Part shown: positions 1 to 64,000 of the stretch, piece by piece
Layout: every line of letters begins with the position of its first letter
Position numbering within the stretch: position 1 is the first letter of the stretch
Source: an uncultured Caulobacter sp.
GTDB lineage: Bacteria; Pseudomonadota; Alphaproteobacteria; Caulobacterales; Caulobacteraceae
NCBI RefSeq assembly: GCF_947036865.1
Contig: NZ_CAMQSF010000015.1
Span: 1 to 64,000, forward strand
Reading direction: 5' to 3'
DNA length: 64,000 nucleotides
Made by a program: the position numbers and the translations under genes
The notes under the pieces: model-generated
Told to the model about the DNA's origin: nothing
What the model saw: only the letters and a program-made list of their open reading frames with translations
The model's database searches: none

Positions 1-247
1 CCCCGCGCCGACGAGCGCGCCCGCTCGACCGCCCCTCGCCGCCACGTCCGGTCGCTGGCCAACGCGCCCTGTCCTCGCGACGAGGTGGGACGATTGTGCG
101 GGCGAATTCGGCGCGGTGGATTGGGCGACGTGGAAAAGTGAGAAGCGGTTGACGTCGTTGGGTTCTGGATCGCCAACGCCGAGGATAGACGCCGCCCAAT
201 TCCCTTCCCCCTCGTGGGAGAAGGGCTCCGGTTCCCCCACGCGAACC

Positions 248-366
248 CCGTCATCCCGCGCTTTATGCGCGGGACCCATGGTTCAGCTTCCACGCGAGCG
301 CGAAGGTGATCTCCGCTCTTGCGGCGGACAAATGGGTCCCGCGCATAAAGCGCGGGATGACGGAGG
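248..366. repeat. Long inverted repeat, arms CCGTCATCCCGCGCTTTATGCGCGGGACCCAT / ATGGGTCCCGCGCATAAAGCGCGGGATGACGG; each arm is also a hairpin
   Basis: Read directly: left arm from ~248, reverse-complement arm ~332-363; about 50 bp between arms. Confidence 0.85.
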
Positions 367-440
367 ATTTTCGGGGAGGCCGTCACGCGCCTTCTCGCCC
401 CGAGACGGGAGCCATCCTTTCATCTCACGGCGAGACGATC

Positions 441-531
441 GCAGGGCTGACCAAGTCACTCAAGGACGACGCTTCGCGTCGCCGCGACGCGGCCGGCGGA
501 GCCGGTCCTTGACTGACTTGGTCAGCCCTGC
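441..531. repeat. Inverted repeat with 27-bp arms (GCAGGGCTGACCAAGTCACTCAAGGAC / GTCCTTGACTGACTTGGTCAGCCCTGC)
   Basis: Arms 441-467 and 505-531 are reverse complements with one mismatch. Confidence 0.85.
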
Positions 532-625
532 ACGCTGCAGCCTCCGAGAGATGTAAGGACGGGTCCGCGCGGGGGCGCGGGCAGACGACGCAGGTGACCG
601 GATAGCGATTGATTAGATCGAAGGT

Positions 626-2401
626 CTACATAAATCGCCTAGCAAGCTCAGCCGCCTTCCGAGCCCCTTCAGCCTTCACCGTCGAGTCCCCTTCCCGCCA
701 GTAAAGGTCCTCACCTACATACGATAGTTCAGCCTGAGGCTGCACAGTGATGACAATGAGACCAAGTCCGTAATATGTATTGTAATCAATACTGGAAAGA
801 ACCGAGTCCCTCAAAGCGGTTGAGAGTTGGCTATTTTTTATTCCATCTTTCCATTTTGAAAAATATGATTCAGTAGAAATCCCGAGCCGCTTAGCTTCTC
901 TATTTACTCCAACAACGTATCGGGCACCTATTTTTACGGGCTCTACCCCATCTACTTCCTTAGCGCGGTTAGCGTGCTCCTCCTTATCGGTGACGCCAAT
1001 TATGATCTTGCCCATTGATTTTGGGCCGTTGTTTGCAATTGCGCTAATCGTGCGAACAACCTTTTGGATCATATTAGGCTCTTCGCCGCCCGATGGTGCG
1101 AGTGTTAACAGGCCTTGTTTAAGTTCGTAATTTGCGAGCTCGATCTCTGAGCGCCTTATAACTGCATCGATATCGACCACAGTATGATTGGCGTAAATCT
1201 CCTTAGCGAGGTCGGTAGAAGCGGAGAAGAACGGCGCAATAAGACCCTTAATAGCGTCCACGTTCTTACGCCGCTCTTCGACAGATGTGGAACTCCTATC
1301 GGTGTTGATACGCCCAGAAAGCATATCCAACGCCTTACGGATACCGGCATAGTCGGATATCTTCTTACGTTCCTTGATGAACATTTCATGGAAAGCGATC
1401 ATTATAATCGCAAATACAGACGAAAACGCATTGGTGCTCTTTCTTCCGTAAATTATATCACGTAGCTTCTCCCCGCCATTCACATTAGAAACTTTGAGAA
1501 TTTCCTGCACGCAAAAACCAAATTCATCCGTAAGTTTCTCACTACCGTAGACCTCTAGAGCAGTGAGAACTCGGTCAGCCTCCTTACTGCCTTCAAGATA
1601 TATTTCATCAAGGGCGTCTTTCGCCCGCTCGATCATTACGCCACCGACGATACAAGCAGCGATGTCAGCGATGCATTGCTCATCCATGCTATCCCGAAGG
1701 TCCGTAGACCTCAAAACACCCTGATTTACCCAAAAGACTTCATCAGCCTTGACCTCGTATCCATGACGAGTCTTCGGAAGGTCGATGCTTATGGATGGCA
1801 TTGAGCTCAGCGGAAGAATATCCGACGATACGTCGCCGCGCAGCTTACAAGCGATATCACGCACAAGCGTCGAAAATTCATTTTGCACGCCAGCTTGACG
1901 CCGTTCTTGATCACTCAATCGATGACCATACGTGTTGATTCTATCAAAGACATCATTAACTTCAGCTTCAGACGCATTTCTCATGACTGAAAGCGCGAGC
2001 GAATAATCTAATATTGTTGATACCTGCTTTTGATTTAAATATTTTTCCCCCAATTCGGCCATAAATACCCCTGAAGCCGCATATCCTTTGGCAGTTGGAA
2101 AAAATTCTAAGTTAAAGAGCGAGCCCTCTTCTGTTGAGAATGACGTCTCTATGAATGAGAGTATAGCGTGAAGGCGCTGAAGGCCGTCGATAATCTCGTA
2201 AGAACCCGCCGCGTCCTCTTTCTCAGCAATGAGAATAGCGGGAATAGGGTATCTGTTGAGGATAGAGTCGATCAGCTTCTGCTTCTCTTCCAGGGTCCAG
2301 ACTAATTTTCGCTGATAACGACGATTAACGAAAAGTCGATTTTCTCGGAACCAGTTGTACACGGACTGTATGGAGGTCGGTTGGGCAGCGAGATCCGCCA
2401 T
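626..2401 (-). CDS. DUF262-domain protein with C-terminal Schlafen AlbA_2-like domain; candidate defence/restriction-type protein
   Basis: N-term RRYQRKLVWTLEEKQKLIDSILNRYPIP, IIDGLQRLHAI and FDRINTYGHRLSDQERRQA match DUF262 motifs; C-term ELKQGL...RTISAIANNG...GKIIIGVTDK...LYWREGDSTVKAEG matches AlbA_2 pattern; gene visibly AT-richer than neighbours. Confidence 0.8.
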   Translation of the reverse strand: MADLAAQPTSIQSVYNWFRENRLFVNRRYQRKLVWTLEEKQKLIDSILNRYPIPAILIAEKEDAAGSYEIIDGLQRLHAILSFIETSFSTEEGSLFNLEFFPTAKGYAASGVFMAELGEKYLNQKQVSTILDYSLALSVMRNASEAEVNDVFDRINTYGHRLSDQERRQAGVQNEFSTLVRDIACKLRGDVSSDILPLSSMPSISIDLPKTRHGYEVKADEVFWVNQGVLRSTDLRDSMDEQCIADIAACIVGGVMIERAKDALDEIYLEGSKEADRVLTALEVYGSEKLTDEFGFCVQEILKVSNVNGGEKLRDIIYGRKSTNAFSSVFAIIMIAFHEMFIKERKKISDYAGIRKALDMLSGRINTDRSSTSVEERRKNVDAIKGLIAPFFSASTDLAKEIYANHTVVDIDAVIRRSEIELANYELKQGLLTLAPSGGEEPNMIQKVVRTISAIANNGPKSMGKIIIGVTDKEEHANRAKEVDGVEPVKIGARYVVGVNREAKRLGISTESYFSKWKDGIKNSQLSTALRDSVLSSIDYNTYYGLGLIVITVQPQAELSYVGEDLYWREGDSTVKAEGARKAAELARRFM

Positions 2402-2600
2402 TGTTGCTCCGGTCCCTGCAGCGAGAGTTTATTGCTACATGCGTAACGATCACTTCCCTAAAGCTCAACCCTAGAATCTTCCGCCCCCCACTCCCCGCCC
2501 CATCCATCCCCGCAATCCCCAACCGCCCCGCCTCCCCAGCCGCCGCGAAGCGCCCTATATCCTTGAGCTGACCTTCACCACGCTTCGGACCCTTCCAGGC

Positions 2601-3275
2601 TTGTCCACCCAGTTCAGACTGCCGCTGGCCGCCGCGCCGACCTATGCGCGGGAGGACTTCGTCGTTTCGCCGAGCAACGCCGAGGCCGTCGCGGCGGTCG
2701 ACGCCTGGCCGGACTGGCCCGAGGGAAGGCTGGCCCTGGTCGGGCCGGCGGGGTGCGGCAAGACGCATCTGGCGCGGGCCTGGGCGCGGGCCGTCGACGG
2801 CTTGGTGATCGAGGGCGACGCGGTGGTCGACCTGCCCGCCCTGCGCGGCCGGCCGGTGCTGGTCGAGGACGCCGACCAGCGGGCGGCGGGGCCGTTCGGC
2901 GAGACGCTGTTCCACATCCTCAACATGGCCGGGGTCGACGGCGGGACCGTGCTGCTGACCGGGCGGACCGCGCCGGTGGGCTGGGGGACGGCGGTGCCGG
3001 ACCTGCGCTCGCGGCTGAACGCCCTGCCCGTGGCGACCCTGGCCGAGCCGGACGACGCGGTGCTGACGGCGGTGCTGCAACGAGCCTTCGCGGCCGACTA
3101 CTGGAAGCCGGAGCCGGACTTCTACCCCTACCTCTTGTCGCGCCTGCCGCGCTCGGCGGCCGAGGTCCAGGCGATGGCGGCGCTGCTGATCGAGGCGGCG
3201 GCCGACGGGCGGCGGGCGATGACCAAGGCCCTGGCGCGCGAGGTGCTGGGGGATTTCGAGGGGGATGAGGACTAG
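2601..3275 (+). CDS. hdaA: HdaA/Hda-like DnaA regulatory inactivator (AAA+)
   Basis: Short DnaA-like AAA+ protein, Walker A GPAGCGKTH, N-terminal clamp-binding-like QFRLPL; TTG start; upstream of ppk. Confidence 0.85.
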   Translation: MSTQFRLPLAAAPTYAREDFVVSPSNAEAVAAVDAWPDWPEGRLALVGPAGCGKTHLARAWARAVDGLVIEGDAVVDLPALRGRPVLVEDADQRAAGPFGETLFHILNMAGVDGGTVLLTGRTAPVGWGTAVPDLRSRLNALPVATLAEPDDAVLTAVLQRAFAADYWKPEPDFYPYLLSRLPRSAAEVQAMAALLIEAAADGRRAMTKALAREVLGDFEGDED

Positions 3276-3313
3276 GCGCGGGGGTGTCGGGTAAGGCGCC
3301 CGCCTCCAAGCGC

Positions 3314-3442
3314 CGTCTTCCCGGCGAATGCCGGGACCCAGATTCATCCCGAACAATTGGGGTGATCGCGCTCTTCGCCCGCGCCCGGGGCGCCAGGCGT
3401 CCAGACCATGATCTGGGCCCCGGCATTCGCCGGGGAGAACGG
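3314..3442. repeat. Intergenic inverted-repeat element, arms built on CCCGGCGAATGCCGGG(A/G)CCCAGAT
   Basis: Left arm ~3314-3343 and inverted arm ~3410-3442; same core as the 16353-16469 element. Confidence 0.85.
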
Positions 3443-3518
3443 AAGAAGAAATCCCTGTCGTCACCGCGTCACCGGCTTCGTTCACCATCCGGAAGATTTC
3501 CGCGCTAGACTGGTTCGC

Positions 3519-5756
3519 ATGACTGACGCCGCCGCCGCCCTGCCGACCGCCTCGATGGTTCCCGCCGCGCCCGAGATGCCCGCCTCGCCGCCGGGCCTGG
3601 TGCTGAACCCCGAGCTGATGGCCTCGCCCGAGCGGTTCTTCAACCGCGAGCTCTCGTGGCTGGCCTTCAACGAGCGGGTGCTGGAGGAGAGCGCCAATCC
3701 GCGCCACCCGCTGCTGGAGCGGCTGCGGTTTCTGTCGATCAGCGCCAACAACCTCGACGAGTTCTACATGGTCCGCGTGGCCGGCCTGAAGGGCCAGGTG
3801 CGCGAGGGCGTGCGGGTGATCAGCCAGGACGGCATGACGCCGGGCGAGCAGCTGGCGCGGCTGAACGCCTCGGCCGCCGAGCTGATGGGCGTGCAGCAGA
3901 AGATCTGGCGCCAGGTGCGCACCGAGCTGTGGGACGAGGGGCTGAAGCTGCTCGACGCCAAGGACATCGAGGGCGAGGACCGCAAGCGGGCCGAGGAGAT
4001 CTTCCTGTCGCAGATCTTCCCGGTGATGACGCCGCTGGCGATCGATCCGGCCCATCCGTTCCCGTTCATCCCGAACCTGGGCTTCTGTCTGGCCTTGAAG
4101 TTGCGGCGCATCGCCGACGACAAGCACCTCTACGCCCTGGCCCCGATCCCCTCGCAGGTGCGCCGGTTCTGGGAGCTGTCGTCGGTGGTGACGCGCGGCC
4201 GCAAGCGCCAGCGCAAGATCGCGGCGCTGGAAAGCCTGATCATCCTGTTCCTGGAGCACCTGTTCCCCGGCTACGAGGTGGAAGGCCGGGGCCTGTTCCG
4301 CCTGATCCGCGACAGCGATCTGGAGGTCGAGGAAGAGGCCGAGGACCTGGTGCGCGAGTTCGAGGCGCGGCTGAAGAAGCGGCGCCTGGGCCGGGTGGTG
4401 CGGGTCAAGATCCAGACCACCATGCCGCCGGACCTGCGCGAGTTCATCATCGAGGGCCTGCGCGCCGAGCCCGAGGACGTGATCCTGGTCGACGGCAAGC
4501 TCGGTTTGGCCCAGATGTCGGAACTGATCCCGCCGGACCGTCCGGACCTGAAGTTCCCGCCGTTCAACGCCCGCTTCCCCGAGCGCATCCGCGACCACGG
4601 CGGCGACTGCTTCGCGGCGATCCGCGAGAAGGACATCCTGGTCCACCACCCGTTCGAGAGCTTCGACGTGGTGGTGCAGTTCATCCGCCAGGCGGCGCGC
4701 GACCCGAACGTGCTGGCGATCAAGCAGACGCTGTACCGCACCTCCAAGGACAGCCCGATCGTGGCGGCCCTGATCGAGGCGGCCGACAACGGCAAGAACG
4801 TCACGGCGCTGGTCGAGATCAAGGCCCGCTTCGACGAGGAGAATAACCTGAAGTGGGCGCGCGACCTGGAACGGGCGGGCGTACACGTGGTGTTCGGCTT
4901 CGTCGACTGGAAGACCCACGCCAAGCTGTCGGTGGTCGTGCGCCGCGAGGGCGAGGCCCTGCGGACCTACTGCCACTTCGGCACCGGCAACTATCACCCG
5001 CAGACGGCCAAGGTTTACACCGACCTGTCGCTGTTCACCTGCGACCCGGCCCTGGGGCGCGACGGCGGCAAGCTGTTCAACTTCATCACCGGCTACGCCC
5101 AGCCAGGAAGGCTGGAGAAGCTGTCGTTCTCGCCGATGACCCTGAAGCCGGATCTCCTGAAGATGATCGCGGCCGAGGCGGACAACGCCCGGGCGGGCAA
5201 GCCGGCGGGCATCTGGGCCAAGATGAACGCGGTGGTCGACCCGCAGATCATCGACGCCCTGTACGCGGCTAGCCAGGCCGGCGTGCAGATCGACCTCGTG
5301 GTGCGGGGTATCTGCTGCCTGCGGCCGGGGATCAAGGGGCTGTCGGAGAACATCCGGGTCAAGTCGATCGTCGGCCGCTTCCTGGAGCACGCTCGGATCG
5401 TGGCCTTCGCCAACGGCGCGGTGATGCCCAGCGCCCAGACGCGGGTGTTCATCAGCTCGGCCGACTGGATGCCGCGCAACCTGGACCGCCGCGTCGAGAC
5501 CCTGGTCCCGGTCGAGAACCCGACCGTGCACCAGCAGGTGCTGGACCAGATCATGGTCGCCAACCTCAATGACGAGGCCCAGAGCTGGAAGCTGAACAGC
5601 GAGGGCGACTACGCCCGCGACGCCGGCTGGAACAGCAAGGGCGCCTTCTCGGCCCACGACTACTTCATGACCAATCCCAGCCTGTCGGGCCGCGGCCACG
5701 GGGCGCGCGACCTGCCGCGCGCCTTCGACCACGTGGGACCCAAGCGCAAGCGCTAG
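3519..5756 (+). CDS. ppk1: Polyphosphate kinase 1
   Basis: [72 protein letters not shown] at 3519 preferred over ORF-track start 3408, which runs into the repeat. Confidence 0.97.
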
Positions 5757-5855
5757 GCGGCGAAGGCGGCGCCCTTCGCGTTCATCCCCATGGAAAACGT
5801 CCCGGGGGTTGTCGCCGCCGCTTCCCCCGTCGCTCGAATAGGCTAAACCCAGCCC

Positions 5856-7343
5856 ATGGTCTTCCCGGCGCCGCGCGACGCGGCCGTGATCGATATCGGC
5901 TCCAACTCGGTCCGCCTGGTGGTGTACCGGCTGGAGGGCCGCGCCATCTGGACGGTCTTCAATGAGAAGGTGCTGGCGGGTCTGGGCCGCGACCTGGGAG
6001 CCAGCGGCCGCCTGTCGCCGGACGGGGTGATCCAGACCCTGCAGGCCCTCAAGCGGTTCCGCGCCGTGCTGGAGGCGGTCAATCCCGCCGAGACCTTCGT
6101 GGTGGCCACCGCCGCCGCCCGCGAGGCCAAGGACGGCCGAGACTTCATCAACCGCGTGCGGGACGAGACGGGCTTCACCGTCCGGGTCCTCAGCGGCGAG
6201 GAAGAGGCCCACTACGCCGCCGTCGGCGTGCTGGCCGGCGCGCCGGACGCCGAGGGCGTGGTCGGCGACCTGGGCGGGGCCAGCCTGGAGCTCGTGCATC
6301 TCAGCGCCACCGGCGCCGGCAAGGGCGTGACCCTGCCGCTGGGCCCGTTCAGCCTGGCCGGACCGGGCGGCTTCGACGGCGAGCGCGTGCGCCGCCTGGC
6401 CCGCGAGCGCATCGCCCCGGTGGCCGCCGCCTTCCGCGCCGACACCTTCCACGCCGTCGGCGGCGCCTGGCGGAACCTGGCTTTGCTGCACATGCGGCTG
6501 TCGGGCTATCCGCTGCACGTGGTCCACCAGTACCAGATCGGCGCTGGCGAGGCCCTGGAGGCCGCCCGCCTGGTGGCCCACCAGTCCAAGAGCTCGCTGG
6601 AACGCATCGAGGGCATGAGCAAGAAGCGCTCGGAGACCCTGCCCTACGCCGCCGTGGTGCTGGAGAGCCTGATCGAGCAGCTTCACTTGAAGCGCATCGA
6701 GATCTCGGCGTTCGGGGTCCGCGAGGGCCTGCTGTTCGAGGCCATGCCGCCGCGTGTGCGCAGCCTGGACCCGCTGATCGAGGGCTGCTGGGCCCTGGGC
6801 CACCGCCAGGGCGTCGCCGACGACCTGGGGCCGGCCCTGGACGCCTGGATCACGCCGGCTTTCCGCGACCTGCCGCCGCTGTTCGGCGAGCGCGACGGCG
6901 TGCTGGTCTCGGCCGCCTGCCGCCTGGCCGATGTCGGCGCGCGCCTGCACCCGGACCATCGCGCCGACCTGGTCTATGAGCAGGTGCTACGCGCCCCGAT
7001 CTCGGGCCAAAGCCACGCCGAGCGCTGCTTCCTGGCGGTGGCCGCCCATGCCCGCCACGCCACCAGCTTCAATCCGCCCGAGGCCGCCACCCTGGAACGG
7101 CTCCTGAGCCCGACCCAGCTGCGACGCGCGCGCGCCCTGGGGGCGACCATCCGCCTGGCCTGCGACCTCTCCGGGCGCAGCCCCAGCCTGCTGGCGCGCT
7201 CGCGGCTGACACTGGACAAAGCCCACCTGACCCTGGCCGCCGAGCCCGGCTTCGCCGACCTCTTGCTCGGCGAGCAGACGAGCAAAAGGGCGACGACCGC
7301 GGCGCAGCATCTGGGCTTGAAGCCAAGAATTATCGCCGAGTAA
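5856..7343 (+). CDS. ppx: Exopolyphosphatase, Ppx/GppA family
   Basis: AVIDIGSNSVRLVVY, VLSGEEEAHYAAVGV; directly downstream of ppk. Confidence 0.95.
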   Translation: MVFPAPRDAAVIDIGSNSVRLVVYRLEGRAIWTVFNEKVLAGLGRDLGASGRLSPDGVIQTLQALKRFRAVLEAVNPAETFVVATAAAREAKDGRDFINRVRDETGFTVRVLSGEEEAHYAAVGVLAGAPDAEGVVGDLGGASLELVHLSATGAGKGVTLPLGPFSLAGPGGFDGERVRRLARERIAPVAAAFRADTFHAVGGAWRNLALLHMRLSGYPLHVVHQYQIGAGEALEAARLVAHQSKSSLERIEGMSKKRSETLPYAAVVLESLIEQLHLKRIEISAFGVREGLLFEAMPPRVRSLDPLIEGCWALGHRQGVADDLGPALDAWITPAFRDLPPLFGERDGVLVSAACRLADVGARLHPDHRADLVYEQVLRAPISGQSHAERCFLAVAAHARHATSFNPPEAATLERLLSPTQLRRARALGATIRLACDLSGRSPSLLARSRLTLDKAHLTLAAEPGFADLLLGEQTSKRATTAAQHLGLKPRIIAE

Positions 7344-7500
7344 ATACAGGTATTCCCAGCCCAATCGACATGCTTAACGGCTGCTGAATTTCCTCGATTT
7401 GAGTGGACTACGGGTTTCTACTGATCTTTCTCGGCGCTTGCGCACGGTTTGTTAGCCTTGCTTTCCTAGCGTGATCTCCAACAACAAGTGGAGGTCAGTG

Positions 7501-7770
7501 ATGTTGAAGCGCAAGTTCGACTATCTGGACGCGATCGCCCCGGCCCCTCGGGCCCGCAAGCGCCCCGAGCTGCACGTCGCCAACGATCACGACGCGCCGG
7601 TGACCAGCGCCGCGCGCACCCTGCAGTCGGAACTGGGCCGCGTCTTCGCCCAGGAGAGCAGTTGGTCGGTCCGTCGCACCGTCGCGATCGGCGTGGTCTT
7701 CCACCTCGGCGTCTTCTGCGCCCTGGGCCTGGCCGCCGGCGGCGCGCTCACCGAACTGGCGCACCGGTAG
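7501..7770 (+). CDS. Small hypothetical protein with C-terminal transmembrane segment
   Basis: ATG at 7501 after GGAGG-like sequence; hydrophobic VAIGVVFHLGVFCALGLAAGG near C-terminus. Confidence 0.6.
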   Translation: MLKRKFDYLDAIAPAPRARKRPELHVANDHDAPVTSAARTLQSELGRVFAQESSWSVRRTVAIGVVFHLGVFCALGLAAGGALTELAHR

Positions 7771-7840
7771 GCCTCGGAAGGCTCCGCTCACCCCTGGCGG
7801 GCTGACGCGTCGTCGGCGCGCTCGCACGCCCTCGAGCGCG

Positions 7841-9136
7841 TCAATCCGACAGCGACTCCTCGCCGGCCCGCTCGCTGGCCTTGAGGTCCAGGAAGTCGGT
7901 GAAGGGCAGCTTGTAGACGCGGTCGAAGAACTCGCCCTGGAAGCGGAAAGGCAGATTGCCGTCGCTGTTCCACAGCATGACGATGCCGGTCTTGGTCGCC
8001 GGGTCGAACATCATGGTCGAGCGATAGCCGGAGACCCCGCCGCTGTGGCCGATCAGGCGGTGGCCCCTGTAGGTGAAGCTGCGCATGCCCAGGCCATAGG
8101 CCGGGTCCTTCAGCTCGCGGGCGATGTTGAGGCGGCCATAGGGACGGCCCGTGGCGACGCGCGGCCGCTGGACCGCGTCGAGCACGTCGGCGGGCAGCAC
8201 CCGCGGCATCAGGCCCATCTGGGCCCGCATCCAGGCCGCCAGATCCAGGATCGTGGAATTGACCCCCGCCGCGCCCGGCACCCGGTAGTAGGCTTCGGAC
8301 AACTTGAGCGGCCGGCGGTTGCGGTCGTGGGGCTTGGCCCAGCGCGCCGCCGAGGTGAGGCCGGCCTGGCCGATGGAGGCGCCGGTCATGCCCAGGGGCT
8401 CGAACAGCTTGGATTCGACGGTTTCGGCATAGGGCTGGCCCGTCCGGGCGCCGATGATCTCGGTGATCGTGTCGTAGGCGACGTTCTGGTAGCTGTGGCA
8501 GGTGCCGGGCGGGCAGACCGGCTTCAGAGTTCCCAGTGAACTTCGGATCCTGGCGGGATCGACGCCGTCCTCAAGCTGGCCGTCATAGGCGTTCTTGCCC
8601 AAGCCGGTGCGATGGGCGAGCAAATCCTCGACGGTGAGGGTGTTCTGGGCGTCGCCCGGCAGGCGCAGGCTGGTGTGGAAGTCGGCCAGCGGCTCCGTCA
8701 GCGAGAAGGCGCCGTTGGCCGCCAGGCGCGCGCTGAGCGTCGCCGACACCGTCTTGGACAGCGAGGCCCAGCGGAACACCGTGTGGGCGTCGACCGGCTG
8801 ACCGCCGTCGCTGGACGTCAGGCCATAGCCGCGGACGAACGCGAGCCGGCCATGATCGACGACCGCCACGGCGAGCCCCTCCATCGAGCGGTCGGTCATC
8901 ATCTCGCGCAGACGGGCGTCCAGAGCCGCGTAGTCGATGTCGCCATGCCAGTCCGACGGCTTGTCCGGGACGGGCTGGGTCACCTGCTGGACCGCCGAGG
9001 CCACGACCTTGGGCACGCTCTTGGTCTGGGTGATCGCGAAGACGCCGCCGACCAGCACGACGCCGACCGCGCCGACGGCGAGCCACTTCAGGCGACGACG
9101 CCTCTCCCACCGGCTGTGTTCCGCGATGCCCGACAC
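7841..9136 (-). CDS. Serine hydrolase, beta-lactamase (class C/PBP-like) family
   Basis: N-terminal TM; FRWASLSKTVSATL (SxxK), SYQNVAYD (YxN-like), RLIGHSGGVSGYRS. Confidence 0.9.
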   Translation of the reverse strand: MSGIAEHSRWERRRRLKWLAVGAVGVVLVGGVFAITQTKSVPKVVASAVQQVTQPVPDKPSDWHGDIDYAALDARLREMMTDRSMEGLAVAVVDHGRLAFVRGYGLTSSDGGQPVDAHTVFRWASLSKTVSATLSARLAANGAFSLTEPLADFHTSLRLPGDAQNTLTVEDLLAHRTGLGKNAYDGQLEDGVDPARIRSSLGTLKPVCPPGTCHSYQNVAYDTITEIIGARTGQPYAETVESKLFEPLGMTGASIGQAGLTSAARWAKPHDRNRRPLKLSEAYYRVPGAAGVNSTILDLAAWMRAQMGLMPRVLPADVLDAVQRPRVATGRPYGRLNIARELKDPAYGLGMRSFTYRGHRLIGHSGGVSGYRSTMMFDPATKTGIVMLWNSDGNLPFRFQGEFFDRVYKLPFTDFLDLKASERAGEESLSD

Positions 9137-9170
9137 GGCGCTTAAACTCTTGAAACCGAACCTGAAACGG

Positions 9171-9201
9171 AAGACGGCGAGTCGACCCGACCCGCCGTCT
9201 T
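9171..9201 (-). terminator. Hairpin downstream of rnd, possible terminator
   Basis: Perfect 9-bp stem AAGACGGCG/CGCCGTCTT with weak T-rich tail on minus strand. Confidence 0.4.
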
Positions 9202-9256
9202 GGTTCTAAAGGAGTTCATCGCCCGGAGGCGCCGAAAAAGAGGCCGGCGTCGACCG

Positions 9257-10426
9257 TCAGCCCGCTTTTGGCGCGCGACGGACCTCGACGACGCGGACCT
9301 TGGCGCCGTCCAGCACCAGGGCCAGCTCGCCGCGCTTGATCTTCAGGGCGTCGGCCCCGAAGGCGTCGCGCCGCCAGCCGGCCAGGGCCGGGGTGGTGGC
9401 GTTGTCGTCGGCGGCGATCTTCTCGAGATCCGAGACCGTGGCGATCAGCTTGGAGGCGACGCCCGCCTCCTCGGCCCGCGCCTTCAGCAGCACCTTGAGC
9501 AGTTCGACGACCGCGCCCGCGTTTTGGGGCGGCGGCGGACCGGGCTTGTCGACAACCGGCGCGTAGCCTTCCGGATCGGCCAGGGCCTCCTTGATCGCCG
9601 CCAAGAGGTCGGGGCCGAACTTGCTGCCGCCGAAGCCCTTGGGCACGCCGCGCAGGTTGTTCAGCGCCTCCAGCGAGGTCGGGGCCTGGGTGGCCAGCTC
9701 GTCGATCGCCTCGTCCTTCAGGATGCGGCCGCGCGGCTGGTCGCGGTTCTGGGCGGTGCGCTCGCGCCAGGCGGCCACCGCCTTGAACACGGCCAGGTAC
9801 TTGGGCGCGGTCTTGCGCGGACGCAGGCGGCGCCAGGCCTTTTCCGGATCGACGTCATAGGCCGACGGATCGGAGATGGCGGTCATCTCCTCCTCGACCC
9901 AGGCCAGGCGGCCCGAGGTCTCCAAGCGCTCGCGCAGGGTCGGGAACAGCTTGGCCAGGTGCGTGACGTCGGCCAGGGCGTAGGACAGCTGGGCGTCGGT
10001 CAGCGGCCGGCGGGCCCAGTCGGTGAAGCGGCTGGACTTGTCGATCTCGATCCGCAGCATCTGGCGAACCAGGGCGTCATAGGCGATCTGCTCGCCGAAG
10101 CCCGCCGCCATGCCCGCCACCTGGGTGTCGAAAAGCGGCCTCGGCATGGCCTTCAGGTTGTTGAAGATCTCGACGTCCTGACGCGCGGCGTGGAAGACCT
10201 TCAGGATACGCTCGTCGCGCATGACCGCCAGCAGGGGCTCCAGGTCGATGTCGTCGGCCAGGGGGTCGATGACCGCCTCGTGCGTCGGCGACGCCACCTG
10301 GATCAGGCACAGCTTGGGCCAGTAGGTCGTCTCGCGCATGAACTCGGTGTCCACCGCGACGAAAGGCTCGCCCGTAAGCGCATTACAAAACGCCGCCAGC
10401 TCGGCGGTGGTGGTGATCGGCTTCAT
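9257..10426 (-). CDS. rnd: Ribonuclease D
   Basis: FVAVDTEFMRETTYWPKLCLIQVA, FHAARQDVEIF, LSYALADVTHL exonuclease motifs plus HRDC-like C-terminus. Confidence 0.95.
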   Translation of the reverse strand: MKPITTTAELAAFCNALTGEPFVAVDTEFMRETTYWPKLCLIQVASPTHEAVIDPLADDIDLEPLLAVMRDERILKVFHAARQDVEIFNNLKAMPRPLFDTQVAGMAAGFGEQIAYDALVRQMLRIEIDKSSRFTDWARRPLTDAQLSYALADVTHLAKLFPTLRERLETSGRLAWVEEEMTAISDPSAYDVDPEKAWRRLRPRKTAPKYLAVFKAVAAWRERTAQNRDQPRGRILKDEAIDELATQAPTSLEALNNLRGVPKGFGGSKFGPDLLAAIKEALADPEGYAPVVDKPGPPPPQNAGAVVELLKVLLKARAEEAGVASKLIATVSDLEKIAADDNATTPALAGWRRDAFGADALKIKRGELALVLDGAKVRVVEVRRAPKAG

Positions 10427-10553
10427 CCGCTGCTAATAGCCTCGCGCACCCCCGAGTCTGCAAGCGTCAAGACGCGCGTAGCGTGACCGGAAAGCAAATT
10501 TTTCCGCGTGTTCGGAGGATCGTGGCGACCTCCGATAGATTCAGAGCGAGCGA

Positions 10554-11591
<1,038 letters not shown>

Positions 11592-11601
11592 CGCCTGAAT
11601 T

Positions 11602-11682
11602 CCTCGCCCTTCGACAAGCTCAGGGTGAGGAATTCACCCGAGCGTCAATAGCCCTCACCCTGAGCTTGTCGAAGGACGAGGG
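11602..11682. repeat. Inverted repeat CCTCGCCCTTCGACAAGCTCAGGGTGAGG in the purM-purN gap
   Basis: Left arm 11602-11630; right arm (to 11682) is its reverse complement with one mismatch. Confidence 0.9.
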
Positions 11683-11704
11683 CGGCTCCCCGGAAGAATT
11701 TCGC

Positions 11705-12286
11705 GTGACTCACAAGACCAAGGTCGCCGTCCTGATCTCCGGCCGAGGCTCCAACATGGAGGCGCTGGTCCGCGCCGCCCAGGCGCCGGACTGCCCGTTC
11801 GAGATCGCGCTCGTCGTCGCCAACAAACCCGAGTCGGCGGGCCTCGCCGTCGCCGCCGAGGCCGGGGTCGAGGCGTTGTGCGTCGACCAGAAGCTCTTCG
11901 GCAAGGACCGCGAGGCCCACGAGCGGGCGATCGACTCTGCCCTGCGCGCGCGCGGGATCGAGGTCATCGCCCTGGCCGGCTACATGCGAATCCTGACGCC
12001 GTTCCTGGTCGACGCCTGGACGGGGCGGATGCTGAACATCCACCCGTCCCTGTTGCCCGCCTATCCGGGCCTCGACACCCACGCCCGCGCCATCGCCGCT
12101 GGCGAGGTCGAGGCGGGCTGCACGGTCCACCTGGTCACGGCCGGCGTCGACGAGGGGCCGATCCTTGGCCAAGCCCGCGTGCCGATCCTGCCCGGCGACG
12201 ATGAACACGCCCTGGCCGCGCGGGTGCTGGAACAGGAGCACAGGCTTTACGCCGAGACGCTGGCGGCGTTCGTACGGACGCTCTGA
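11705..12286 (+). CDS. purN: Phosphoribosylglycinamide formyltransferase
   Basis: VAVLISGRGSNMEALV, LAGYMRILTPFLVDAW, LNIHPSLLPAYPGL; GTG start at 11705. Confidence 0.95.
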   Translation: MTHKTKVAVLISGRGSNMEALVRAAQAPDCPFEIALVVANKPESAGLAVAAEAGVEALCVDQKLFGKDREAHERAIDSALRARGIEVIALAGYMRILTPFLVDAWTGRMLNIHPSLLPAYPGLDTHARAIAAGEVEAGCTVHLVTAGVDEGPILGQARVPILPGDDEHALAARVLEQEHRLYAETLAAFVRTL

Positions 12287-12377
12287 CCGCGCCCTCGCGC
12301 ATAAAGTCGCCGACCGTCGTCGTCTGAATTCAAGGTTGCCGCGTTGAGCCTGCACTGGGGCCTGCCGGACCGCGACC

Positions 12378-12902
12378 TTGCCGCTCGACATCGACGATCT
12401 GAACCGACTGCTGTTCCAGACCGAACAGGCGCGAAGGCTGCTGGTGGGCGACCGCCTGAGCCCGCATGGCCTGATGTTCGGCCAATGGCTCGCGCTGGAC
12501 GCGCTGCACAAGGAGGGCCTGTCGTCGATGACGGCCCTGGCGGCGATGGTCGGCGTCGACCGCACCACCCTGACCCGCACGATCGACGGTCTGGTCGCCG
12601 CCGGTCATGTCGCGCGGGCGACGCCAGCGCGGGATCGCCGGCTGGTGCTGGTCGACCTGACCCCCTCGGGCCGAACGCTGACGGAAGCGGTGCAGGCCGA
12701 TCTGGCCCAGACCCACGCCAGCGTCTTCGCGGGTTTGTCGCGCGCGGAGCTGGACCAGCTGTCAGTGCTTCTTGCGCGATCGTTGGCCCAGATCCGGCTG
12801 GCCGCCGGCGAGGGTCCGAGCCCCGAGGTCGGCGCCGGGGAGGATCGTCAGCGTCGAGGCGGTCCCCATGTCCTCGGCCATAAGCCGCGCCCCCGCCCGT
12901 AG
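12378..12902 (+). CDS. MarR family transcriptional regulator
   Basis: wHTH: SSMTALAAMVGVDRTTLTRTIDGLVAAGHVARATPARDRRLVLVDLTPSGRTL. Confidence 0.85.
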   Translation: MPLDIDDLNRLLFQTEQARRLLVGDRLSPHGLMFGQWLALDALHKEGLSSMTALAAMVGVDRTTLTRTIDGLVAAGHVARATPARDRRLVLVDLTPSGRTLTEAVQADLAQTHASVFAGLSRAELDQLSVLLARSLAQIRLAAGEGPSPEVGAGEDRQRRGGPHVLGHKPRPRP

Positions 12903-13109
12903 GTCCAACTCGGCCAAGACTTGGCCGACCTCGTCGATGATCCGCATCCGCCACGGTCCGGGCTTGTCGAAGGCCTCGGGATAGTCGCGGATCAGGGCCG
13001 CGCCCAAGCGCGCCGCTTCCCGCGTGGCCTCGCCGAGGTCGCGCGCCAGAACGCCCTCCGGATCGGGGAAATGCTCGGGAGACACGACCTCGAGACGAAA
13101 CCTTCGCAT
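12762..13109 (-). CDS. DUF6894-like small protein
   Basis: MRRFRLEVVSPEHFPDPEGVLARDLGEATREAARLGAALI...WRMRIIDEVGQVLAELDL fits DUF6894 pattern; C-terminal part of the 12762..13922 frame. Confidence 0.6.
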   Translation of the reverse strand: MRRFRLEVVSPEHFPDPEGVLARDLGEATREAARLGAALIRDYPEAFDKPGPWRMRIIDEVGQVLAELDLRAGARLMAEDMGTASTLTILPGADLGARTLAGGQPDLGQRSRKKH

Positions 13110-13240
13110 CACCAGGAGCTTCCGCTGCGTGTCGACGAAACGCCCCACGGCCTGAAAGGCGCCACGCGAAAACAAGGAGGGGTTGAAATCGCGCGGGATG
13201 ACGCCTGGGCGCGACGGCCGGAGGGCGAGGGGCGCGACGG

Positions 13241-13900
13241 TCAGACCGATCGCCACCGCCGTTCGGTCCAGAGCCCCGCGCCCAGGACCACGATCACCGC
13301 CGGCCACAGCGCCAAGGCGCCCATCCGCAAGTAGCCGAGCGCCCCCAAGGCCCCGCCGCACGCCAAGCCGATCCACAGCAGCACATAGCGCCCCCAGTCG
13401 GCGGGCTGGCCGCCCGCCAAGGCGCCGGCGATACGCTGGCCGGCCTTGACGAGGGCGCCGGTCATGTAGGTCAGCCCCACCGCCACGTCGCCGCCGCGCT
13501 GGAAGACCGCGTTCTCGGCCCCCATGGCCAGCGCGACGGCCGTGACCCCCGCGGTGTCGAAACCCAGCGCCAGCAAGGTCGCGCCCGCGGCGAGCAGACA
13601 CGCCTCGAGCAGCAGAACCGGCGATCGCCGGTTCTCCCCGAAAGCCCGCGCGGTCAAGGCGCCCAGGACGACGCCGCCGACGAAGGACACCACCAGGCTC
13701 AAGGCCGTCGCCGCCGCGACCCAGCGGCCCGTCGCCACCGCCACGCCCAGACGCGTGGAATTGCCGCTCATGAACGAGACGAAGAACCCGCCCAGCTTCA
13801 GAAAGCCGATCGCGTCGACATAGCCAGCCACGCCCGACAGCGCGACCGCGAGGATGACCTCCTGCTTCTGGTACTGGTTCACCGCGCGCCCCGGCGACAA
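13241..13900 (-). CDS. DUF1275 (YoaK-like) membrane protein
   Basis: SGVAGYVDAIGFLKLGGFFVSFMSGNSTRLGV; multiple hydrophobic segments. Confidence 0.9.
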   Translation of the reverse strand: MSPGRAVNQYQKQEVILAVALSGVAGYVDAIGFLKLGGFFVSFMSGNSTRLGVAVATGRWVAAATALSLVVSFVGGVVLGALTARAFGENRRSPVLLLEACLLAAGATLLALGFDTAGVTAVALAMGAENAVFQRGGDVAVGLTYMTGALVKAGQRIAGALAGGQPADWGRYVLLWIGLACGGALGALGYLRMGALALWPAVIVVLGAGLWTERRWRSV

Positions 13901-13907
13901 AAGAAAA

Positions 13908-13933
13908 CGGCCGGATCGTCACCGATCCGGCCG
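13908..13933 (-). terminator. Rho-independent terminator downstream of ndk
   Basis: Perfect 11-bp stem CGGCCGGATCG/CGATCCGGCCG, 4-nt loop; minus strand continues TTTTCTTTT. Confidence 0.85.
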
Positions 13934-13963
13934 CTCTTCGTCACTCGAAAAGTCGAGCTGAAA

Positions 13964-14383
13964 TCAGCCGACGATCTCGTCCTCGGTGAAGAACTGTTCG
14001 ATCTCGATCTTGGCGTTGTCGAGGCTGTCCGAGCCGTGGACCGAGTTCTCGCCGATCGACAGGGCGAACTGCTTGCGGATCGTGCCTTCGGCGGCGTTTT
14101 CCGGGTTCGTGGCGCCCATGACTTCGCGGTACTTGGCCACGGCGTTGTCGCCTTGCAGGACCTGCACGACGACCGGCTCGGCGGTCATCTGCGAGACCAG
14201 CTCGCCGTAGAACGGACGCTCGGCGTGGACTTCGTAGAACTTCTTGGCCTGAGCTTCCGTCAGCTTGACGCGACGCTGGGCGACGATGCGCAGGCCGGCG
14301 GCCTCGATCACCGCGTTGATGGCGCCGGTCAGGTTGCGACGGGTGGCGTCCGGCTTGATGATCGAGAAGGTGCGTTCGGTCAC
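13964..14383 (-). CDS. ndk: Nucleoside diphosphate kinase
   Basis: [55 protein letters not shown] start at 14383. Confidence 0.97.
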
Positions 14384-14476
14384 GAGAGGTCTCACAGAAG
14401 AGTTGTGAATTGGAAGGTTGCGGGCTTATAGCCGGGCGCCCCGCCCCCGCCAACCCCGACGCGTAACCTTCACAAA

Positions 14477-16339
14477 ATGCTGCAGATCAACGACCTGACC
14501 TTCGACGCGTGGGGCCGGCGGTTCTTCGATCACGCCAGCGTCAGCCTGCCGCCCGGCGCCAAGGTCGGGCTGATCGGCCGCAACGGCGTGGGCAAGTCGA
14601 CCCTGTTCAAGCTGATCCTGGGCCACCTGCCCGTCGGCGACGACGAGATCAGCCTGCCCAAGACCGCGCGGATCGGCTCGGTCGATCAGGAGCATCCGGC
14701 CACGCCGGTCTCCCTGCTGGACACGGTGCTGGAGGCCGACGAGGAACGTCACGCCCTGATGACCCGGCTGGAAACCGCCAATCCCGAGGAGATGGGCGAG
14801 ATCTGGGCCCGGCTGATCGAGATCGACTCCGACTCCGCCCCGGCCCGGGCGTCCGAGATCCTGGCGGGTCTCGGCTTCTCGCAGGACGACCTTTCCCGGC
14901 CGATGAGCGAGTTCTCCGGCGGCTGGCGGATGCGCGTGGCCCTGGCCGCGGCGCTGTTCGCCGAGCCCGACATGCTGCTGCTGGACGAACCGACCAACTA
15001 TCTCGACTTGGAAGGCGCCCTGTGGCTGGAGGCCCGCCTTCAGAAATATCCGCACACCGCCCTGATCGTCAGCCACGACCGCGAACTGCTGAACAACAGC
15101 TGCACCCACATGCTGCACCTGGCCGGCGGCAAGCTGGAGCTCTATGTGGGCGGCTACGACGACTTCGAAAAGCGCCGGGCCGAGAAGGCCCGCCTGCAGC
15201 TGTCGGCCAAGGCCAAGCAGGACGCCGAGCGCGCCCACCTGCAAGCCTTCATCGACCGCTTCAAGGCCAAGGCCTCGAAGGCCGCCCAGGCCCAGTCGCG
15301 GATGAAGCGCCTGGCCAAGATGGAGCCGGTGGCCACGACGATCGAGGAGCGCGTCGCGCCCTTCACCCTGCCCTCGCCGCCCAAGCCCCTGCCCCCGCCG
15401 CTGATCCGGCTGGAAAAGGCCAGCGTCGGCTACGAGCCGGGCCGACCGATCCTGAAGAACCTGAACCTACGCATGGACCTCGACGACCGCATCGGTCTGC
15501 TGGGCGTCAATGGCGCGGGCAAGTCGACCTTCGCCAAGATGATCGCCGGGGCCCTGGGCGTGCAGGCCGGCGAATTCCACCGCGACAAGAAGATGAAGGT
15601 CGGCTGGTTCCACCAGCACCAGATCGAGGCGATGGATCCCAACGACACGCCGCTGGAGATCATCCGCCGCGCCATGCCCGAGGCCTCGGAAAGCTCGCGG
15701 CGCTCGAAGCTGGCCCAGTTCGGCCTGGGGTTCGAGAAGCAGGAGACCAAGGTCGACAGCCTGTCGGGCGGCGAGCGGGCGCGCCTGCTCTTGAACCTCG
15801 TGGCGATGGACGCGCCGCACATGCTGATCCTCGACGAGCCGACCAACCACCTGGACATCGACTCGCGACGGGCGCTGCTGGACGCGCTGAACGACTATAT
15901 GGGCGCGGTGATCCTGATCACCCACGACCGTTCGCTGATGGAGCTGGTCGCCGACCGCCTGTGGCTGGCGGCCGACGGGATGGTCAAGCCGTTCGACGGC
16001 GACATGGACGACTATGCCCGCTTCGTGCTGGAGCGGGCCAAGCAGGCGGTCAAGCCGACCCAGGTGGCGCGCGAGCACGTCGCCGCCGCCCCGGCCCCGA
16101 GGAAGACGGCCGTGGAGCCGCTGCGCCGCAAGGTCGAGGCGGCCGAGCAGGTGATGAACCGGCGGACGCGCGACCTGGCCGAGCTCGAGGCCCTGCTGAA
16201 CGATCCGGACCTCTATGTGAAGACGCCGGCCAAGGTTCCGGAGCTGACCAAGCGGCGCGACAACGCCCGCGCCAAGCTCGACGAGGCCGAGGAAGCCTGG
16301 ATGGCGCTGGCCGAGGAACTGGCGGAGGCGGAGGCTTAG
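14477..16339 (+). CDS. ABC-F family ATP-binding protein (duplicated ATPase)
   Basis: Two Walker A motifs (GRNGVGKST, GVNGAGKST), LLLDEPTNYLDLEG and LILDEPTNHLDIDS. Confidence 0.95.
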   Translation: MLQINDLTFDAWGRRFFDHASVSLPPGAKVGLIGRNGVGKSTLFKLILGHLPVGDDEISLPKTARIGSVDQEHPATPVSLLDTVLEADEERHALMTRLETANPEEMGEIWARLIEIDSDSAPARASEILAGLGFSQDDLSRPMSEFSGGWRMRVALAAALFAEPDMLLLDEPTNYLDLEGALWLEARLQKYPHTALIVSHDRELLNNSCTHMLHLAGGKLELYVGGYDDFEKRRAEKARLQLSAKAKQDAERAHLQAFIDRFKAKASKAAQAQSRMKRLAKMEPVATTIEERVAPFTLPSPPKPLPPPLIRLEKASVGYEPGRPILKNLNLRMDLDDRIGLLGVNGAGKSTFAKMIAGALGVQAGEFHRDKKMKVGWFHQHQIEAMDPNDTPLEIIRRAMPEASESSRRSKLAQFGLGFEKQETKVDSLSGGERARLLLNLVAMDAPHMLILDEPTNHLDIDSRRALLDALNDYMGAVILITHDRSLMELVADRLWLAADGMVKPFDGDMDDYARFVLERAKQAVKPTQVAREHVAAAPAPRKTAVEPLRRKVEAAEQVMNRRTRDLAELEALLNDPDLYVKTPAKVPELTKRRDNARAKLDEAEEAWMALAEELAEAEA

Positions 16340-16352
16340 CTTAGACTCCCGC

Positions 16353-16469
16353 CTCCCCGGCGAATGCCGGGGCCCAGATGGAAAAGCGCGGCGATGAACG
16401 CCAAAGAACATGGCGCTCTTCCCGCCAACCCAGCGCCCTGGGATCTGGGTCCCGGCATTCGCCGGGAAA
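16353..16469. repeat. Intergenic inverted-repeat element, same family as 3314-3442
   Basis: CTCCCCGGCGAATGCCGGGGCCCAGATG ... GATCTGGGTCCCGGCATTCGCCGGGAAAT. Confidence 0.85.
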
Positions 16470-16553
16470 TCGGAATGGCGCCGCCCCAAGGTTTACGGTG
16501 AACATCCGCTAAACCATGTCGCTTAGCGCTTCCGCGACAGGTCGGGGCGCAGG

Positions 16554-16964
16554 ATGGGCGTCATGAGTACGCCCGCCCACCCTCGCAACCACGTCGTGGC
16601 CAATCCGGAAGGCCTGTCCGCGCAGGTCGTGCTGGAGTCGTTCGCCACCTGGGTGAACGCCCGGATCGGCGAGGCCATGCGCATCGAGATGGACCTGGCG
16701 TTCCGCGACCGTCCGTTCGACATCGAGGTGGGGCGCCAGCCGGCTCTGGTCGGTTGGGAGCACCGCTTCATCCAGCCCGGCGCCGCCGCGCCGAAAGGCA
16801 AGATGTGGACCGTCTATCGCCTGCATGATCAAGTGGACCGCCCCGCCCGCCTGCCCCAATCGGGCGATCTGGTCGAGGACTTGACGCCGCTGATGGGCGA
16901 GCTCGGCTATCTGGGCGTGTTCGAGGACGGCGTGGCCATGTTCCCGGGCCTGGGCAAGCGCTAG
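16554..16964 (+). CDS. Conserved-looking hypothetical protein
   Basis: Isolated ORF with protein-like composition (DLAFRDRPFDIEVGRQPALVGWEHRFIQPG); no family recognised. Confidence 0.6.
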   Translation: MGVMSTPAHPRNHVVANPEGLSAQVVLESFATWVNARIGEAMRIEMDLAFRDRPFDIEVGRQPALVGWEHRFIQPGAAAPKGKMWTVYRLHDQVDRPARLPQSGDLVEDLTPLMGELGYLGVFEDGVAMFPGLGKR

Positions 16965-17072
16965 ACCGTGATAGCCGGAAGTGTGAGCGGTTTCAGCGTC
17001 CAGGGCGCTCTAAAGGTTTGAAATCGAGCCTTTTTATCTGTCTCGAATGATCCCATTCGAGACAGACAGGCT

Positions 17073-17453
17073 CTAGGAGCCCCGCTTGCGGCGCTCGCCC
17101 CCGTCGTCGAGCGAGCGGATGTAGGCGGTGACGTCGGCGATCTGCGTCGAGGTCATGGTCTTGGGCGGCATGGCGTAGTGGCCGACCTTGGCGATCGCCT
17201 CCAATTCCCAGTCCAGGCGATAATCGGCGTACTTGCGCGCCACCTCGCCGAAGGTCGGGGCGCCGAGCCGAGGGCTGACCCCATCCTTGGCGACCGCGTG
17301 GCAGGTCGAGCATTCCTTGCGCGCGAAGGCGCCGCCCGCCGCCGGATTTCCGGACAAGCCGCCGGGGCGTTCCGCCGTTTGGGCGACGGCCGAGCCCGCC
17401 AGCATCGTGGTGATCGTCAGGGTCAGGATCCATCGCCGCATGGTCGCCTCCAT
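17073..17453 (-). CDS. Secreted c-type cytochrome
   Basis: Signal peptide, haem motif CSTCH, distal Met region YAMPPKTM. Confidence 0.92.
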   Translation of the reverse strand: MEATMRRWILTLTITTMLAGSAVAQTAERPGGLSGNPAAGGAFARKECSTCHAVAKDGVSPRLGAPTFGEVARKYADYRLDWELEAIAKVGHYAMPPKTMTSTQIADVTAYIRSLDDGGERRKRGS

Positions 17454-17502
17454 CGCGGTCAGGATGCGCCCGCGCGGCCCGCCCGACCATCCGGGAGACT
17501 GC

Positions 17503-19980
17503 TTAGGCCGTCGCCGCGCTCGGCGCCTCCAGGGCCTCGGCCAAGGTCGACAACAGCGACGCCACCGTCAGCGGCTTGGGCGTCGCGCCGCTGAACACCG
17601 GATCCAAGGGACCCAGGCGAACGTCGGCCGAGAAGGCGATGATCGGGGCGTCGGCGCTGGGTCCGCGCTCGGCGCGGATGCGCTGGGCGGCCGAGACGCC
17701 GTCCAGGCGCGGCATGCGAAGATCCATCAGAATGGCGTCATAGGACGCGGCCGCGGCGGCGGCGACGCCCTCCTCCCCATCCCGCGCCTCGACGACCTCG
17801 ACCCCGACCGCCTCCAGCACCGACCGGACCAGCTCGCGATTGCCGGCGTTGTCGTCGACGACCAGAACGCGGCAGCCGGGAGGCGGCAGCGGAACCTCGG
17901 CCAGGTCGCCGCCCTCGTCGTCGCGCTCCTCCGCCGGGGCCGGCGCGGGTATATCGAACCAGAAGCGAGCGCCCTTGCCCGCCTCGCTCTCGACGCCGAT
18001 CTCGCCGCCCATCAGCTCGACGAGACCATGCGAGATGGCCAGGCCCAGCCCCGTGCCGCCGTGCTGACGATTGAGAGCGGCGTCGATCTGGGAGAAGCGG
18101 CCGAAGATCAGCGCCTGATCCTCGGCGGCGACGCCCGGTCCCGTGTCGGTGACGGCGATCCGCAGACGGTTTTCCTGGTGGGCGGCGATCACCCCCACGC
18201 TGCCCGCCGCGGTGAACTTCACGGCGTTGCCGATCAGATTGACGATCACCTGCCGCACGCGTTCGGGATCGAGCATCAGCAAGGGCGGCAGGGCCGACAG
18301 GTCCTCGGCGGCCAGGATCAGGCCCTTGGCGCGGGCCTCGGGCTCGACGATCTCCAGCACCTCGGCGATGAGCTCGGCGATCGCCGTCGGCCGAAGGTTC
18401 AAGTCCAGTCGCCCGGCCTCCAGGCGCGAGAAGTCCAGAATGTCGTTGATGGTGGTCAACAGGGTCCGGCCGCCCGCGGCGATGCGGCCGAGATAACGTC
18501 GGGCGCGCGGCGACAGGTCCCGCTCCTCGGCGGCGAGGTTGGCGAAGCCGATCACGGCGGTGAGCGGCGTGCGCAGCTCATGACTCATATTGGCGAGGAA
18601 CTCGCTCTTGACGGCGGCGGCCGCCTCGGCCTCGGCGCGCGCGGCGCGCAGGTCCATCTCCAAGGTCTTGCGCGCGGTGATGTCCCGAATGATGTCGGTG
18701 ATGCCCGACGGTTCGCCCGAGACGGGGTCGAACGCCAGGGTGGGTCGCGACTCGAGCCAGATCATGACCCCGTCCTGGCGGAACGCGCGAAATTCGATGA
18801 TCTTGGCCGGCGGCGGCGTTGAGCCCTTGATCGCCGCGCGCTGCGCGTCCACGACCGCGCGGATCGCCGGTCGATCCTCGGGATGCAAGGTCTTCACATA
18901 GCCCTCGCCCAGCAGCTCCGACGGCGCATAGCCGAGGATCGCGCGCGCGGCCGGAGAGATGTAGGTCATCTGGCCCCGCAGATCGCTATGGGCGATGATA
19001 TCCAGCGCGCTCTCGGCCAGCAGGCGATAGCGGGCCTCGCTGCGCTTCATCGCCGCGCCGGTGTCGACCAGCTCGGCCATGATGGCGCGGCGCTGACGCT
19101 GCATCGCGGCCACCGGCAGGCTGACGAAGATCGACAAGGCCAGAAAGATCTGCAGCACGGTCGACTGGGCGCCGCCGTCGGGCCCGATCAGTTGAATGGG
19201 TCCCGTTCCGGCCATGGTCAGCGGCACGGCGATCATCGCCACCAGGACCACGGCCAGGGCCGCGCCCACGACCTCCTGACGCCAGGCCGCCAGCAGCATG
19301 GCCGGCGGCACGAGGAAGAGGAGCGGATAGCGGCTCTGGCCGAACACCAGGGCCGTGACCAGGCCGCAGAACAGGATCGACAGCAAGCCGTCGCGCTTCA
19401 ACGGACGTTCGCGCAGATAGGCCGGCGCGCGGATCAGCACCAGCAGGCAGGGCGTGACGGTCAGCATGCCCAGCAGGTCGCCGAGCGTCCAGTTGACCGC
19501 GTTCGCCAGCGGATCCCCGCCCCGCAAGAGCGTATGGATCAGCGCGGCGGGCGGCGCGGCGATCAGCGGCGCGGCGATGCCGCCCACGATGACGAAGGCC
19601 AGCATGTCGCGCGGACGCCCCAGGTCGATCGCCTCGCCGGTGACGCGTCGAACGGCGTAAGCGGCGAGCCAGGCCTGGATCACGTTGGCAGGCACCAGCA
19701 GCGCGATCGTGGCCGGCGCGTCGCCCGCGTGGGCCGCGGCCGCGACGCCGCCCACCAGCCCGGCGATCAGCAGGACGGGCCAGCGGCGGCCCGGCGAGGC
19801 CAGGAGCAAGGCGGCGAGGAAGCCGTTGCCCAGCCAGATCGGCGTCACCTGGCCGTAGGCTCTCGGAACCTCGACGCACAGATAGGCCAGCAAGGCGACG
19901 CCGACGGCGGCGGCGCCGCCGATCGACAGCGTCTTGGCCCAGTCCTCGCGCGGCGCGAATCCGATCGGGTCGTCGTCCAT
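17503..19980 (-). CDS. Hybrid sensor histidine kinase (MASE1-PAS-HisKA-HATPase-REC)
   Basis: N-terminal MASE1-like membrane domain; PAS; NMSHELRTPLTAVIGFANL; GGTGLGLAISHGLVELMGG; receiver RVLVVDDNAGNRELV...AILMDLRMPRLDG. Confidence 0.93.
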   Translation of the reverse strand: MDDDPIGFAPREDWAKTLSIGGAAAVGVALLAYLCVEVPRAYGQVTPIWLGNGFLAALLLASPGRRWPVLLIAGLVGGVAAAAHAGDAPATIALLVPANVIQAWLAAYAVRRVTGEAIDLGRPRDMLAFVIVGGIAAPLIAAPPAALIHTLLRGGDPLANAVNWTLGDLLGMLTVTPCLLVLIRAPAYLRERPLKRDGLLSILFCGLVTALVFGQSRYPLLFLVPPAMLLAAWRQEVVGAALAVVLVAMIAVPLTMAGTGPIQLIGPDGGAQSTVLQIFLALSIFVSLPVAAMQRQRRAIMAELVDTGAAMKRSEARYRLLAESALDIIAHSDLRGQMTYISPAARAILGYAPSELLGEGYVKTLHPEDRPAIRAVVDAQRAAIKGSTPPPAKIIEFRAFRQDGVMIWLESRPTLAFDPVSGEPSGITDIIRDITARKTLEMDLRAARAEAEAAAAVKSEFLANMSHELRTPLTAVIGFANLAAEERDLSPRARRYLGRIAAGGRTLLTTINDILDFSRLEAGRLDLNLRPTAIAELIAEVLEIVEPEARAKGLILAAEDLSALPPLLMLDPERVRQVIVNLIGNAVKFTAAGSVGVIAAHQENRLRIAVTDTGPGVAAEDQALIFGRFSQIDAALNRQHGGTGLGLAISHGLVELMGGEIGVESEAGKGARFWFDIPAPAPAEERDDEGGDLAEVPLPPPGCRVLVVDDNAGNRELVRSVLEAVGVEVVEARDGEEGVAAAAAASYDAILMDLRMPRLDGVSAAQRIRAERGPSADAPIIAFSADVRLGPLDPVFSGATPKPLTVASLLSTLAEALEAPSAATA

Positions 19981-20070
19981 GCTTCAAACCAGCCGGTCGG
20001 AAGCGGCCGGCCGAGTCTTTATTTCACCTCACCGCGCGAGAGGCCAGAAGAGCTTGAGCATGGCGCGGCC

Positions 20071-20427
20071 TCAGCCGCATTTGACCTCCTGGACGACGCC
20101 GGTGTCGGCGTTGAACAGGATGTTCAGGCGATCGGCGCGATAGTCCATGGTCACCGGGCAGGTCGTGCAGGCCACCCGCCAGCGCGACGGGTCGACCGGC
20201 GCCGGAAGGCTGGTGCGCGGCTTGCCGACGAAAGCCCGGGCCTCCTTGAGGCCGCACTGGTCCTTGGGCTCCTCGTTGACGCCGCGCGGCGGCGCGGGCG
20301 GCAGCGCGATGGCGGGCGGCGCGGTCGGGGTGGTCGGCGGCGGAGGCGGCGCGGGCTCGGGCGCGGGCGAACTCGAGCAGCCGGCCAAGAGCACCGCTAA
20401 AACAAGACCTTGCGCCGCGCGCCTCAT
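20071..20427 (-). CDS. Lipoprotein, peptidase inhibitor I78-like
   Basis: Lipobox LLAGCSS, proline-rich linker, then CGLKEARAFVGKP...LNILFNADTGVVQEVKCG. Confidence 0.75.
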   Translation of the reverse strand: MRRAAQGLVLAVLLAGCSSSPAPEPAPPPPPTTPTAPPAIALPPAPPRGVNEEPKDQCGLKEARAFVGKPRTSLPAPVDPSRWRVACTTCPVTMDYRADRLNILFNADTGVVQEVKCG

Positions 20428-20888
20428 GCCTGCTTCTCCCAACCGCGTTCGGCGCCCTGGCGCCAGTAGGACACCGGATGACCCGCCTTCTTGAACAGGG
20501 ACCACCGACCGCGCGCCTGGGCGAGCGCCTGATCGTCCTTGCCGTCGAACAGCAGGATGCAGCGCGAAACCCCTGAAAGATCGCCAGGTTCTGCCCCGTC
20601 GATGAGGAAGAGCGCGTCGCCGGCGTTGGGGTTCCCGGCCTCGGCGGTCAGCAGCACCGGCTGCCGTTCGGCCATCGGCTCGCTCGAGAGGCCGTGCGGC
20701 AGGAAGCTGTCCTCGCGCCAGGTCCACAGGTGCTGGTCCAGAGCCTCCAGCCGCCGCGGGTCGCCGCCGCGCACCAGCGCCTTCCAGCCCCGCCCCAAGG
20801 TCTTCTCCAGAAGCTCGGGCAGCACCTGTTCCAGCGACGAGCGCTCCAGGTGATAGAACCAGACCTCGCAGGGCGCGGCGGCGGTCAT
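20424..20888 (-). CDS. holC: DNA polymerase III chi subunit
   Basis: EVWFYHLERSSLEQVLPELLEKTLGRGWKALV, LWTWREDSFLPHGL; adjacent to pepA as usual. Confidence 0.9.
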   Translation of the reverse strand: MTAAAPCEVWFYHLERSSLEQVLPELLEKTLGRGWKALVRGGDPRRLEALDQHLWTWREDSFLPHGLSSEPMAERQPVLLTAEAGNPNAGDALFLIDGAEPGDLSGVSRCILLFDGKDDQALAQARGRWSLFKKAGHPVSYWRQGAERGWEKQA

Positions 20889-20890
20889 GC

Positions 20891-22372
20891 TCAGCCTTCG
20901 TAGGCGTCGGCCACGAGGCGGTTGAGCAGGCGCACGCCGAAGCCGACCGCGCCGTCCGGGACGGTCGGATCCGCGGACGGCTTCTTCCAGGCGACCGAGG
21001 CGATGTCGAGGTGCGCCCACGGCACGCCGTTGACGAACTTCTGCAGGAACAGGGCCGCCGTGATCGAACCGGCCGGACGGCCGCCGATGTTCTTCATGTC
21101 GGCGATGGGGCTTTCGATCTGCTTCTCGTAGGCGGCCGGCAGCGGCAGTCGCCACAGAGTCTCGCGCTCGGCCTTGCCCGCAGCGAGAAGTTTTTCCGAC
21201 AAGCCATCGTTATTGCTGAACAAACCGGCGTAGTCATGACCCAGCGAGATGATGATCGCGCCGGTCAGGGTGGCCAGGTCGATCATGAACTTGGGCTTGA
21301 AGCGGTCCTGGCAGTACCAGAGCGCGTCGGCCAGCACGAGGCGGCCCTCGGCGTCGGTGTTGATGACCTCGATCGTCTGGCCCGACATCGAGGTGACCAC
21401 GTCGCCGGGGCGCTGGGCGTTACCGTCCGGCATGTTCTCCACCAGGCCCAGAATCCCGATGGCGTTGACCTTGGCCTTGCGGCCGGCCAGGGCGTGCATG
21501 ACGCCGGTCACGGCGGCGGCGCCGCCCATGTCCCACTTCATGTCCTCCATGCCGTCGGCGGGCTTGATCGAGATGCCGCCGGTGTCGAAGCATACGCCCT
21601 TGCCGACGAAGGCGACGGGCTGGGCCGAAGGGTCGGGCGCGCCCAGCCACTTCATGATGACGAGCTGGCTCTCGCGAACGCTGCCCTGCCCCACGCCCAG
21701 CAGGCTGCCCATGCCGAGCTCGGCCATCTCCGCCTCGCCCAGGATCTCCACCTCGAGGCCAAGGCTTTCGAGGCTCTTGGCGCGGGCGGCGAATTCCTCC
21801 GGGTGCAGGATATTGGCGGGCTCGGAGACGAGGTCGCGGCTGAAGACGATGGCGTCGGCCAGGGCCGCCAAGGGCTCATAGGCCTTCTGGGCCTTGACCG
21901 GATCGGCGGCGGCGATCTTGACCAGGGTGACCGACGGCTTCTTCTCGGCCTTTTCGGTGGTGCGATACTTGTCGAAGCGATAGGCGGCCAGGCGGGCGCC
22001 GAAGGCGGCGCGGGCGGCGCTCTCGGCGTCGGCGCCGAGCTTGAGCACCAGTTCCGACACCCCCGTGGTCTTCACGGCCTGGTAGGCGGCGGCGGCGGCG
22101 GTCTCGACGGCCTCTGGCTCCACCGCGCCCGAGCCGTCGACGCCGACCAGCACGACGCGCGCGGCTTCCAGGCCGTGCGGCGCGACGAGGTCCAGCGTCT
22201 GGCCCTTGGCGCCGGTGAAACGCCCCCCGGCGATGGCGCGGGCCAGGGCCCCGCCGGTGGCCTCGTTGGCCGCCCGCGCCTCGGGCGAGAGGGCCGCGCC
22301 CTCGTGAGCCAGGACCGCCAGCGCGGCGTTGGCGCCGGCCTGGGTGTCGACGGGGACGAACTCGATACGCAT
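20891..22372 (-). CDS. pepA: Leucyl aminopeptidase (M17)
   Basis: VGKGVCFDTGGISIKPADGMEDMKWDMGGAAAV, NTDAEGRLVLADAL; ATG at 22372, not the ORF-track start. Confidence 0.96.
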   Translation of the reverse strand: MRIEFVPVDTQAGANAALAVLAHEGAALSPEARAANEATGGALARAIAGGRFTGAKGQTLDLVAPHGLEAARVVLVGVDGSGAVEPEAVETAAAAAYQAVKTTGVSELVLKLGADAESAARAAFGARLAAYRFDKYRTTEKAEKKPSVTLVKIAAADPVKAQKAYEPLAALADAIVFSRDLVSEPANILHPEEFAARAKSLESLGLEVEILGEAEMAELGMGSLLGVGQGSVRESQLVIMKWLGAPDPSAQPVAFVGKGVCFDTGGISIKPADGMEDMKWDMGGAAAVTGVMHALAGRKAKVNAIGILGLVENMPDGNAQRPGDVVTSMSGQTIEVINTDAEGRLVLADALWYCQDRFKPKFMIDLATLTGAIIISLGHDYAGLFSNNDGLSEKLLAAGKAERETLWRLPLPAAYEKQIESPIADMKNIGGRPAGSITAALFLQKFVNGVPWAHLDIASVAWKKPSADPTVPDGAVGFGVRLLNRLVADAYEG

Positions 22373-22597
22373 GCCGCGCTCCTGATTTTTTCGACCGTTC
22401 GCGGACGCGTCGCGACGGCGCGACCGCTTGCTTCGACTAGGCGGCATAGTCCAATGCCGCGCCATAGAAAAGGCTCCGTTCGGCCCCAGTCGGGACGGCC
22501 AAGTCAGGTCCCCGGTTGTGCCGATGCGAACGGCCCGTGTAGAACGGCGCATCTTCGGGGTTCGTCCCACGAGTCCATCCGCCCCGAACGTTTCTTC

Positions 22598-23737
22598 ATG
22601 CGCCTCATCGAACGCTATCTCTTCCGCCAGTTGCTGGGTCCGACGCTTCTGGCGACGGTGGCCCTGGTGGCGCTTGCCCTGCTGGCGCGTAGCCTGTCGG
22701 AGTTCGACGTGCTGGTGGAGCAGCGCCAGAGCGCGCTGGTGTTCCTGAAGATCATCCTGCTGGCCCTGCCGCAGCTGCTGGGCATCATGATGCCGCTGGC
22801 GCTGTTCGTGGCCGCGCTGGTGGCGCTGAACCGTCTGCACACCGAGCAAGAGATCGTCGTCTGCTTCGCCGGCGGCATGAGTCGCTGGAAGGTCATCTCG
22901 CCGGCCATGCGCCTGGCGGTGATGGCGGCGCTGATCTCGCTGATCTCGGGGCTGTGGCTGCAGCCGTGGAGCGCCCGTCAGCTGCGCGAGACGGCCTTCA
23001 CCATCAAGACCGACGTCGCCTCGACCCTGGTGCAGCCGGGGCAGTTCACCGAGCCGGGCCCGGGCCTGACCGTCTACGCCCAGTCGATCGACCGCGACAA
23101 CAAGATCCAGAACCTGTTCATCCACCAGGAACTGCCCAACGGCGCCGCCTCGACCTACTCGTCGCGCGAGGCCGAGATCGCCACCCGCAGGGGCGAGCCG
23201 GTGCTGATCATGCGGCACGGCTCCAACCAGCAGTTCTCGCGCGAGGGCGTGCTGCAGTACACCTCGTTCGACGAATACACCTTCGATCTGTCCAGCCTGT
23301 TCCATTCCGACGAACTGCTGCACTACAAGATCGCCGACCGTTATCCGCACGAGCTGTTCTTTCCCGACCTGACCCAGGACTGGGAGCAGCGGAACAAGAA
23401 CAAGCTGCTGGCCGAGGGGCATTCGCGGTTCTCCAGCCCCCTCTACAACATCGCCTTGATGGCCATGGCCCTGGCGGCCGTGATCGGCGGTCCGTTCAGC
23501 CGCATGGGCTACGTCAAGCGCATCGCCGCCGTGGGCGCGGCCGCGGCCATCGTCCGCATCGTCGGCTTCGGCGTTCAGGCCGCGTGCGAGGACACGCCGT
23601 GGCTGAACATCATCCAGTACGCGACGCCCCTGGCGGCCGCCTGGTGGGGCATGGCCCAGATCTTCCGTCAGAAGGTCTCGGCCCGCCGCGGGGCCAAGCT
23701 GGCCAAGGCCCGCCCGGCCTGGACGGGAGCGGCCTGA
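22598..23737 (+). CDS. lptF: LPS export permease LptF
   Basis: MRLIERYLFRQLLGPTLLAT, YjgP/YjgQ family; overlaps lptG start by ATGA. Confidence 0.93.
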   Translation: MRLIERYLFRQLLGPTLLATVALVALALLARSLSEFDVLVEQRQSALVFLKIILLALPQLLGIMMPLALFVAALVALNRLHTEQEIVVCFAGGMSRWKVISPAMRLAVMAALISLISGLWLQPWSARQLRETAFTIKTDVASTLVQPGQFTEPGPGLTVYAQSIDRDNKIQNLFIHQELPNGAASTYSSREAEIATRRGEPVLIMRHGSNQQFSREGVLQYTSFDEYTFDLSSLFHSDELLHYKIADRYPHELFFPDLTQDWEQRNKNKLLAEGHSRFSSPLYNIALMAMALAAVIGGPFSRMGYVKRIAAVGAAAAIVRIVGFGVQAACEDTPWLNIIQYATPLAAAWWGMAQIFRQKVSARRGAKLAKARPAWTGAA

Positions 23738-24840
23738 TGCTGACCATGGGCATGCTGGAGCGCTACGTCCTGCGACGCACGATGAGCGCCCTGATCGGCG
23801 CGCTGTCGGTGCTGGCGGCGATGGTGATGCTGATCGCCTTCGTCGACATCGCGCGCAATGTCGGCACGCGGGCCGACGCCTCCTTCCTGCAACTGCTCTA
23901 TCTGACCCTGCTGCAGGCCCCGGCCACCATCCTGGTGCTGGCGCCGTTCGTCTTCCTGTTCGGCACCATGTGGGCCTTCGTCGAGCTGAACCGCCGCAGC
24001 GAGCTGATCGCCATGCGCGCGGCCGGGGTCTCGGCCTGGCGCTTCATCACGCCGGCGGCGGTGGCCGCCTTCTTCATCGGCCTCTTGACCATCACCCTCC
24101 TCAACCCGCTGACGACGGCCATGACCGCCAAGTTCGAGAGCGAGCGGGACGCGCTGATGAACGGCTATCTGAAGGAGGCTCCCAAGGGCATCTGGCTGCG
24201 TCAGGGCGACGACAAGACCCAGATCGTCATCCGCGCCCGCGCCCGCGACGTGATCGACGGCTCGGTGCGGCTGAAAGGCGTGTCGCTGTTCGTCTACAGC
24301 CTGAACGCCAAGGGCGTTATGGACTTCACCCGCCGGATCGAGGCCAACGAGGCGCGGCTGGAGCCTGGCTTCTGGCGCCTCTCCGGCGTGCGCGAGGCCA
24401 CGCCCGGCGCCGGCGCGATCCGCTCCGACAGCCTGTCGATCCCGTCGAACCTCGACGACCGCACGGCCTCGGAACGCTTCAACACGCCCCAGGCCGTGGC
24501 GCTGTGGCGGCTGCCGGCCACGATCAAGCGCACCGAGGACGCCGGCTTCTCGGCCGCGCCGTTCAAGCTGCGCCTGCAGCAGGACCTGGCGACGCCGCTG
24601 CTGTTCGCGGCGATGTCCGTGCTGGCGGCGGCCTTCTCCCTCCGCCTGATGCGGCTTGGGGGCCTGGCGGCGCTCGCCGGTTCGGGCGTGGCGCTGGGCT
24701 TCGGGTTCTTTTTCTTCAACGAGCTTTGCAGCACGTTGGGCAAGGCGGACGTTCTGGCCCCGTTCATCGCCGCCTGGATCCCACCGACGATCGCGCTTTT
24801 GGCCGGCGTCACTTTGCTTTGCTATACGGAAGATGGGTGA
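23737..24840 (+). CDS. lptG: LPS export permease LptG
   Basis: MLERYVLRRTMSALIGALSVLAAMVMLIAFVDIARNVG; YjgP/YjgQ family. Confidence 0.93.
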   Translation: MLTMGMLERYVLRRTMSALIGALSVLAAMVMLIAFVDIARNVGTRADASFLQLLYLTLLQAPATILVLAPFVFLFGTMWAFVELNRRSELIAMRAAGVSAWRFITPAAVAAFFIGLLTITLLNPLTTAMTAKFESERDALMNGYLKEAPKGIWLRQGDDKTQIVIRARARDVIDGSVRLKGVSLFVYSLNAKGVMDFTRRIEANEARLEPGFWRLSGVREATPGAGAIRSDSLSIPSNLDDRTASERFNTPQAVALWRLPATIKRTEDAGFSAAPFKLRLQQDLATPLLFAAMSVLAAAFSLRLMRLGGLAALAGSGVALGFGFFFFNELCSTLGKADVLAPFIAAWIPPTIALLAGVTLLCYTEDG

Positions 24841-24862
24841 GTCATTGCTGCCAAGGTCGTTC

Positions 24863-27262
24863 ATGCCTGAAACGCGTTCCAGCACCGCTTGTCGCGCGCT
24901 GCTCCTGAGCGGCGCGACGTGGCTGGCGCTCGCCGGCGCGGGCGCGGCCCACGCGCAGAGCCTCGCCGCCGTGCCGCCCGCGCCGGTCGTTCCCGCCGCG
25001 CCGTCCGACGGCCTGGGCGACGACGGGTATTATCTGGAGTCGGACCTGCTGATCCGGGACGACGTCAACAAGATCATGACCGCCCGCGGCTCGGTCGAGG
25101 CGCGCTATCAGGGCCGCACCTTGCGCGCCGACGAGGTGGTCTACAACAGCGCCACCGGCGCGGTGACGGCCAACGGCCACGTGCAGCTGATCGATCCCGA
25201 CGGCACGGCCGAGTTCGCCGACCACCTGGAGCTGGACAAGGACATGAAGGCGGGTTTCGCCCGCAACTTCTCGGCCCGTCTGGACAAGAACATCAAGGTG
25301 GCGGCGGTCACCGCGGTGAAGCGCAACGCCAATATCCAGGAACTGAACCAGGCGATCTACACGCCCTGCGAGGTGTGCGCGACCAAGCCGACCCCGACCT
25401 GGTCCGTCTCCGCCGACAAGATCGTCGAGGATAAGAAGCGCCAGCTGATCTACTACAAGCACGCGGTGATCCACATGTGGGGCGCGCCGGTGCTGTACCT
25501 GCCGATCTTCTGGCACCCCGACCCCAAGGCCGAGCGCAGCTCCGGCTTCCTGGCGCCCAAGCTGGATTTCTCCAAGGGTCGCGGGATCTCGTACAGCCAA
25601 CCCTATCTCTATGTGATCTCGCCCTCGTCCGACGTGGTGGTGACCCCGCAGATCAACACCAAGGTGAACCCCTTTCTGAACGCCAACTATCGCAAGCGCT
25701 TCTATTCGGGCGTGCTCGAGGCGCGCGGCGGCTTCACCTATGACAAGGACTTCGACATCCGGGGCGATCGCTTCGGACAGGGCACGTTCCGCAGCTACCT
25801 GCTGGCCGACGGGCGGTTCGATATCGATCGGAAGTGGAAGTGGGGCTTCTCGGCCGAGCGTGTCTCGGACGCCTTGTTGTTCGACAAGTACAAGGTCAAC
25901 GACGTCTATCAGCAGCGCGGCCTGTTCACGAGCGACGACCACCGCCTGATGTCGCAGATCTACGCCACCCGGCAGGACGCGCGGTCGTGGCTGTCGGTGT
26001 CCGCCGTCTCCGTGCAGGGCCTGCGCGTGGTCGGCATCGATCCGACGACCAAGTCGGCCAACGCCTTCGAGAACAGCGGCGCCTTTCCGTTGATCGGCCC
26101 GCTGGTGGAAGGCCGTTGGGAGCCGGCCTCGCCGGTGCTCGGCGGTCGCGTGCGCCTGCAAGGCTCGGGCGTCGTCCTGACCCGTTCGGAGTCCCAGTTC
26201 GGCGAAGCGCCCTACTTCCTGGGCGCCTACAAGGGACGCGGCGGCGTCGACTCCAGCCGCGCCAGCCTTCAGGCCGATTGGCGCTCCAGCACGATCGTCG
26301 GCCCCGGCCTGAAGGTCTCGCCCTTCGCCCAGGCGCGCGGCGACGCCTATTCGATCAACACGTATCTGACGCCCGCGGCGGCCGCCCTCGGCGATGACGC
26401 CAAGCAGACCTACACCCGCGCCCTGGGCGTCGGCGGCGTCGATTTCAGCCTGCCCTTCTACAAGCCGCTCAAGAACGGCGGCAGCGTCGTGCTGGAGCCG
26501 CTGGCTCAGATCGCCAGCGGGTCGGACAGCTCGCGCGTGCCGGTGATCGTCGCCCGCGACGGGACCAAGACCTACCTCTACAACGAAGACAGCGCGACGC
26601 TGGAGTTCGACGAGACCAACCTGTTCAAGGCCAACAAGTCGCCGGGCTTCGACCTCTACGAGGGCGGAACACGGGTGAACGTCGGCGGGCGGGCGACCAT
26701 GGCCACGGCCGACGGCCGCGGGGGCAGCATTCTGGTGGGCCGCAGCTTCCGCTCGCAATTCGACCCGCTGCTGCCGGCGCGCACGGGCCTGCAGAGCCGG
26801 TCCTCGGACTGGATCGTCTCGGCCACCGTGACCCCGATCGTCGGGATCACGGCCTTCGCCCGCACGCGCCTCGACTCGAAAAGCCAGGAAATCCATCGGA
26901 TCGAGACCGGCGTCGACGCGTACACCAAGCGCATCTCCGGCTCGCTGCGGTACCTGAAGGACGAGGTGGACGCCAACGGCAACCGCCAGGAGAACCTGGA
27001 AGCCCGCGGCCAACTGAACATCACCAAGAAGTGGGCCCTGACCGCCTTTGGCCAGCGCGACATGGTGCAGAACGTCTGGCGCCGCCGCGACCTGGGCGTG
27101 GCCTATATCGACGACTGCATTCGCATCGACGTGGTCTATCAGCAGGAAGACCGCTACGCCTCCACGGCGACGGGCCTGCGCCTGCAGCCGGATCGCACGA
27201 TCGCGGTGGGCCTAACGCTCGCCACATTGGGCGATAGAAGATACGGGATTGGTAAGTACTAG
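24863..27262 (+). CDS. lptD: LPS-assembly protein LptD
   Basis: Signal peptide, OstA-like N-domain, YTPCEVCATKPTPTWSVSADKI, LYLPIFWHPDPKAERSSGFLAPK. Confidence 0.95.
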   Translation: MPETRSSTACRALLLSGATWLALAGAGAAHAQSLAAVPPAPVVPAAPSDGLGDDGYYLESDLLIRDDVNKIMTARGSVEARYQGRTLRADEVVYNSATGAVTANGHVQLIDPDGTAEFADHLELDKDMKAGFARNFSARLDKNIKVAAVTAVKRNANIQELNQAIYTPCEVCATKPTPTWSVSADKIVEDKKRQLIYYKHAVIHMWGAPVLYLPIFWHPDPKAERSSGFLAPKLDFSKGRGISYSQPYLYVISPSSDVVVTPQINTKVNPFLNANYRKRFYSGVLEARGGFTYDKDFDIRGDRFGQGTFRSYLLADGRFDIDRKWKWGFSAERVSDALLFDKYKVNDVYQQRGLFTSDDHRLMSQIYATRQDARSWLSVSAVSVQGLRVVGIDPTTKSANAFENSGAFPLIGPLVEGRWEPASPVLGGRVRLQGSGVVLTRSESQFGEAPYFLGAYKGRGGVDSSRASLQADWRSSTIVGPGLKVSPFAQARGDAYSINTYLTPAAAALGDDAKQTYTRALGVGGVDFSLPFYKPLKNGGSVVLEPLAQIASGSDSSRVPVIVARDGTKTYLYNEDSATLEFDETNLFKANKSPGFDLYEGGTRVNVGGRATMATADGRGGSILVGRSFRSQFDPLLPARTGLQSRSSDWIVSATVTPIVGITAFARTRLDSKSQEIHRIETGVDAYTKRISGSLRYLKDEVDANGNRQENLEARGQLNITKKWALTAFGQRDMVQNVWRRRDLGVAYIDDCIRIDVVYQQEDRYASTATGLRLQPDRTIAVGLTLATLGDRRYGIGKY

Positions 27263-27420
27263 CCGCGCTTGGGGGCGTGCGGCCCTGGCCGCATGCCCCT
27301 CGGCGCGTTCATGGACGCCGCGGTCGAGGCCAATCGAGTTTTGGCGACCGTCGCTTCCGAAAACGTGATAATCGACCGCGCGCCTCGTTCGAGGCCAGGT
27401 CTAGAGGAACGACACTATCC

Positions 27421-28800
27421 ATGCGGTCTGCGCGTAGCGTGACGACTTTCGCGGCCGGCGCCGCGTCCATTCTCGCCCTGACCGTGGCGAGCCTTGGCCT
27501 CCCCGCGCAAGCCTTCCAGGCCCGGACGGCCGCGCCGGCTCAAGCGGCTCCGGCTCAGGCGGCTCCCGCCCCCGCGCCGGCCGCGCCCGCGGCGCCGGCC
27601 AATCCGCTGTCGGAGAGCGTGGCCGCGGTCGTCAATGACGACATCATCTCCAGCTACGACCTGATGCAGCGCATGCGCCTGCTGATGGCCACCTCGGGCA
27701 TGCAGCCCACTCAGGAGAACCTGCCGCAGATCGAGCAGGAGGCCCTGCGCTCGCTGATCGACGAGCGTCTGCAGATGCAGGAGCTGAAGCGCGTCGAGAA
27801 GCAGCAGAAGATCACGATCATCTCGACCGACAAGGAAGTCGACGAGCAGATCGCCGACATCGCCCAGGCCAACAAGCTGCCGCCCGAGCAGCTGAAGCAG
27901 CAGTTGGTCTCGCAGGGGATCGGCCTGGAGACCTGGCGCGCCCAGCTGCGGGCCGACTCCAGCTGGCAGTCGTGGATCCAGGGCCGCTACGGCTCGCGTC
28001 TGCGGATCGGCGAGGACCAGATCAAGGCCTATCAGCGGCGCCTGGCCGACTCGGCCGCTAAGCCCCAGTACCAGATCAGCGAGGTGTTCCTGGACGCCTC
28101 GCGCGTCGGCGGCATGGAGACCGCGCTGAACGGCGCCAACCAACTGATCGGCCAAATGCAGCAGGGCGCGCCGTTCGCGGCCGTCGCGCGGCAGTTCTCG
28201 GGCTCGGCCACCGCGGCCAATGGCGGCGACGTGGGCTGGGTCAACCAGGGCGAAATGCCGCCCGAGGTCGACGCCGCGCTGGAGCAGTTGCGGCCAGGCC
28301 AGCTGTCGCGCCCGATCCAGGTCAAGGACGGCGTCTACATCATTTATCTGCGCGACAAGCGCGCCGGCTCGAAGACCGCCATCGTCGACCTGAAGCAGGT
28401 CGCCGCCCCCCTGGCCGCCGACGCCAGCGAGGCGCAGGTCGCCGCGGCCACCAAGCTGCTGACCGACCTGAAGCCCAAGATCACCAGCTGCCAGTCGCTG
28501 GAAGCCACCGCCGGCAAGGTCGAGGGTCTGGTCGCCGGCGACCTGGGCGAGGCCGAGATCACCGATCTGGCCCCCGCCTTCCAGGACGCGGCCAACAAGC
28601 TGGAAGTCGGTCAGGTCTCCGACCCGATCCGCACCGACGCGGGCATGCACCTGATCGCCGTCTGCGGCAAGCGCCAGGGCGGCGCCAACGCCCCGACGCA
28701 CGACCAGATCGAGAACCGCCTGCGCGGCCAGCAGCTGGCGCTGATCTCCAAGCGGTATCTGCGCGACCTGCGCAACCAGGCCACCATCGAGACCCGGTGA
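27421..28800 (+). CDS. surA: SurA-like periplasmic peptidyl-prolyl isomerase
   Basis: Signal peptide, Ala/Pro-rich linker, SVAAVVNDDIISSYDLMQRM, parvulin region GGDVGWVNQGEMPPEVDAAL; between lptD and pdxA. Confidence 0.88.
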   Translation: MRSARSVTTFAAGAASILALTVASLGLPAQAFQARTAAPAQAAPAQAAPAPAPAAPAAPANPLSESVAAVVNDDIISSYDLMQRMRLLMATSGMQPTQENLPQIEQEALRSLIDERLQMQELKRVEKQQKITIISTDKEVDEQIADIAQANKLPPEQLKQQLVSQGIGLETWRAQLRADSSWQSWIQGRYGSRLRIGEDQIKAYQRRLADSAAKPQYQISEVFLDASRVGGMETALNGANQLIGQMQQGAPFAAVARQFSGSATAANGGDVGWVNQGEMPPEVDAALEQLRPGQLSRPIQVKDGVYIIYLRDKRAGSKTAIVDLKQVAAPLAADASEAQVAAATKLLTDLKPKITSCQSLEATAGKVEGLVAGDLGEAEITDLAPAFQDAANKLEVGQVSDPIRTDAGMHLIAVCGKRQGGANAPTHDQIENRLRGQQLALISKRYLRDLRNQATIETR

Positions 28801-29795
28801 TCCGCCCGCTCGCCCTCAGCGCCGGCGATCCGGCCGGCGTCGGCGCGGAGATCATAGCCAAGGCCTGGGCGGCGCTGCGGCATGACGGGCCGCCGTTCGT
28901 GGCGATCGGCGACGCCCAGTCGCTGGCCTCGGCCGGCGGCGGCGTGAAGACCCGCGTGGTGACGCGCCCGCAGGACGCGCTATCGGCCTTCGCCGAGGCG
29001 CTGCCGGTCCTGGACATTCCCCTGCTCGCCCCGGTCGTGGCCGGACGACCCTCGCCCGCCTACGCGCCACAGGTGATCCGCTGGATCGAGACCGGTGTGG
29101 GCCTGGCCCTGTCCGGCGCGGTCAGCGGCCTGGTCACCGCGCCGATCGCAAAGGCGCCGCTTTACGAGGCCGGGTTCAAGTTTCCGGGCCACACCGAATT
29201 CCTGGCCGAACTCACCGCCGCCGAAACCTACGAAGGGGCGCGGGGGCCGGTGATGATGCTGACGGCCGGCGATCTGCGCGCCACGCTGGTGACCATTCAC
29301 ACGGCGCTCGCCAAGGTCCCCGGGGCGCTGTCGATCGAGGCGATCGTCAACAGCGGCCTCGTGACCGCCCAGGCGCTGCGCAAGGATTTCGGGATCGCCC
29401 GCCCGCGCCTGGCCGTCGCGGCGCTGAACCCGCACGCGGGCGAAGGCGGCGCGCTGGGCCGCGAGGAGATCGAGATCATCGAGCCGGCCGTCCGCGCGCT
29501 GCGCGACCTGGGCGTCGAGGCCTCGGGTCCAAGCCCCGCCGACACCCTGTTCCACCCCGAGGCGCGGACGCGCTATGACGGGGTGCTCTGCATGTATCAC
29601 GACCAGGCCCTGATCCCGGTCAAGATGCTCGACTTCTGGGGCGGGGTGAACGTCACGCTGGGCCTGCCGATCGTGCGGACCTCCCCCGACCACGGCGCCG
29701 GCTTCGACATCGCTGGACGCGGGCTCGCGCGGCCCGATAGCCTGATCGCCGCGATCCGTCTCGCGGCCGAGATCGCCGCCCGCCGAGCCGCCTGA
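28797..29795 (+). CDS. pdxA: 4-hydroxythreonine-4-phosphate dehydrogenase
   Basis: LALSAGDPAGVGAEI, GHTEFLAELT, LNPHAGEGGALGREE, TSPDHGAGFDIAG. Confidence 0.96.
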   Translation: MIRPLALSAGDPAGVGAEIIAKAWAALRHDGPPFVAIGDAQSLASAGGGVKTRVVTRPQDALSAFAEALPVLDIPLLAPVVAGRPSPAYAPQVIRWIETGVGLALSGAVSGLVTAPIAKAPLYEAGFKFPGHTEFLAELTAAETYEGARGPVMMLTAGDLRATLVTIHTALAKVPGALSIEAIVNSGLVTAQALRKDFGIARPRLAVAALNPHAGEGGALGREEIEIIEPAVRALRDLGVEASGPSPADTLFHPEARTRYDGVLCMYHDQALIPVKMLDFWGGVNVTLGLPIVRTSPDHGAGFDIAGRGLARPDSLIAAIRLAAEIAARRAA

Positions 29796-29820
29796 GAAAG
29801 TAGACCCTGAGAAAGTAGAC
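29791..29820. repeat. Exact tandem duplication of 15 bp (CCTGAGAAAGTAGAC x2) spanning the pdxA stop
   Basis: 29791-29805 identical to 29806-29820. Confidence 0.97.
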
Positions 29821-29821
29821 G

Positions 29822-30640
29822 ATGAGCCTGGCCGACCTGCCGCCCCTGCGCGAGGCCCTGGAGCGCCACGACCTGATGGCGCGCAAGAGCTTCGGTCAGC
29901 ACTTCCTGCTGGACCTGAACGTGACGCGGAAGATCGCGCGCCTGGCCCAGGTCGGCGAAGGCGACACGGTGGTCGAGGTCGGTCCGGGTCCCGGCGGCCT
30001 GACCCGAGCCCTGCTGGAGACCGGCGCCCGCGTCGTGGCGATCGAGAAGGACAGCCGCTTCCTGCCCCTGCTCGCCGAGGTCGCCGAGGTGGCGGACGGT
30101 CGCCTGACGCTGGTCGAAGGCGACGCCCTGAAGGTCGACGGCCCGAAGGCGGCCGGCGGTCCGGCCCACGTGGTCTCCAACCTGCCCTACAATGTCGGCA
30201 CCCAGCTGCTGATCAACTGGCTGACCGGCCCGTTCAGGCCGCTGTCGATGACCCTGATGTTCCAGAAGGAGGTCGCCGACCGGATCGTGGCCCAGGCCGA
30301 CGACGAGGCCTATGGCCGGCTGGCGGTGATCGCCCAGACCCTCTGCGAGGCGCGGACGGTCATGGACCTGCCGGCCAAGGCCTTTACCCCGCCGCCCAAG
30401 GTCGCCTCGGCCGTGGTTCGGCTGGTCCCCAAGGCCGATCCGCCGCCCGCCGAGGTGATCGCCGCCCTGGAACGCGTCACCGCCGCAGCCTTCGGTCAAA
30501 GGCGCAAGATGCTGAGGTCCAGCCTCAAGGCCCTGGGCGGCGCGAGCCTGTGCGAGCGGGCGGGCGTGAACCCGGACGCGCGGGCCGAGGTGATCGACCT
30601 GGCGGGCTTCCTGGCCCTGGCCAGGGCGTCCATGGCCTGA
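29822..30640 (+). CDS. rsmA: 16S rRNA dimethyladenosine transferase
   Basis: KSFGQHFLLDLNVTRKIA, VVEVGPGPGGLTRALLE, VSNLPYNVGTQLL. Confidence 0.96.
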   Translation: MSLADLPPLREALERHDLMARKSFGQHFLLDLNVTRKIARLAQVGEGDTVVEVGPGPGGLTRALLETGARVVAIEKDSRFLPLLAEVAEVADGRLTLVEGDALKVDGPKAAGGPAHVVSNLPYNVGTQLLINWLTGPFRPLSMTLMFQKEVADRIVAQADDEAYGRLAVIAQTLCEARTVMDLPAKAFTPPPKVASAVVRLVPKADPPPAEVIAALERVTAAAFGQRRKMLRSSLKALGGASLCERAGVNPDARAEVIDLAGFLALARASMA

Positions 30641-30645
30641 GGCCC

Positions 30646-31095
30646 ATGTCGAACCGCTACGGCCTCGCGATCCGGGCCGCTCACCCGAGCGACGCCGAAG
30701 GCGTCGCGGCGCTGTTCGCCAGCGCGGGGGCGTCGGTCACGCGGGAAGCGATGGCCGCTCGTCTGGCCGCCAGCCTGGATCAGCCCGGCGCGCTGCTCCT
30801 GGCCGACGAGTGGGGACCGCCCGCCGGCCTGATCGCGGCGCATTGGCGCTCGGTTCTCACCGCCGATCTGAAGCAGGGAACGATCTCGACCCTGCTGGTG
30901 GCCCCCGAACGGCGCCGCAACGGCATCGCGCGGCTGCTGCTCAAGGCCGCCTCGCAGGCGGCGCGGACGGCGGGCTGCGGCGAACTCTCCCTCGACGTCC
31001 CACCCGAGGCCAGTGATCTGCGCGCCTTCTGCGAGGCGACCGGCTTCGCGCCAGCCGGAGCCCGCTTCGTCCGCGCCCTGCGCAAGCGCGGCTGA
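30646..31095 (+). CDS. GNAT family N-acetyltransferase
   Basis: IRAAHPSDAEGVAALF, TLLVAPERRRNGIARLLLKAA. Confidence 0.85.
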   Translation: MSNRYGLAIRAAHPSDAEGVAALFASAGASVTREAMAARLAASLDQPGALLLADEWGPPAGLIAAHWRSVLTADLKQGTISTLLVAPERRRNGIARLLLKAASQAARTAGCGELSLDVPPEASDLRAFCEATGFAPAGARFVRALRKRG

Positions 31096-31213
31096 GGCCT
31101 AGACGCGTTCTGGAGGCGCCGGGCGCCTGGCGTCGCGGCAAGCCAGGCCGTTGACCGCCGAACGCCGGTCTGTCTATTGACGCTGCGGACGCGGCCTTCC
31201 AGTCGCTTTCCGG

Positions 31214-32881
31214 ATGGGTGGGGCGAACGTGACCAACAGTGCGGTGAAGTCGCCCTCGACGGTGGCGCGGCGCCTTCTTTTCATGGCCCTGACCCTGGCC
31301 GCCCCCGCCATTCTGCTCATGGCGGCGTTGGTCGCCGTGCAGTTTTCCGAAGGCCAGCGCCGCTTCGCCACCCAGTTGACGGCCATGACCCGGGCCCTGT
31401 CGCTGGCCACCGACCGTCAGATCGGCCAGGGCCAGAGCATCCTGCAAGGCCTTTCGGTGTCCCCAGCCCTGGCCCAGGGCGACATCGAGACGTTCGAGCA
31501 GCAGGCCCGCGAGGCCGTCAAGGGGCGCGACGCCTGGATCGTGCTGATGAGCCAGCATCGGCAGTTGCTCAATACCCGCATCCCCGACGGACAGCCGCTG
31601 CCGGCGACGAACCTGCCCGACTCCGACTGGGCCGACATGAGCAGCGGCCGCACCACCGTGTCAGACCTGATCCCCCGGCCCGGCGGCCTGGGACCGATCG
31701 TCGGCTTCGACCTGCCGGTGCTGGTCAACGGCAAGCTCTACGTGCTGGGCTACATCCAGTCGCCAGAGGCCTTCCACGCCCTGATGGCCGCGCAAGGTTT
31801 CCCTAGCACCTGGACGGCCAGCATCGTCGATCGCAACGGCGCCCTGGTGGCCCGCTCGCGCGATCAAGAGGCGATGATGGGCAAGCACGCCAGCCCCGAC
31901 ATGCGCGAGGCCATGTCCCGGGCGGCCGAGGGGGTCGTCTACACCCACACCCTGGATGGCATCGAAACCCTGTCGGCCTTCAGCCGGTCGCAGAAGTCGC
32001 GCTGGACCTTCATCGTGGGCGTGCCGCGGGACGAGCTCTATCGGGCGGTATTGGGATCTCTGTGGCCGGCCCTGGCCGGCGCGGCCCTGCTCGTCGCCCT
32101 GGGCGTGACGGCCGCCCTCGCCTTCGCGCGGCCGATCTCCCGGGACGTGCGCGGCCTGGTCGGCGAGGCCGAGGCGCTCGCCGCTGGACGCCCGTTGGAA
32201 CCCGCCGCCTCGCACCTGCAGGAAATCGCCGAGGTGCGCGGCTCGCTGCGGGCCGCCGCCGACATTCTCAGGGCGCGGGACGAGGAAGCGCGGCGCGCCG
32301 CCGAGCGCCAGCAGCTGATGATCAACGAGCTGAACCACCGGGTGAAGAACACGCTGGTCGTCGTCCAGTCGCTGGCGCGACACAGCCTGCGTAGCGGCGG
32401 CGACTGGGGCCTTTCGCAGTTCAACGAGCGGATCTTCGCCCTGGCCAGCGCCCACGACCTGCTGACGCGCCGAAACTGGGAAGGCGCCGATCTGGGCGAG
32501 TTGCTCGCCGAGGCGCTGCAACCCTACGCCAGCCAGGTGAAGCTGGAGGGGCCGCCGGTGCCGTTGTCGCCCAACGCCGCGGTGGCCCTGACGATGATCT
32601 TCCACGAGCTGGGCACTAACGCCTCGAAATACGGGGCGCTGTCCACCGACGCCGGTCGCGTCACGGTGTCCTGGAGCTTGGGCGCCGGCGCCCTTCTGAC
32701 CATCGAATGGCGCGAGCGCGGCGGCCCGCGGGTCACGCCGCCGGCCACCAGCGGCTTCGGCTCGCGCTTGATCGCCGCCAGCCTGCGGGGCGATCTCGCC
32801 GGCTCGGCGACCTTCGACTACGCGCCCGAGGGCCTGACCTGCGTGCTCAGCATCATCGCCCCCGCGCGCGGCGCCGCCTGA
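31214..32881 (+). CDS. Membrane sensor histidine kinase, HWE/HisKA_2-like
   Basis: Two TM segments around an extracytoplasmic sensor; ELNHRVKNTLVVVQSLARHSLR, RRNWEGADLGELL, FHELGTNASKYGALS. Confidence 0.9.
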   Translation: MGGANVTNSAVKSPSTVARRLLFMALTLAAPAILLMAALVAVQFSEGQRRFATQLTAMTRALSLATDRQIGQGQSILQGLSVSPALAQGDIETFEQQAREAVKGRDAWIVLMSQHRQLLNTRIPDGQPLPATNLPDSDWADMSSGRTTVSDLIPRPGGLGPIVGFDLPVLVNGKLYVLGYIQSPEAFHALMAAQGFPSTWTASIVDRNGALVARSRDQEAMMGKHASPDMREAMSRAAEGVVYTHTLDGIETLSAFSRSQKSRWTFIVGVPRDELYRAVLGSLWPALAGAALLVALGVTAALAFARPISRDVRGLVGEAEALAAGRPLEPAASHLQEIAEVRGSLRAAADILRARDEEARRAAERQQLMINELNHRVKNTLVVVQSLARHSLRSGGDWGLSQFNERIFALASAHDLLTRRNWEGADLGELLAEALQPYASQVKLEGPPVPLSPNAAVALTMIFHELGTNASKYGALSTDAGRVTVSWSLGAGALLTIEWRERGGPRVTPPATSGFGSRLIAASLRGDLAGSATFDYAPEGLTCVLSIIAPARGAA

Positions 32882-32975
32882 GCCGGCAAGGCAAGACCGA
32901 TCGTCGCAGCGCCCTCTTGTCGCCTTGGCCTGGCCATGGTCGATCTGCAATAGCTCCCCGCCAGTCGTAGGGGAT

Positions 32976-33098
32976 ATGACGATGACTCTGACCTTCCTGA
33001 TCGGGGCCGTTCTGGGCTCGGGCCTGTTCATCACGTTCGGCCGCGCGCCGGCCGAGAAGCTGATCACTCTGGTCCAAGAGCGAATTCGCGGGAACTAA
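32976..33098 (+). CDS. Small (40 aa) putative membrane protein, absent from the ORF track
   Basis: Translates to MTMTLTFLIGAVLGSGLFITFGRAPAEKLITLVQERIRGN, preceded by purine-rich GTAGGGGAT. Confidence 0.5.
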   Translation: MTMTLTFLIGAVLGSGLFITFGRAPAEKLITLVQERIRGN

Positions 33099-33163
33099 CG
33101 GCAGCGTTCAGGCCTTGATTGGGCAGGTCGCGCAGGGCGACCACCGCTCATGGAGTCCTTACG

Positions 33164-33421
33164 ATGTCCATTCTCGCCTGGCTTCTTCTGGGCCTGATCG
33201 CCGGCTTCATCGCCAGCAAACTCGTCAACCGCACCGGCAGCGGCGTCCTGCTGGATATCGTGCTCGGCATCGTCGGCGCCTTCGTCGGCGGCTGGCTGTT
33301 CAACCAGTTCGGCAACAGCGGCGTCTCGGGCTTCAACCTGTACAGCCTGCTGGTCGCCACGGTCGGCGCCATCGTCATCCTGGCGCTGTACCACCTGATC
33401 TTCGGCCGCCGCGCGGTCTAG
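33164..33421 (+). CDS. GlsB/YeaQ/YmgE family stress-response membrane protein
   Basis: ILAWLLLGLIAGFIASKLVNRTGSGVLLDIVLGIVGAFVGGWLF. Confidence 0.9.
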   Translation: MSILAWLLLGLIAGFIASKLVNRTGSGVLLDIVLGIVGAFVGGWLFNQFGNSGVSGFNLYSLLVATVGAIVILALYHLIFGRRAV

Positions 33422-33493
33422 GAAAGCAGCGCCCAGCATCGCTTGGCGTCTCCGAAGCGCTCATCTCCTTCGCGGGGATGAGCGCTTTCAGGT

Positions 33494-34135
33494 TCAAATC
33501 TCTTCCTTCAGAAGATCGCCCACCAGATCCCCGATCCACGGGTTGCGCGCCCGCTTCAGCCGTTCGGCGTGATAGATGTGGGCCAGGTCCGCGTAAGCGC
33601 GGTCGAAATCATCATTCAGAATGACGTAGTCGAAGCGCTCCCAGTCGGCGACCTCGTCCTTGGCGCGGGACAGCCGGCGGTGGATGACCTCTTCGCTGTC
33701 CTGACTGCGCGCGTGCAGGCGTCGGCTCATCTCGGCCAGGGACGGCGGCAGGATGTAGACCAGCACGCTGTCTTCCCGCGCCTGGGCGTGGACCTTCATG
33801 GCGCCCTGGAAGTCGATGTCGAACAGGGCGCTGTCGCCGCGTTCCAGCGCCTGCATGATCGGCGGCTTGGGGCTGCCGTAGAAATTGCCGTAGACCTCGG
33901 CCCATTCGAGAAAGGCGTCGGCCTCGATCATCTCCTGGAAGCGGTCCTTGGTCACGAAGTGATAGTCGCGGCCGTCATGCTCACCGGGGCGCGGGTCGCG
34001 GGTCGTGGCGCTGATCGAGAGGTGCAGGTCGTTGTGGTCGGCCACCAGGCGACGGGTCAGGGACGTCTTGCCGACGCCCGAGGGCGCCACGACCATCAGC
34101 AGCAGGCCGCGCGTGGGGTGATGGGGCTTATTCAA
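33494..34135 (-). CDS. gmk: Guanylate kinase
   Basis: LLLMVVAPSGVGKTSLTRRLV, SISATTRDPRPGEHDGRDYHFVT. Confidence 0.97.
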   Translation of the reverse strand: MNKPHHPTRGLLLMVVAPSGVGKTSLTRRLVADHNDLHLSISATTRDPRPGEHDGRDYHFVTKDRFQEMIEADAFLEWAEVYGNFYGSPKPPIMQALERGDSALFDIDFQGAMKVHAQAREDSVLVYILPPSLAEMSRRLHARSQDSEEVIHRRLSRAKDEVADWERFDYVILNDDFDRAYADLAHIYHAERLKRARNPWIGDLVGDLLKEEI

Positions 34136-34994
34136 CGTTCTGAACCTGCTCGCGGAACTGCTCGATCACGGCCTTCAGCTCCAGACCGATCGCGGTCAGG
34201 GCGGTCAGGGCCGACTTCGAGCAGAGGGTATTGGATTCGCGCATGAACTCCTGGGACAGGAAGTCCAGCCTGCGGCCCGAGGCGCCCTCGCCCGCCAGCA
34301 GCGACCGTGCGGCGGCGACGTGGCTGGTCAGACGGTCGAGCTCCTCGCGGACATCGGCCTTGACCGCCTGGGCGGCGGCTTCCTGGACGACGCGCTCCTC
34401 GCCGGCGCCCTCGCCGACCAGCTCGGCCATGCGGCGGGCGAAGCGCTCCTTAAGCACGGCGGGCTGGCCGGCGGCCTCGCGCTCGGCGTCGGCCGTCAGG
34501 TCCGCGATACGGCCGACGAGGCCGTGCAGCACCGGATCGAGCGCCGCGCCCTCCTCCAGTCGCGCCGCCTTCAGCGCGTCGAGCGCCTGGACGATCGAGG
34601 CGGCCATCGCCGCCTCCACCGCCGCGCGGGTCTCGGCGTCATCCTCGTCCTCGCGGGCTTCGATCACGCCCTTCAGGGCCAACAGACCGTCGAGACTGGG
34701 CTTGGCGACCATGCCGGTGGCGACATAGGGGCCGCCGGCGGTCAGATAACGTTCGAGCACGGCGATATTGACCCGGGTTTCGCCCGAGACCTCGGCGCGC
34801 TTGGCCTGCAGGTTGATCGTCAGCTGGCCGCGCTGGAAGCGGGCCTGGGCGCCGTCGCGCGCGACGCGCTCCAAGCTCTCGAAGCCGGGAGGGCCGCGAA
34901 AGCGGGCCTCGAGGTTGCGGCCGTTGACGCTGCGCGCCTCGACCGCCCAGGTCCAGGCGCCGTGCGCGCCCTCGGCCCGGGAAAAGCCCGTCAT
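34128..34994 (-). CDS. yicC: YicC family endoribonuclease
   Basis: MTGFSRAEGAHGAWTWAVEARSVNGRNLEARFR, RLDFLSQEFMRESNTLCSKS. Confidence 0.92.
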   Translation of the reverse strand: MTGFSRAEGAHGAWTWAVEARSVNGRNLEARFRGPPGFESLERVARDGAQARFQRGQLTINLQAKRAEVSGETRVNIAVLERYLTAGGPYVATGMVAKPSLDGLLALKGVIEAREDEDDAETRAAVEAAMAASIVQALDALKAARLEEGAALDPVLHGLVGRIADLTADAEREAAGQPAVLKERFARRMAELVGEGAGEERVVQEAAAQAVKADVREELDRLTSHVAAARSLLAGEGASGRRLDFLSQEFMRESNTLCSKSALTALTAIGLELKAVIEQFREQVQNVE

Positions 34995-35013
34995 CCCCGA
35001 CAGCGGCACGGGC

Positions 35014-36117
35014 TCAGCCCCCGGCCAGCGGCTTGGCGGCGGGCGGCGCGGGGACCACCGGCGCGCCGGCGCCGGCGCGGTCGCGCTCGATCTGCCGCCA
35101 CTTGGCGACATTGGCGTTGTGCTGCTCCAGCGTCGCGGCGAAGACGTGACCGCCGGTGCCGTCGGCGACGAAATAGAGGTCGTCGGTCTTGTCCGGGTTC
35201 AGCACCGCCGCCAGGGCCGCGCGGCCGGGATTGGCGATCGGGGTCGGGGGCAGACCCGAGATCAGGTAGGTGTTGTACGGCGTCGGGCGCTGCAGCTCCG
35301 ACAGGCGGATGCCGCGTCCCAGCGGGCGCCCGCGCGAGATGCCGTAGATGATCGTCGGGTCCGAGCCCAGCCGCATGCCGGTGCGCAGGCGGTTGATGAA
35401 CACCGAGGCCACGTGCGGACGCTCGTTGGCCTTGCCGGTCTCCTTCTCGACGATCGAGGCCAGGGTGACGGCCTCTTCCTTGGTGTTGAACGGCAGACCC
35501 GACTGGCGATGGGCCCACAGCTGATTCAGCAGCTTGTCGCGGTCGTCCATCATGCGCTGCAGGACGGCGGCGCGGTCCTCGCCGCGCTGGACCTCGTAGG
35601 TCTCGGGCAGGATGGCCCCCTCGGGCGGCGTGGCGGCGCTGCCGGTCAGGACGTCGGACTTGTTCAGGATGTCCATGACCATGTCCGAGGTCAGGCCCTC
35701 GGGCACGGTGATCCAGTGGCGCACGATGCGGCCGTGGCGGATGGCGTCCAGCACGGCGGCCATCGAAGCGCGCGACTTGAATTCGTACTCGCCCGCCTTG
35801 AGGCCCCGCGCGGCGCCGGTCAGCTTGGCGGCGGTCATGAAGACCGACGACGAGCGGATCACGCCGCCTCGCTGGAGGCTGGCGGCGATCTCGGGCAGGC
35901 TGGCGCCCTTGCGCAGAACCACGGTGGTCTTGTCGCCGTCCTTGGCGGCCGGACCGGGGCCGTTATAGACGAAGGCCGCGCCCAGGACGGCGACCACGCC
36001 CACCACGACCAGGGTCAGGGCGGCGCCGAACAAGGCGCGGAACAGCCGTCGTCCCAGGGACGCGGTCTCGCGACGGGCCGCCCGGGGACGGCGAGAGGGC
36101 GACGGCTTCTTGCTCAC
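35014..36117 (-). CDS. mltG: Endolytic transglycosylase MltG
   Basis: N-terminal TM; LTLASIVEKETG-like region, ASVFINRLRTGMRLGSDPTIIYGI, PYNTYLISGLPPTPIANPG. Confidence 0.95.
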   Translation of the reverse strand: MSKKPSPSRRPRAARRETASLGRRLFRALFGAALTLVVVGVVAVLGAAFVYNGPGPAAKDGDKTTVVLRKGASLPEIAASLQRGGVIRSSSVFMTAAKLTGAARGLKAGEYEFKSRASMAAVLDAIRHGRIVRHWITVPEGLTSDMVMDILNKSDVLTGSAATPPEGAILPETYEVQRGEDRAAVLQRMMDDRDKLLNQLWAHRQSGLPFNTKEEAVTLASIVEKETGKANERPHVASVFINRLRTGMRLGSDPTIIYGISRGRPLGRGIRLSELQRPTPYNTYLISGLPPTPIANPGRAALAAVLNPDKTDDLYFVADGTGGHVFAATLEQHNANVAKWRQIERDRAGAGAPVVPAPPAAKPLAGG

Positions 36118-37394
36118 GAGACCTTCTTGAACACGACCGAGGCGTTGGTGCCGCCGAAGCCGAAGCTGTTGGACACCGCCACGTCGATCTTCATCGGCAC
36201 GGCCTTGTGCGGAGCCAGGTTCATGGCGACCTCGACGTCGGGATTGTCGAGATTGATGGTCGGCGGGGCGATCTGGTCGCGGATGGCGAGGATCGAGAAC
36301 GCGGCCTCGATCGCGCCGGCCGCGCCCAGCAGGTGGCCGGTCATCGACTTGGTCGAGGACATGACGACATTCTTGGCGTGGTCGCCCAGGAAGCGTTCCA
36401 CGGCCTTGGCCTCGATGCCGTCGGCCATGGTCGAGGTCCCGTGGGCGTTGACATAGTCGATGTCGGACGGCTTGAGGCCCGCGTCGCGGACCGCCGCGGC
36501 CAGGGCCCGCGCGCCGCCCTCGCCGTCTTCCGACGGGGCGGTGATGTGATAGGCGTCGCCCGACAGGCCGTAGCCCACGACCTCGGCGTAGATCTTGGCC
36601 CCGCGCGCCTTGGCGTGCTCGTACTCCTCCAGCACCAGGACGCCGGCGCCCTCGCCCATCACGAAGCCGTCGCGGTCCTTGTCATAGGGACGCGAGGCCT
36701 TTTCGGGCGTGTCGTTGAAGGCGGTGGCTACGGCGCGGCAAGCCATGAAGCCGGCGATGCCGGTCTTGCAGACGGCGGCTTCGGCGCCGCCGGCCACCAT
36801 CACGTCGGCGTCGCCGTACTTGATCAGCCGCGCGGCGTCGCCGATGGCGTGGGCGCCGGTCGCGCAGGCGGTCACCACGGCGTGGTTCGGCCCCTTGAAG
36901 CCGTACTTGATCGACACCTGGCCCGAGATCAGGTTGATCAGGGCCGAGGAGATGAAGAACGGGCTGACGCGGCGCGGCCCCTTGGCCTCCAGCTCGAGGG
37001 CCGTGTCGGCGATGGTCGACAGGCCGCCGATGCCCGAGCCCATGATGACGCCCGTGCGCCACCGGTCCTCGTCGGTCTGGGGGACCCAGCCCGAATCCCT
37101 GACGGCCTCGTCGGCGGCGGCGACGCCATACAGGATGAAGTCGTCGACGCGCTTCTGGTCGCGCGGGCTCATGGTCTGGTCCGGATCGAAGCTGCCCTCG
37201 ACATCCGGACCGCCGCCGCCGCGGCCGTCGACGCGCGGCACCTCGCAGGCGACCTGGCAGGAATAGTCGGTCGGATCGAAGGCGGTGATGCGATTGGCGC
37301 CGGACTTGCCCGCCAGGATGTTCTTCCAGGTGATGTCAACGCCCTGGCCCAGAGGGGTCAGCAGGCCGATACCCGTGACGACGACTCTACGCAT
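36114..37394 (-). CDS. fabF: Beta-ketoacyl-ACP synthase II
   Basis: RRVVVTGIGLLTPLG, VVTACATGAHAIGDA, VNAHGTSTMADG, SNSFGFGGTNASVVF. Confidence 0.97.
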   Translation of the reverse strand: MRRVVVTGIGLLTPLGQGVDITWKNILAGKSGANRITAFDPTDYSCQVACEVPRVDGRGGGGPDVEGSFDPDQTMSPRDQKRVDDFILYGVAAADEAVRDSGWVPQTDEDRWRTGVIMGSGIGGLSTIADTALELEAKGPRRVSPFFISSALINLISGQVSIKYGFKGPNHAVVTACATGAHAIGDAARLIKYGDADVMVAGGAEAAVCKTGIAGFMACRAVATAFNDTPEKASRPYDKDRDGFVMGEGAGVLVLEEYEHAKARGAKIYAEVVGYGLSGDAYHITAPSEDGEGGARALAAAVRDAGLKPSDIDYVNAHGTSTMADGIEAKAVERFLGDHAKNVVMSSTKSMTGHLLGAAGAIEAAFSILAIRDQIAPPTINLDNPDVEVAMNLAPHKAVPMKIDVAVSNSFGFGGTNASVVFKKVS

Positions 37395-37561
37395 GGATCA
37401 CTCCCAACCTTCGATGCGGGACGCGGTACGTGGGCATTTCCCCGCGCCAGCGCCAGCCGCGAATCTTGGCCTCAAACGAAAACCGCCGCGCGCACGATGG
37501 CAAGAGCCCGTGCGGCGCGGCGGATAAGATCGGTTCGCCAATGGAGTGCGAACCGCGCCTC

Positions 37562-37798
37562 TTAGGCGGTCTTTTCCGTGATGAACTTCACGGCGTCGCC
37601 GACCGTCTGGATGTGCTCGGCGGCGTCGTCCGGGATTTCGATGTCGAATTCTTCTTCGAACGCCATCACCAGCTCGACGTTGTCGAGGCTGTCGGCGCCC
37701 AGGTCGTCGATGAAGGAAGCCTTCTCGGTGACCTTCTCGGGATCGGCATCCAGATGCTCGATGACGATCTTACGCACGCGCTCGAGAATGTCGGACAT
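37562..37798 (-). CDS. acpP: Acyl carrier protein
   Basis: [31 protein letters not shown]. Confidence 0.98.
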
Positions 37799-37958
37799 TC
37801 TGTTCAGTCCCTCTTGATCAAATTCTTAAACCCGACGCCTCTCGCGGAGGTCGTCGATGGTTCGTCGGCCACCGCCTATCACGTTCTTTTTCGGGTGACC
37901 AGCGGCGCCGGAGCCCGCCGCCCGCCGGGTCGCCGGAGACCGGCGGCGAACCGCCGTT

Positions 37959-38822
37959 TCACAGGCGTTGAAAGACGTAATTGATGTATTGGCCGTCACG
38001 CTCGTCGGCAACAACGGCGAACCCGGTTCGCTCCGCCAAAACAAATGGGGAGCGGCCCAGCAGAAATACCGTGTGAAATCGGGTGTAGGCGAAGCAGTAG
38101 TCGTAGCAGGGCGAAGCGTGAGCCATCTTGCCGCCTGGCTTCAACAGCCAGTGAAACTGCTGGAACTGCGTGATCGGGTCGCGGAAATGCTCGATGACAT
38201 TGTTCGAGAACAGACCGTCGAACGCGCCGCCGGTCAGCGGCGGCCGCGAGGGATCGGGCTCCAGCGCGTGCGGCTCGTGTCCGGCGACGTCCCAGCCTTC
38301 GGCGCGCAGGGTCTCGAGCGTGCGATTCCATCCGCCGCCGGCCCCCCAGTCCAGATAGCGACCGGACTTCTCGGGCTCCAGGGACCGGAACGCGCGCAGC
38401 TCCCGGGCCGTGGAGTCGGCCTCGGAATAGCGTGAATAGAGCACCTGATAGTCGCGGCCGACGAAGGCCTCGCCCAGATCCAGATACTTCTGGGGTCCGA
38501 AGACGCAGTCGCAGTCGGGACAGACGTACCGTTCGAGCCTGCCGCCGCCGAACAGGCAGTGATCGACGCGAACCTCGAAGGCGTCCCGTCGGCCCTGACG
38601 GCCGCAGACGATGCAGGCGAGGACCCGCTCGGGGAGGATCGCCTCGTAGGCGGCGTCGAGCGCGGTCCAGAAGGCTTCCGTGAAATAGCGCTCGGTCATG
38701 ACGACCTGCGCTTCCAGTTTCTCGAGCCGCGCGGCCAGGGCGCGGGTCTCTTGAGCGACCGCATCCTCCGCCCGCGCGGTCTCGCGGGCGGATCGTCCAA
38801 ACCAAGGCACCACAGACGGCAT
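37959..38822 (-). CDS. Class I SAM-dependent methyltransferase with Cys-rich zinc-ribbon-like module
   Basis: N-terminal coiled-coil, CIVCG...CPDCDC, YLDWGAGGGWNRTLETLRAEGWDVAGHEP, DGLFSNNVIEHFRDP. Confidence 0.8.
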   Translation of the reverse strand: MPSVVPWFGRSARETARAEDAVAQETRALAARLEKLEAQVVMTERYFTEAFWTALDAAYEAILPERVLACIVCGRQGRRDAFEVRVDHCLFGGGRLERYVCPDCDCVFGPQKYLDLGEAFVGRDYQVLYSRYSEADSTARELRAFRSLEPEKSGRYLDWGAGGGWNRTLETLRAEGWDVAGHEPHALEPDPSRPPLTGGAFDGLFSNNVIEHFRDPITQFQQFHWLLKPGGKMAHASPCYDYCFAYTRFHTVFLLGRSPFVLAERTGFAVVADERDGQYINYVFQRL

Positions 38823-38864
38823 TCGGCGCTCCAGAAGGCGCGCCGCGCGATCCGTGCGCCCGGG

Positions 38865-39605
38865 TCAGATCATGGCCATGCCGCCATTGACGTGCAAGGT
38901 CTGGCCCGTGACATAGCCGGCCTGGTCGCTGGCGAGATAGACGCAGGCGGCGGCGATGTCTGCGCCCTCGCCCAGCTTGCCGGCGGGAATGGTCGACAGG
39001 ATGCCGGCCTTCTGCTGCTCGTTCAGGGCGTCGGTCATCGGGCTAGCGATGAAGCCCGGCGCGACGCAGTTGACCGTGACGCCGCGGCTGGCCAGCTCTT
39101 GAGCCAAGGCCTTGGAAAAGCCGATCATGCCGGCCTTCGAGGCGGCATAGTTGGTCTGGCCCGGATTGCCGGTGACGCCGACCACCGACGTGATGCCGAT
39201 GATGCGCCCGGCGCGGCGCTTCATCATGCCCTTGGCGGCGGCGCGGGCCAGGCGGAAATAACCTTCCAGATTGACCTTGATCACCGTCTCCCAGTCCTCG
39301 TCCTTCATGCGGACGATCAGGCCGTCGCGGGTGACCCCGGCATTGGCGATGACGATGTCCAGCGGCGCGCCGGCGGCTTCCTCGGCCTTGGCGACCAGGC
39401 CGTCGACCTGCTCGGCGTCCGAGAGATTGGCCACGACGGTCGAGGCGCGTTCGCCGAGTTCGGCCTTCAGCTCGGCCAGGGCGGCTTCGCGGGTGCCCGA
39501 GAGGACCACGTGGGCGCCCTGGGCGTGCAAGGCGCGGGCGATGGCGCCGCCGATACCGCCGGTGGCGCCGGTGACGAGGGCGGTCTTGCCGGTGAGGTCG
39601 AACAT
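38865..39605 (-). CDS. fabG: 3-oxoacyl-ACP reductase
   Basis: KTALVTGATGGIGGAIARAL, YAASKAGMIGFSKALAQELASRGVTVNCVAPGF. Confidence 0.96.
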   Translation of the reverse strand: MFDLTGKTALVTGATGGIGGAIARALHAQGAHVVLSGTREAALAELKAELGERASTVVANLSDAEQVDGLVAKAEEAAGAPLDIVIANAGVTRDGLIVRMKDEDWETVIKVNLEGYFRLARAAAKGMMKRRAGRIIGITSVVGVTGNPGQTNYAASKAGMIGFSKALAQELASRGVTVNCVAPGFIASPMTDALNEQQKAGILSTIPAGKLGEGADIAAACVYLASDQAGYVTGQTLHVNGGMAMI

Positions 39606-39641
39606 TCCGAGATCTCCATTTCGGAGGAAGGTGGGTGAAAT

Positions 39642-39726
39642 CCTCGTCCTTCGACAAGCTCAGGATGAGGCTTTCGGACGAGCCGCCGGGCCATGGCCCT
39701 CACCCTGAGCCTGTCGAAGGGCGAGG
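39642..39726. repeat. Inverted repeat CCTCGTCCTTCGACAAGCTCAGGATGAGG in the fabD-fabG gap
   Basis: Left arm 39642-39670, right arm CCCTCACCCTGAGCCTGTCGAAGGGCGAGG to 39726; same family as 11602-11682. Confidence 0.88.
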
Positions 39727-39740
39727 GCGTCGCGCGACGT

Positions 39741-40685
39741 CTACAGCGACTTGGCGAACGCTTCGAGGTCGGCGGGCGTGTTCAGCGGAACCGCCTCGGC
39801 GTCGGGCGCGATGCGCTTGGCCATGCCCGACAGCACCTTGCCGGCGCCGGCCTCGGCGAAGCGGGTGACGCCGCCCTCGCCGGCCAGCCAGGCCATGCTC
39901 TCGCGCCAGCGGACGCGGCCGGTGACCTGCTCGACCAGCAGCTCGCGGATGACGTCCGGGTCATGGACCGGCGCGGCGGTGACATTGGCGACCAGCGGGG
40001 CGCGCGGGGCGACGATCGTAGTCTTGGCCAGGGCTTCCGCCATCTCGTCGGCGGCCGGCCGCATCAGCGGGCAGTGGAAGGGGGCCGAAACGTTCAGCGG
40101 GATGGCCCGCGCGCCCAGTTCCTTGGCCTTCTCGATGGCCTTGTCGACGGCGGCCTTGGCGCCGGAGATCACGACATTGCCGTTGTTGTTGTCGTTGGCG
40201 ACGACGCAGACCCCGACCTCCGAGCCCGCCTGGGCGGCGGCTTCGGCCAGGGCCAGATCGGTCTTGGGGCCGATCAGCGAGGCCATGGCCCCCTCGCCCA
40301 CCGGCACGGCGCGCTGCATGGCCTGGCCGCGCAGCTTCAGCAGGCGCGCGGTGTCCGACAGGCTGAGGGCGCCGGCGGCGGCCAGGGCCGAATATTCGCC
40401 CAGCGAGTGGCCCGCGACGAAGGCGGCCTTGTCGATCCCGACGCCGAACTCCTTTTCGAGCGTGCGGGTCACGGCCAGGCTGACGGCCATCAGGGCCGGC
40501 TGGGCGTTCTCGGTCAGGGTGAGGTCGCCTTCGGGACCGTCCTTCATCAGGGCGAACAGCTTCTGACCCAGGGCGTCGTCGACCTCCTGGAAGACCTCGC
40601 GCGCCGCGCCGAACGCCTCGGCCAGATCGACGCCCATGCCGACCGCCTGGCTGCCCTGTCCGGGGAAAATGAAGGCGATGCTCAT
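39741..40685 (-). CDS. fabD: Malonyl-CoA:ACP transacylase
   Basis: MSIAFIFPGQGSQAVGMG, FVAGHSLGEYSALAAAG. Confidence 0.96.
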   Translation of the reverse strand: MSIAFIFPGQGSQAVGMGVDLAEAFGAAREVFQEVDDALGQKLFALMKDGPEGDLTLTENAQPALMAVSLAVTRTLEKEFGVGIDKAAFVAGHSLGEYSALAAAGALSLSDTARLLKLRGQAMQRAVPVGEGAMASLIGPKTDLALAEAAAQAGSEVGVCVVANDNNNGNVVISGAKAAVDKAIEKAKELGARAIPLNVSAPFHCPLMRPAADEMAEALAKTTIVAPRAPLVANVTAAPVHDPDVIRELLVEQVTGRVRWRESMAWLAGEGGVTRFAEAGAGKVLSGMAKRIAPDAEAVPLNTPADLEAFAKSL

Positions 40686-40849
40686 CGAAGCCCGCTCCGT
40701 GTTTTTAGATTCAGGGCCGCGAGGGTTAGGGGAAAGGCTCTTTCCCGGCAAGGGCGCCGGTTCGCGGCCAGGGCTTGCAATCAGCGTCACCGCGTCCAAA
40801 GTGCCCGCGATCCCGTATCGAAGCCATCCATTGCCTCTGGAGACGCGCG

Positions 40850-41389
40850 ATGAAGACCGTTCTTGCCGCCACCGCCGCCCTGGCCCTCGCGGCCGCCTCC
40901 CCCGCCTTCGCCGCCCTGAAGGTCGGCGACAAGGCGCCCGACTTCTCGGCCAAGGCCGCCCTGGCCGGCAAGGATTTCGACTTCAACCTGGCCAAGGCCC
41001 TGAAGAAGGGTCCGGTGGTGCTGTACTTCTTCCCCGCCGCCTACACCTCGGGCTGCACGGCCGAGGCCCACGAGTTCGCCGAGGCCACGCCGGAGTTCGA
41101 GAAGCTGGGCGCCACGGTGATCGGCGTCACCGCCGGCAATGTCGACCGGATCAAGGACTTCTCCAAGGAGCACTGCCGCGACAAGTTCGCGGTGGCCGCC
41201 GCCGACAAGGCGCTGATCAAGACCTATGACGTGGCGCTGATGGTGAAGCCGGACTGGTCGAACCGCACCTCGTACGTGATCGCCCCGGATCACAAGATCC
41301 TGCTCAGCTACACCGACGGCAACTTCCAGGGCCACGTCACCCAGACCATGGACGCGGTGAAGGCGTTCAAGGCCGGCAAGACGAAGTAG
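40850..41389 (+). CDS. Secreted peroxiredoxin (AhpC/TSA family)
   Basis: Signal peptide; FFPAAYTSGCTAEAHEF peroxidatic motif. Confidence 0.9.
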   Translation: MKTVLAATAALALAAASPAFAALKVGDKAPDFSAKAALAGKDFDFNLAKALKKGPVVLYFFPAAYTSGCTAEAHEFAEATPEFEKLGATVIGVTAGNVDRIKDFSKEHCRDKFAVAAADKALIKTYDVALMVKPDWSNRTSYVIAPDHKILLSYTDGNFQGHVTQTMDAVKAFKAGKTK

Positions 41390-41457
41390 CCAGCCTTTTG
41401 CGTTTTCGACCAGCCGCGCGGGTTGAGGCTCGCGCGCGCTGGCGCTCATGATCGGGC

Positions 41458-42561
41458 ATGACCGATCCTATCGACCTTGAGACCATCGCGCGGGGCGTCG
41501 CCATAGGCGCCTTCGCCGCGACCGGCATAGCCATGGCCGCCAGCCGCCGACTGACGCCCGCGCGCTGGACTGGTGTGGCTCTGTTCGTCTGCGCGGTGGC
41601 CCACGGGGTGGAGAGCGCCTATGGCGGACGCCACCCCTTCACCCTCCTCTGGGCCCTTTCGGTCTGCGCGCCAGGTGTGCTGTGGCTGTTCTGCGCGGTG
41701 CTGTTCGAGGACGAGCCCGCGATCCCGGCCTGGCGCTACGCGGCCCCGGCCGCCTGCCTGGCGCTGTGGGCGGCCGCCGTGGCCCTTCGCGACACCCCGG
41801 CGCGGATGCCGATCTGGCAAGCCTACGCCCTGCTTTCGGCCGGCCTGGTCGGCCACATCCTGCTGACCGCCTGGCGCGGCTGGCGCAGCGATCTGGTCGA
41901 CCAGCGGCGACGGCTGCGCGCCCCCCTCGCCGCCGCGGCCGCTGGCTATATGCTGATCCAGACCCTGTGCAATTTCGGCGTCCTGGGCCACCCGCCCCTG
42001 CCGCCGCTGATGCAGGCGCTAGTGATGGCGGGGCTGGGCCTTGGCTCGGCCCTGGCCTTCCTGCGCGCCGAACCGCTGTTGATGGCGGCGCCGGCCGGGC
42101 CCGCTCTTGATACAGCCAAGCCCATCGACACGCCTCTCGACCTCACCCCCGCCGACCGCCTGGTGCTGGCGCGCCTCGACAAGGCGATGAACGAGACCGA
42201 GGTCTGGCGCGGCGAGGACCTCTCGATCGGGACCCTGGCCGCCCTGGTCGGCGCGCCGGAACACCGGCTGCGCAAGCTGATCAACGGCACGCTGGGCCAC
42301 CGCAACTTCGCCGACTACGTCAATGGCCGGCGGATCGAGGCGGCCAAGATCGCGCTGGCCGATCCCGAACAGGCGCTGAAGTCGGTCTCGACCATCGCCT
42401 ACGAACTGGGCTTTGCTTCGCTCGGCCCGTTCAACCGCGCCTTCCGCGCCGCCGCCGGCGTCACGCCCACGGCTTGGCGGCAGCAGGCGACCCCGGCGCA
42501 TCCGCGCCTGAGGCTTATCGAAACCCGCGAAGGCGCGCCGAAATCGGGCAAGTCGGCGTGA
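41458..42561 (+). CDS. AraC family regulator with N-terminal membrane domain
   Basis: Multiple N-terminal hydrophobic helices; C-terminal FADYVNGRRIEAAKIAL...FASLGPFNRAFRAAAGVTPTAWR. Confidence 0.9.
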   Translation: MTDPIDLETIARGVAIGAFAATGIAMAASRRLTPARWTGVALFVCAVAHGVESAYGGRHPFTLLWALSVCAPGVLWLFCAVLFEDEPAIPAWRYAAPAACLALWAAAVALRDTPARMPIWQAYALLSAGLVGHILLTAWRGWRSDLVDQRRRLRAPLAAAAAGYMLIQTLCNFGVLGHPPLPPLMQALVMAGLGLGSALAFLRAEPLLMAAPAGPALDTAKPIDTPLDLTPADRLVLARLDKAMNETEVWRGEDLSIGTLAALVGAPEHRLRKLINGTLGHRNFADYVNGRRIEAAKIALADPEQALKSVSTIAYELGFASLGPFNRAFRAAAGVTPTAWRQQATPAHPRLRLIETREGAPKSGKSA

Positions 42562-42633
42562 TTTCACCTTCGGCGAGACGCGCGGAGGGCCCGTCCTATT
42601 CCTGACCGGGTCTCTTACCTCCAGGAGCCCCTC

Positions 42634-43443
42634 ATGCTCGACACCCTTCTCGCCTTCGCCCGACACTGGCTGGGCGGCATGCAGATCGACGTCACCCGCT
42701 ACGTGATCTTCTCGGTCGGCGTCTGGCTGACCCTGTGGGTCGTGCTGGCCGCGCCCCTGGCCGGACGCAAGATCCGCGACAGCCGCCCGCCGGCCCGCCA
42801 GTTGCTGATCGAGTTCCTGACGTCGATCCGCTCGATCGCGATCTTCTCGACGGTGGGTCTTCTGACCTTCGCCCTGTTCCGCGCCGGCTGGTTGCCCGGC
42901 CCCTTGATCGCCAAGAGCTGGGGACCGATGTGGTTCTGGACGAGCCTTGTCCTGATGATCGTCGCCCACGACGCCTGGTTCTACTGGACCCACCGGCTGA
43001 TCCACGACCGGCGGCTGTTCCGGACCTTCCACCGGCGGCATCACCGGTCGAACAATCCCTCGCCGTTCACGGCCTACAGCTTCGATCTGGGCGAGGCCTT
43101 GATCAACGGGATCTTCGTGCCGCTATGGATGATCCTGGTCCCGACCCAGTGGCCGGTCGTCGGGATCTTCATGCTGCACCAGATCGTCCGCAACACGATC
43201 GGCCACTCGGGCTACGAGCTGTTCCCCGCCCGCAAGGACGGCCGGCCGCTGATCCCGTTCCTGACCACCGTGACGCACCATGACCTGCATCACGCCCAGG
43301 CCGGCTGGAACTACGGCCTCTATTTCACCTGGTGGGACAAGCTGATGGGCACCGAGCACCCGGCGTATCTGGATCGCTTCGCGGCCGTCGTCGCGCGGAA
43401 GGACCGCAAGCTGGCCGCTACCAGTTCGCCTTCACCAGCTTGA
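42634..43443 (+). CDS. Sterol desaturase/fatty acid hydroxylase family protein
   Basis: His-box motifs HDAWFYWTHRLIHD, HRRHHRSNNPSPFTAYSF, TVTHHDLHHAQ. Confidence 0.92.
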   Translation: MLDTLLAFARHWLGGMQIDVTRYVIFSVGVWLTLWVVLAAPLAGRKIRDSRPPARQLLIEFLTSIRSIAIFSTVGLLTFALFRAGWLPGPLIAKSWGPMWFWTSLVLMIVAHDAWFYWTHRLIHDRRLFRTFHRRHHRSNNPSPFTAYSFDLGEALINGIFVPLWMILVPTQWPVVGIFMLHQIVRNTIGHSGYELFPARKDGRPLIPFLTTVTHHDLHHAQAGWNYGLYFTWWDKLMGTEHPAYLDRFAAVVARKDRKLAATSSPSPA

Positions 43444-44092
43444 CCATGGCGCGGGCGTCGCGGAGTCGCCACTCGTCGCGCGAGTCCATGCTTCGCGCGG
43501 CGGCGACCCGCACGCTGACCGTGACTTCGGCGGGCAGGTCGAAGGGGCGGGTCAGGGATAGATCCAGCCCCTCGTCCCCCGTCGAACCGCCGCCCAAGGC
43601 GATCGAGCCGATCGGCCGACCTTCCAGGGTCAGGGACGAGCGGAGGTTGGCGCGGGCCACGGGGGGCTTGCCGGCGATGGCGATCGGCTGGCTCGCGTCG
43701 ACGTCCATCGATAGGCGCACATAGCTGGCGCGCGGCGTCAGGCCAAAGCCGAACATCCGCGACATCGATGAGCGCAGCTTGGCCTCGCGCGCGTTCCACG
43801 ACGCGCCCAGCGCCAGCGAGCGCTGGCCCACGCGGTCCTCGTCGGGCTTTTCCAGCAGACGCAGGTCGAGGTCGTAGGTCGGGTTCTGGAGCGCGCCCGA
43901 CGACTTGGCCGTCAGGGTCACGCTCTCGGTGTCGGTGGAGAGATCCAGCGGCAGCGCCGCCGAATAGCCGGCGAAGCGGCCGTTCTTGGCCGAGACCGAC
44001 ATGGCCGGCTTCTGGACGAGCTCGGCGCGCGCGACCCCGCCCAGCGCCACGGCCGTCAGAATCCCGCAAGCAATCAGAGCGCCGCCCTTCAT
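43418..44092 (-). CDS. Secreted hypothetical protein
   Basis: Signal peptide MKGGALIACGILTAVALGGVARA; no family recognised. Confidence 0.65.
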   Translation of the reverse strand: MKGGALIACGILTAVALGGVARAELVQKPAMSVSAKNGRFAGYSAALPLDLSTDTESVTLTAKSSGALQNPTYDLDLRLLEKPDEDRVGQRSLALGASWNAREAKLRSSMSRMFGFGLTPRASYVRLSMDVDASQPIAIAGKPPVARANLRSSLTLEGRPIGSIALGGGSTGDEGLDLSLTRPFDLPAEVTVSVRVAAARSMDSRDEWRLRDARAMVKLVKANW

Positions 44093-44136
44093 CCCGGCCT
44101 TCCTACCATAAGCACATACAACGGCAAGACGGCCGA

Positions 44137-44643
44137 CTATTTGCCCAGCGCCTTGAGGCCCTCGAGCTTCTTGGTGAGCCTCTCGGTCATCTCGGCCTGC
44201 AGCTTCGGCGTGATCTCGGCCATCGCCTTGGTCGCCGCCGGACCCAGCTGAGGCATCTTGCGCAAGACCCGCTGGCCGATCGGGCTCTCATAGAAGTCCA
44301 CCAGCGCCTGGAGCTCGTCCTCCGTGTAGACCGCCGCATAGGCCGGGACGAGCTTCTCCATGATGTCGCTCATCAGGCCGCCGGCCAGGATCTCGTCCAT
44401 GGTCTCGATCATCGCGCCGCTTAGCTGCGAGCGCTGCTGCTCGGTCAGGCCCTTCTCCTGCGCCACGGCCATCTGGTATTCCTGGGCGACGATCGAGCGC
44501 ATGACCGGCGTCATGGTCTCCTCGATATGCATGGCCGCCACCATGCGGCGCGTCAGGGCGAGCGCCTTGGCCGAGGGCTCAGCGTGAGCGGTCGAGGCGA
44601 CCAAGGCGCACGCCAGCGCGAAGCACGTCAGGATCTTCCGCAT
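44137..44643 (-). CDS. DUF2059 domain secreted protein
   Basis: Signal peptide; YTEDELQALVDFYESPIGQRVLRKMP. Confidence 0.88.
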   Translation of the reverse strand: MRKILTCFALACALVASTAHAEPSAKALALTRRMVAAMHIEETMTPVMRSIVAQEYQMAVAQEKGLTEQQRSQLSGAMIETMDEILAGGLMSDIMEKLVPAYAAVYTEDELQALVDFYESPIGQRVLRKMPQLGPAATKAMAEITPKLQAEMTERLTKKLEGLKALGK

Positions 44644-44879
44644 CACCCCGTCTCCCATGAGCTGTCGCAAGCTTTACCGGGGCTCAACCTCAAGCGGCAA
44701 GACCAAAGCTTCCTTGCCTTTCGCCGCCGTCTCCTGTAGTAGCGCGCGTTCTCACGGAAGGCGGTCTTGCACGCACCCATCCGGGACCGGGGATTTCCCC
44801 GCTCGGCGCGCAGGATCCATCGTGGTCGACGGACTTCCGTCGTCGCCCGCGCCGCCTTCCACAACGGAAGAAGGAAAAC

Positions 44880-45248
44880 ATGGCATTCTACGAACACGTG
44901 GTCATCGCGCGGCAGGACATCTCGCCGCAACAGGCCGAAGCTCTGAACGAGCAACTCAAAGCCCTGATCGAAGAGAATGGCGGTCACATCGCCAAGATCG
45001 AGTACTGGGGCCTGCGTAACCTCACCTACCGCATCAAGAAGAACCGCAAGGGCCACTACTCCCTGCTCGCGATCGACGCCCCGGCGCCGGCCGTGAAGGA
45101 AATGGAGCGCCAGCTGCTCATCAACGAAGATGTGCTGCGCTTCATGACCATCCGCGTGGAAGAGCTGGACCTCGAGCTGTCGCCGGTGCTGGCCCGTCGC
45201 GATCGCGGCGACCGCCCCGAGCGTCCGCGCGACGAGTTCGCGGCGTAA
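44880..45248 (+). CDS. rpsF: 30S ribosomal protein S6
   Basis: [44 protein letters not shown]. Confidence 0.98.
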
Positions 45249-45263
45249 GGGAGAAGAGAGATC

Positions 45264-45539
45264 ATGACCGATACGACTGCTCCCGAAGCCGGCGCGCCGG
45301 CCGCCGCCGGCGGCGCCCGCCGCCCGTTCTTCCGCCGCCGCAAGGTGTGCCCGTTCTCGGGCGCCAACGCGCCGAAGATCGACTACAAGGACGTCAAGCT
45401 CCTGCAGCGCTACGTTTCCGAGCGCGGCAAGATCGTGCCGTCGCGCATCACCGCGGTGTCGGCCAAGAAGCAACGCGAACTGGCCAAGGCCATCAAGCGC
45501 GCCCGCTTCCTGGCTCTGCTCCCCTACGTCGTGAAGTAA
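45264..45539 (+). CDS. rpsR: 30S ribosomal protein S18
   Basis: [51 protein letters not shown]. Confidence 0.98.
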
Positions 45540-45552
45540 GGGAGACGCCACG

Positions 45553-46137
45553 ATGAAAGTCATTCTGCTCGAACGCGTTGAAGGCACCGGCGTCCTCGGC
45601 GACGTGGTCACGGTGAAGGACGGCTTCGCCCGTAACTTCCTGCTGCCGCGCCACAAGGCCCTGCGCGCCACCAAGGCGAACCTGGACGCCTTCGACGCTC
45701 AGCGCGCTGAGATCGAAGCCCGCAACGTCAAGAACCGCGAAGCCGCCGCCAAGAACGGCGAGTCGCTGGACGGCACGCAATACGTCCTGATCCGTCAGGC
45801 CGGCGAAAGCGGCCAGCTGTACGGTTCGGTCGCCGGTCGCGACGTCGCCGACGCCATCAAGGCCGAAGGCGGCAAGGTCGACCGTTCGATGGTCGTCCTG
45901 GACAAGCCGATCAAGACGCTCGGCGTCCACGAAGTGAAGGTGAAGCTGCACGCCGAAGTGACCATCACGGTCACCCTCAACATCGCGCGCAGCCAGGACG
46001 AAGCCGAACGCCAAGCGCGCGGCGAGAACGTCATCGCCTCGCAGTTCGAGGAAGAGCGTCTGGCCGAGGCCGAAGCCGCCCAGGACCTCCTGGAAGGCGG
46101 CGCCGGCTCGCAGGAAGGCGACTACGCCGAAGCCTGA
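45553..46137 (+). CDS. rplI: 50S ribosomal protein L9
   Basis: MKVILLERVEGTGVLGDVVTVKDGFARNFLLPRHKAL. Confidence 0.98.
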   Translation: MKVILLERVEGTGVLGDVVTVKDGFARNFLLPRHKALRATKANLDAFDAQRAEIEARNVKNREAAAKNGESLDGTQYVLIRQAGESGQLYGSVAGRDVADAIKAEGGKVDRSMVVLDKPIKTLGVHEVKVKLHAEVTITVTLNIARSQDEAERQARGENVIASQFEEERLAEAEAAQDLLEGGAGSQEGDYAEA

Positions 46138-46166
46138 TCCCGTCAGGGACCTTACGGTTTCCAGAG

Positions 46167-46197
46167 AACGGCGCGGAGCGATCCGCGCCGTTTTTTT
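46167..46197 (+). terminator. Rho-independent terminator after rpsF-rpsR-rplI
   Basis: 11-bp perfect stem AACGGCGCGGA/TCCGCGCCGTT, GCGA loop, then T tract. Confidence 0.93.
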
Positions 46198-46332
46198 CTG
46201 CATCGCTGCTATAGAAATGCTCAGCTTGTAGGTTTTGTGACGAGCGCCCATGTAACGGTCGGGGGCGCTGAAGACCCCCGCCCCGGGGCCGCGCGCACGT
46301 GTCGTCGCCCTGGTCACAACAGGGGATTTCGC

Positions 46333-48735
46333 ATGAACTACAAGAGCTTGCTTCTGGCCGCGGCATCGCTGACGGCCTTTTCCGCCACGGCCCACGCCCA
46401 GACGGCGCCGGCTGGCGACACCACCGCGGTCGAACAGGTGGTCGTCACCGGCACCCGCGTGGCGCGCTCGCGCCTCGAAACCGTTTCGCCGGTCGACGTG
46501 GTCGACAGCAAGTCGCTGACCCGCCAGGGCACGCCGGAACTGGCCCAGGCCCTGGCCAATCTGGCGCCGTCGATCGACTTCCCGCGCCCGGCCGTGACCG
46601 ACGGCACCGACTCGGTGCGTCCGGCGACCCTGCGCGGCCTGGCTCCCGACCAGACCCTGGTCCTGCTGAACGGCCACCGCGCCCACACCTCGGCGCTGGT
46701 CAACATCAACGGCTCGATCGGCCGCGGCTCGGCGCCGTTCGACCTGAACACCATTCCGACGGCGGCCCTGTCCAGCGTCGAGATCCTGCGCGAAGGCGCG
46801 GCGGCTCAGTACGGCTCGGACGCCATCGCCGGCGTCATCAACCTGCGCCTTCGTGAAGCCAGCAGCGGCGGCGGCGCGACCGCCACCTACGGCGTCTACA
46901 ACACCAAGGTGAAGACCACCCGCAATCCCGACGGCCGCACGGCGCACGACGGCCCGGTCTACAGCGCCTCGGTCTGGCAAGGCTTCGCGCTGCCCAACGA
47001 CGGCTTCCTGACCGTGACGGGCGAGTATTCGTACCGCAACCCGACCAACCGCGCCGACCTCGACCCGCGCGTCACGCCCAACAAGGTCACGGGCATCTTC
47101 GGCGACCCCCAGGTCGAGACCAAGACGCTTTACGCCAACTTCGGCCTGCCGCTGAACGACTCCTGGAAGCTGTACGGCCTGGCCGGCTACCAGAACCGCA
47201 AGGGCGAGAGCGCCGCCTTCCCGCGCCTGGCCGACAACGCCAACAACTACACATCCGTCTACCCGAACGGCTACGTGCCGAAGATCACCACCGACATCGA
47301 CGACTACAACCTGGCGCTCGGCGCCAAGGGCGATGTGGCCGGCTTCACGGTCGACGCTTCGGTGAACTACGGGAACAACAAGGTCGCCTACGGCACCATC
47401 AACTCCCTCAACGCCTCGCTCGGCCCGAGCTCGCCGACCGCGTTCAAGGACGGGTCGATGCAGTACGGCCAGTGGGTGGCGAGCCTCGACTTCACCCGCC
47501 CGCTCGAGCTGTTCCATTTCGCCAAGCCCAGCACCCTGGCCTTCGGCGCCGAGTACCGTGACGAGAGCTACAGGATCCGGGCTGGCGAGACGGCCTCCTG
47601 GACCAATGGCGGCAACGGCAAGGGCGCGGGCGCGCAGGGCTTCCCGGGCTTCCGGCCGTCCAACGAGGTGGACGTCGGCCGGAATTCCAAGAGCCTCTAC
47701 GCCGACCTGGACAACCAGATCACCGACAAGTTCGACGTCGATCTGGCCGTCCGCTACGAGGACTATTCGGACTTCGGCTCGACCACGACCGGCAAGATCG
47801 CCGCGCGCTATGACCTGACCGACAGCTTCGCCATCCGCGGGGCCTATTCGTCGGGCTTCCGCGCCCCGGCCCTGCAGCAGCAGTATTTCACCACCACCTC
47901 GATCAACATCATCGGCGGGGCGGCGGTGGACGTCGGCACCTTCCCGGCCACCAGCGCCACGGCCAGCGCCCTGGGCGCCAAGCCGCTGGAGCCGGAAAAG
48001 TCCAAGAACTACTCGCTGGGCGCGGTCTTCCACAAAGGTCCGTTCGAGCTGACGGTGGACGCCTACCAGATCGATCTGAACAACCGGATCGTTCTGTCGG
48101 AGAACATCCAGGGCTCGGCCACCGGCACGGCGACCCAGCAGGCGATCTACCGTCTGCTGCAGCCGTTCGGCGTGACCACGGCGCGGTTCTTCATCAATGG
48201 CGTCGACACCAAGACCAAGGGCGTCGACGTCGTCGGCCGCTACCGCCTGGACAGCGAGGCGGCCGGCCGCTTCGACTTCACTCTGGCGGCGAACTTCAAC
48301 GACACCAAGGTCGAGCGCGTGCCCACCACCAGCACGATCTCGTCCCTGCCCGTCCCTCCAGCCCTGTTCTCGCGCGTCAATGTCGCGATCTTCGAGCAAG
48401 GCACGCCGGACAAGAAGTTCGTGGCCAGCAGCGATTGGTCGAAGGGTCCCTTCAGCGCCACCCTGAAGGGCGCCTATTACGGCTCGGTGCTGGTTCCGAA
48501 CTCGAACCAGACGCTGGACTACCGCACCGGCGCCAAGTCGATCTGGGATCTCGAGGGCCGCTACGCGTTCGCCCGGAACGTCACCTGGGCGGTGGGCGTC
48601 AGCAACCTGTTCGACACCTATCCGAACAAGGCGCCGGCGGCGGTGAACACGACCGGCGTCACCGCCTTCTCGAGCTTCTCGCCGTTCGGCTTCAACGGCC
48701 GGTTCCTCTACACGCGTCTGGCCTACAACTGGTAG
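46333..48735 (+). CDS. TonB-dependent outer membrane receptor
   Basis: Signal peptide, plug VEQVVVTGTRVARSRLETVSPVDVVD, ILREGAAAQYGSDAIAGVINLRL, C-terminal aromatic strand FLYTRLAYNW. Confidence 0.95.
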   Translation: MNYKSLLLAAASLTAFSATAHAQTAPAGDTTAVEQVVVTGTRVARSRLETVSPVDVVDSKSLTRQGTPELAQALANLAPSIDFPRPAVTDGTDSVRPATLRGLAPDQTLVLLNGHRAHTSALVNINGSIGRGSAPFDLNTIPTAALSSVEILREGAAAQYGSDAIAGVINLRLREASSGGGATATYGVYNTKVKTTRNPDGRTAHDGPVYSASVWQGFALPNDGFLTVTGEYSYRNPTNRADLDPRVTPNKVTGIFGDPQVETKTLYANFGLPLNDSWKLYGLAGYQNRKGESAAFPRLADNANNYTSVYPNGYVPKITTDIDDYNLALGAKGDVAGFTVDASVNYGNNKVAYGTINSLNASLGPSSPTAFKDGSMQYGQWVASLDFTRPLELFHFAKPSTLAFGAEYRDESYRIRAGETASWTNGGNGKGAGAQGFPGFRPSNEVDVGRNSKSLYADLDNQITDKFDVDLAVRYEDYSDFGSTTTGKIAARYDLTDSFAIRGAYSSGFRAPALQQQYFTTTSINIIGGAAVDVGTFPATSATASALGAKPLEPEKSKNYSLGAVFHKGPFELTVDAYQIDLNNRIVLSENIQGSATGTATQQAIYRLLQPFGVTTARFFINGVDTKTKGVDVVGRYRLDSEAAGRFDFTLAANFNDTKVERVPTTSTISSLPVPPALFSRVNVAIFEQGTPDKKFVASSDWSKGPFSATLKGAYYGSVLVPNSNQTLDYRTGAKSIWDLEGRYAFARNVTWAVGVSNLFDTYPNKAPAAVNTTGVTAFSSFSPFGFNGRFLYTRLAYNW

Positions 48736-48765
48736 GACCGCGGACGAAAACCACGTGAAAAGCGG

Positions 48766-48794
48766 GGGCCCGGAGCACAACTCCGGGCCCTTTT
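48766..48794 (+). terminator. Rho-independent terminator after TonB receptor
   Basis: GGGCCCGGAG-CACAA-CTCCGGGCCC-TTTT. Confidence 0.9.
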
Positions 48795-48928
48795 GCGTCA
48801 GAAGCGGACGCAGGCAGGCGCCCCGGCGCTTGCGCGCGGCGGCGGCGAGAACATACACAGAATATCCCCGTTCATCTGACCCCCGCGTTGATCTGACCCA
48901 AGCCTCCGCCCGCCCGTCGCGTTAACTT

Positions 48929-50452
48929 ATGCCGATGTCCCTCGTACCCGCGCTCGATCTGATTTCGCCTGCCCCTCCCGAGCCCACGATCAACGTGGCG
49001 CCGCACAACATGGAGGCCGAACAGGCCCTGCTCGGCATCCTGCTGTACGACAACGCCGCCTATGAGCGGCTGAGCGACAACCTGCAGGCCCGCTGCTTCT
49101 ACGAGCCCTTCCACCAGCGCCTGTTCCAGGCGATCGAGACCCACGTCCGCAAGGGCCAGCTGGCCGAGCCGATCCTGCTGGCCGACGAGTTCAAGAAGGA
49201 CCCCGCGTTCGAGGAGCTGGGCGGCCTGCGCTACCTGGCCGACCTCGTCGACCGCGCGCCGCCGGCGGCCAATGTCGGCGACTACGCCCGGGTGATCTTT
49301 GATCTGTCGCTGCGCCGCGAACTGATCCGCATCGGCGGCGACATCGCCACTGCGGCCCAGGGCGGCGGCGACGAGAAGCGCGCCGCCCGCGACCAGATCG
49401 AGGCCGCCGAACAGCAGCTCTACAGCCTGGCCGAAAGCGGCGCGGCCTCGTCGGGCTTCGTCTCGTTCGGCGACGCCCTGCGCGGCGCGGTCGAGATGAC
49501 CGCCGAGGCCTACAGCCGCGACGGCGGCATGTCGGGCGTGGCCACCGACCTGATCGACCTCGACCAGAAGATCGGCGGCCTGCACCCCTCCGACCTGATC
49601 GTCCTGGCCGGCCGCCCGTCGATGGGCAAGACCGCCCTGGCGACGAACATCGCCTTCAACATCGCCAAGAAGTACGCCTACGAGATCCAGCCGGACGGCA
49701 CGAAGAAGACCGTCCAGGGCGGCGTGGTGGCCTTCTACTCGCTGGAAATGAGCGCCGAGCAGCTGGCCCTGCGTATGCTGGCCGACGCCTCGGGCGTGTC
49801 GGGCGACCGCCTCCGCAAGGGCGAGATCGACGCCAGCGAGTTCGGCCGGGTGCGCGACGCGGCCATGGAGCTGCAGGAAGCGCCGCTCTATATCGACGCC
49901 ACCGGCGGCATCTCGATCGCCAAGCTGACCGCCCGCGCGCGTCGCCTGAAGCGGCAGGTGGGCTTGGACCTGATCGTTGTCGACTACCTGCAGCTGGTCA
50001 CCGGCTCCGACCTCGGGGCCAACGCCAACCGCGTGCAGGAGGTCTCGCAGATCACCATGGGGCTGAAGGCCCTGGCCAAGGAGCTCTCCTGCCCGGTCAT
50101 CGCGCTGTCGCAGCTGTCGCGTCAGGTTGAAGCCCGCGAGGACAAGCGGCCGCAGCTGTCGGACCTTCGCGAGTCCGGCTCGATCGAGCAGGACGCCGAC
50201 ATGGTGTGGTTCGTCTATCGCGAGGCCTACTATGTGGGCCGCGCCGAGCCGCGCGAGGGCACGCCCGAGCACCTGACCTGGCAGGAGGAGATGGATCGCC
50301 TGCAGGGCCTGGCCGAGGTGATCATCGCCAAGCAGCGCCACGGCCCGATCGGCACCGTGCGCCTGTCGTTCAACAGCGACACCACCCGCTTCGGCAACCT
50401 GGCCAAGGACCACTATTTCGCCCAGGCGCGGAACATTCCGTCCAGCGAGTGA
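48929..50452 (+). CDS. dnaB: Replicative DNA helicase
   Basis: PHNMEAEQALLGILLYDN, LIVLAGRPSMGKTALATNIA, SDLRESGSIEQDADMVWFVYREAYY. Confidence 0.97.
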   Translation: MPMSLVPALDLISPAPPEPTINVAPHNMEAEQALLGILLYDNAAYERLSDNLQARCFYEPFHQRLFQAIETHVRKGQLAEPILLADEFKKDPAFEELGGLRYLADLVDRAPPAANVGDYARVIFDLSLRRELIRIGGDIATAAQGGGDEKRAARDQIEAAEQQLYSLAESGAASSGFVSFGDALRGAVEMTAEAYSRDGGMSGVATDLIDLDQKIGGLHPSDLIVLAGRPSMGKTALATNIAFNIAKKYAYEIQPDGTKKTVQGGVVAFYSLEMSAEQLALRMLADASGVSGDRLRKGEIDASEFGRVRDAAMELQEAPLYIDATGGISIAKLTARARRLKRQVGLDLIVVDYLQLVTGSDLGANANRVQEVSQITMGLKALAKELSCPVIALSQLSRQVEAREDKRPQLSDLRESGSIEQDADMVWFVYREAYYVGRAEPREGTPEHLTWQEEMDRLQGLAEVIIAKQRHGPIGTVRLSFNSDTTRFGNLAKDHYFAQARNIPSSE

Positions 50453-50516
50453 AGGCGGCGTTCGGGGAGCGGCGCTTGGCCCTGGTCCTCTGAAACCAAA
50501 CAGCCTCATCATCGAG

Positions 50517-51380
50517 TCAGCCGCCGTCCTGAAGCCATTGCCTCACCGCCGCCATCGCCGGCGTTTCGGGGCGTGATTTCAGTCGGGTAAGCCAATAGCG
50601 GCCGGCGTCGACGCTAAGACCGAAGGGCTGAGCCAGTCGGCCGCTCGCGAGGTCCTGCTCGAACAACCGAGCGGGCAGCAGGGCGACGCCCAGGCCGCTC
50701 GCCGCCGCTGCCGCTAGGCTGGACGAGGCGTCGAACACCGGGCCCCGAATCGCCGGTAGGGTCAGGCCGGCGGCGTCGAACCAGACCTTCCATTCGTCGC
50801 GACGATAGGACCGCAGCAGGATCTCTCTTGGCAGGTCGGCCGGCGTCCGCAACCGCCGCGCCAGGCTCGGCGCGCACAGCGGCGTCAGCGGCGCTTCTAG
50901 GATTGAAACGGCGTCGGTTCCGTGCCAGGCGCCGTCGCCGTAGCGGATCGCTAGGTCCAGCCCTTCGCCCGCGAGGTCCACCCGGTTGTTGTTGGTCATG
51001 ATCCGAAGGTCGACGCCGGGGTGGAGCGCGGTGAAATCGGGCAGGCGCGGCAGCAACCATCCGGTGGCGAAGCTTGCGACGACGCCGATGCTGACGGTCT
51101 CCTGAAGACGTCCGCCCGCGAAGCGGTCGAGCGTGGCGGTCAGGCGATCGAGGGTGTCGCTGACGATGGGCGCGAGGGCGGCGCCTTCGTCGGTCAGGGC
51201 GAGGCCCCGAGGCAGCCGGCGGAACAGCAGCGCGCCGAGCTGATCTTCCAGCAGCTTGATGTGGTGGCTGACGGCGGCCTGGGTGACGCGCAGCTCCAGC
51301 GCGGCGCGCGTCACATTGAGGTGCCGCGCGGCCGCCTCGAAGGCGCGCAGGGCGTTGAGCGGCAGCCGCGATCTTTCCAT
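50517..51380 (-). CDS. LysR family regulator (GcvA-like)
   Basis: LPLNALRAFEAAARHLNVTRAALELRVTQAAVSHHIKLLEDQLGALLFRR. Confidence 0.93.
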   Translation of the reverse strand: MERSRLPLNALRAFEAAARHLNVTRAALELRVTQAAVSHHIKLLEDQLGALLFRRLPRGLALTDEGAALAPIVSDTLDRLTATLDRFAGGRLQETVSIGVVASFATGWLLPRLPDFTALHPGVDLRIMTNNNRVDLAGEGLDLAIRYGDGAWHGTDAVSILEAPLTPLCAPSLARRLRTPADLPREILLRSYRRDEWKVWFDAAGLTLPAIRGPVFDASSSLAAAAASGLGVALLPARLFEQDLASGRLAQPFGLSVDAGRYWLTRLKSRPETPAMAAVRQWLQDGG

Positions 51381-51525
51381 CAGAAAGCATTAGTTCGTTT
51401 TATTGCTATCGCCAATTTTGATCGCTTGCGACGCGGACGTGCTGCGATGACCCTCTAACGCGTCGTCCCGACATGAGGAAAAACGATGTGTCGCGGGCGC
51501 CTTGGTCACGTCTTAGGGGAACATC

Positions 51526-52464
51526 ATGAGAGTTGTTCGCGCCGCGGCCTTGGCCGCGCTGCTTCTCGCCTCGGCGGCGCGGGCGGCGACGCCTGACACC
51601 GCGCCGGCCGCTTGGCGGCCGTCTCCCGGCCACAGCCAGACGCTGATCTGGCCGGGAGCGGCCCCAGGCCTATCGCCTGTCCCAGGGCCGGAGACCGCGA
51701 AGGATGGGGGCGTGACCAACGTCACCCGGCCGACGATGACGGTCTATTCGCCCAAGGGCGTGAACAGCGGCGCCGCGGTCATCGTCATCCCCGGCGGCGG
51801 CTTTCAGCTGCTGGCCATGGATCTGGAAGGCACGGAGATCTGCGACTGGCTGACCTCCAAGGGAGTCACCTGCGTGCTGCTCAAATACCGCGTGCCGAGC
51901 ATCCCGTACCGCTGGCAGTGCCGCTGCCGCCCGCAGAATAAGGAGATTTCGACACCGTCGCTGCAGGACGTGCTGCGGACCGTGCGGCTGACGCGGGCTC
52001 GGGCCGCCGAGTGGAAGATCGATCCGCGCAAGATCGGGGTGATCGGGTTCTCCGCCGGCGGGTATCTGGCCGCCGAGGCCAGCACCCATTTCGACGATCG
52101 CCTCTATGCGCCCGTGGACGCGGCCGACCGACAAAGCGCCCGCCCGGACTTCGCCATCGCCGTCTATCCAGGGCACCTGGCGATGGCCAAGAACAGCATC
52201 GCGCTCAATCCCAATATCGAGAAAGCCATCACGCGCCGCACGCCGCCGACCTTCTTGTTGCAGAACGAGGACGACCCCGTGGACAGGGTCGAGGACGCGC
52301 TCAGCTACTATATGGGATTGAAGAAGGCGGGCGTTCCGGTCGAACTGCACGCCTACGCCCAAGGCGGCCATGCCTTCGGCCTGCGGGAGAAGAAGCTTCC
52401 CGTATCCGCGTGGCCTCGGTTGGTCGAGACATGGCTGCGGACGATCGGGATGCTTTCGGCGTGA
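51526..52464 (+). CDS. Secreted alpha/beta hydrolase (acetyl esterase-like)
   Basis: Signal peptide; VIVIPGGGFQLLAMDLEG, IGVIGFSAGGYLAAEAS, catalytic D and HAYAQGGHAFGL. Confidence 0.9.
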   Translation: MRVVRAAALAALLLASAARAATPDTAPAAWRPSPGHSQTLIWPGAAPGLSPVPGPETAKDGGVTNVTRPTMTVYSPKGVNSGAAVIVIPGGGFQLLAMDLEGTEICDWLTSKGVTCVLLKYRVPSIPYRWQCRCRPQNKEISTPSLQDVLRTVRLTRARAAEWKIDPRKIGVIGFSAGGYLAAEASTHFDDRLYAPVDAADRQSARPDFAIAVYPGHLAMAKNSIALNPNIEKAITRRTPPTFLLQNEDDPVDRVEDALSYYMGLKKAGVPVELHAYAQGGHAFGLREKKLPVSAWPRLVETWLRTIGMLSA

Positions 52465-52563
52465 GCGACGCCGACATTGCGGATCGCGCCTTGGGACGAA
52501 CGGTTTGACGAGCCCCGCCGCCTCGGGCCACGCTTAAAGTCTCCCCTAGCCCAGACGAGTCGC

Positions 52564-53250
52564 ATGGATTTCGGCCCCCTGCCCACCTCCAGCCTGGTCG
52601 GCGCCTTCCTGTTGGCGTTCCCGGCGCTGTTCTCGATCGTCAATCCGGTCGGGGCGTCGCTGATCTTCCATCAGGCGATGGGAGGACGACCGCGCTTGGA
52701 GCGGCTGAAGCTGGCGCGCCAGATCGGCTTCTACGCCTTCCTGGTGCTCCTGGGGTCGCTGCTGCTGGGCGGCTACATCCTGAACTTCTTCGGCGTCAGC
52801 CTGGGCGCCCTGCGGGTGGCCGGCGGCCTGGTCGTGGCCATCCGCGCCTGGGGCCTCCTGATGGACCCGCAGGAGAACGAGGAGCGCAAGACCAGCCAGA
52901 CCGAACCGGCCCAGACCCACGAGGACGTGGCGTTCTTTCCCCTCACCATGCCGTTCACGACGGGACCGGGCTCGATCTCGGTGGCGATCGCCCTCTCCTC
53001 GCAACGCCCCACCGAGGGCGACGCCGTCGCGCCGTTCTTCATCGGCGCGGGCCTGGCCGCCGCCCTGGTCGCGATCATGGTCTGGCTGCTCTACAGCGCC
53101 TCCGAGCGCGTGATGCGCCTGTTGGGGCCCGCCGGCGCGCGGGTGCTGTCGCGCCTGGTGGCGTTCCTCTTGCTGTGCATCGGCGTCCAGATCATCGCGT
53201 CGGGCGCCGAGAACCTGGTGGCGCGGTTCCTGGCGGCGCATCACGGCTAG
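52564..53250 (+). CDS. MarC family integral membrane protein
   Basis: FPALFSIVNPVGASLIFHQAM, FFPLTMPFTTGPGSISVAIAL. Confidence 0.9.
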   Translation: MDFGPLPTSSLVGAFLLAFPALFSIVNPVGASLIFHQAMGGRPRLERLKLARQIGFYAFLVLLGSLLLGGYILNFFGVSLGALRVAGGLVVAIRAWGLLMDPQENEERKTSQTEPAQTHEDVAFFPLTMPFTTGPGSISVAIALSSQRPTEGDAVAPFFIGAGLAAALVAIMVWLLYSASERVMRLLGPAGARVLSRLVAFLLLCIGVQIIASGAENLVARFLAAHHG

Positions 53251-53289
53251 GCCATTGAACGGCCCGCCGGGGTCCGCTAGGTCGGCCCC

Positions 53290-54363
53290 ATGACCGACAG
53301 TCGCATCCTCGTTGATCTCGACGCCCTGGCCGCCAACCACGCGGCGCTGCGCGCGCGGGCCGGCGGGGCCGAGGTGGCGCCGGCGGTGAAGGCCAACGGC
53401 TACGGGCTCGGCGCCGCGGCGGTCGCCGATCGGCTGTGGGCCGAGGGCGCGCGGAGCTTCTATGTCGCGCGGCTCTCCGAGGGCGTGGCGCTGCGCGCGG
53501 CGCTGGGCGATCGGGCGGCGACGATCCACGTACTGGACGGCGCGACGCCGGGCTCTGGCGACGCGCTGGAGGGCGCGAACCTGGTTCCCGTGCTCAACAG
53601 CCTGCCACAGGTCGAGGCCTGGAACAGCCGCGCGCGCGGACGCCGGCTGAAGGCGGCCCTGCACATCGACACCGGCATGAACCGCCTGGGGCTTCGGCTC
53701 GAGGAACTGAAGGTGCTGGTCGGGGCGGTCGACCGTCTGAAGGGCCTGGAGATCGATCTGGTGGTCAGCCACCTGGCCTGCGCCGACACGCCCGATCATC
53801 CTTTGAACGCGCGCCAACTCGAGCGCTTTCAGGAGGCGGTCGCCCTGCTGCCGGACGCGCGGCGCAGCCTGGCCAATTCGGCGGGGCTGTTCCTCGGCGA
53901 AGCCTATCGCTTCGACCAGGCGCGGCCGGGGATCAGCCTCTATGGCGGCGGACCGGAAGGGCGTCCCCACCCTGAGATCCGCGCCGTCGCCACGGTCGAG
54001 GCCCCGATCCTGCAGGTGCGGGTCGTGCCGCGCGGCGAAAGCATCGGCTATGGCGCGGGCTGGACCGCGCCGGACACCACGCGGGTGGCCATCGTCGCGG
54101 CCGGCTATGCCGACGGCGTGCCGCGCGCGGCCTACCCCAAGGGCGCCGTGTGGTTCGACGGCGCGCGGCGCCCGATGCTGGGTCGCGTCTCGATGGACCT
54201 GATCGCCGTCGACATCACCGACTGCGACGCCGCGCTTCCTGGGGCCATGGTCGAGCTCATCGGCCCCCACCTGCCGGTCGACGAAGCGGCCGAGGCGGCG
54301 GGCACCTCGGCCTATGAGCTGCTGACGCGAACCTCGGCCCGAGCCACCCGCGTCCTTCGCTAG
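53290..54363 (+). CDS. alr: Alanine racemase
   Basis: [54 protein letters not shown]. Confidence 0.95.
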
Positions 54364-54435
54364 GATGCACGTCCGGCTTTGGCGCAGGGGGCCGGCAGCC
54401 TGTAGTCTCCACGCATCCGAGAATCAGGAGATCCC

Positions 54436-55818
54436 ATGGCCCGCGACGGCGCCGTCTATGCCTGCCAGTCCTGCGGCGCGGTCCAGACCAAGTGGTCGGG
54501 ACAGTGCCCCGCCTGCCAGAGCTGGAACACCCTGGTCGAGGAGGTCGGCTCGCGGCCGCCGGGCGCGCTGGCCACGACCAAGGCGACGCGCGTGCGCGGC
54601 CTGCAATTCACCGGCCTGGAAAGCGAGACGGCCCCGCCGCCGCGTCTGCTGACCGGCGTCGACGAGTTCGACCGGGTCTGCGGCGGCGGCGTCGTGCCGG
54701 GCTCGGCCCTGCTGATCGGCGGCGATCCGGGCGTGGGTAAGTCCACCCTGCTGCTGCAGGTCTGCGCCAGCGCCGCCGCGCGCGGCGTCTCCTGCGCCTA
54801 CATCTCCGGCGAGGAAGCGGTCGAGCAGATCCGCGGCCGCGCCGACCGCATGGGGCTCGCGAAGGCCAATGTCAGCCTGGCCGCCGAGACCTCGCTGCGC
54901 GACATCCTCGACGGGCTCAAGCGCGACAGCTTCGACCTGGTGGTCATCGACTCGATCCAGACCCTGTGGAGCGACGCCCACGAGGCCGGGCCCGGCACCG
55001 TCACCCAGGTCCGCGCCTGCGCCACCGAGCTGGTGCGACTGGCCAAGAAGAAGGGCGTGGCGATCCTGCTGGTCGGCCACGTCACCAAGGACGGCCAGAT
55101 CGCCGGGCCGCGCGTCGTCGAGCATCTGGTCGACGCGGTGCTGAGCTTCGAAGGCGAGCGCGGCTATCCGTTCCGGATCCTGCGCGGGGCGAAGAACCGG
55201 TTCGGGGCCACCGACGAGATCGGCGTCTTCGAGATGGGCGATGTCGGCCTCCGCGAAGTCAAGAACCCCTCGGCCCTGTTCCTGAACGAAGGCGGCGAGC
55301 GGGCGGCGGGCGCGGCGGTGTTCGCCGGCATCGAGGGCAGCCGGCCCGTGCTGGTGGAATTCCAGGCCCTGGTCGCGCCGTCCGCCTACGGAACGCCGCG
55401 CCGGGCGGTCGTCGGCTGGGATTCCGGCCGCCTGGCCATGGTGCTCGCCGTGCTCGAGGCCCGATGCGGCCTTGGTTTTGGCGACAAGGACGTCTATCTG
55501 AACGTCGCTGGCGGTCTGCGCATCACGGAGCCGGCGGCGGATCTCGCGGCGGCGGCGGCCCTGGCCTCTTCCGCCCTCGACGTGGCCCTGCCCCAGGACT
55601 GCGTCGTGTTCGGCGAGCTCAGCCTGTCGGGCGAGGTTCGGCCCGTCAGTCGGATGGAGACGCGTTTGAAGGAAGCCGCGAAACTGGGATTTGGCCGGGC
55701 GCTCGGTCCGCTGGCCGGCCTCCCGGAAGGCGGCGGCGCCCTGCCCGTGGCGGGGGTCGCGCGTCTGACCGACGCGGTGCGGCGCATCGGCGACGAGATC
55801 TGGAGCAGTCACGCGTGA
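54436..55818 (+). CDS. radA: DNA repair protein RadA
   Basis: Zinc finger CQSCGAVQTKWSGQCPACQSWNT, LLIGGDPGVGKSTLLLQ, lon-like C-terminus. Confidence 0.97.
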   Translation: MARDGAVYACQSCGAVQTKWSGQCPACQSWNTLVEEVGSRPPGALATTKATRVRGLQFTGLESETAPPPRLLTGVDEFDRVCGGGVVPGSALLIGGDPGVGKSTLLLQVCASAAARGVSCAYISGEEAVEQIRGRADRMGLAKANVSLAAETSLRDILDGLKRDSFDLVVIDSIQTLWSDAHEAGPGTVTQVRACATELVRLAKKKGVAILLVGHVTKDGQIAGPRVVEHLVDAVLSFEGERGYPFRILRGAKNRFGATDEIGVFEMGDVGLREVKNPSALFLNEGGERAAGAAVFAGIEGSRPVLVEFQALVAPSAYGTPRRAVVGWDSGRLAMVLAVLEARCGLGFGDKDVYLNVAGGLRITEPAADLAAAAALASSALDVALPQDCVVFGELSLSGEVRPVSRMETRLKEAAKLGFGRALGPLAGLPEGGGALPVAGVARLTDAVRRIGDEIWSSHA

Positions 55819-56444
55819 CGCCGTTCGACATCATCGCCGGGCTTCTGCTGCTGATTTCCGGCGTCACCGGCTGGATGCGCGGCGCCTCGCGCGAGCTGAC
55901 CTCGGCCCTGTCGTTCATCTTCGCCGCCGCCATCGCCCTGTTCGGCCTGCGGATCTCGGGCCCGATCTTCCGCAAGCTCATGGACCCCGACTGGGCGGCC
56001 ACGGCCTCGGCGGTGCTGGTGGTGTTCGTGATCTTCTTCCTGATCTTCCGCCTGATCGGCGGTCGGATCACCGCCACCTTGCAGGACAGTTCGGCCGGAA
56101 CCCTGGATCGCGCGGTGGGCGCGACGTTCGGCCTGATCCGCGCCTGCGTGGTGCTGGGCGTCTTCAACCTGCTGCTGCATCTGGCGACGCCGCCGGACCG
56201 GATGCCGCATTGGGTCGAGAACTCGATGTTCTATCCCGTGTCCGAAGTCAGCGGGACCGTGCTGAAGGTCTTCGCGCCGAAGGGCAAGGCGCTGGCCGGC
56301 AAGCTGGCGCCCGCGATCACCGAGGCCGTCCACGACGGAACCAAGACGAACGGCGACAATCGGTCCGGCGAGAAATCGCGCGGACAGGGCTATGATGAGG
56401 ACCAGCGTCGCCAGCTCGACGACCTGGTGGAGAAATCGCGATGA
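55815..56444 (+). CDS. cvpA: CvpA family protein
   Basis: TPFDIIAGLLLLISGVTGWMRGASRELTSALSFIFA; GTGA overlap with radA stop; upstream of purF. Confidence 0.9.
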   Translation: MTPFDIIAGLLLLISGVTGWMRGASRELTSALSFIFAAAIALFGLRISGPIFRKLMDPDWAATASAVLVVFVIFFLIFRLIGGRITATLQDSSAGTLDRAVGATFGLIRACVVLGVFNLLLHLATPPDRMPHWVENSMFYPVSEVSGTVLKVFAPKGKALAGKLAPAITEAVHDGTKTNGDNRSGEKSRGQGYDEDQRRQLDDLVEKSR

Positions 56445-57943
56445 GCTTCCTGGGCCAATCGACCGACCGCTATTCGACGCCGCCGCACCGTGACGCGGAC
56501 GACGACACCCTCCGCCTCGAATGCGGCGTGTTCGGCGTGTTCGGCGCGCGGGACGCGGCGGCCATCGCGGCCCTGGGTCTGCACGCCCTGCAGCACCGCG
56601 GCCAGGAGGCCTGCGGCATCGCCGCCTTCGACGGCAACCGTTTCCATACCGAGCGCCACATGGGCCATGTCGGCGACGCCTTCACCGGCGCCGACCTCGT
56701 GCAGCGCCTCCCGGGCAACATGGCCATCGGTCACACGCGCTATTCGACGGCCGGCGGCAGCTTCATCCGCAACGTCCAGCCGATGTTCGCCGATCTGGAG
56801 ACCGGCGGCGTCGCCCTGGCCCACAACGGCAACCTGACCAACTTCCTGACCCTGCGCGAGCGCCTGGTCCAGGAAGGCGCGATCTTCCAGTCGACCTCGG
56901 ACAGCGAGGTGATCCTCCACCTGATCGCCCGCTCGCGGAAGGCTCGCATCGTCGACCGCTTCATCGACGCGATCAGCCAGATCGAGGGCGGCTTCGCCCT
57001 GGTGGCCATCACCAACAAGAAGATGATCGGCGTGCGCGACCCGCTGGGCATCCGGCCGCTGGTGCTGGGCGATCTCGACGGCAAGCCCGTCCTGGCGTCC
57101 GAGACCTGCGCCCTCGACATGATCGGCGCCCGCTTCGTGCGCGACATCGAGCACGGCGAGATGGTGGTGATCGAGGAGACCGGCGTCACCTCGTCCAAGC
57201 CGTTCCAGACCCTGCCCGCCCGGCCCTGCGTGTTCGAATATGTCTATTTCGCCCGCCCCGACAGCGTCGTGAACGGCCGGTCGGTCTATGGCGTGCGCAA
57301 GCGCATGGGCCGCAACCTCGCCAAGGAGACCGGCGTCGAGGCCGACGTCGTGGTGCCGGTGCCCGACAGCGGCGTGCCGGCGGCGCTGGGCTACGCCCAG
57401 GAGAGCGGCCTGCCGTTCGAGATGGGCATCATCCGCAACCACTATGTGGGCCGCACCTTCATCCAGCCGACCCAAGGCGTGCGCGAACTGGGGGTGCGCA
57501 TGAAGCACAGCCCCAATCGCGCCATCCTGGCCGGCAAGCGCGTGGTGCTGATCGACGACTCGATCGTGCGCGGCACCACCTCGCTGAAGATCGTCCGCAT
57601 GGTCCGCGAGGCGGGCGCCAAGGAAGTCCACCTGCGCTCGGCCAGCCCGCCGATCAAGTGGCCCGACTTCTACGGCATCGACATGCCCGAGCGCGAACAG
57701 CTGCTGGCGGCCAACAAGTCGCTGGAGGAGATGGCCAAGTTCCTGGAAGTGGACAGCCTGGGCTTCCTGTCGGTGGACGGGCTCTACCAGGCGCTGGACG
57801 CCGGCCCGCGCGACCCGGCCTGCCCGCAGTTCACCGACCACTATTTCACCGGCGACTACCCCACCCGCCTGACCGATCGCGAGATCGCCGAGGGCCGTAA
57901 CGAGACCAACGACAGGCAGCTGTCGCTGCTGGTCAGCGCCTAA
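56441..57943 (+). CDS. purF: Amidophosphoribosyltransferase
   Basis: LECGVFGVFGARDAAAIAALGLHALQHRGQEACGI, VVLIDDSIVRGTTSLKIV. Confidence 0.98.
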   Translation: MSFLGQSTDRYSTPPHRDADDDTLRLECGVFGVFGARDAAAIAALGLHALQHRGQEACGIAAFDGNRFHTERHMGHVGDAFTGADLVQRLPGNMAIGHTRYSTAGGSFIRNVQPMFADLETGGVALAHNGNLTNFLTLRERLVQEGAIFQSTSDSEVILHLIARSRKARIVDRFIDAISQIEGGFALVAITNKKMIGVRDPLGIRPLVLGDLDGKPVLASETCALDMIGARFVRDIEHGEMVVIEETGVTSSKPFQTLPARPCVFEYVYFARPDSVVNGRSVYGVRKRMGRNLAKETGVEADVVVPVPDSGVPAALGYAQESGLPFEMGIIRNHYVGRTFIQPTQGVRELGVRMKHSPNRAILAGKRVVLIDDSIVRGTTSLKIVRMVREAGAKEVHLRSASPPIKWPDFYGIDMPEREQLLAANKSLEEMAKFLEVDSLGFLSVDGLYQALDAGPRDPACPQFTDHYFTGDYPTRLTDREIAEGRNETNDRQLSLLVSA

Positions 57944-57953
57944 GCGCCGTTCC

Positions 57954-58943
57954 GTGAGTCTGAAGTCCGTTCTCGAGAAGCTGAAGCTCGAGCCCTACGT
58001 CCTGGCCTTGTTCGGCATGGTGGTGCTGGCGTCGGTGCTGCCGGTGCGCGGCGCGGCGGCGCATGACCTGAACATCGTCGTCAAGCTGGCCATCGCCCTG
58101 CTGTTCTTCCTGCATGGGGCCAAGCTCTCGCGCGAGAACGTGGTCGCGGGCGTCACCCACTGGCGCCTGCACCTGTTGATCCTGGCCTTCACCTTCGTGC
58201 TGTTCCCGGTCCTGGGCCTGGTCATCAGCAAGTTGGGCGTGCTGCCGCCGACGCTGGCGGCGGGGATCGTCTTCCTGTGCTGCCTGCCCTCGACCGTGCA
58301 GTCGTCGATCGCCTTCACCTCGATCGCGCGCGGCAATGTCGCGGCCGCCGTGGTGGCGGCCAGCGCCTCGAACCTGTTCGGCATCTTCATCACGCCGGTG
58401 CTGGTGGGTCTGCTGATGCACACGACCGGCGCGGCGTCCGGCGGCTGGAACTCGGTGCGCGACATCGTCGTGCAGCTCCTGCTGCCCTTCGTCGTCGGAC
58501 AACTCGCGAGGCCCTGGGTGAGCGGCTGGCTGGCGCGACACAAGGGATTGATCGGCTATGTCGATCGCGGCTCGATCCTGCTGGTGGTCTATTCGGCCTT
58601 CAGCGAGGCCGTGGTCGGCGGCATCTGGCACAAGATCTCGCCGCTACAGTTGCTGATCCTGCTCGCGGTCAACGGCGCGCTGCTGGCCGTCGTGCTGATC
58701 GCCACCACCTTCGGCGCGCGGGCCCTCGGCTTCTCGCCCGAGGACGAACGGGCGATCACCTTCTGCGGCTCCAAGAAGAGCCTGGCCACCGGCGTGCCGA
58801 TGGCCGGGATCCTGTTCCCTGGCCCCACGGCCGGCGTTCTGGTGCTGCCGCTGATGATCTTCCACCAGATCCAGCTGATGGCCTGCTCGGTGATCGCCCA
58901 GCACTACGCCAAACAGGCCCGGAGCGACGCCGCGGAAGCTTAA
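57954..58943 (+). CDS. Bile acid:sodium symporter family (BASS) transporter
   Basis: LLFFLHGAKLSRENV, FLCCLPSTVQSSIAFTSIARGN, FCGSKKSLATGVPMAGILFPG; GTG start. Confidence 0.92.
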   Translation: MSLKSVLEKLKLEPYVLALFGMVVLASVLPVRGAAAHDLNIVVKLAIALLFFLHGAKLSRENVVAGVTHWRLHLLILAFTFVLFPVLGLVISKLGVLPPTLAAGIVFLCCLPSTVQSSIAFTSIARGNVAAAVVAASASNLFGIFITPVLVGLLMHTTGAASGGWNSVRDIVVQLLLPFVVGQLARPWVSGWLARHKGLIGYVDRGSILLVVYSAFSEAVVGGIWHKISPLQLLILLAVNGALLAVVLIATTFGARALGFSPEDERAITFCGSKKSLATGVPMAGILFPGPTAGVLVLPLMIFHQIQLMACSVIAQHYAKQARSDAAEA

Positions 58944-58991
58944 GGGCTCCGCGAGGTTTCCGTCCGCCCTCCCCTGATCTAGAACCCGCCC

Positions 58992-59747
58992 ATGACCTCC
59001 GACTCGTCCAAGCCGCTGGCCGGCCGCATCGCCCTCGTCACCGGCGCCACGCGTGGGATCGGCGAGGCCGTGGCCTTGGGCCTGGCCCAGGCGGGCGCGC
59101 ACGTGATCGCGCTAGGCCGCACGCAAGGGGCCCTCGAAGCCCTCGACGACGCCATCCTGGCCGCGACCGGCGACCGCGCAACCCTGGTTCCGCTGGACCT
59201 GCGAGAGCCCGACGGGCTGGACCATCTGGGCGCGGCCATCCACCAGCGCTGGGGCAAGCTAGACATCCTGGTCGGCGCCGCCGGCCTGCTGGGTCCCCTC
59301 ACCCCGGTCAGCCACCTGGAGCCGAAGGGCTGGGAGATGATCCTGTCCACGAACCTGACCGCCAACTGGCGGCTGATCCGGGCGATGGACCCGCTGCTGC
59401 GCGCCTCCGACGCCGGCCGCGCCCTGTTCTTCTCCAGCAGCGTCGCCCGCACGCGTCCGGCCTTCTGGGGCGCCTACGCGGCGACCAAGGCGGCGCTGGA
59501 AGCCCTGGTCGACGTCTATGCCGACGAGATGGAGAATACGCCGGTGCGCGCGCTCTGCGTCGATCCGGGCGCGATGCGCACGCGCATGCGGGCCGGCGCC
59601 TTCCCCGGCGAGGATCCCAAGACCGTTCCCGCGCCCGAGACCATCGTTCCGTTCGTGCTCGATCTGGTTCGGCCGGACCGCGAGCCGCCCAAGGGCGTGG
59701 TCCGCTTCAAGGAGCGCGGCCAGGAAGCGCCCTCGATCGACGCCTGA
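58992..59747 (+). CDS. Short-chain dehydrogenase/reductase
   Basis: RIALVTGATRGIGEAVALGLAQ, AYAATKAALEALVDVYADEM. Confidence 0.92.
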   Translation: MTSDSSKPLAGRIALVTGATRGIGEAVALGLAQAGAHVIALGRTQGALEALDDAILAATGDRATLVPLDLREPDGLDHLGAAIHQRWGKLDILVGAAGLLGPLTPVSHLEPKGWEMILSTNLTANWRLIRAMDPLLRASDAGRALFFSSSVARTRPAFWGAYAATKAALEALVDVYADEMENTPVRALCVDPGAMRTRMRAGAFPGEDPKTVPAPETIVPFVLDLVRPDREPPKGVVRFKERGQEAPSIDA

Positions 59748-59935
59748 ACCGTGATTCGCGAGGCCGGCCCGCGCGGACGCCGAGGTTGTTCGCGCCTCTG
59801 AAGACGACCCTTACGTGCTTGTTCCAACGAATATTTCTACCACTCGTCGAACATGTGATGCCATTAGGGTTGGATTAACCTTCATCCCCCGAAAGATGTA
59901 GCGACTTCTACGCAAATCCTTTGGGGGGATTTCGG

Positions 59936-61429
59936 ATGGCTCTATTCAGTTTCGGTCGTGAAGACGACGGCGCCTCAAGTAAGATCTCCGACCTCGAGGG
60001 GGTGGTCGCGGCGATCCAGAGGTCTCAGGCGGTGATCGAGTTCGGCCTCGACGGCTCGATCATCACCGCCAATGACAACTTCCTCACGGCGATGGGGTTC
60101 ACGCTCGGCGAGATCCAGGGGCGTAAGCACAGCCTGTTCGTCGACCCGGAATACGCCGCCAGCGCCGAGTATCGCGATTTCTGGCGTCGCCTGGCAGCCG
60201 GCGAGTTCTTCTCCGAGAAGTTCAAGCGGATCGGCAAGGGCGGCCGCGAGGTGTGGCTGCAAGCCTCCTACAATCCCATCCTCGACAAGGCCGGAAGGCC
60301 CTACAAGGTCATCAAGTTCGCCACCGACATCACCGCGATCGAGGATGAGCGTCGACTGAGCGAGGCTCAGCGTCAGGCGGCGCAGACGGAGCAGGACCAC
60401 GTGGTGTCGGTGCTGGCCGAAAGCCTGACCCGACTGGCGCGCGGCGACCTGACGACGCGCATCGACGCCCAGTTCGACGGCCGGTACGCGGTGCTGCGGG
60501 AAGACTTCAACGCCGCCGTCGACAGCCTCAAGCAGGCCATGAGCGCCATTTCCGAGGCGGCCCACGGCATGACGAGCGGGGCCAACGAGATCGCCAGCGC
60601 GTCCAGCGATCTGTCCAAGCGCACCGAGCAGCAGGCGGCCAGCCTGGAGGAAACCGCCGCGGCCCTGGACGAGATCACCGCCACGGTGCGCCGCAGCGCC
60701 GAGGGCGCCAAACAGGCGTCGGCCACCGCCTCGGCGGCCAGCGCCGACGCCGATCGCTCGGGCGCCGTGGTCCGCGAGGCCGTGGCGGCCATGGGCGAGA
60801 TCGAGAAGTCCTCGGGCCAGATCACCCAGATCATCGGCGTCATCGACGAGATCGCCTTCCAGACCAACCTGCTGGCCTTGAACGCCGGCGTCGAGGCCGC
60901 TCGGGCCGGCGAGGCCGGGCGCGGCTTCGCCGTGGTCGCTCAGGAGGTGCGGGCCCTGGCCCAGCGGTCGGCCGAGGCGGCCAAGGAGATCAAGCAACTG
61001 ATCGCCAGCAGCACCGCCCAGGTCGAGCGCGGCGTGCGGCTGGTCGGCGACACCGGCGAGGCGCTGGAGGACATCGTCACCAAGGTCACCGAGATCGACG
61101 CCCTGATCCGCGAGATCGCTCAGTCCTCGCAGGAACAGGCGACGGGCCTCAACCAGGTGAACGCCGCGGTCAATCAGATGGACCAGGTGACCCAGCAGAA
61201 CGCGGCCATGGTCGAGCAGGCCACGACCTCGGCCGCCCAGCTGCGCGGCGAGGCCGAGGACCTGGCCCGGCAAGTCGGGCAGTTCGAAATCGGCGGCGCG
61301 GCGATGACGCGGAGCGCGCCCCCGGTCCGCTCGGCCGGCCCCGCGCCCGCCATGCGCACCGCTCCCCGCGCGGGTCGCCCAGGCTCCGCGGCCACCGCCG
61401 TCGCGCAGGCCGCCTGGGAAGAGTTCTAG
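59936..61429 (+). CDS. Methyl-accepting chemotaxis protein, PAS-containing, apparently soluble
   Basis: PAS domain at N-terminus, no clear TM helix, [48 protein letters not shown]-terminal WEEF. Confidence 0.95.
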
Positions 61430-61467
61430 ATCGCTTTTGTGGGGAGGGCCCGCCACGCGGGTCCGCG

Positions 61468-61499
61468 ACAGCCGCCGTCCTCGCGACGGCGGCTGTTTT
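61468..61499 (+). terminator. Rho-independent terminator after the chemotaxis receptor
   Basis: ACAGCCGCCGTC-CTCGC-GACGGCGGCTGT followed by TTTC; between convergent mcp and der. Confidence 0.85.
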
Positions 61500-61504
61500 C
61501 ATGG

Positions 61505-63262
61505 TCAGCGTCCCTTGGGGCGTCCCGGACCGGTATTGCCGCGCACCGTGCGAGCGCCCGCCGTCGGGCGACGCGGCGTCGCCGCCTTGCCGCCGGCGGC
61601 CTTGGCGCCGACCTTGTAGCTGGGCGCGGCCTTCTTGGCGGTCTTGGGGCCCTTGGCCTTGACGGGCTTGACGGCGGCCTTGCCCGGTTCGGCGACGGCG
61701 CTTTCGGTCGGCGCGCCGGTCTTGGTGACGGTCGGCCCCTTCTTCTTGACCGGCTTCACGGCCGCCTTGCCCGGTTCGGGGAGCCCCGCTTCGGCGGCGG
61801 CCTTGGCGGCGGCCTCGTCGGCGAGGCGCTTGGACTTCTTGACCGTGTTGCGCGAGGCGCGGATGCGCTCTTCCTCACGCTCGCGGCGTTCGAACTCACG
61901 CTTGCCCCGGCCCGAGTGGCCCTTGGCCTCGCCCTCGGCATAGGGGTTGGCGCCCGACTTGATGGTGATGCGCAGCGGCACGCCCGGCAGGTCGAAGCTT
62001 TCGCGCAGGGAGTTGATCAGATAGCGCCGGTAGTGGTCGGGCATCTGGTCGGCGCGGCTGGAGAACAGCACGAAGGTCGGCGGGCGGGCCTTGGTCTGGG
62101 CCATGTACTTGGGTTTCACGCGGCGGCCGCTGACGGCGGGCGGCGGGTGTCGCTGCATCGCCATCTGCAGCCAGTCGTTCAGATCGCGGGTCTTGACCTT
62201 GGTCGACCAGTCCTTGTGGGTCTTGATCACCGCCGGCATCAGGTGACCGATGCCCTTGCCCGTCTCGCCGGACAGGGCCACGACCGGCGCGCCCCGCAGC
62301 TGGGGCAGCATGCGCTCAGCGTGCTCTCGGAAGGCGGCCAGGTGCGCGGCCTGGTCCTCGATCAGGTCCCACTTGGCCAGGACGAACACCACGGCCCGCC
62401 CTTCCCGCTCGGCGAGGTCGGCAATCTGCAGGTCCTGGATCTCGAACGGATGGGTGGCGTCCATCACCAGCAGCACCACCTCGGCGAAGGTGATGGCGCG
62501 GATGGTGTCCTGGGTCGACAGCTTCTCCAGCTTGTCCTGAACCTTGGCCTTGCGGCGCAGGCCGGCGGTGTCGACGAGGCGGATCTTGCGCCCGTCCCAT
62601 TCCCAGTCGACCGAGATGGAGTCGCGCGTGATCCCGGCCTCGGGGCCGGTCAGCAGGCGATCCTCGCCCAGCAGGCGGTTGACCAGGGTCGACTTGCCGG
62701 CGTTCGGACGGCCGATGATGGCGATGCGGATCGGCTTGGTGTCGTCGTCGAGATCCTCGTCGTCGGCCTGGGGCTCGAACGGCACCAGGGCCGCGTAGAG
62801 CTCGGCCATGCCCTCGCCGTGCTCGCCCGAGATCGGGATCGGCTCGCCCAGGCCTAGGCGGAACGCCTCGCCCGCGCCGACGTCGCCGGCCTTGCCCTCG
62901 GCCTTGTTGGCCGCGACGATCACCGGCTTGTCGCGCTTGCGCAGGATGGCGGCGAACACCTCGTCCAGCGGGGTCACGCCTTCGCGGGCGTCGAACACGA
63001 ACAGCGAGACGTCGGCCTCCTCTATGGCGGCCTCGGTCTGGGCGCGCATGCGGGCTTCCAGGCTGGAGTCGTCGACATCCTCGAAGCCGGCGGTGTCGAT
63101 CAGCTCAAGTTCCAGGTCGCCGATATTGCCGGCGGCGTAGCGGCGGTCGCGCGTGACGCCCGGCTGGTCGTCGACGATGGCCAGCTTCTTGCCGGCCAGA
63201 CGATTGAACAGCGTGGACTTGCCCACATTCGGGCGGCCGACGATGGCGAGTTTCAGAGGCAT
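61505..63262 (-). CDS. der: GTPase Der (EngA) with long basic C-terminal extension
   Basis: Two G domains: [20 protein letters not shown] and [22 protein letters not shown]-like domain. Confidence 0.97.
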
Positions 63263-63305
63263 GGACGTCCAAGTAGTCGATTTTGGCCTTCACCGCAAAA
63301 GCGAC

Positions 63306-63335
63306 GGCCCGGGACGGCTTTCACCATCCCGGGCC
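63306..63335 (-). terminator. Hairpin in bamB-der gap, possible terminator/attenuator
   Basis: 9-bp perfect stem GGCCCGGGA/TCCCGGGCC; minus strand then CGTCGCTTTT. Confidence 0.45.
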
Positions 63336-63379
63336 CGAAGGCGTTTGATTGTCTTTTCGGCCCCGCGGGGAGCCGACGA

Positions 63380-64000
63380 TCAGCGGATGGCGACCAGCTC
63401 GGCGTCGTCCGTGACCAAGTAGATCATGTTGCCCACCGCGATCGGGTTGATCAGGACGGGCGAGCCGATCTTCAGGCTCTTTTCCTTGGCGCCGGTCTTG
63501 GCGTTCAGGGCCACGGCCTCGCCGTCGCTGGACACCGTGATCAGACGGCCATTGGCCAAGATCGGGGTGGTCCACAGGCGCGGGTGCTTGGCGCGCTTCT
63601 TCTTCTGCTTCTTGGACAGGGCCTCGGTGTTGTTGAGGTCCTGGATCCAGTAGACCGAGCCGTTCTCGCGCGAGACGCAGATCACCTGGCCAGCCTTGTC
63701 GACGACATAGACGACGTCGCCGGCGGCCCAGGGCGTGGTGATGGCGGTCACCGGCAGGCTCCAGCGCGCCTGGCCCGTGCGCAGGTCGGTGGCGGCGAAG
63801 ACGCCCGAGTGGCTGACGGCGAAGACGTCGCCCTTGTAGATCACCGGGCGCCCCGGAATGTCGCGGATCTCGGACAGCGCGTTGGTGCGGCTGGCGCGGC
63901 TGAGCGCCTCGCTCCACAGGTCATTGCCGTTGGTGGCGCGCAGGGCGATCAGCTCGCCCGAGGCGAAGCCGGCGACCACGGTGTCGCCGCTGACGGCGGG
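63380..64000 (-). CDS. bamB: Outer membrane assembly PQQ beta-propeller protein BamB, 5' end beyond window
   Basis: Repeated PQQ-like blades (GVFAATDLRTGQARWSLPV, GQVICVSRENGSVYWIQDL, GEAVALNAKTGAKEKSLKIGSPVLINPIAVGNMIYLVTDDAELVAIR); upstream of der. Confidence 0.85.
   Translation of the reverse strand, partial: PAVSGDTVVAGFASGELIALRATNGNDLWSEALSRASRTNALSEIRDIPGRPVIYKGDVFAVSHSGVFAATDLRTGQARWSLPVTAITTPWAAGDVVYVVDKAGQVICVSRENGSVYWIQDLNNTEALSKKQKKKRAKHPRLWTTPILANGRLITVSSDGEAVALNAKTGAKEKSLKIGSPVLINPIAVGNMIYLVTDDAELVAIR

Follow-up and report, generated by a model that had tools for sequence, protein, structure and literature searches.

Three motifs, QR, DGQQR and FxxxN, have been reported for DUF262 domains (PMC12137116). 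In SspE, the last arginine of DGQQR is needed for GTPase activity (PMC13251355), and the DUF262 NTPase acts as a switch for the effector (PMC10952713, PMC13251355). DUF262 is paired with a non-HNH effector in Menshen and PD-T4-2 (PMC10952713). For Schlafen ribonucleases, the catalytic residues of SLFN13 are E205, E210 and D248, and the E205A and E210A variants are inactive (PMC5862951). The interval between gpA and gpQ of P2 phages is a hotspot of antiviral systems (PMC9122126).

The window (the whole stretch of DNA analyzed, 64,000 nucleotides from an uncultured Caulobacter sp.) encodes a protein that belongs to both the DUF262 and the Schlafen/AlbA_2 domain families. We confirmed the minus-strand open reading frame proposed in a preliminary description of this DNA: it has an ATG start, is uninterrupted by stops and encodes 591 aa, and every motif quoted earlier is present in the translation. 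Its position upstream of hdaA is also as described, and the two genes are divergent.

584..2492 (approximate), no strand assigned: foreign segment, delimited by aligning both flanks to relatives
626..2401, minus strand: gene for the 591-aa DUF262-Schlafen/AlbA_2 fusion (open reading frame, Pfam, family search and AF2 model)
2601..3275, plus strand: hdaA, which is conserved and borders the insertion hotspot on the right

A composition check bore out the suggestion that the gene is AT-richer than its surroundings. The GC content is 0.47 overall (about 0.46-0.48 along its length) compared with 0.67-0.76 in the flanks, and GC3 is 0.48, compared with 0.96 for hdaA, 0.95 for ppk and 0.93 for ppx. 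Only one copy is present in its own genome. No full-length homologue was identified in the 74 other genomes of the genus that were searched, and seven of these have matches to the N-terminal DUF262 part only. By its composition and distribution, the fusion gene is horizontally acquired, and not a vertically inherited core gene, which the preliminary description had named as a finding that would count against its reading.

The N-terminal DUF262 assignment made at the outset is well founded, as GmrSD_N was matched in the window protein and in all 60 of 60 full-length family members (Pfam). The module and the linker that follows it comprise these features:

1895..2356, minus strand: DUF262/GmrSD_N domain, residues 16-169, ParB/Srx-like (Pfam E=1.6e-22; Foldseek matches to BrxU and ParB)
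2309..2314, minus strand: QR motif, Q30-R31, at least 97% conserved among 81 relatives
2174..2188, minus strand: DGxQR motif, D72-G-L-Q-R76, an NTPase signature, with D, G, Q and R in 81/81
1934..1948, minus strand: FxxxN motif, F152-N156 (alignment of 81 relatives)
1208..1894, minus strand: helical linker, residues about 170-398 (AF2 secondary structure)

Among the 81 relatives, D72, G73, Q75, R76 and N156 are invariant, and the third position of DGxQR is L or M, as opposed to the Q of DGQQR. The AF2 model of the full-length protein (pLDDT 88.6, pTM 0.83) retrieved BrxU, ParB CTPases and the AlbA_2 protein DIP2311 in Foldseek, all with E of at least 0.001.

The C-terminal part is the proposed effector:

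629..1207, minus strand: Schlafen/AlbA_2 effector domain, residues 399-591 (Pfam on the family, AF2 model and fold search)
1139..1141, minus strand: E421, putative catalytic acid resembling SLFN13 E205, in 81/81
1124..1126, minus strand: E426, putative catalytic acid resembling SLFN13 E210, E in 79 and D in 2 of 81
1118..1120, minus strand: K428 of the E-x4-E-x-K motif, in 81/81
986..988, minus strand: D472 of the IGVxD motif, putative third acid and presumed equivalent of SLFN13 D248, in 80/81

The window protein by itself matches SLFN_AlbA_2 (PF04326) over residues 446-577 with E=5.7e-5 and 24.1 bits, which is below the curated cut-off of 25.3 bits. However, the same family was identified in 55/60 full-length relatives at E<=0.01 (best 3.9e-11). 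The AF2 model of the C-terminal domain (pLDDT 93.1) retrieved DIP2311 (2.6e-5), SLFN11, the tRNase domain of SAMD9 (probability 0.98) and SLFN13 (probability 0.96); the matches to SLFN11, SAMD9 and SLFN13 are modest but consistent, with E values of 3e-3 to 4e-3. No significant Schlafen match emerged when the PDB was searched by sequence, whether with the protein, with the family profiles or with the C-terminal profile; the Schlafen assignment of the C-terminus rests on Pfam and fold comparison. Because 55 of the 60 relatives match and the C-terminal model finds AlbA_2/Schlafen structures, we conclude that the AlbA_2 call, which the preliminary description had made from the letters of the sequence, is not due to chance.

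E421, K428, N457 and G469 are invariant among the 81 relatives. The two glutamates, E421 and E426, are spaced as in SLFN13 (five residues apart, like E205 and E210), and we infer from the IGVxD motif that D472 is the counterpart of D248. Thus defined, the putative E-E-D set (E421/E426/D472) is spaced like the RNase triad of SLFN13 and is conserved in the 81 relatives. No Pfam match to DUF1524/HNH was found in the window protein or among the families listed for the 60 relatives, in agreement with the absence of a DUF1524-type HNH motif reported earlier.

A genome scan seeded with a seven-sequence alignment yielded 476 candidates. The best 80 of these 476, which were retained, are 37-72% identical and nearly all full-length. 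Relatives span about ten phyla (including Pseudomonadota, Actinomycetota, Cyanobacteriota, Verrucomicrobiota, Myxococcota and Bacillota), and phyla are intermixed in the tree. The window gene is placed with proteins from Dongia, Rhodopseudomonas and Pseudomonas, close to a cyanobacterial protein. The window protein is 64% identical to a protein from a cyanobacterium. A near full-length relative is present in each of 144 plasmid records (e.g., from Escherichia, Citrobacter, Azotobacter, Polaromonas and Lactobacillaceae), often on conjugative plasmids. In E. coli, a near-full copy was identified in 105 genomes and any match in 803. WP_001262766.1 is a relative from an E. coli IncF plasmid. Most E. 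coli copies are interrupted at nt 1276-1284, where the AlbA_2 domain starts, by an insertion of the IS1 type (noted on the IncF plasmids L232 and L233); the 9-bp overlap there has the form of a target-site duplication. In another alphaproteobacterium, a C-terminal-only match (L011:1501-1809; 37% identity, residues 482-584) lies in a 214-aa open reading frame that lacks DUF262 and looks like a remnant.

More than 30 near full-length relatives were identified in viral contigs of IMG/VR, and no member was found at >=80% coverage in 50,697 GenBank phages. In ten of the viral contigs (L199, L201, L202, L204, L205, L206, L209, L215, L219 and L220) the gene is located between gpA and the portal gene gpQ. 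The L219 protein shares no more than about 30% identity with the protein of the window; thus, members of at least two family lineages have reached this position.

The chromosomal site was surveyed in the 34 genomes of the genus that have an EcsC-like gene beside hdaA. The interval between the two genes is empty in 8/34 (201-312 bp), intermediate in 4/34 and occupied by inserted DNA in 22/34, where it measures 1.0-2.8 kb and the lowest local GC is 0.34-0.50. The inserts are different AT-rich units of one or two genes, and nearly every cargo gene is unique. Pfam identified AbiJ_NTD4 with HEPN-type DUF7014, retron-like RVT_1, a DndB-like protein, HATPase with DUF4325, AAA_15 with DUF3226, AAA_21 with DUF4276, and GmrSD_N twice, once with FRG; PADLOC identified AbiLi, AriA, Old and similar. 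In this genus, the interval upstream of hdaA is a hotspot for insertions, many of them of defence type. Two genomes (L171, L185) have DUF262 genes without AlbA_2 at this site, one followed by a 155-aa gene and the other overlapping an FRG-domain gene. Cargo proteins of 451, 246 and 235 aa without a Pfam match (L173:5505-6857; L158, L170) may be encoded by defence genes not yet described.

A search of the window's genome for EcsC, the left border, revealed no match. Positions 6-204 of the window match DNA to the left of EcsC in relatives, and positions 248-580 match DNA to its right. Since alignment to relatives places the left flank on either side of EcsC, up to the edge of the cargo, the fusion gene is at the same hdaA site, from which EcsC appears to have been lost. 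A repeat marks the left edge:

386..580, no strand assigned: dispersed palindromic repeat at the left cargo edge (~190 bp, fold z-score -8)

This repeat is MITE- or REP-like and is scattered through the genus, with roughly 5-24 matches per genome; it also adjoins cargo in several relatives.

We did not identify a conserved operon partner, as no neighbouring gene recurs in more than 4 of 75 loci. The fusion gene therefore appears to act alone, as had been suggested for a single-gene islet. The defence context foreseen for homologues was recovered at the P2 gpA-gpQ and hdaA hotspots, but not among immediate neighbours, where defence families number about 8/134 compared with 6/134 for genes at least 4.5 kb away (rough counts, because the tallies list families and not proteins). 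Given the similar counts for near and far neighbours, general enrichment in defence islands is not claimed.

The conserved motifs, the fold matches of the C-terminal model, the lack of a partner, the location in the P2 and hdaA hotspots and the mobile carriage across phyla lead us to favour, with a probability of roughly 0.55, an antiviral system that was acquired horizontally and consists of a single gene. In it, a DUF262 sensor and NTP switch would control a Schlafen RNase that cuts RNA (likely tRNA) and not DNA. The cue sensed by the DUF262 part would come from the phage, most probably as modified or incoming DNA, and NTP binding and hydrolysis would serve as the switch, as in GmrSD, BrxU and SspE. 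The switch would release the Schlafen domain, which would then cleave RNA, most likely tRNA, halting translation and leading to abortive infection. RNA cleavage would here replace the DNA cleavage performed by the HNH domain of GmrSD enzymes. The NTP switch, tRNA cleavage and abortive infection are suggested by analogy with the DUF262 and Schlafen families. More tentatively, the family, which spans some ten phyla, may constitute a hitherto unnamed class of single-protein immunity, with a Schlafen tRNase under the control of the modified-DNA sensor known from type IV restriction.

The same sensor logic could instead govern an AlbA_2 domain that cuts or only binds DNA, making the protein a type IV-like restriction factor against modified foreign DNA. 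All DUF262-DUF1524 relatives act on DNA (PMC10952713), RefSeq names pieces of the E. coli copies 'AlbA family DNA-binding' or 'RNA-binding', and the PDB entry for DIP2311, the closest solved structure, has no annotation beyond its structural-genomics title. We nevertheless consider this reading unlikely. A Schlafen/SAMD9-type RNase fold with a catalytic-type E-E-D set makes RNA a likelier target than DNA, two tRNase structures are among the fold matches, and E-x4-E-x-K and IGVxD are conserved as in the catalytic RNase set, unlike in a mere binder.

It is distinctly improbable that the gene serves mobile elements in some accessory way not directed against phage (plasmid competition, or a toxin that stabilizes the element), as no antitoxin-like partner recurs in 75 loci and the gene is cargo in the P2 antiviral hotspot and, among defence-type genes, in the hdaA hotspot. 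Such a role would suit a gene that is common on conjugative plasmids and that on E. coli IncF plasmids adjoins PemIK, but PemIK is itself a complete pair. AlbA_2 domains are also found in regulators, and core genes (e.g., for aconitase and tRNA synthetases) adjoin many homologues, as might be expected of a host housekeeping or regulatory DNA- or RNA-binding protein. However, the missing full-length copy in the 74 other genomes of the genus, the foreign composition, the 64% identity to a cyanobacterial protein and the carriage on plasmids, in prophages and in chromosomal hotspots make that role very improbable.

If the one-gene antiviral reading is correct, the NTP switch of DUF262 would be a transferable sensor, suited to driving RNases and DNases alike. 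Recognition of DNA would then be coupled to an arrest of translation. This would parallel, in bacteria, the restriction exerted by animal Schlafen and SAMD9 proteins, and would link bacterial immunity with the Schlafen and SAMD9 restriction factors of humans. The full-length family is large (the best 80 of 476 candidates, 144 plasmid records, 105 E. coli genomes) but apparently uncharacterized, and because E. coli plasmids carry natural copies, the idea can be tested directly. The hdaA hotspot offers a small, easily surveyed store of candidate defence genes.

We found no literature description of DUF262 fused to AlbA_2, AAA_4 or Schlafen; a 2025 preprint on bacterial Schlafen proteins (10.1101/2025.07.24.666596, cited in PMC12839542), which is outside the searched scope, may include it. 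Toxin-antitoxin pairs have a cognate antitoxin alongside, whereas the 75 fusion loci have no conserved partner. SspABCD-SspE has linked sspABCD modification genes; the genes adjacent to the fusion at the 75 loci include no recurring neighbour. NsnA, which we take to be a component of Menshen, and PD-T4-2 resemble the N-terminal part: the PADLOC models NsnA (1.4e-32) and PD-T4-2_A (4.5e-18) match residues 5-184 only, and no PADLOC 2023 model spans the whole protein. Unlike in those systems, the effector is in the same gene, and no NsnB/NsnC-type partner recurs in the 75 loci. The Schlafen and SAMD9 RNases appear to share the AlbA_2 fold and the E-x4-E-x-K and IGVxD residues, but the fusion has a single AlbA_2 lobe, C-terminal and behind a DUF262 module. 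GmrSD, BrxU, SspE and GrwA share the N-terminal DUF262 with QR, DGxQR and FxxxN, the helical linker and a C-terminal nuclease-type domain in one polypeptide. They differ in the third residue of DGQQR (L or M in the fusion family) and in having DUF1524/HNH where the fusion protein has Schlafen/AlbA_2, and we do not file it as GmrSD because DUF1524 is absent. We regard the fusion as a new variant, in which two known modules, a GmrSD-like sensor and a Schlafen-type RNase, are joined in a new combination.
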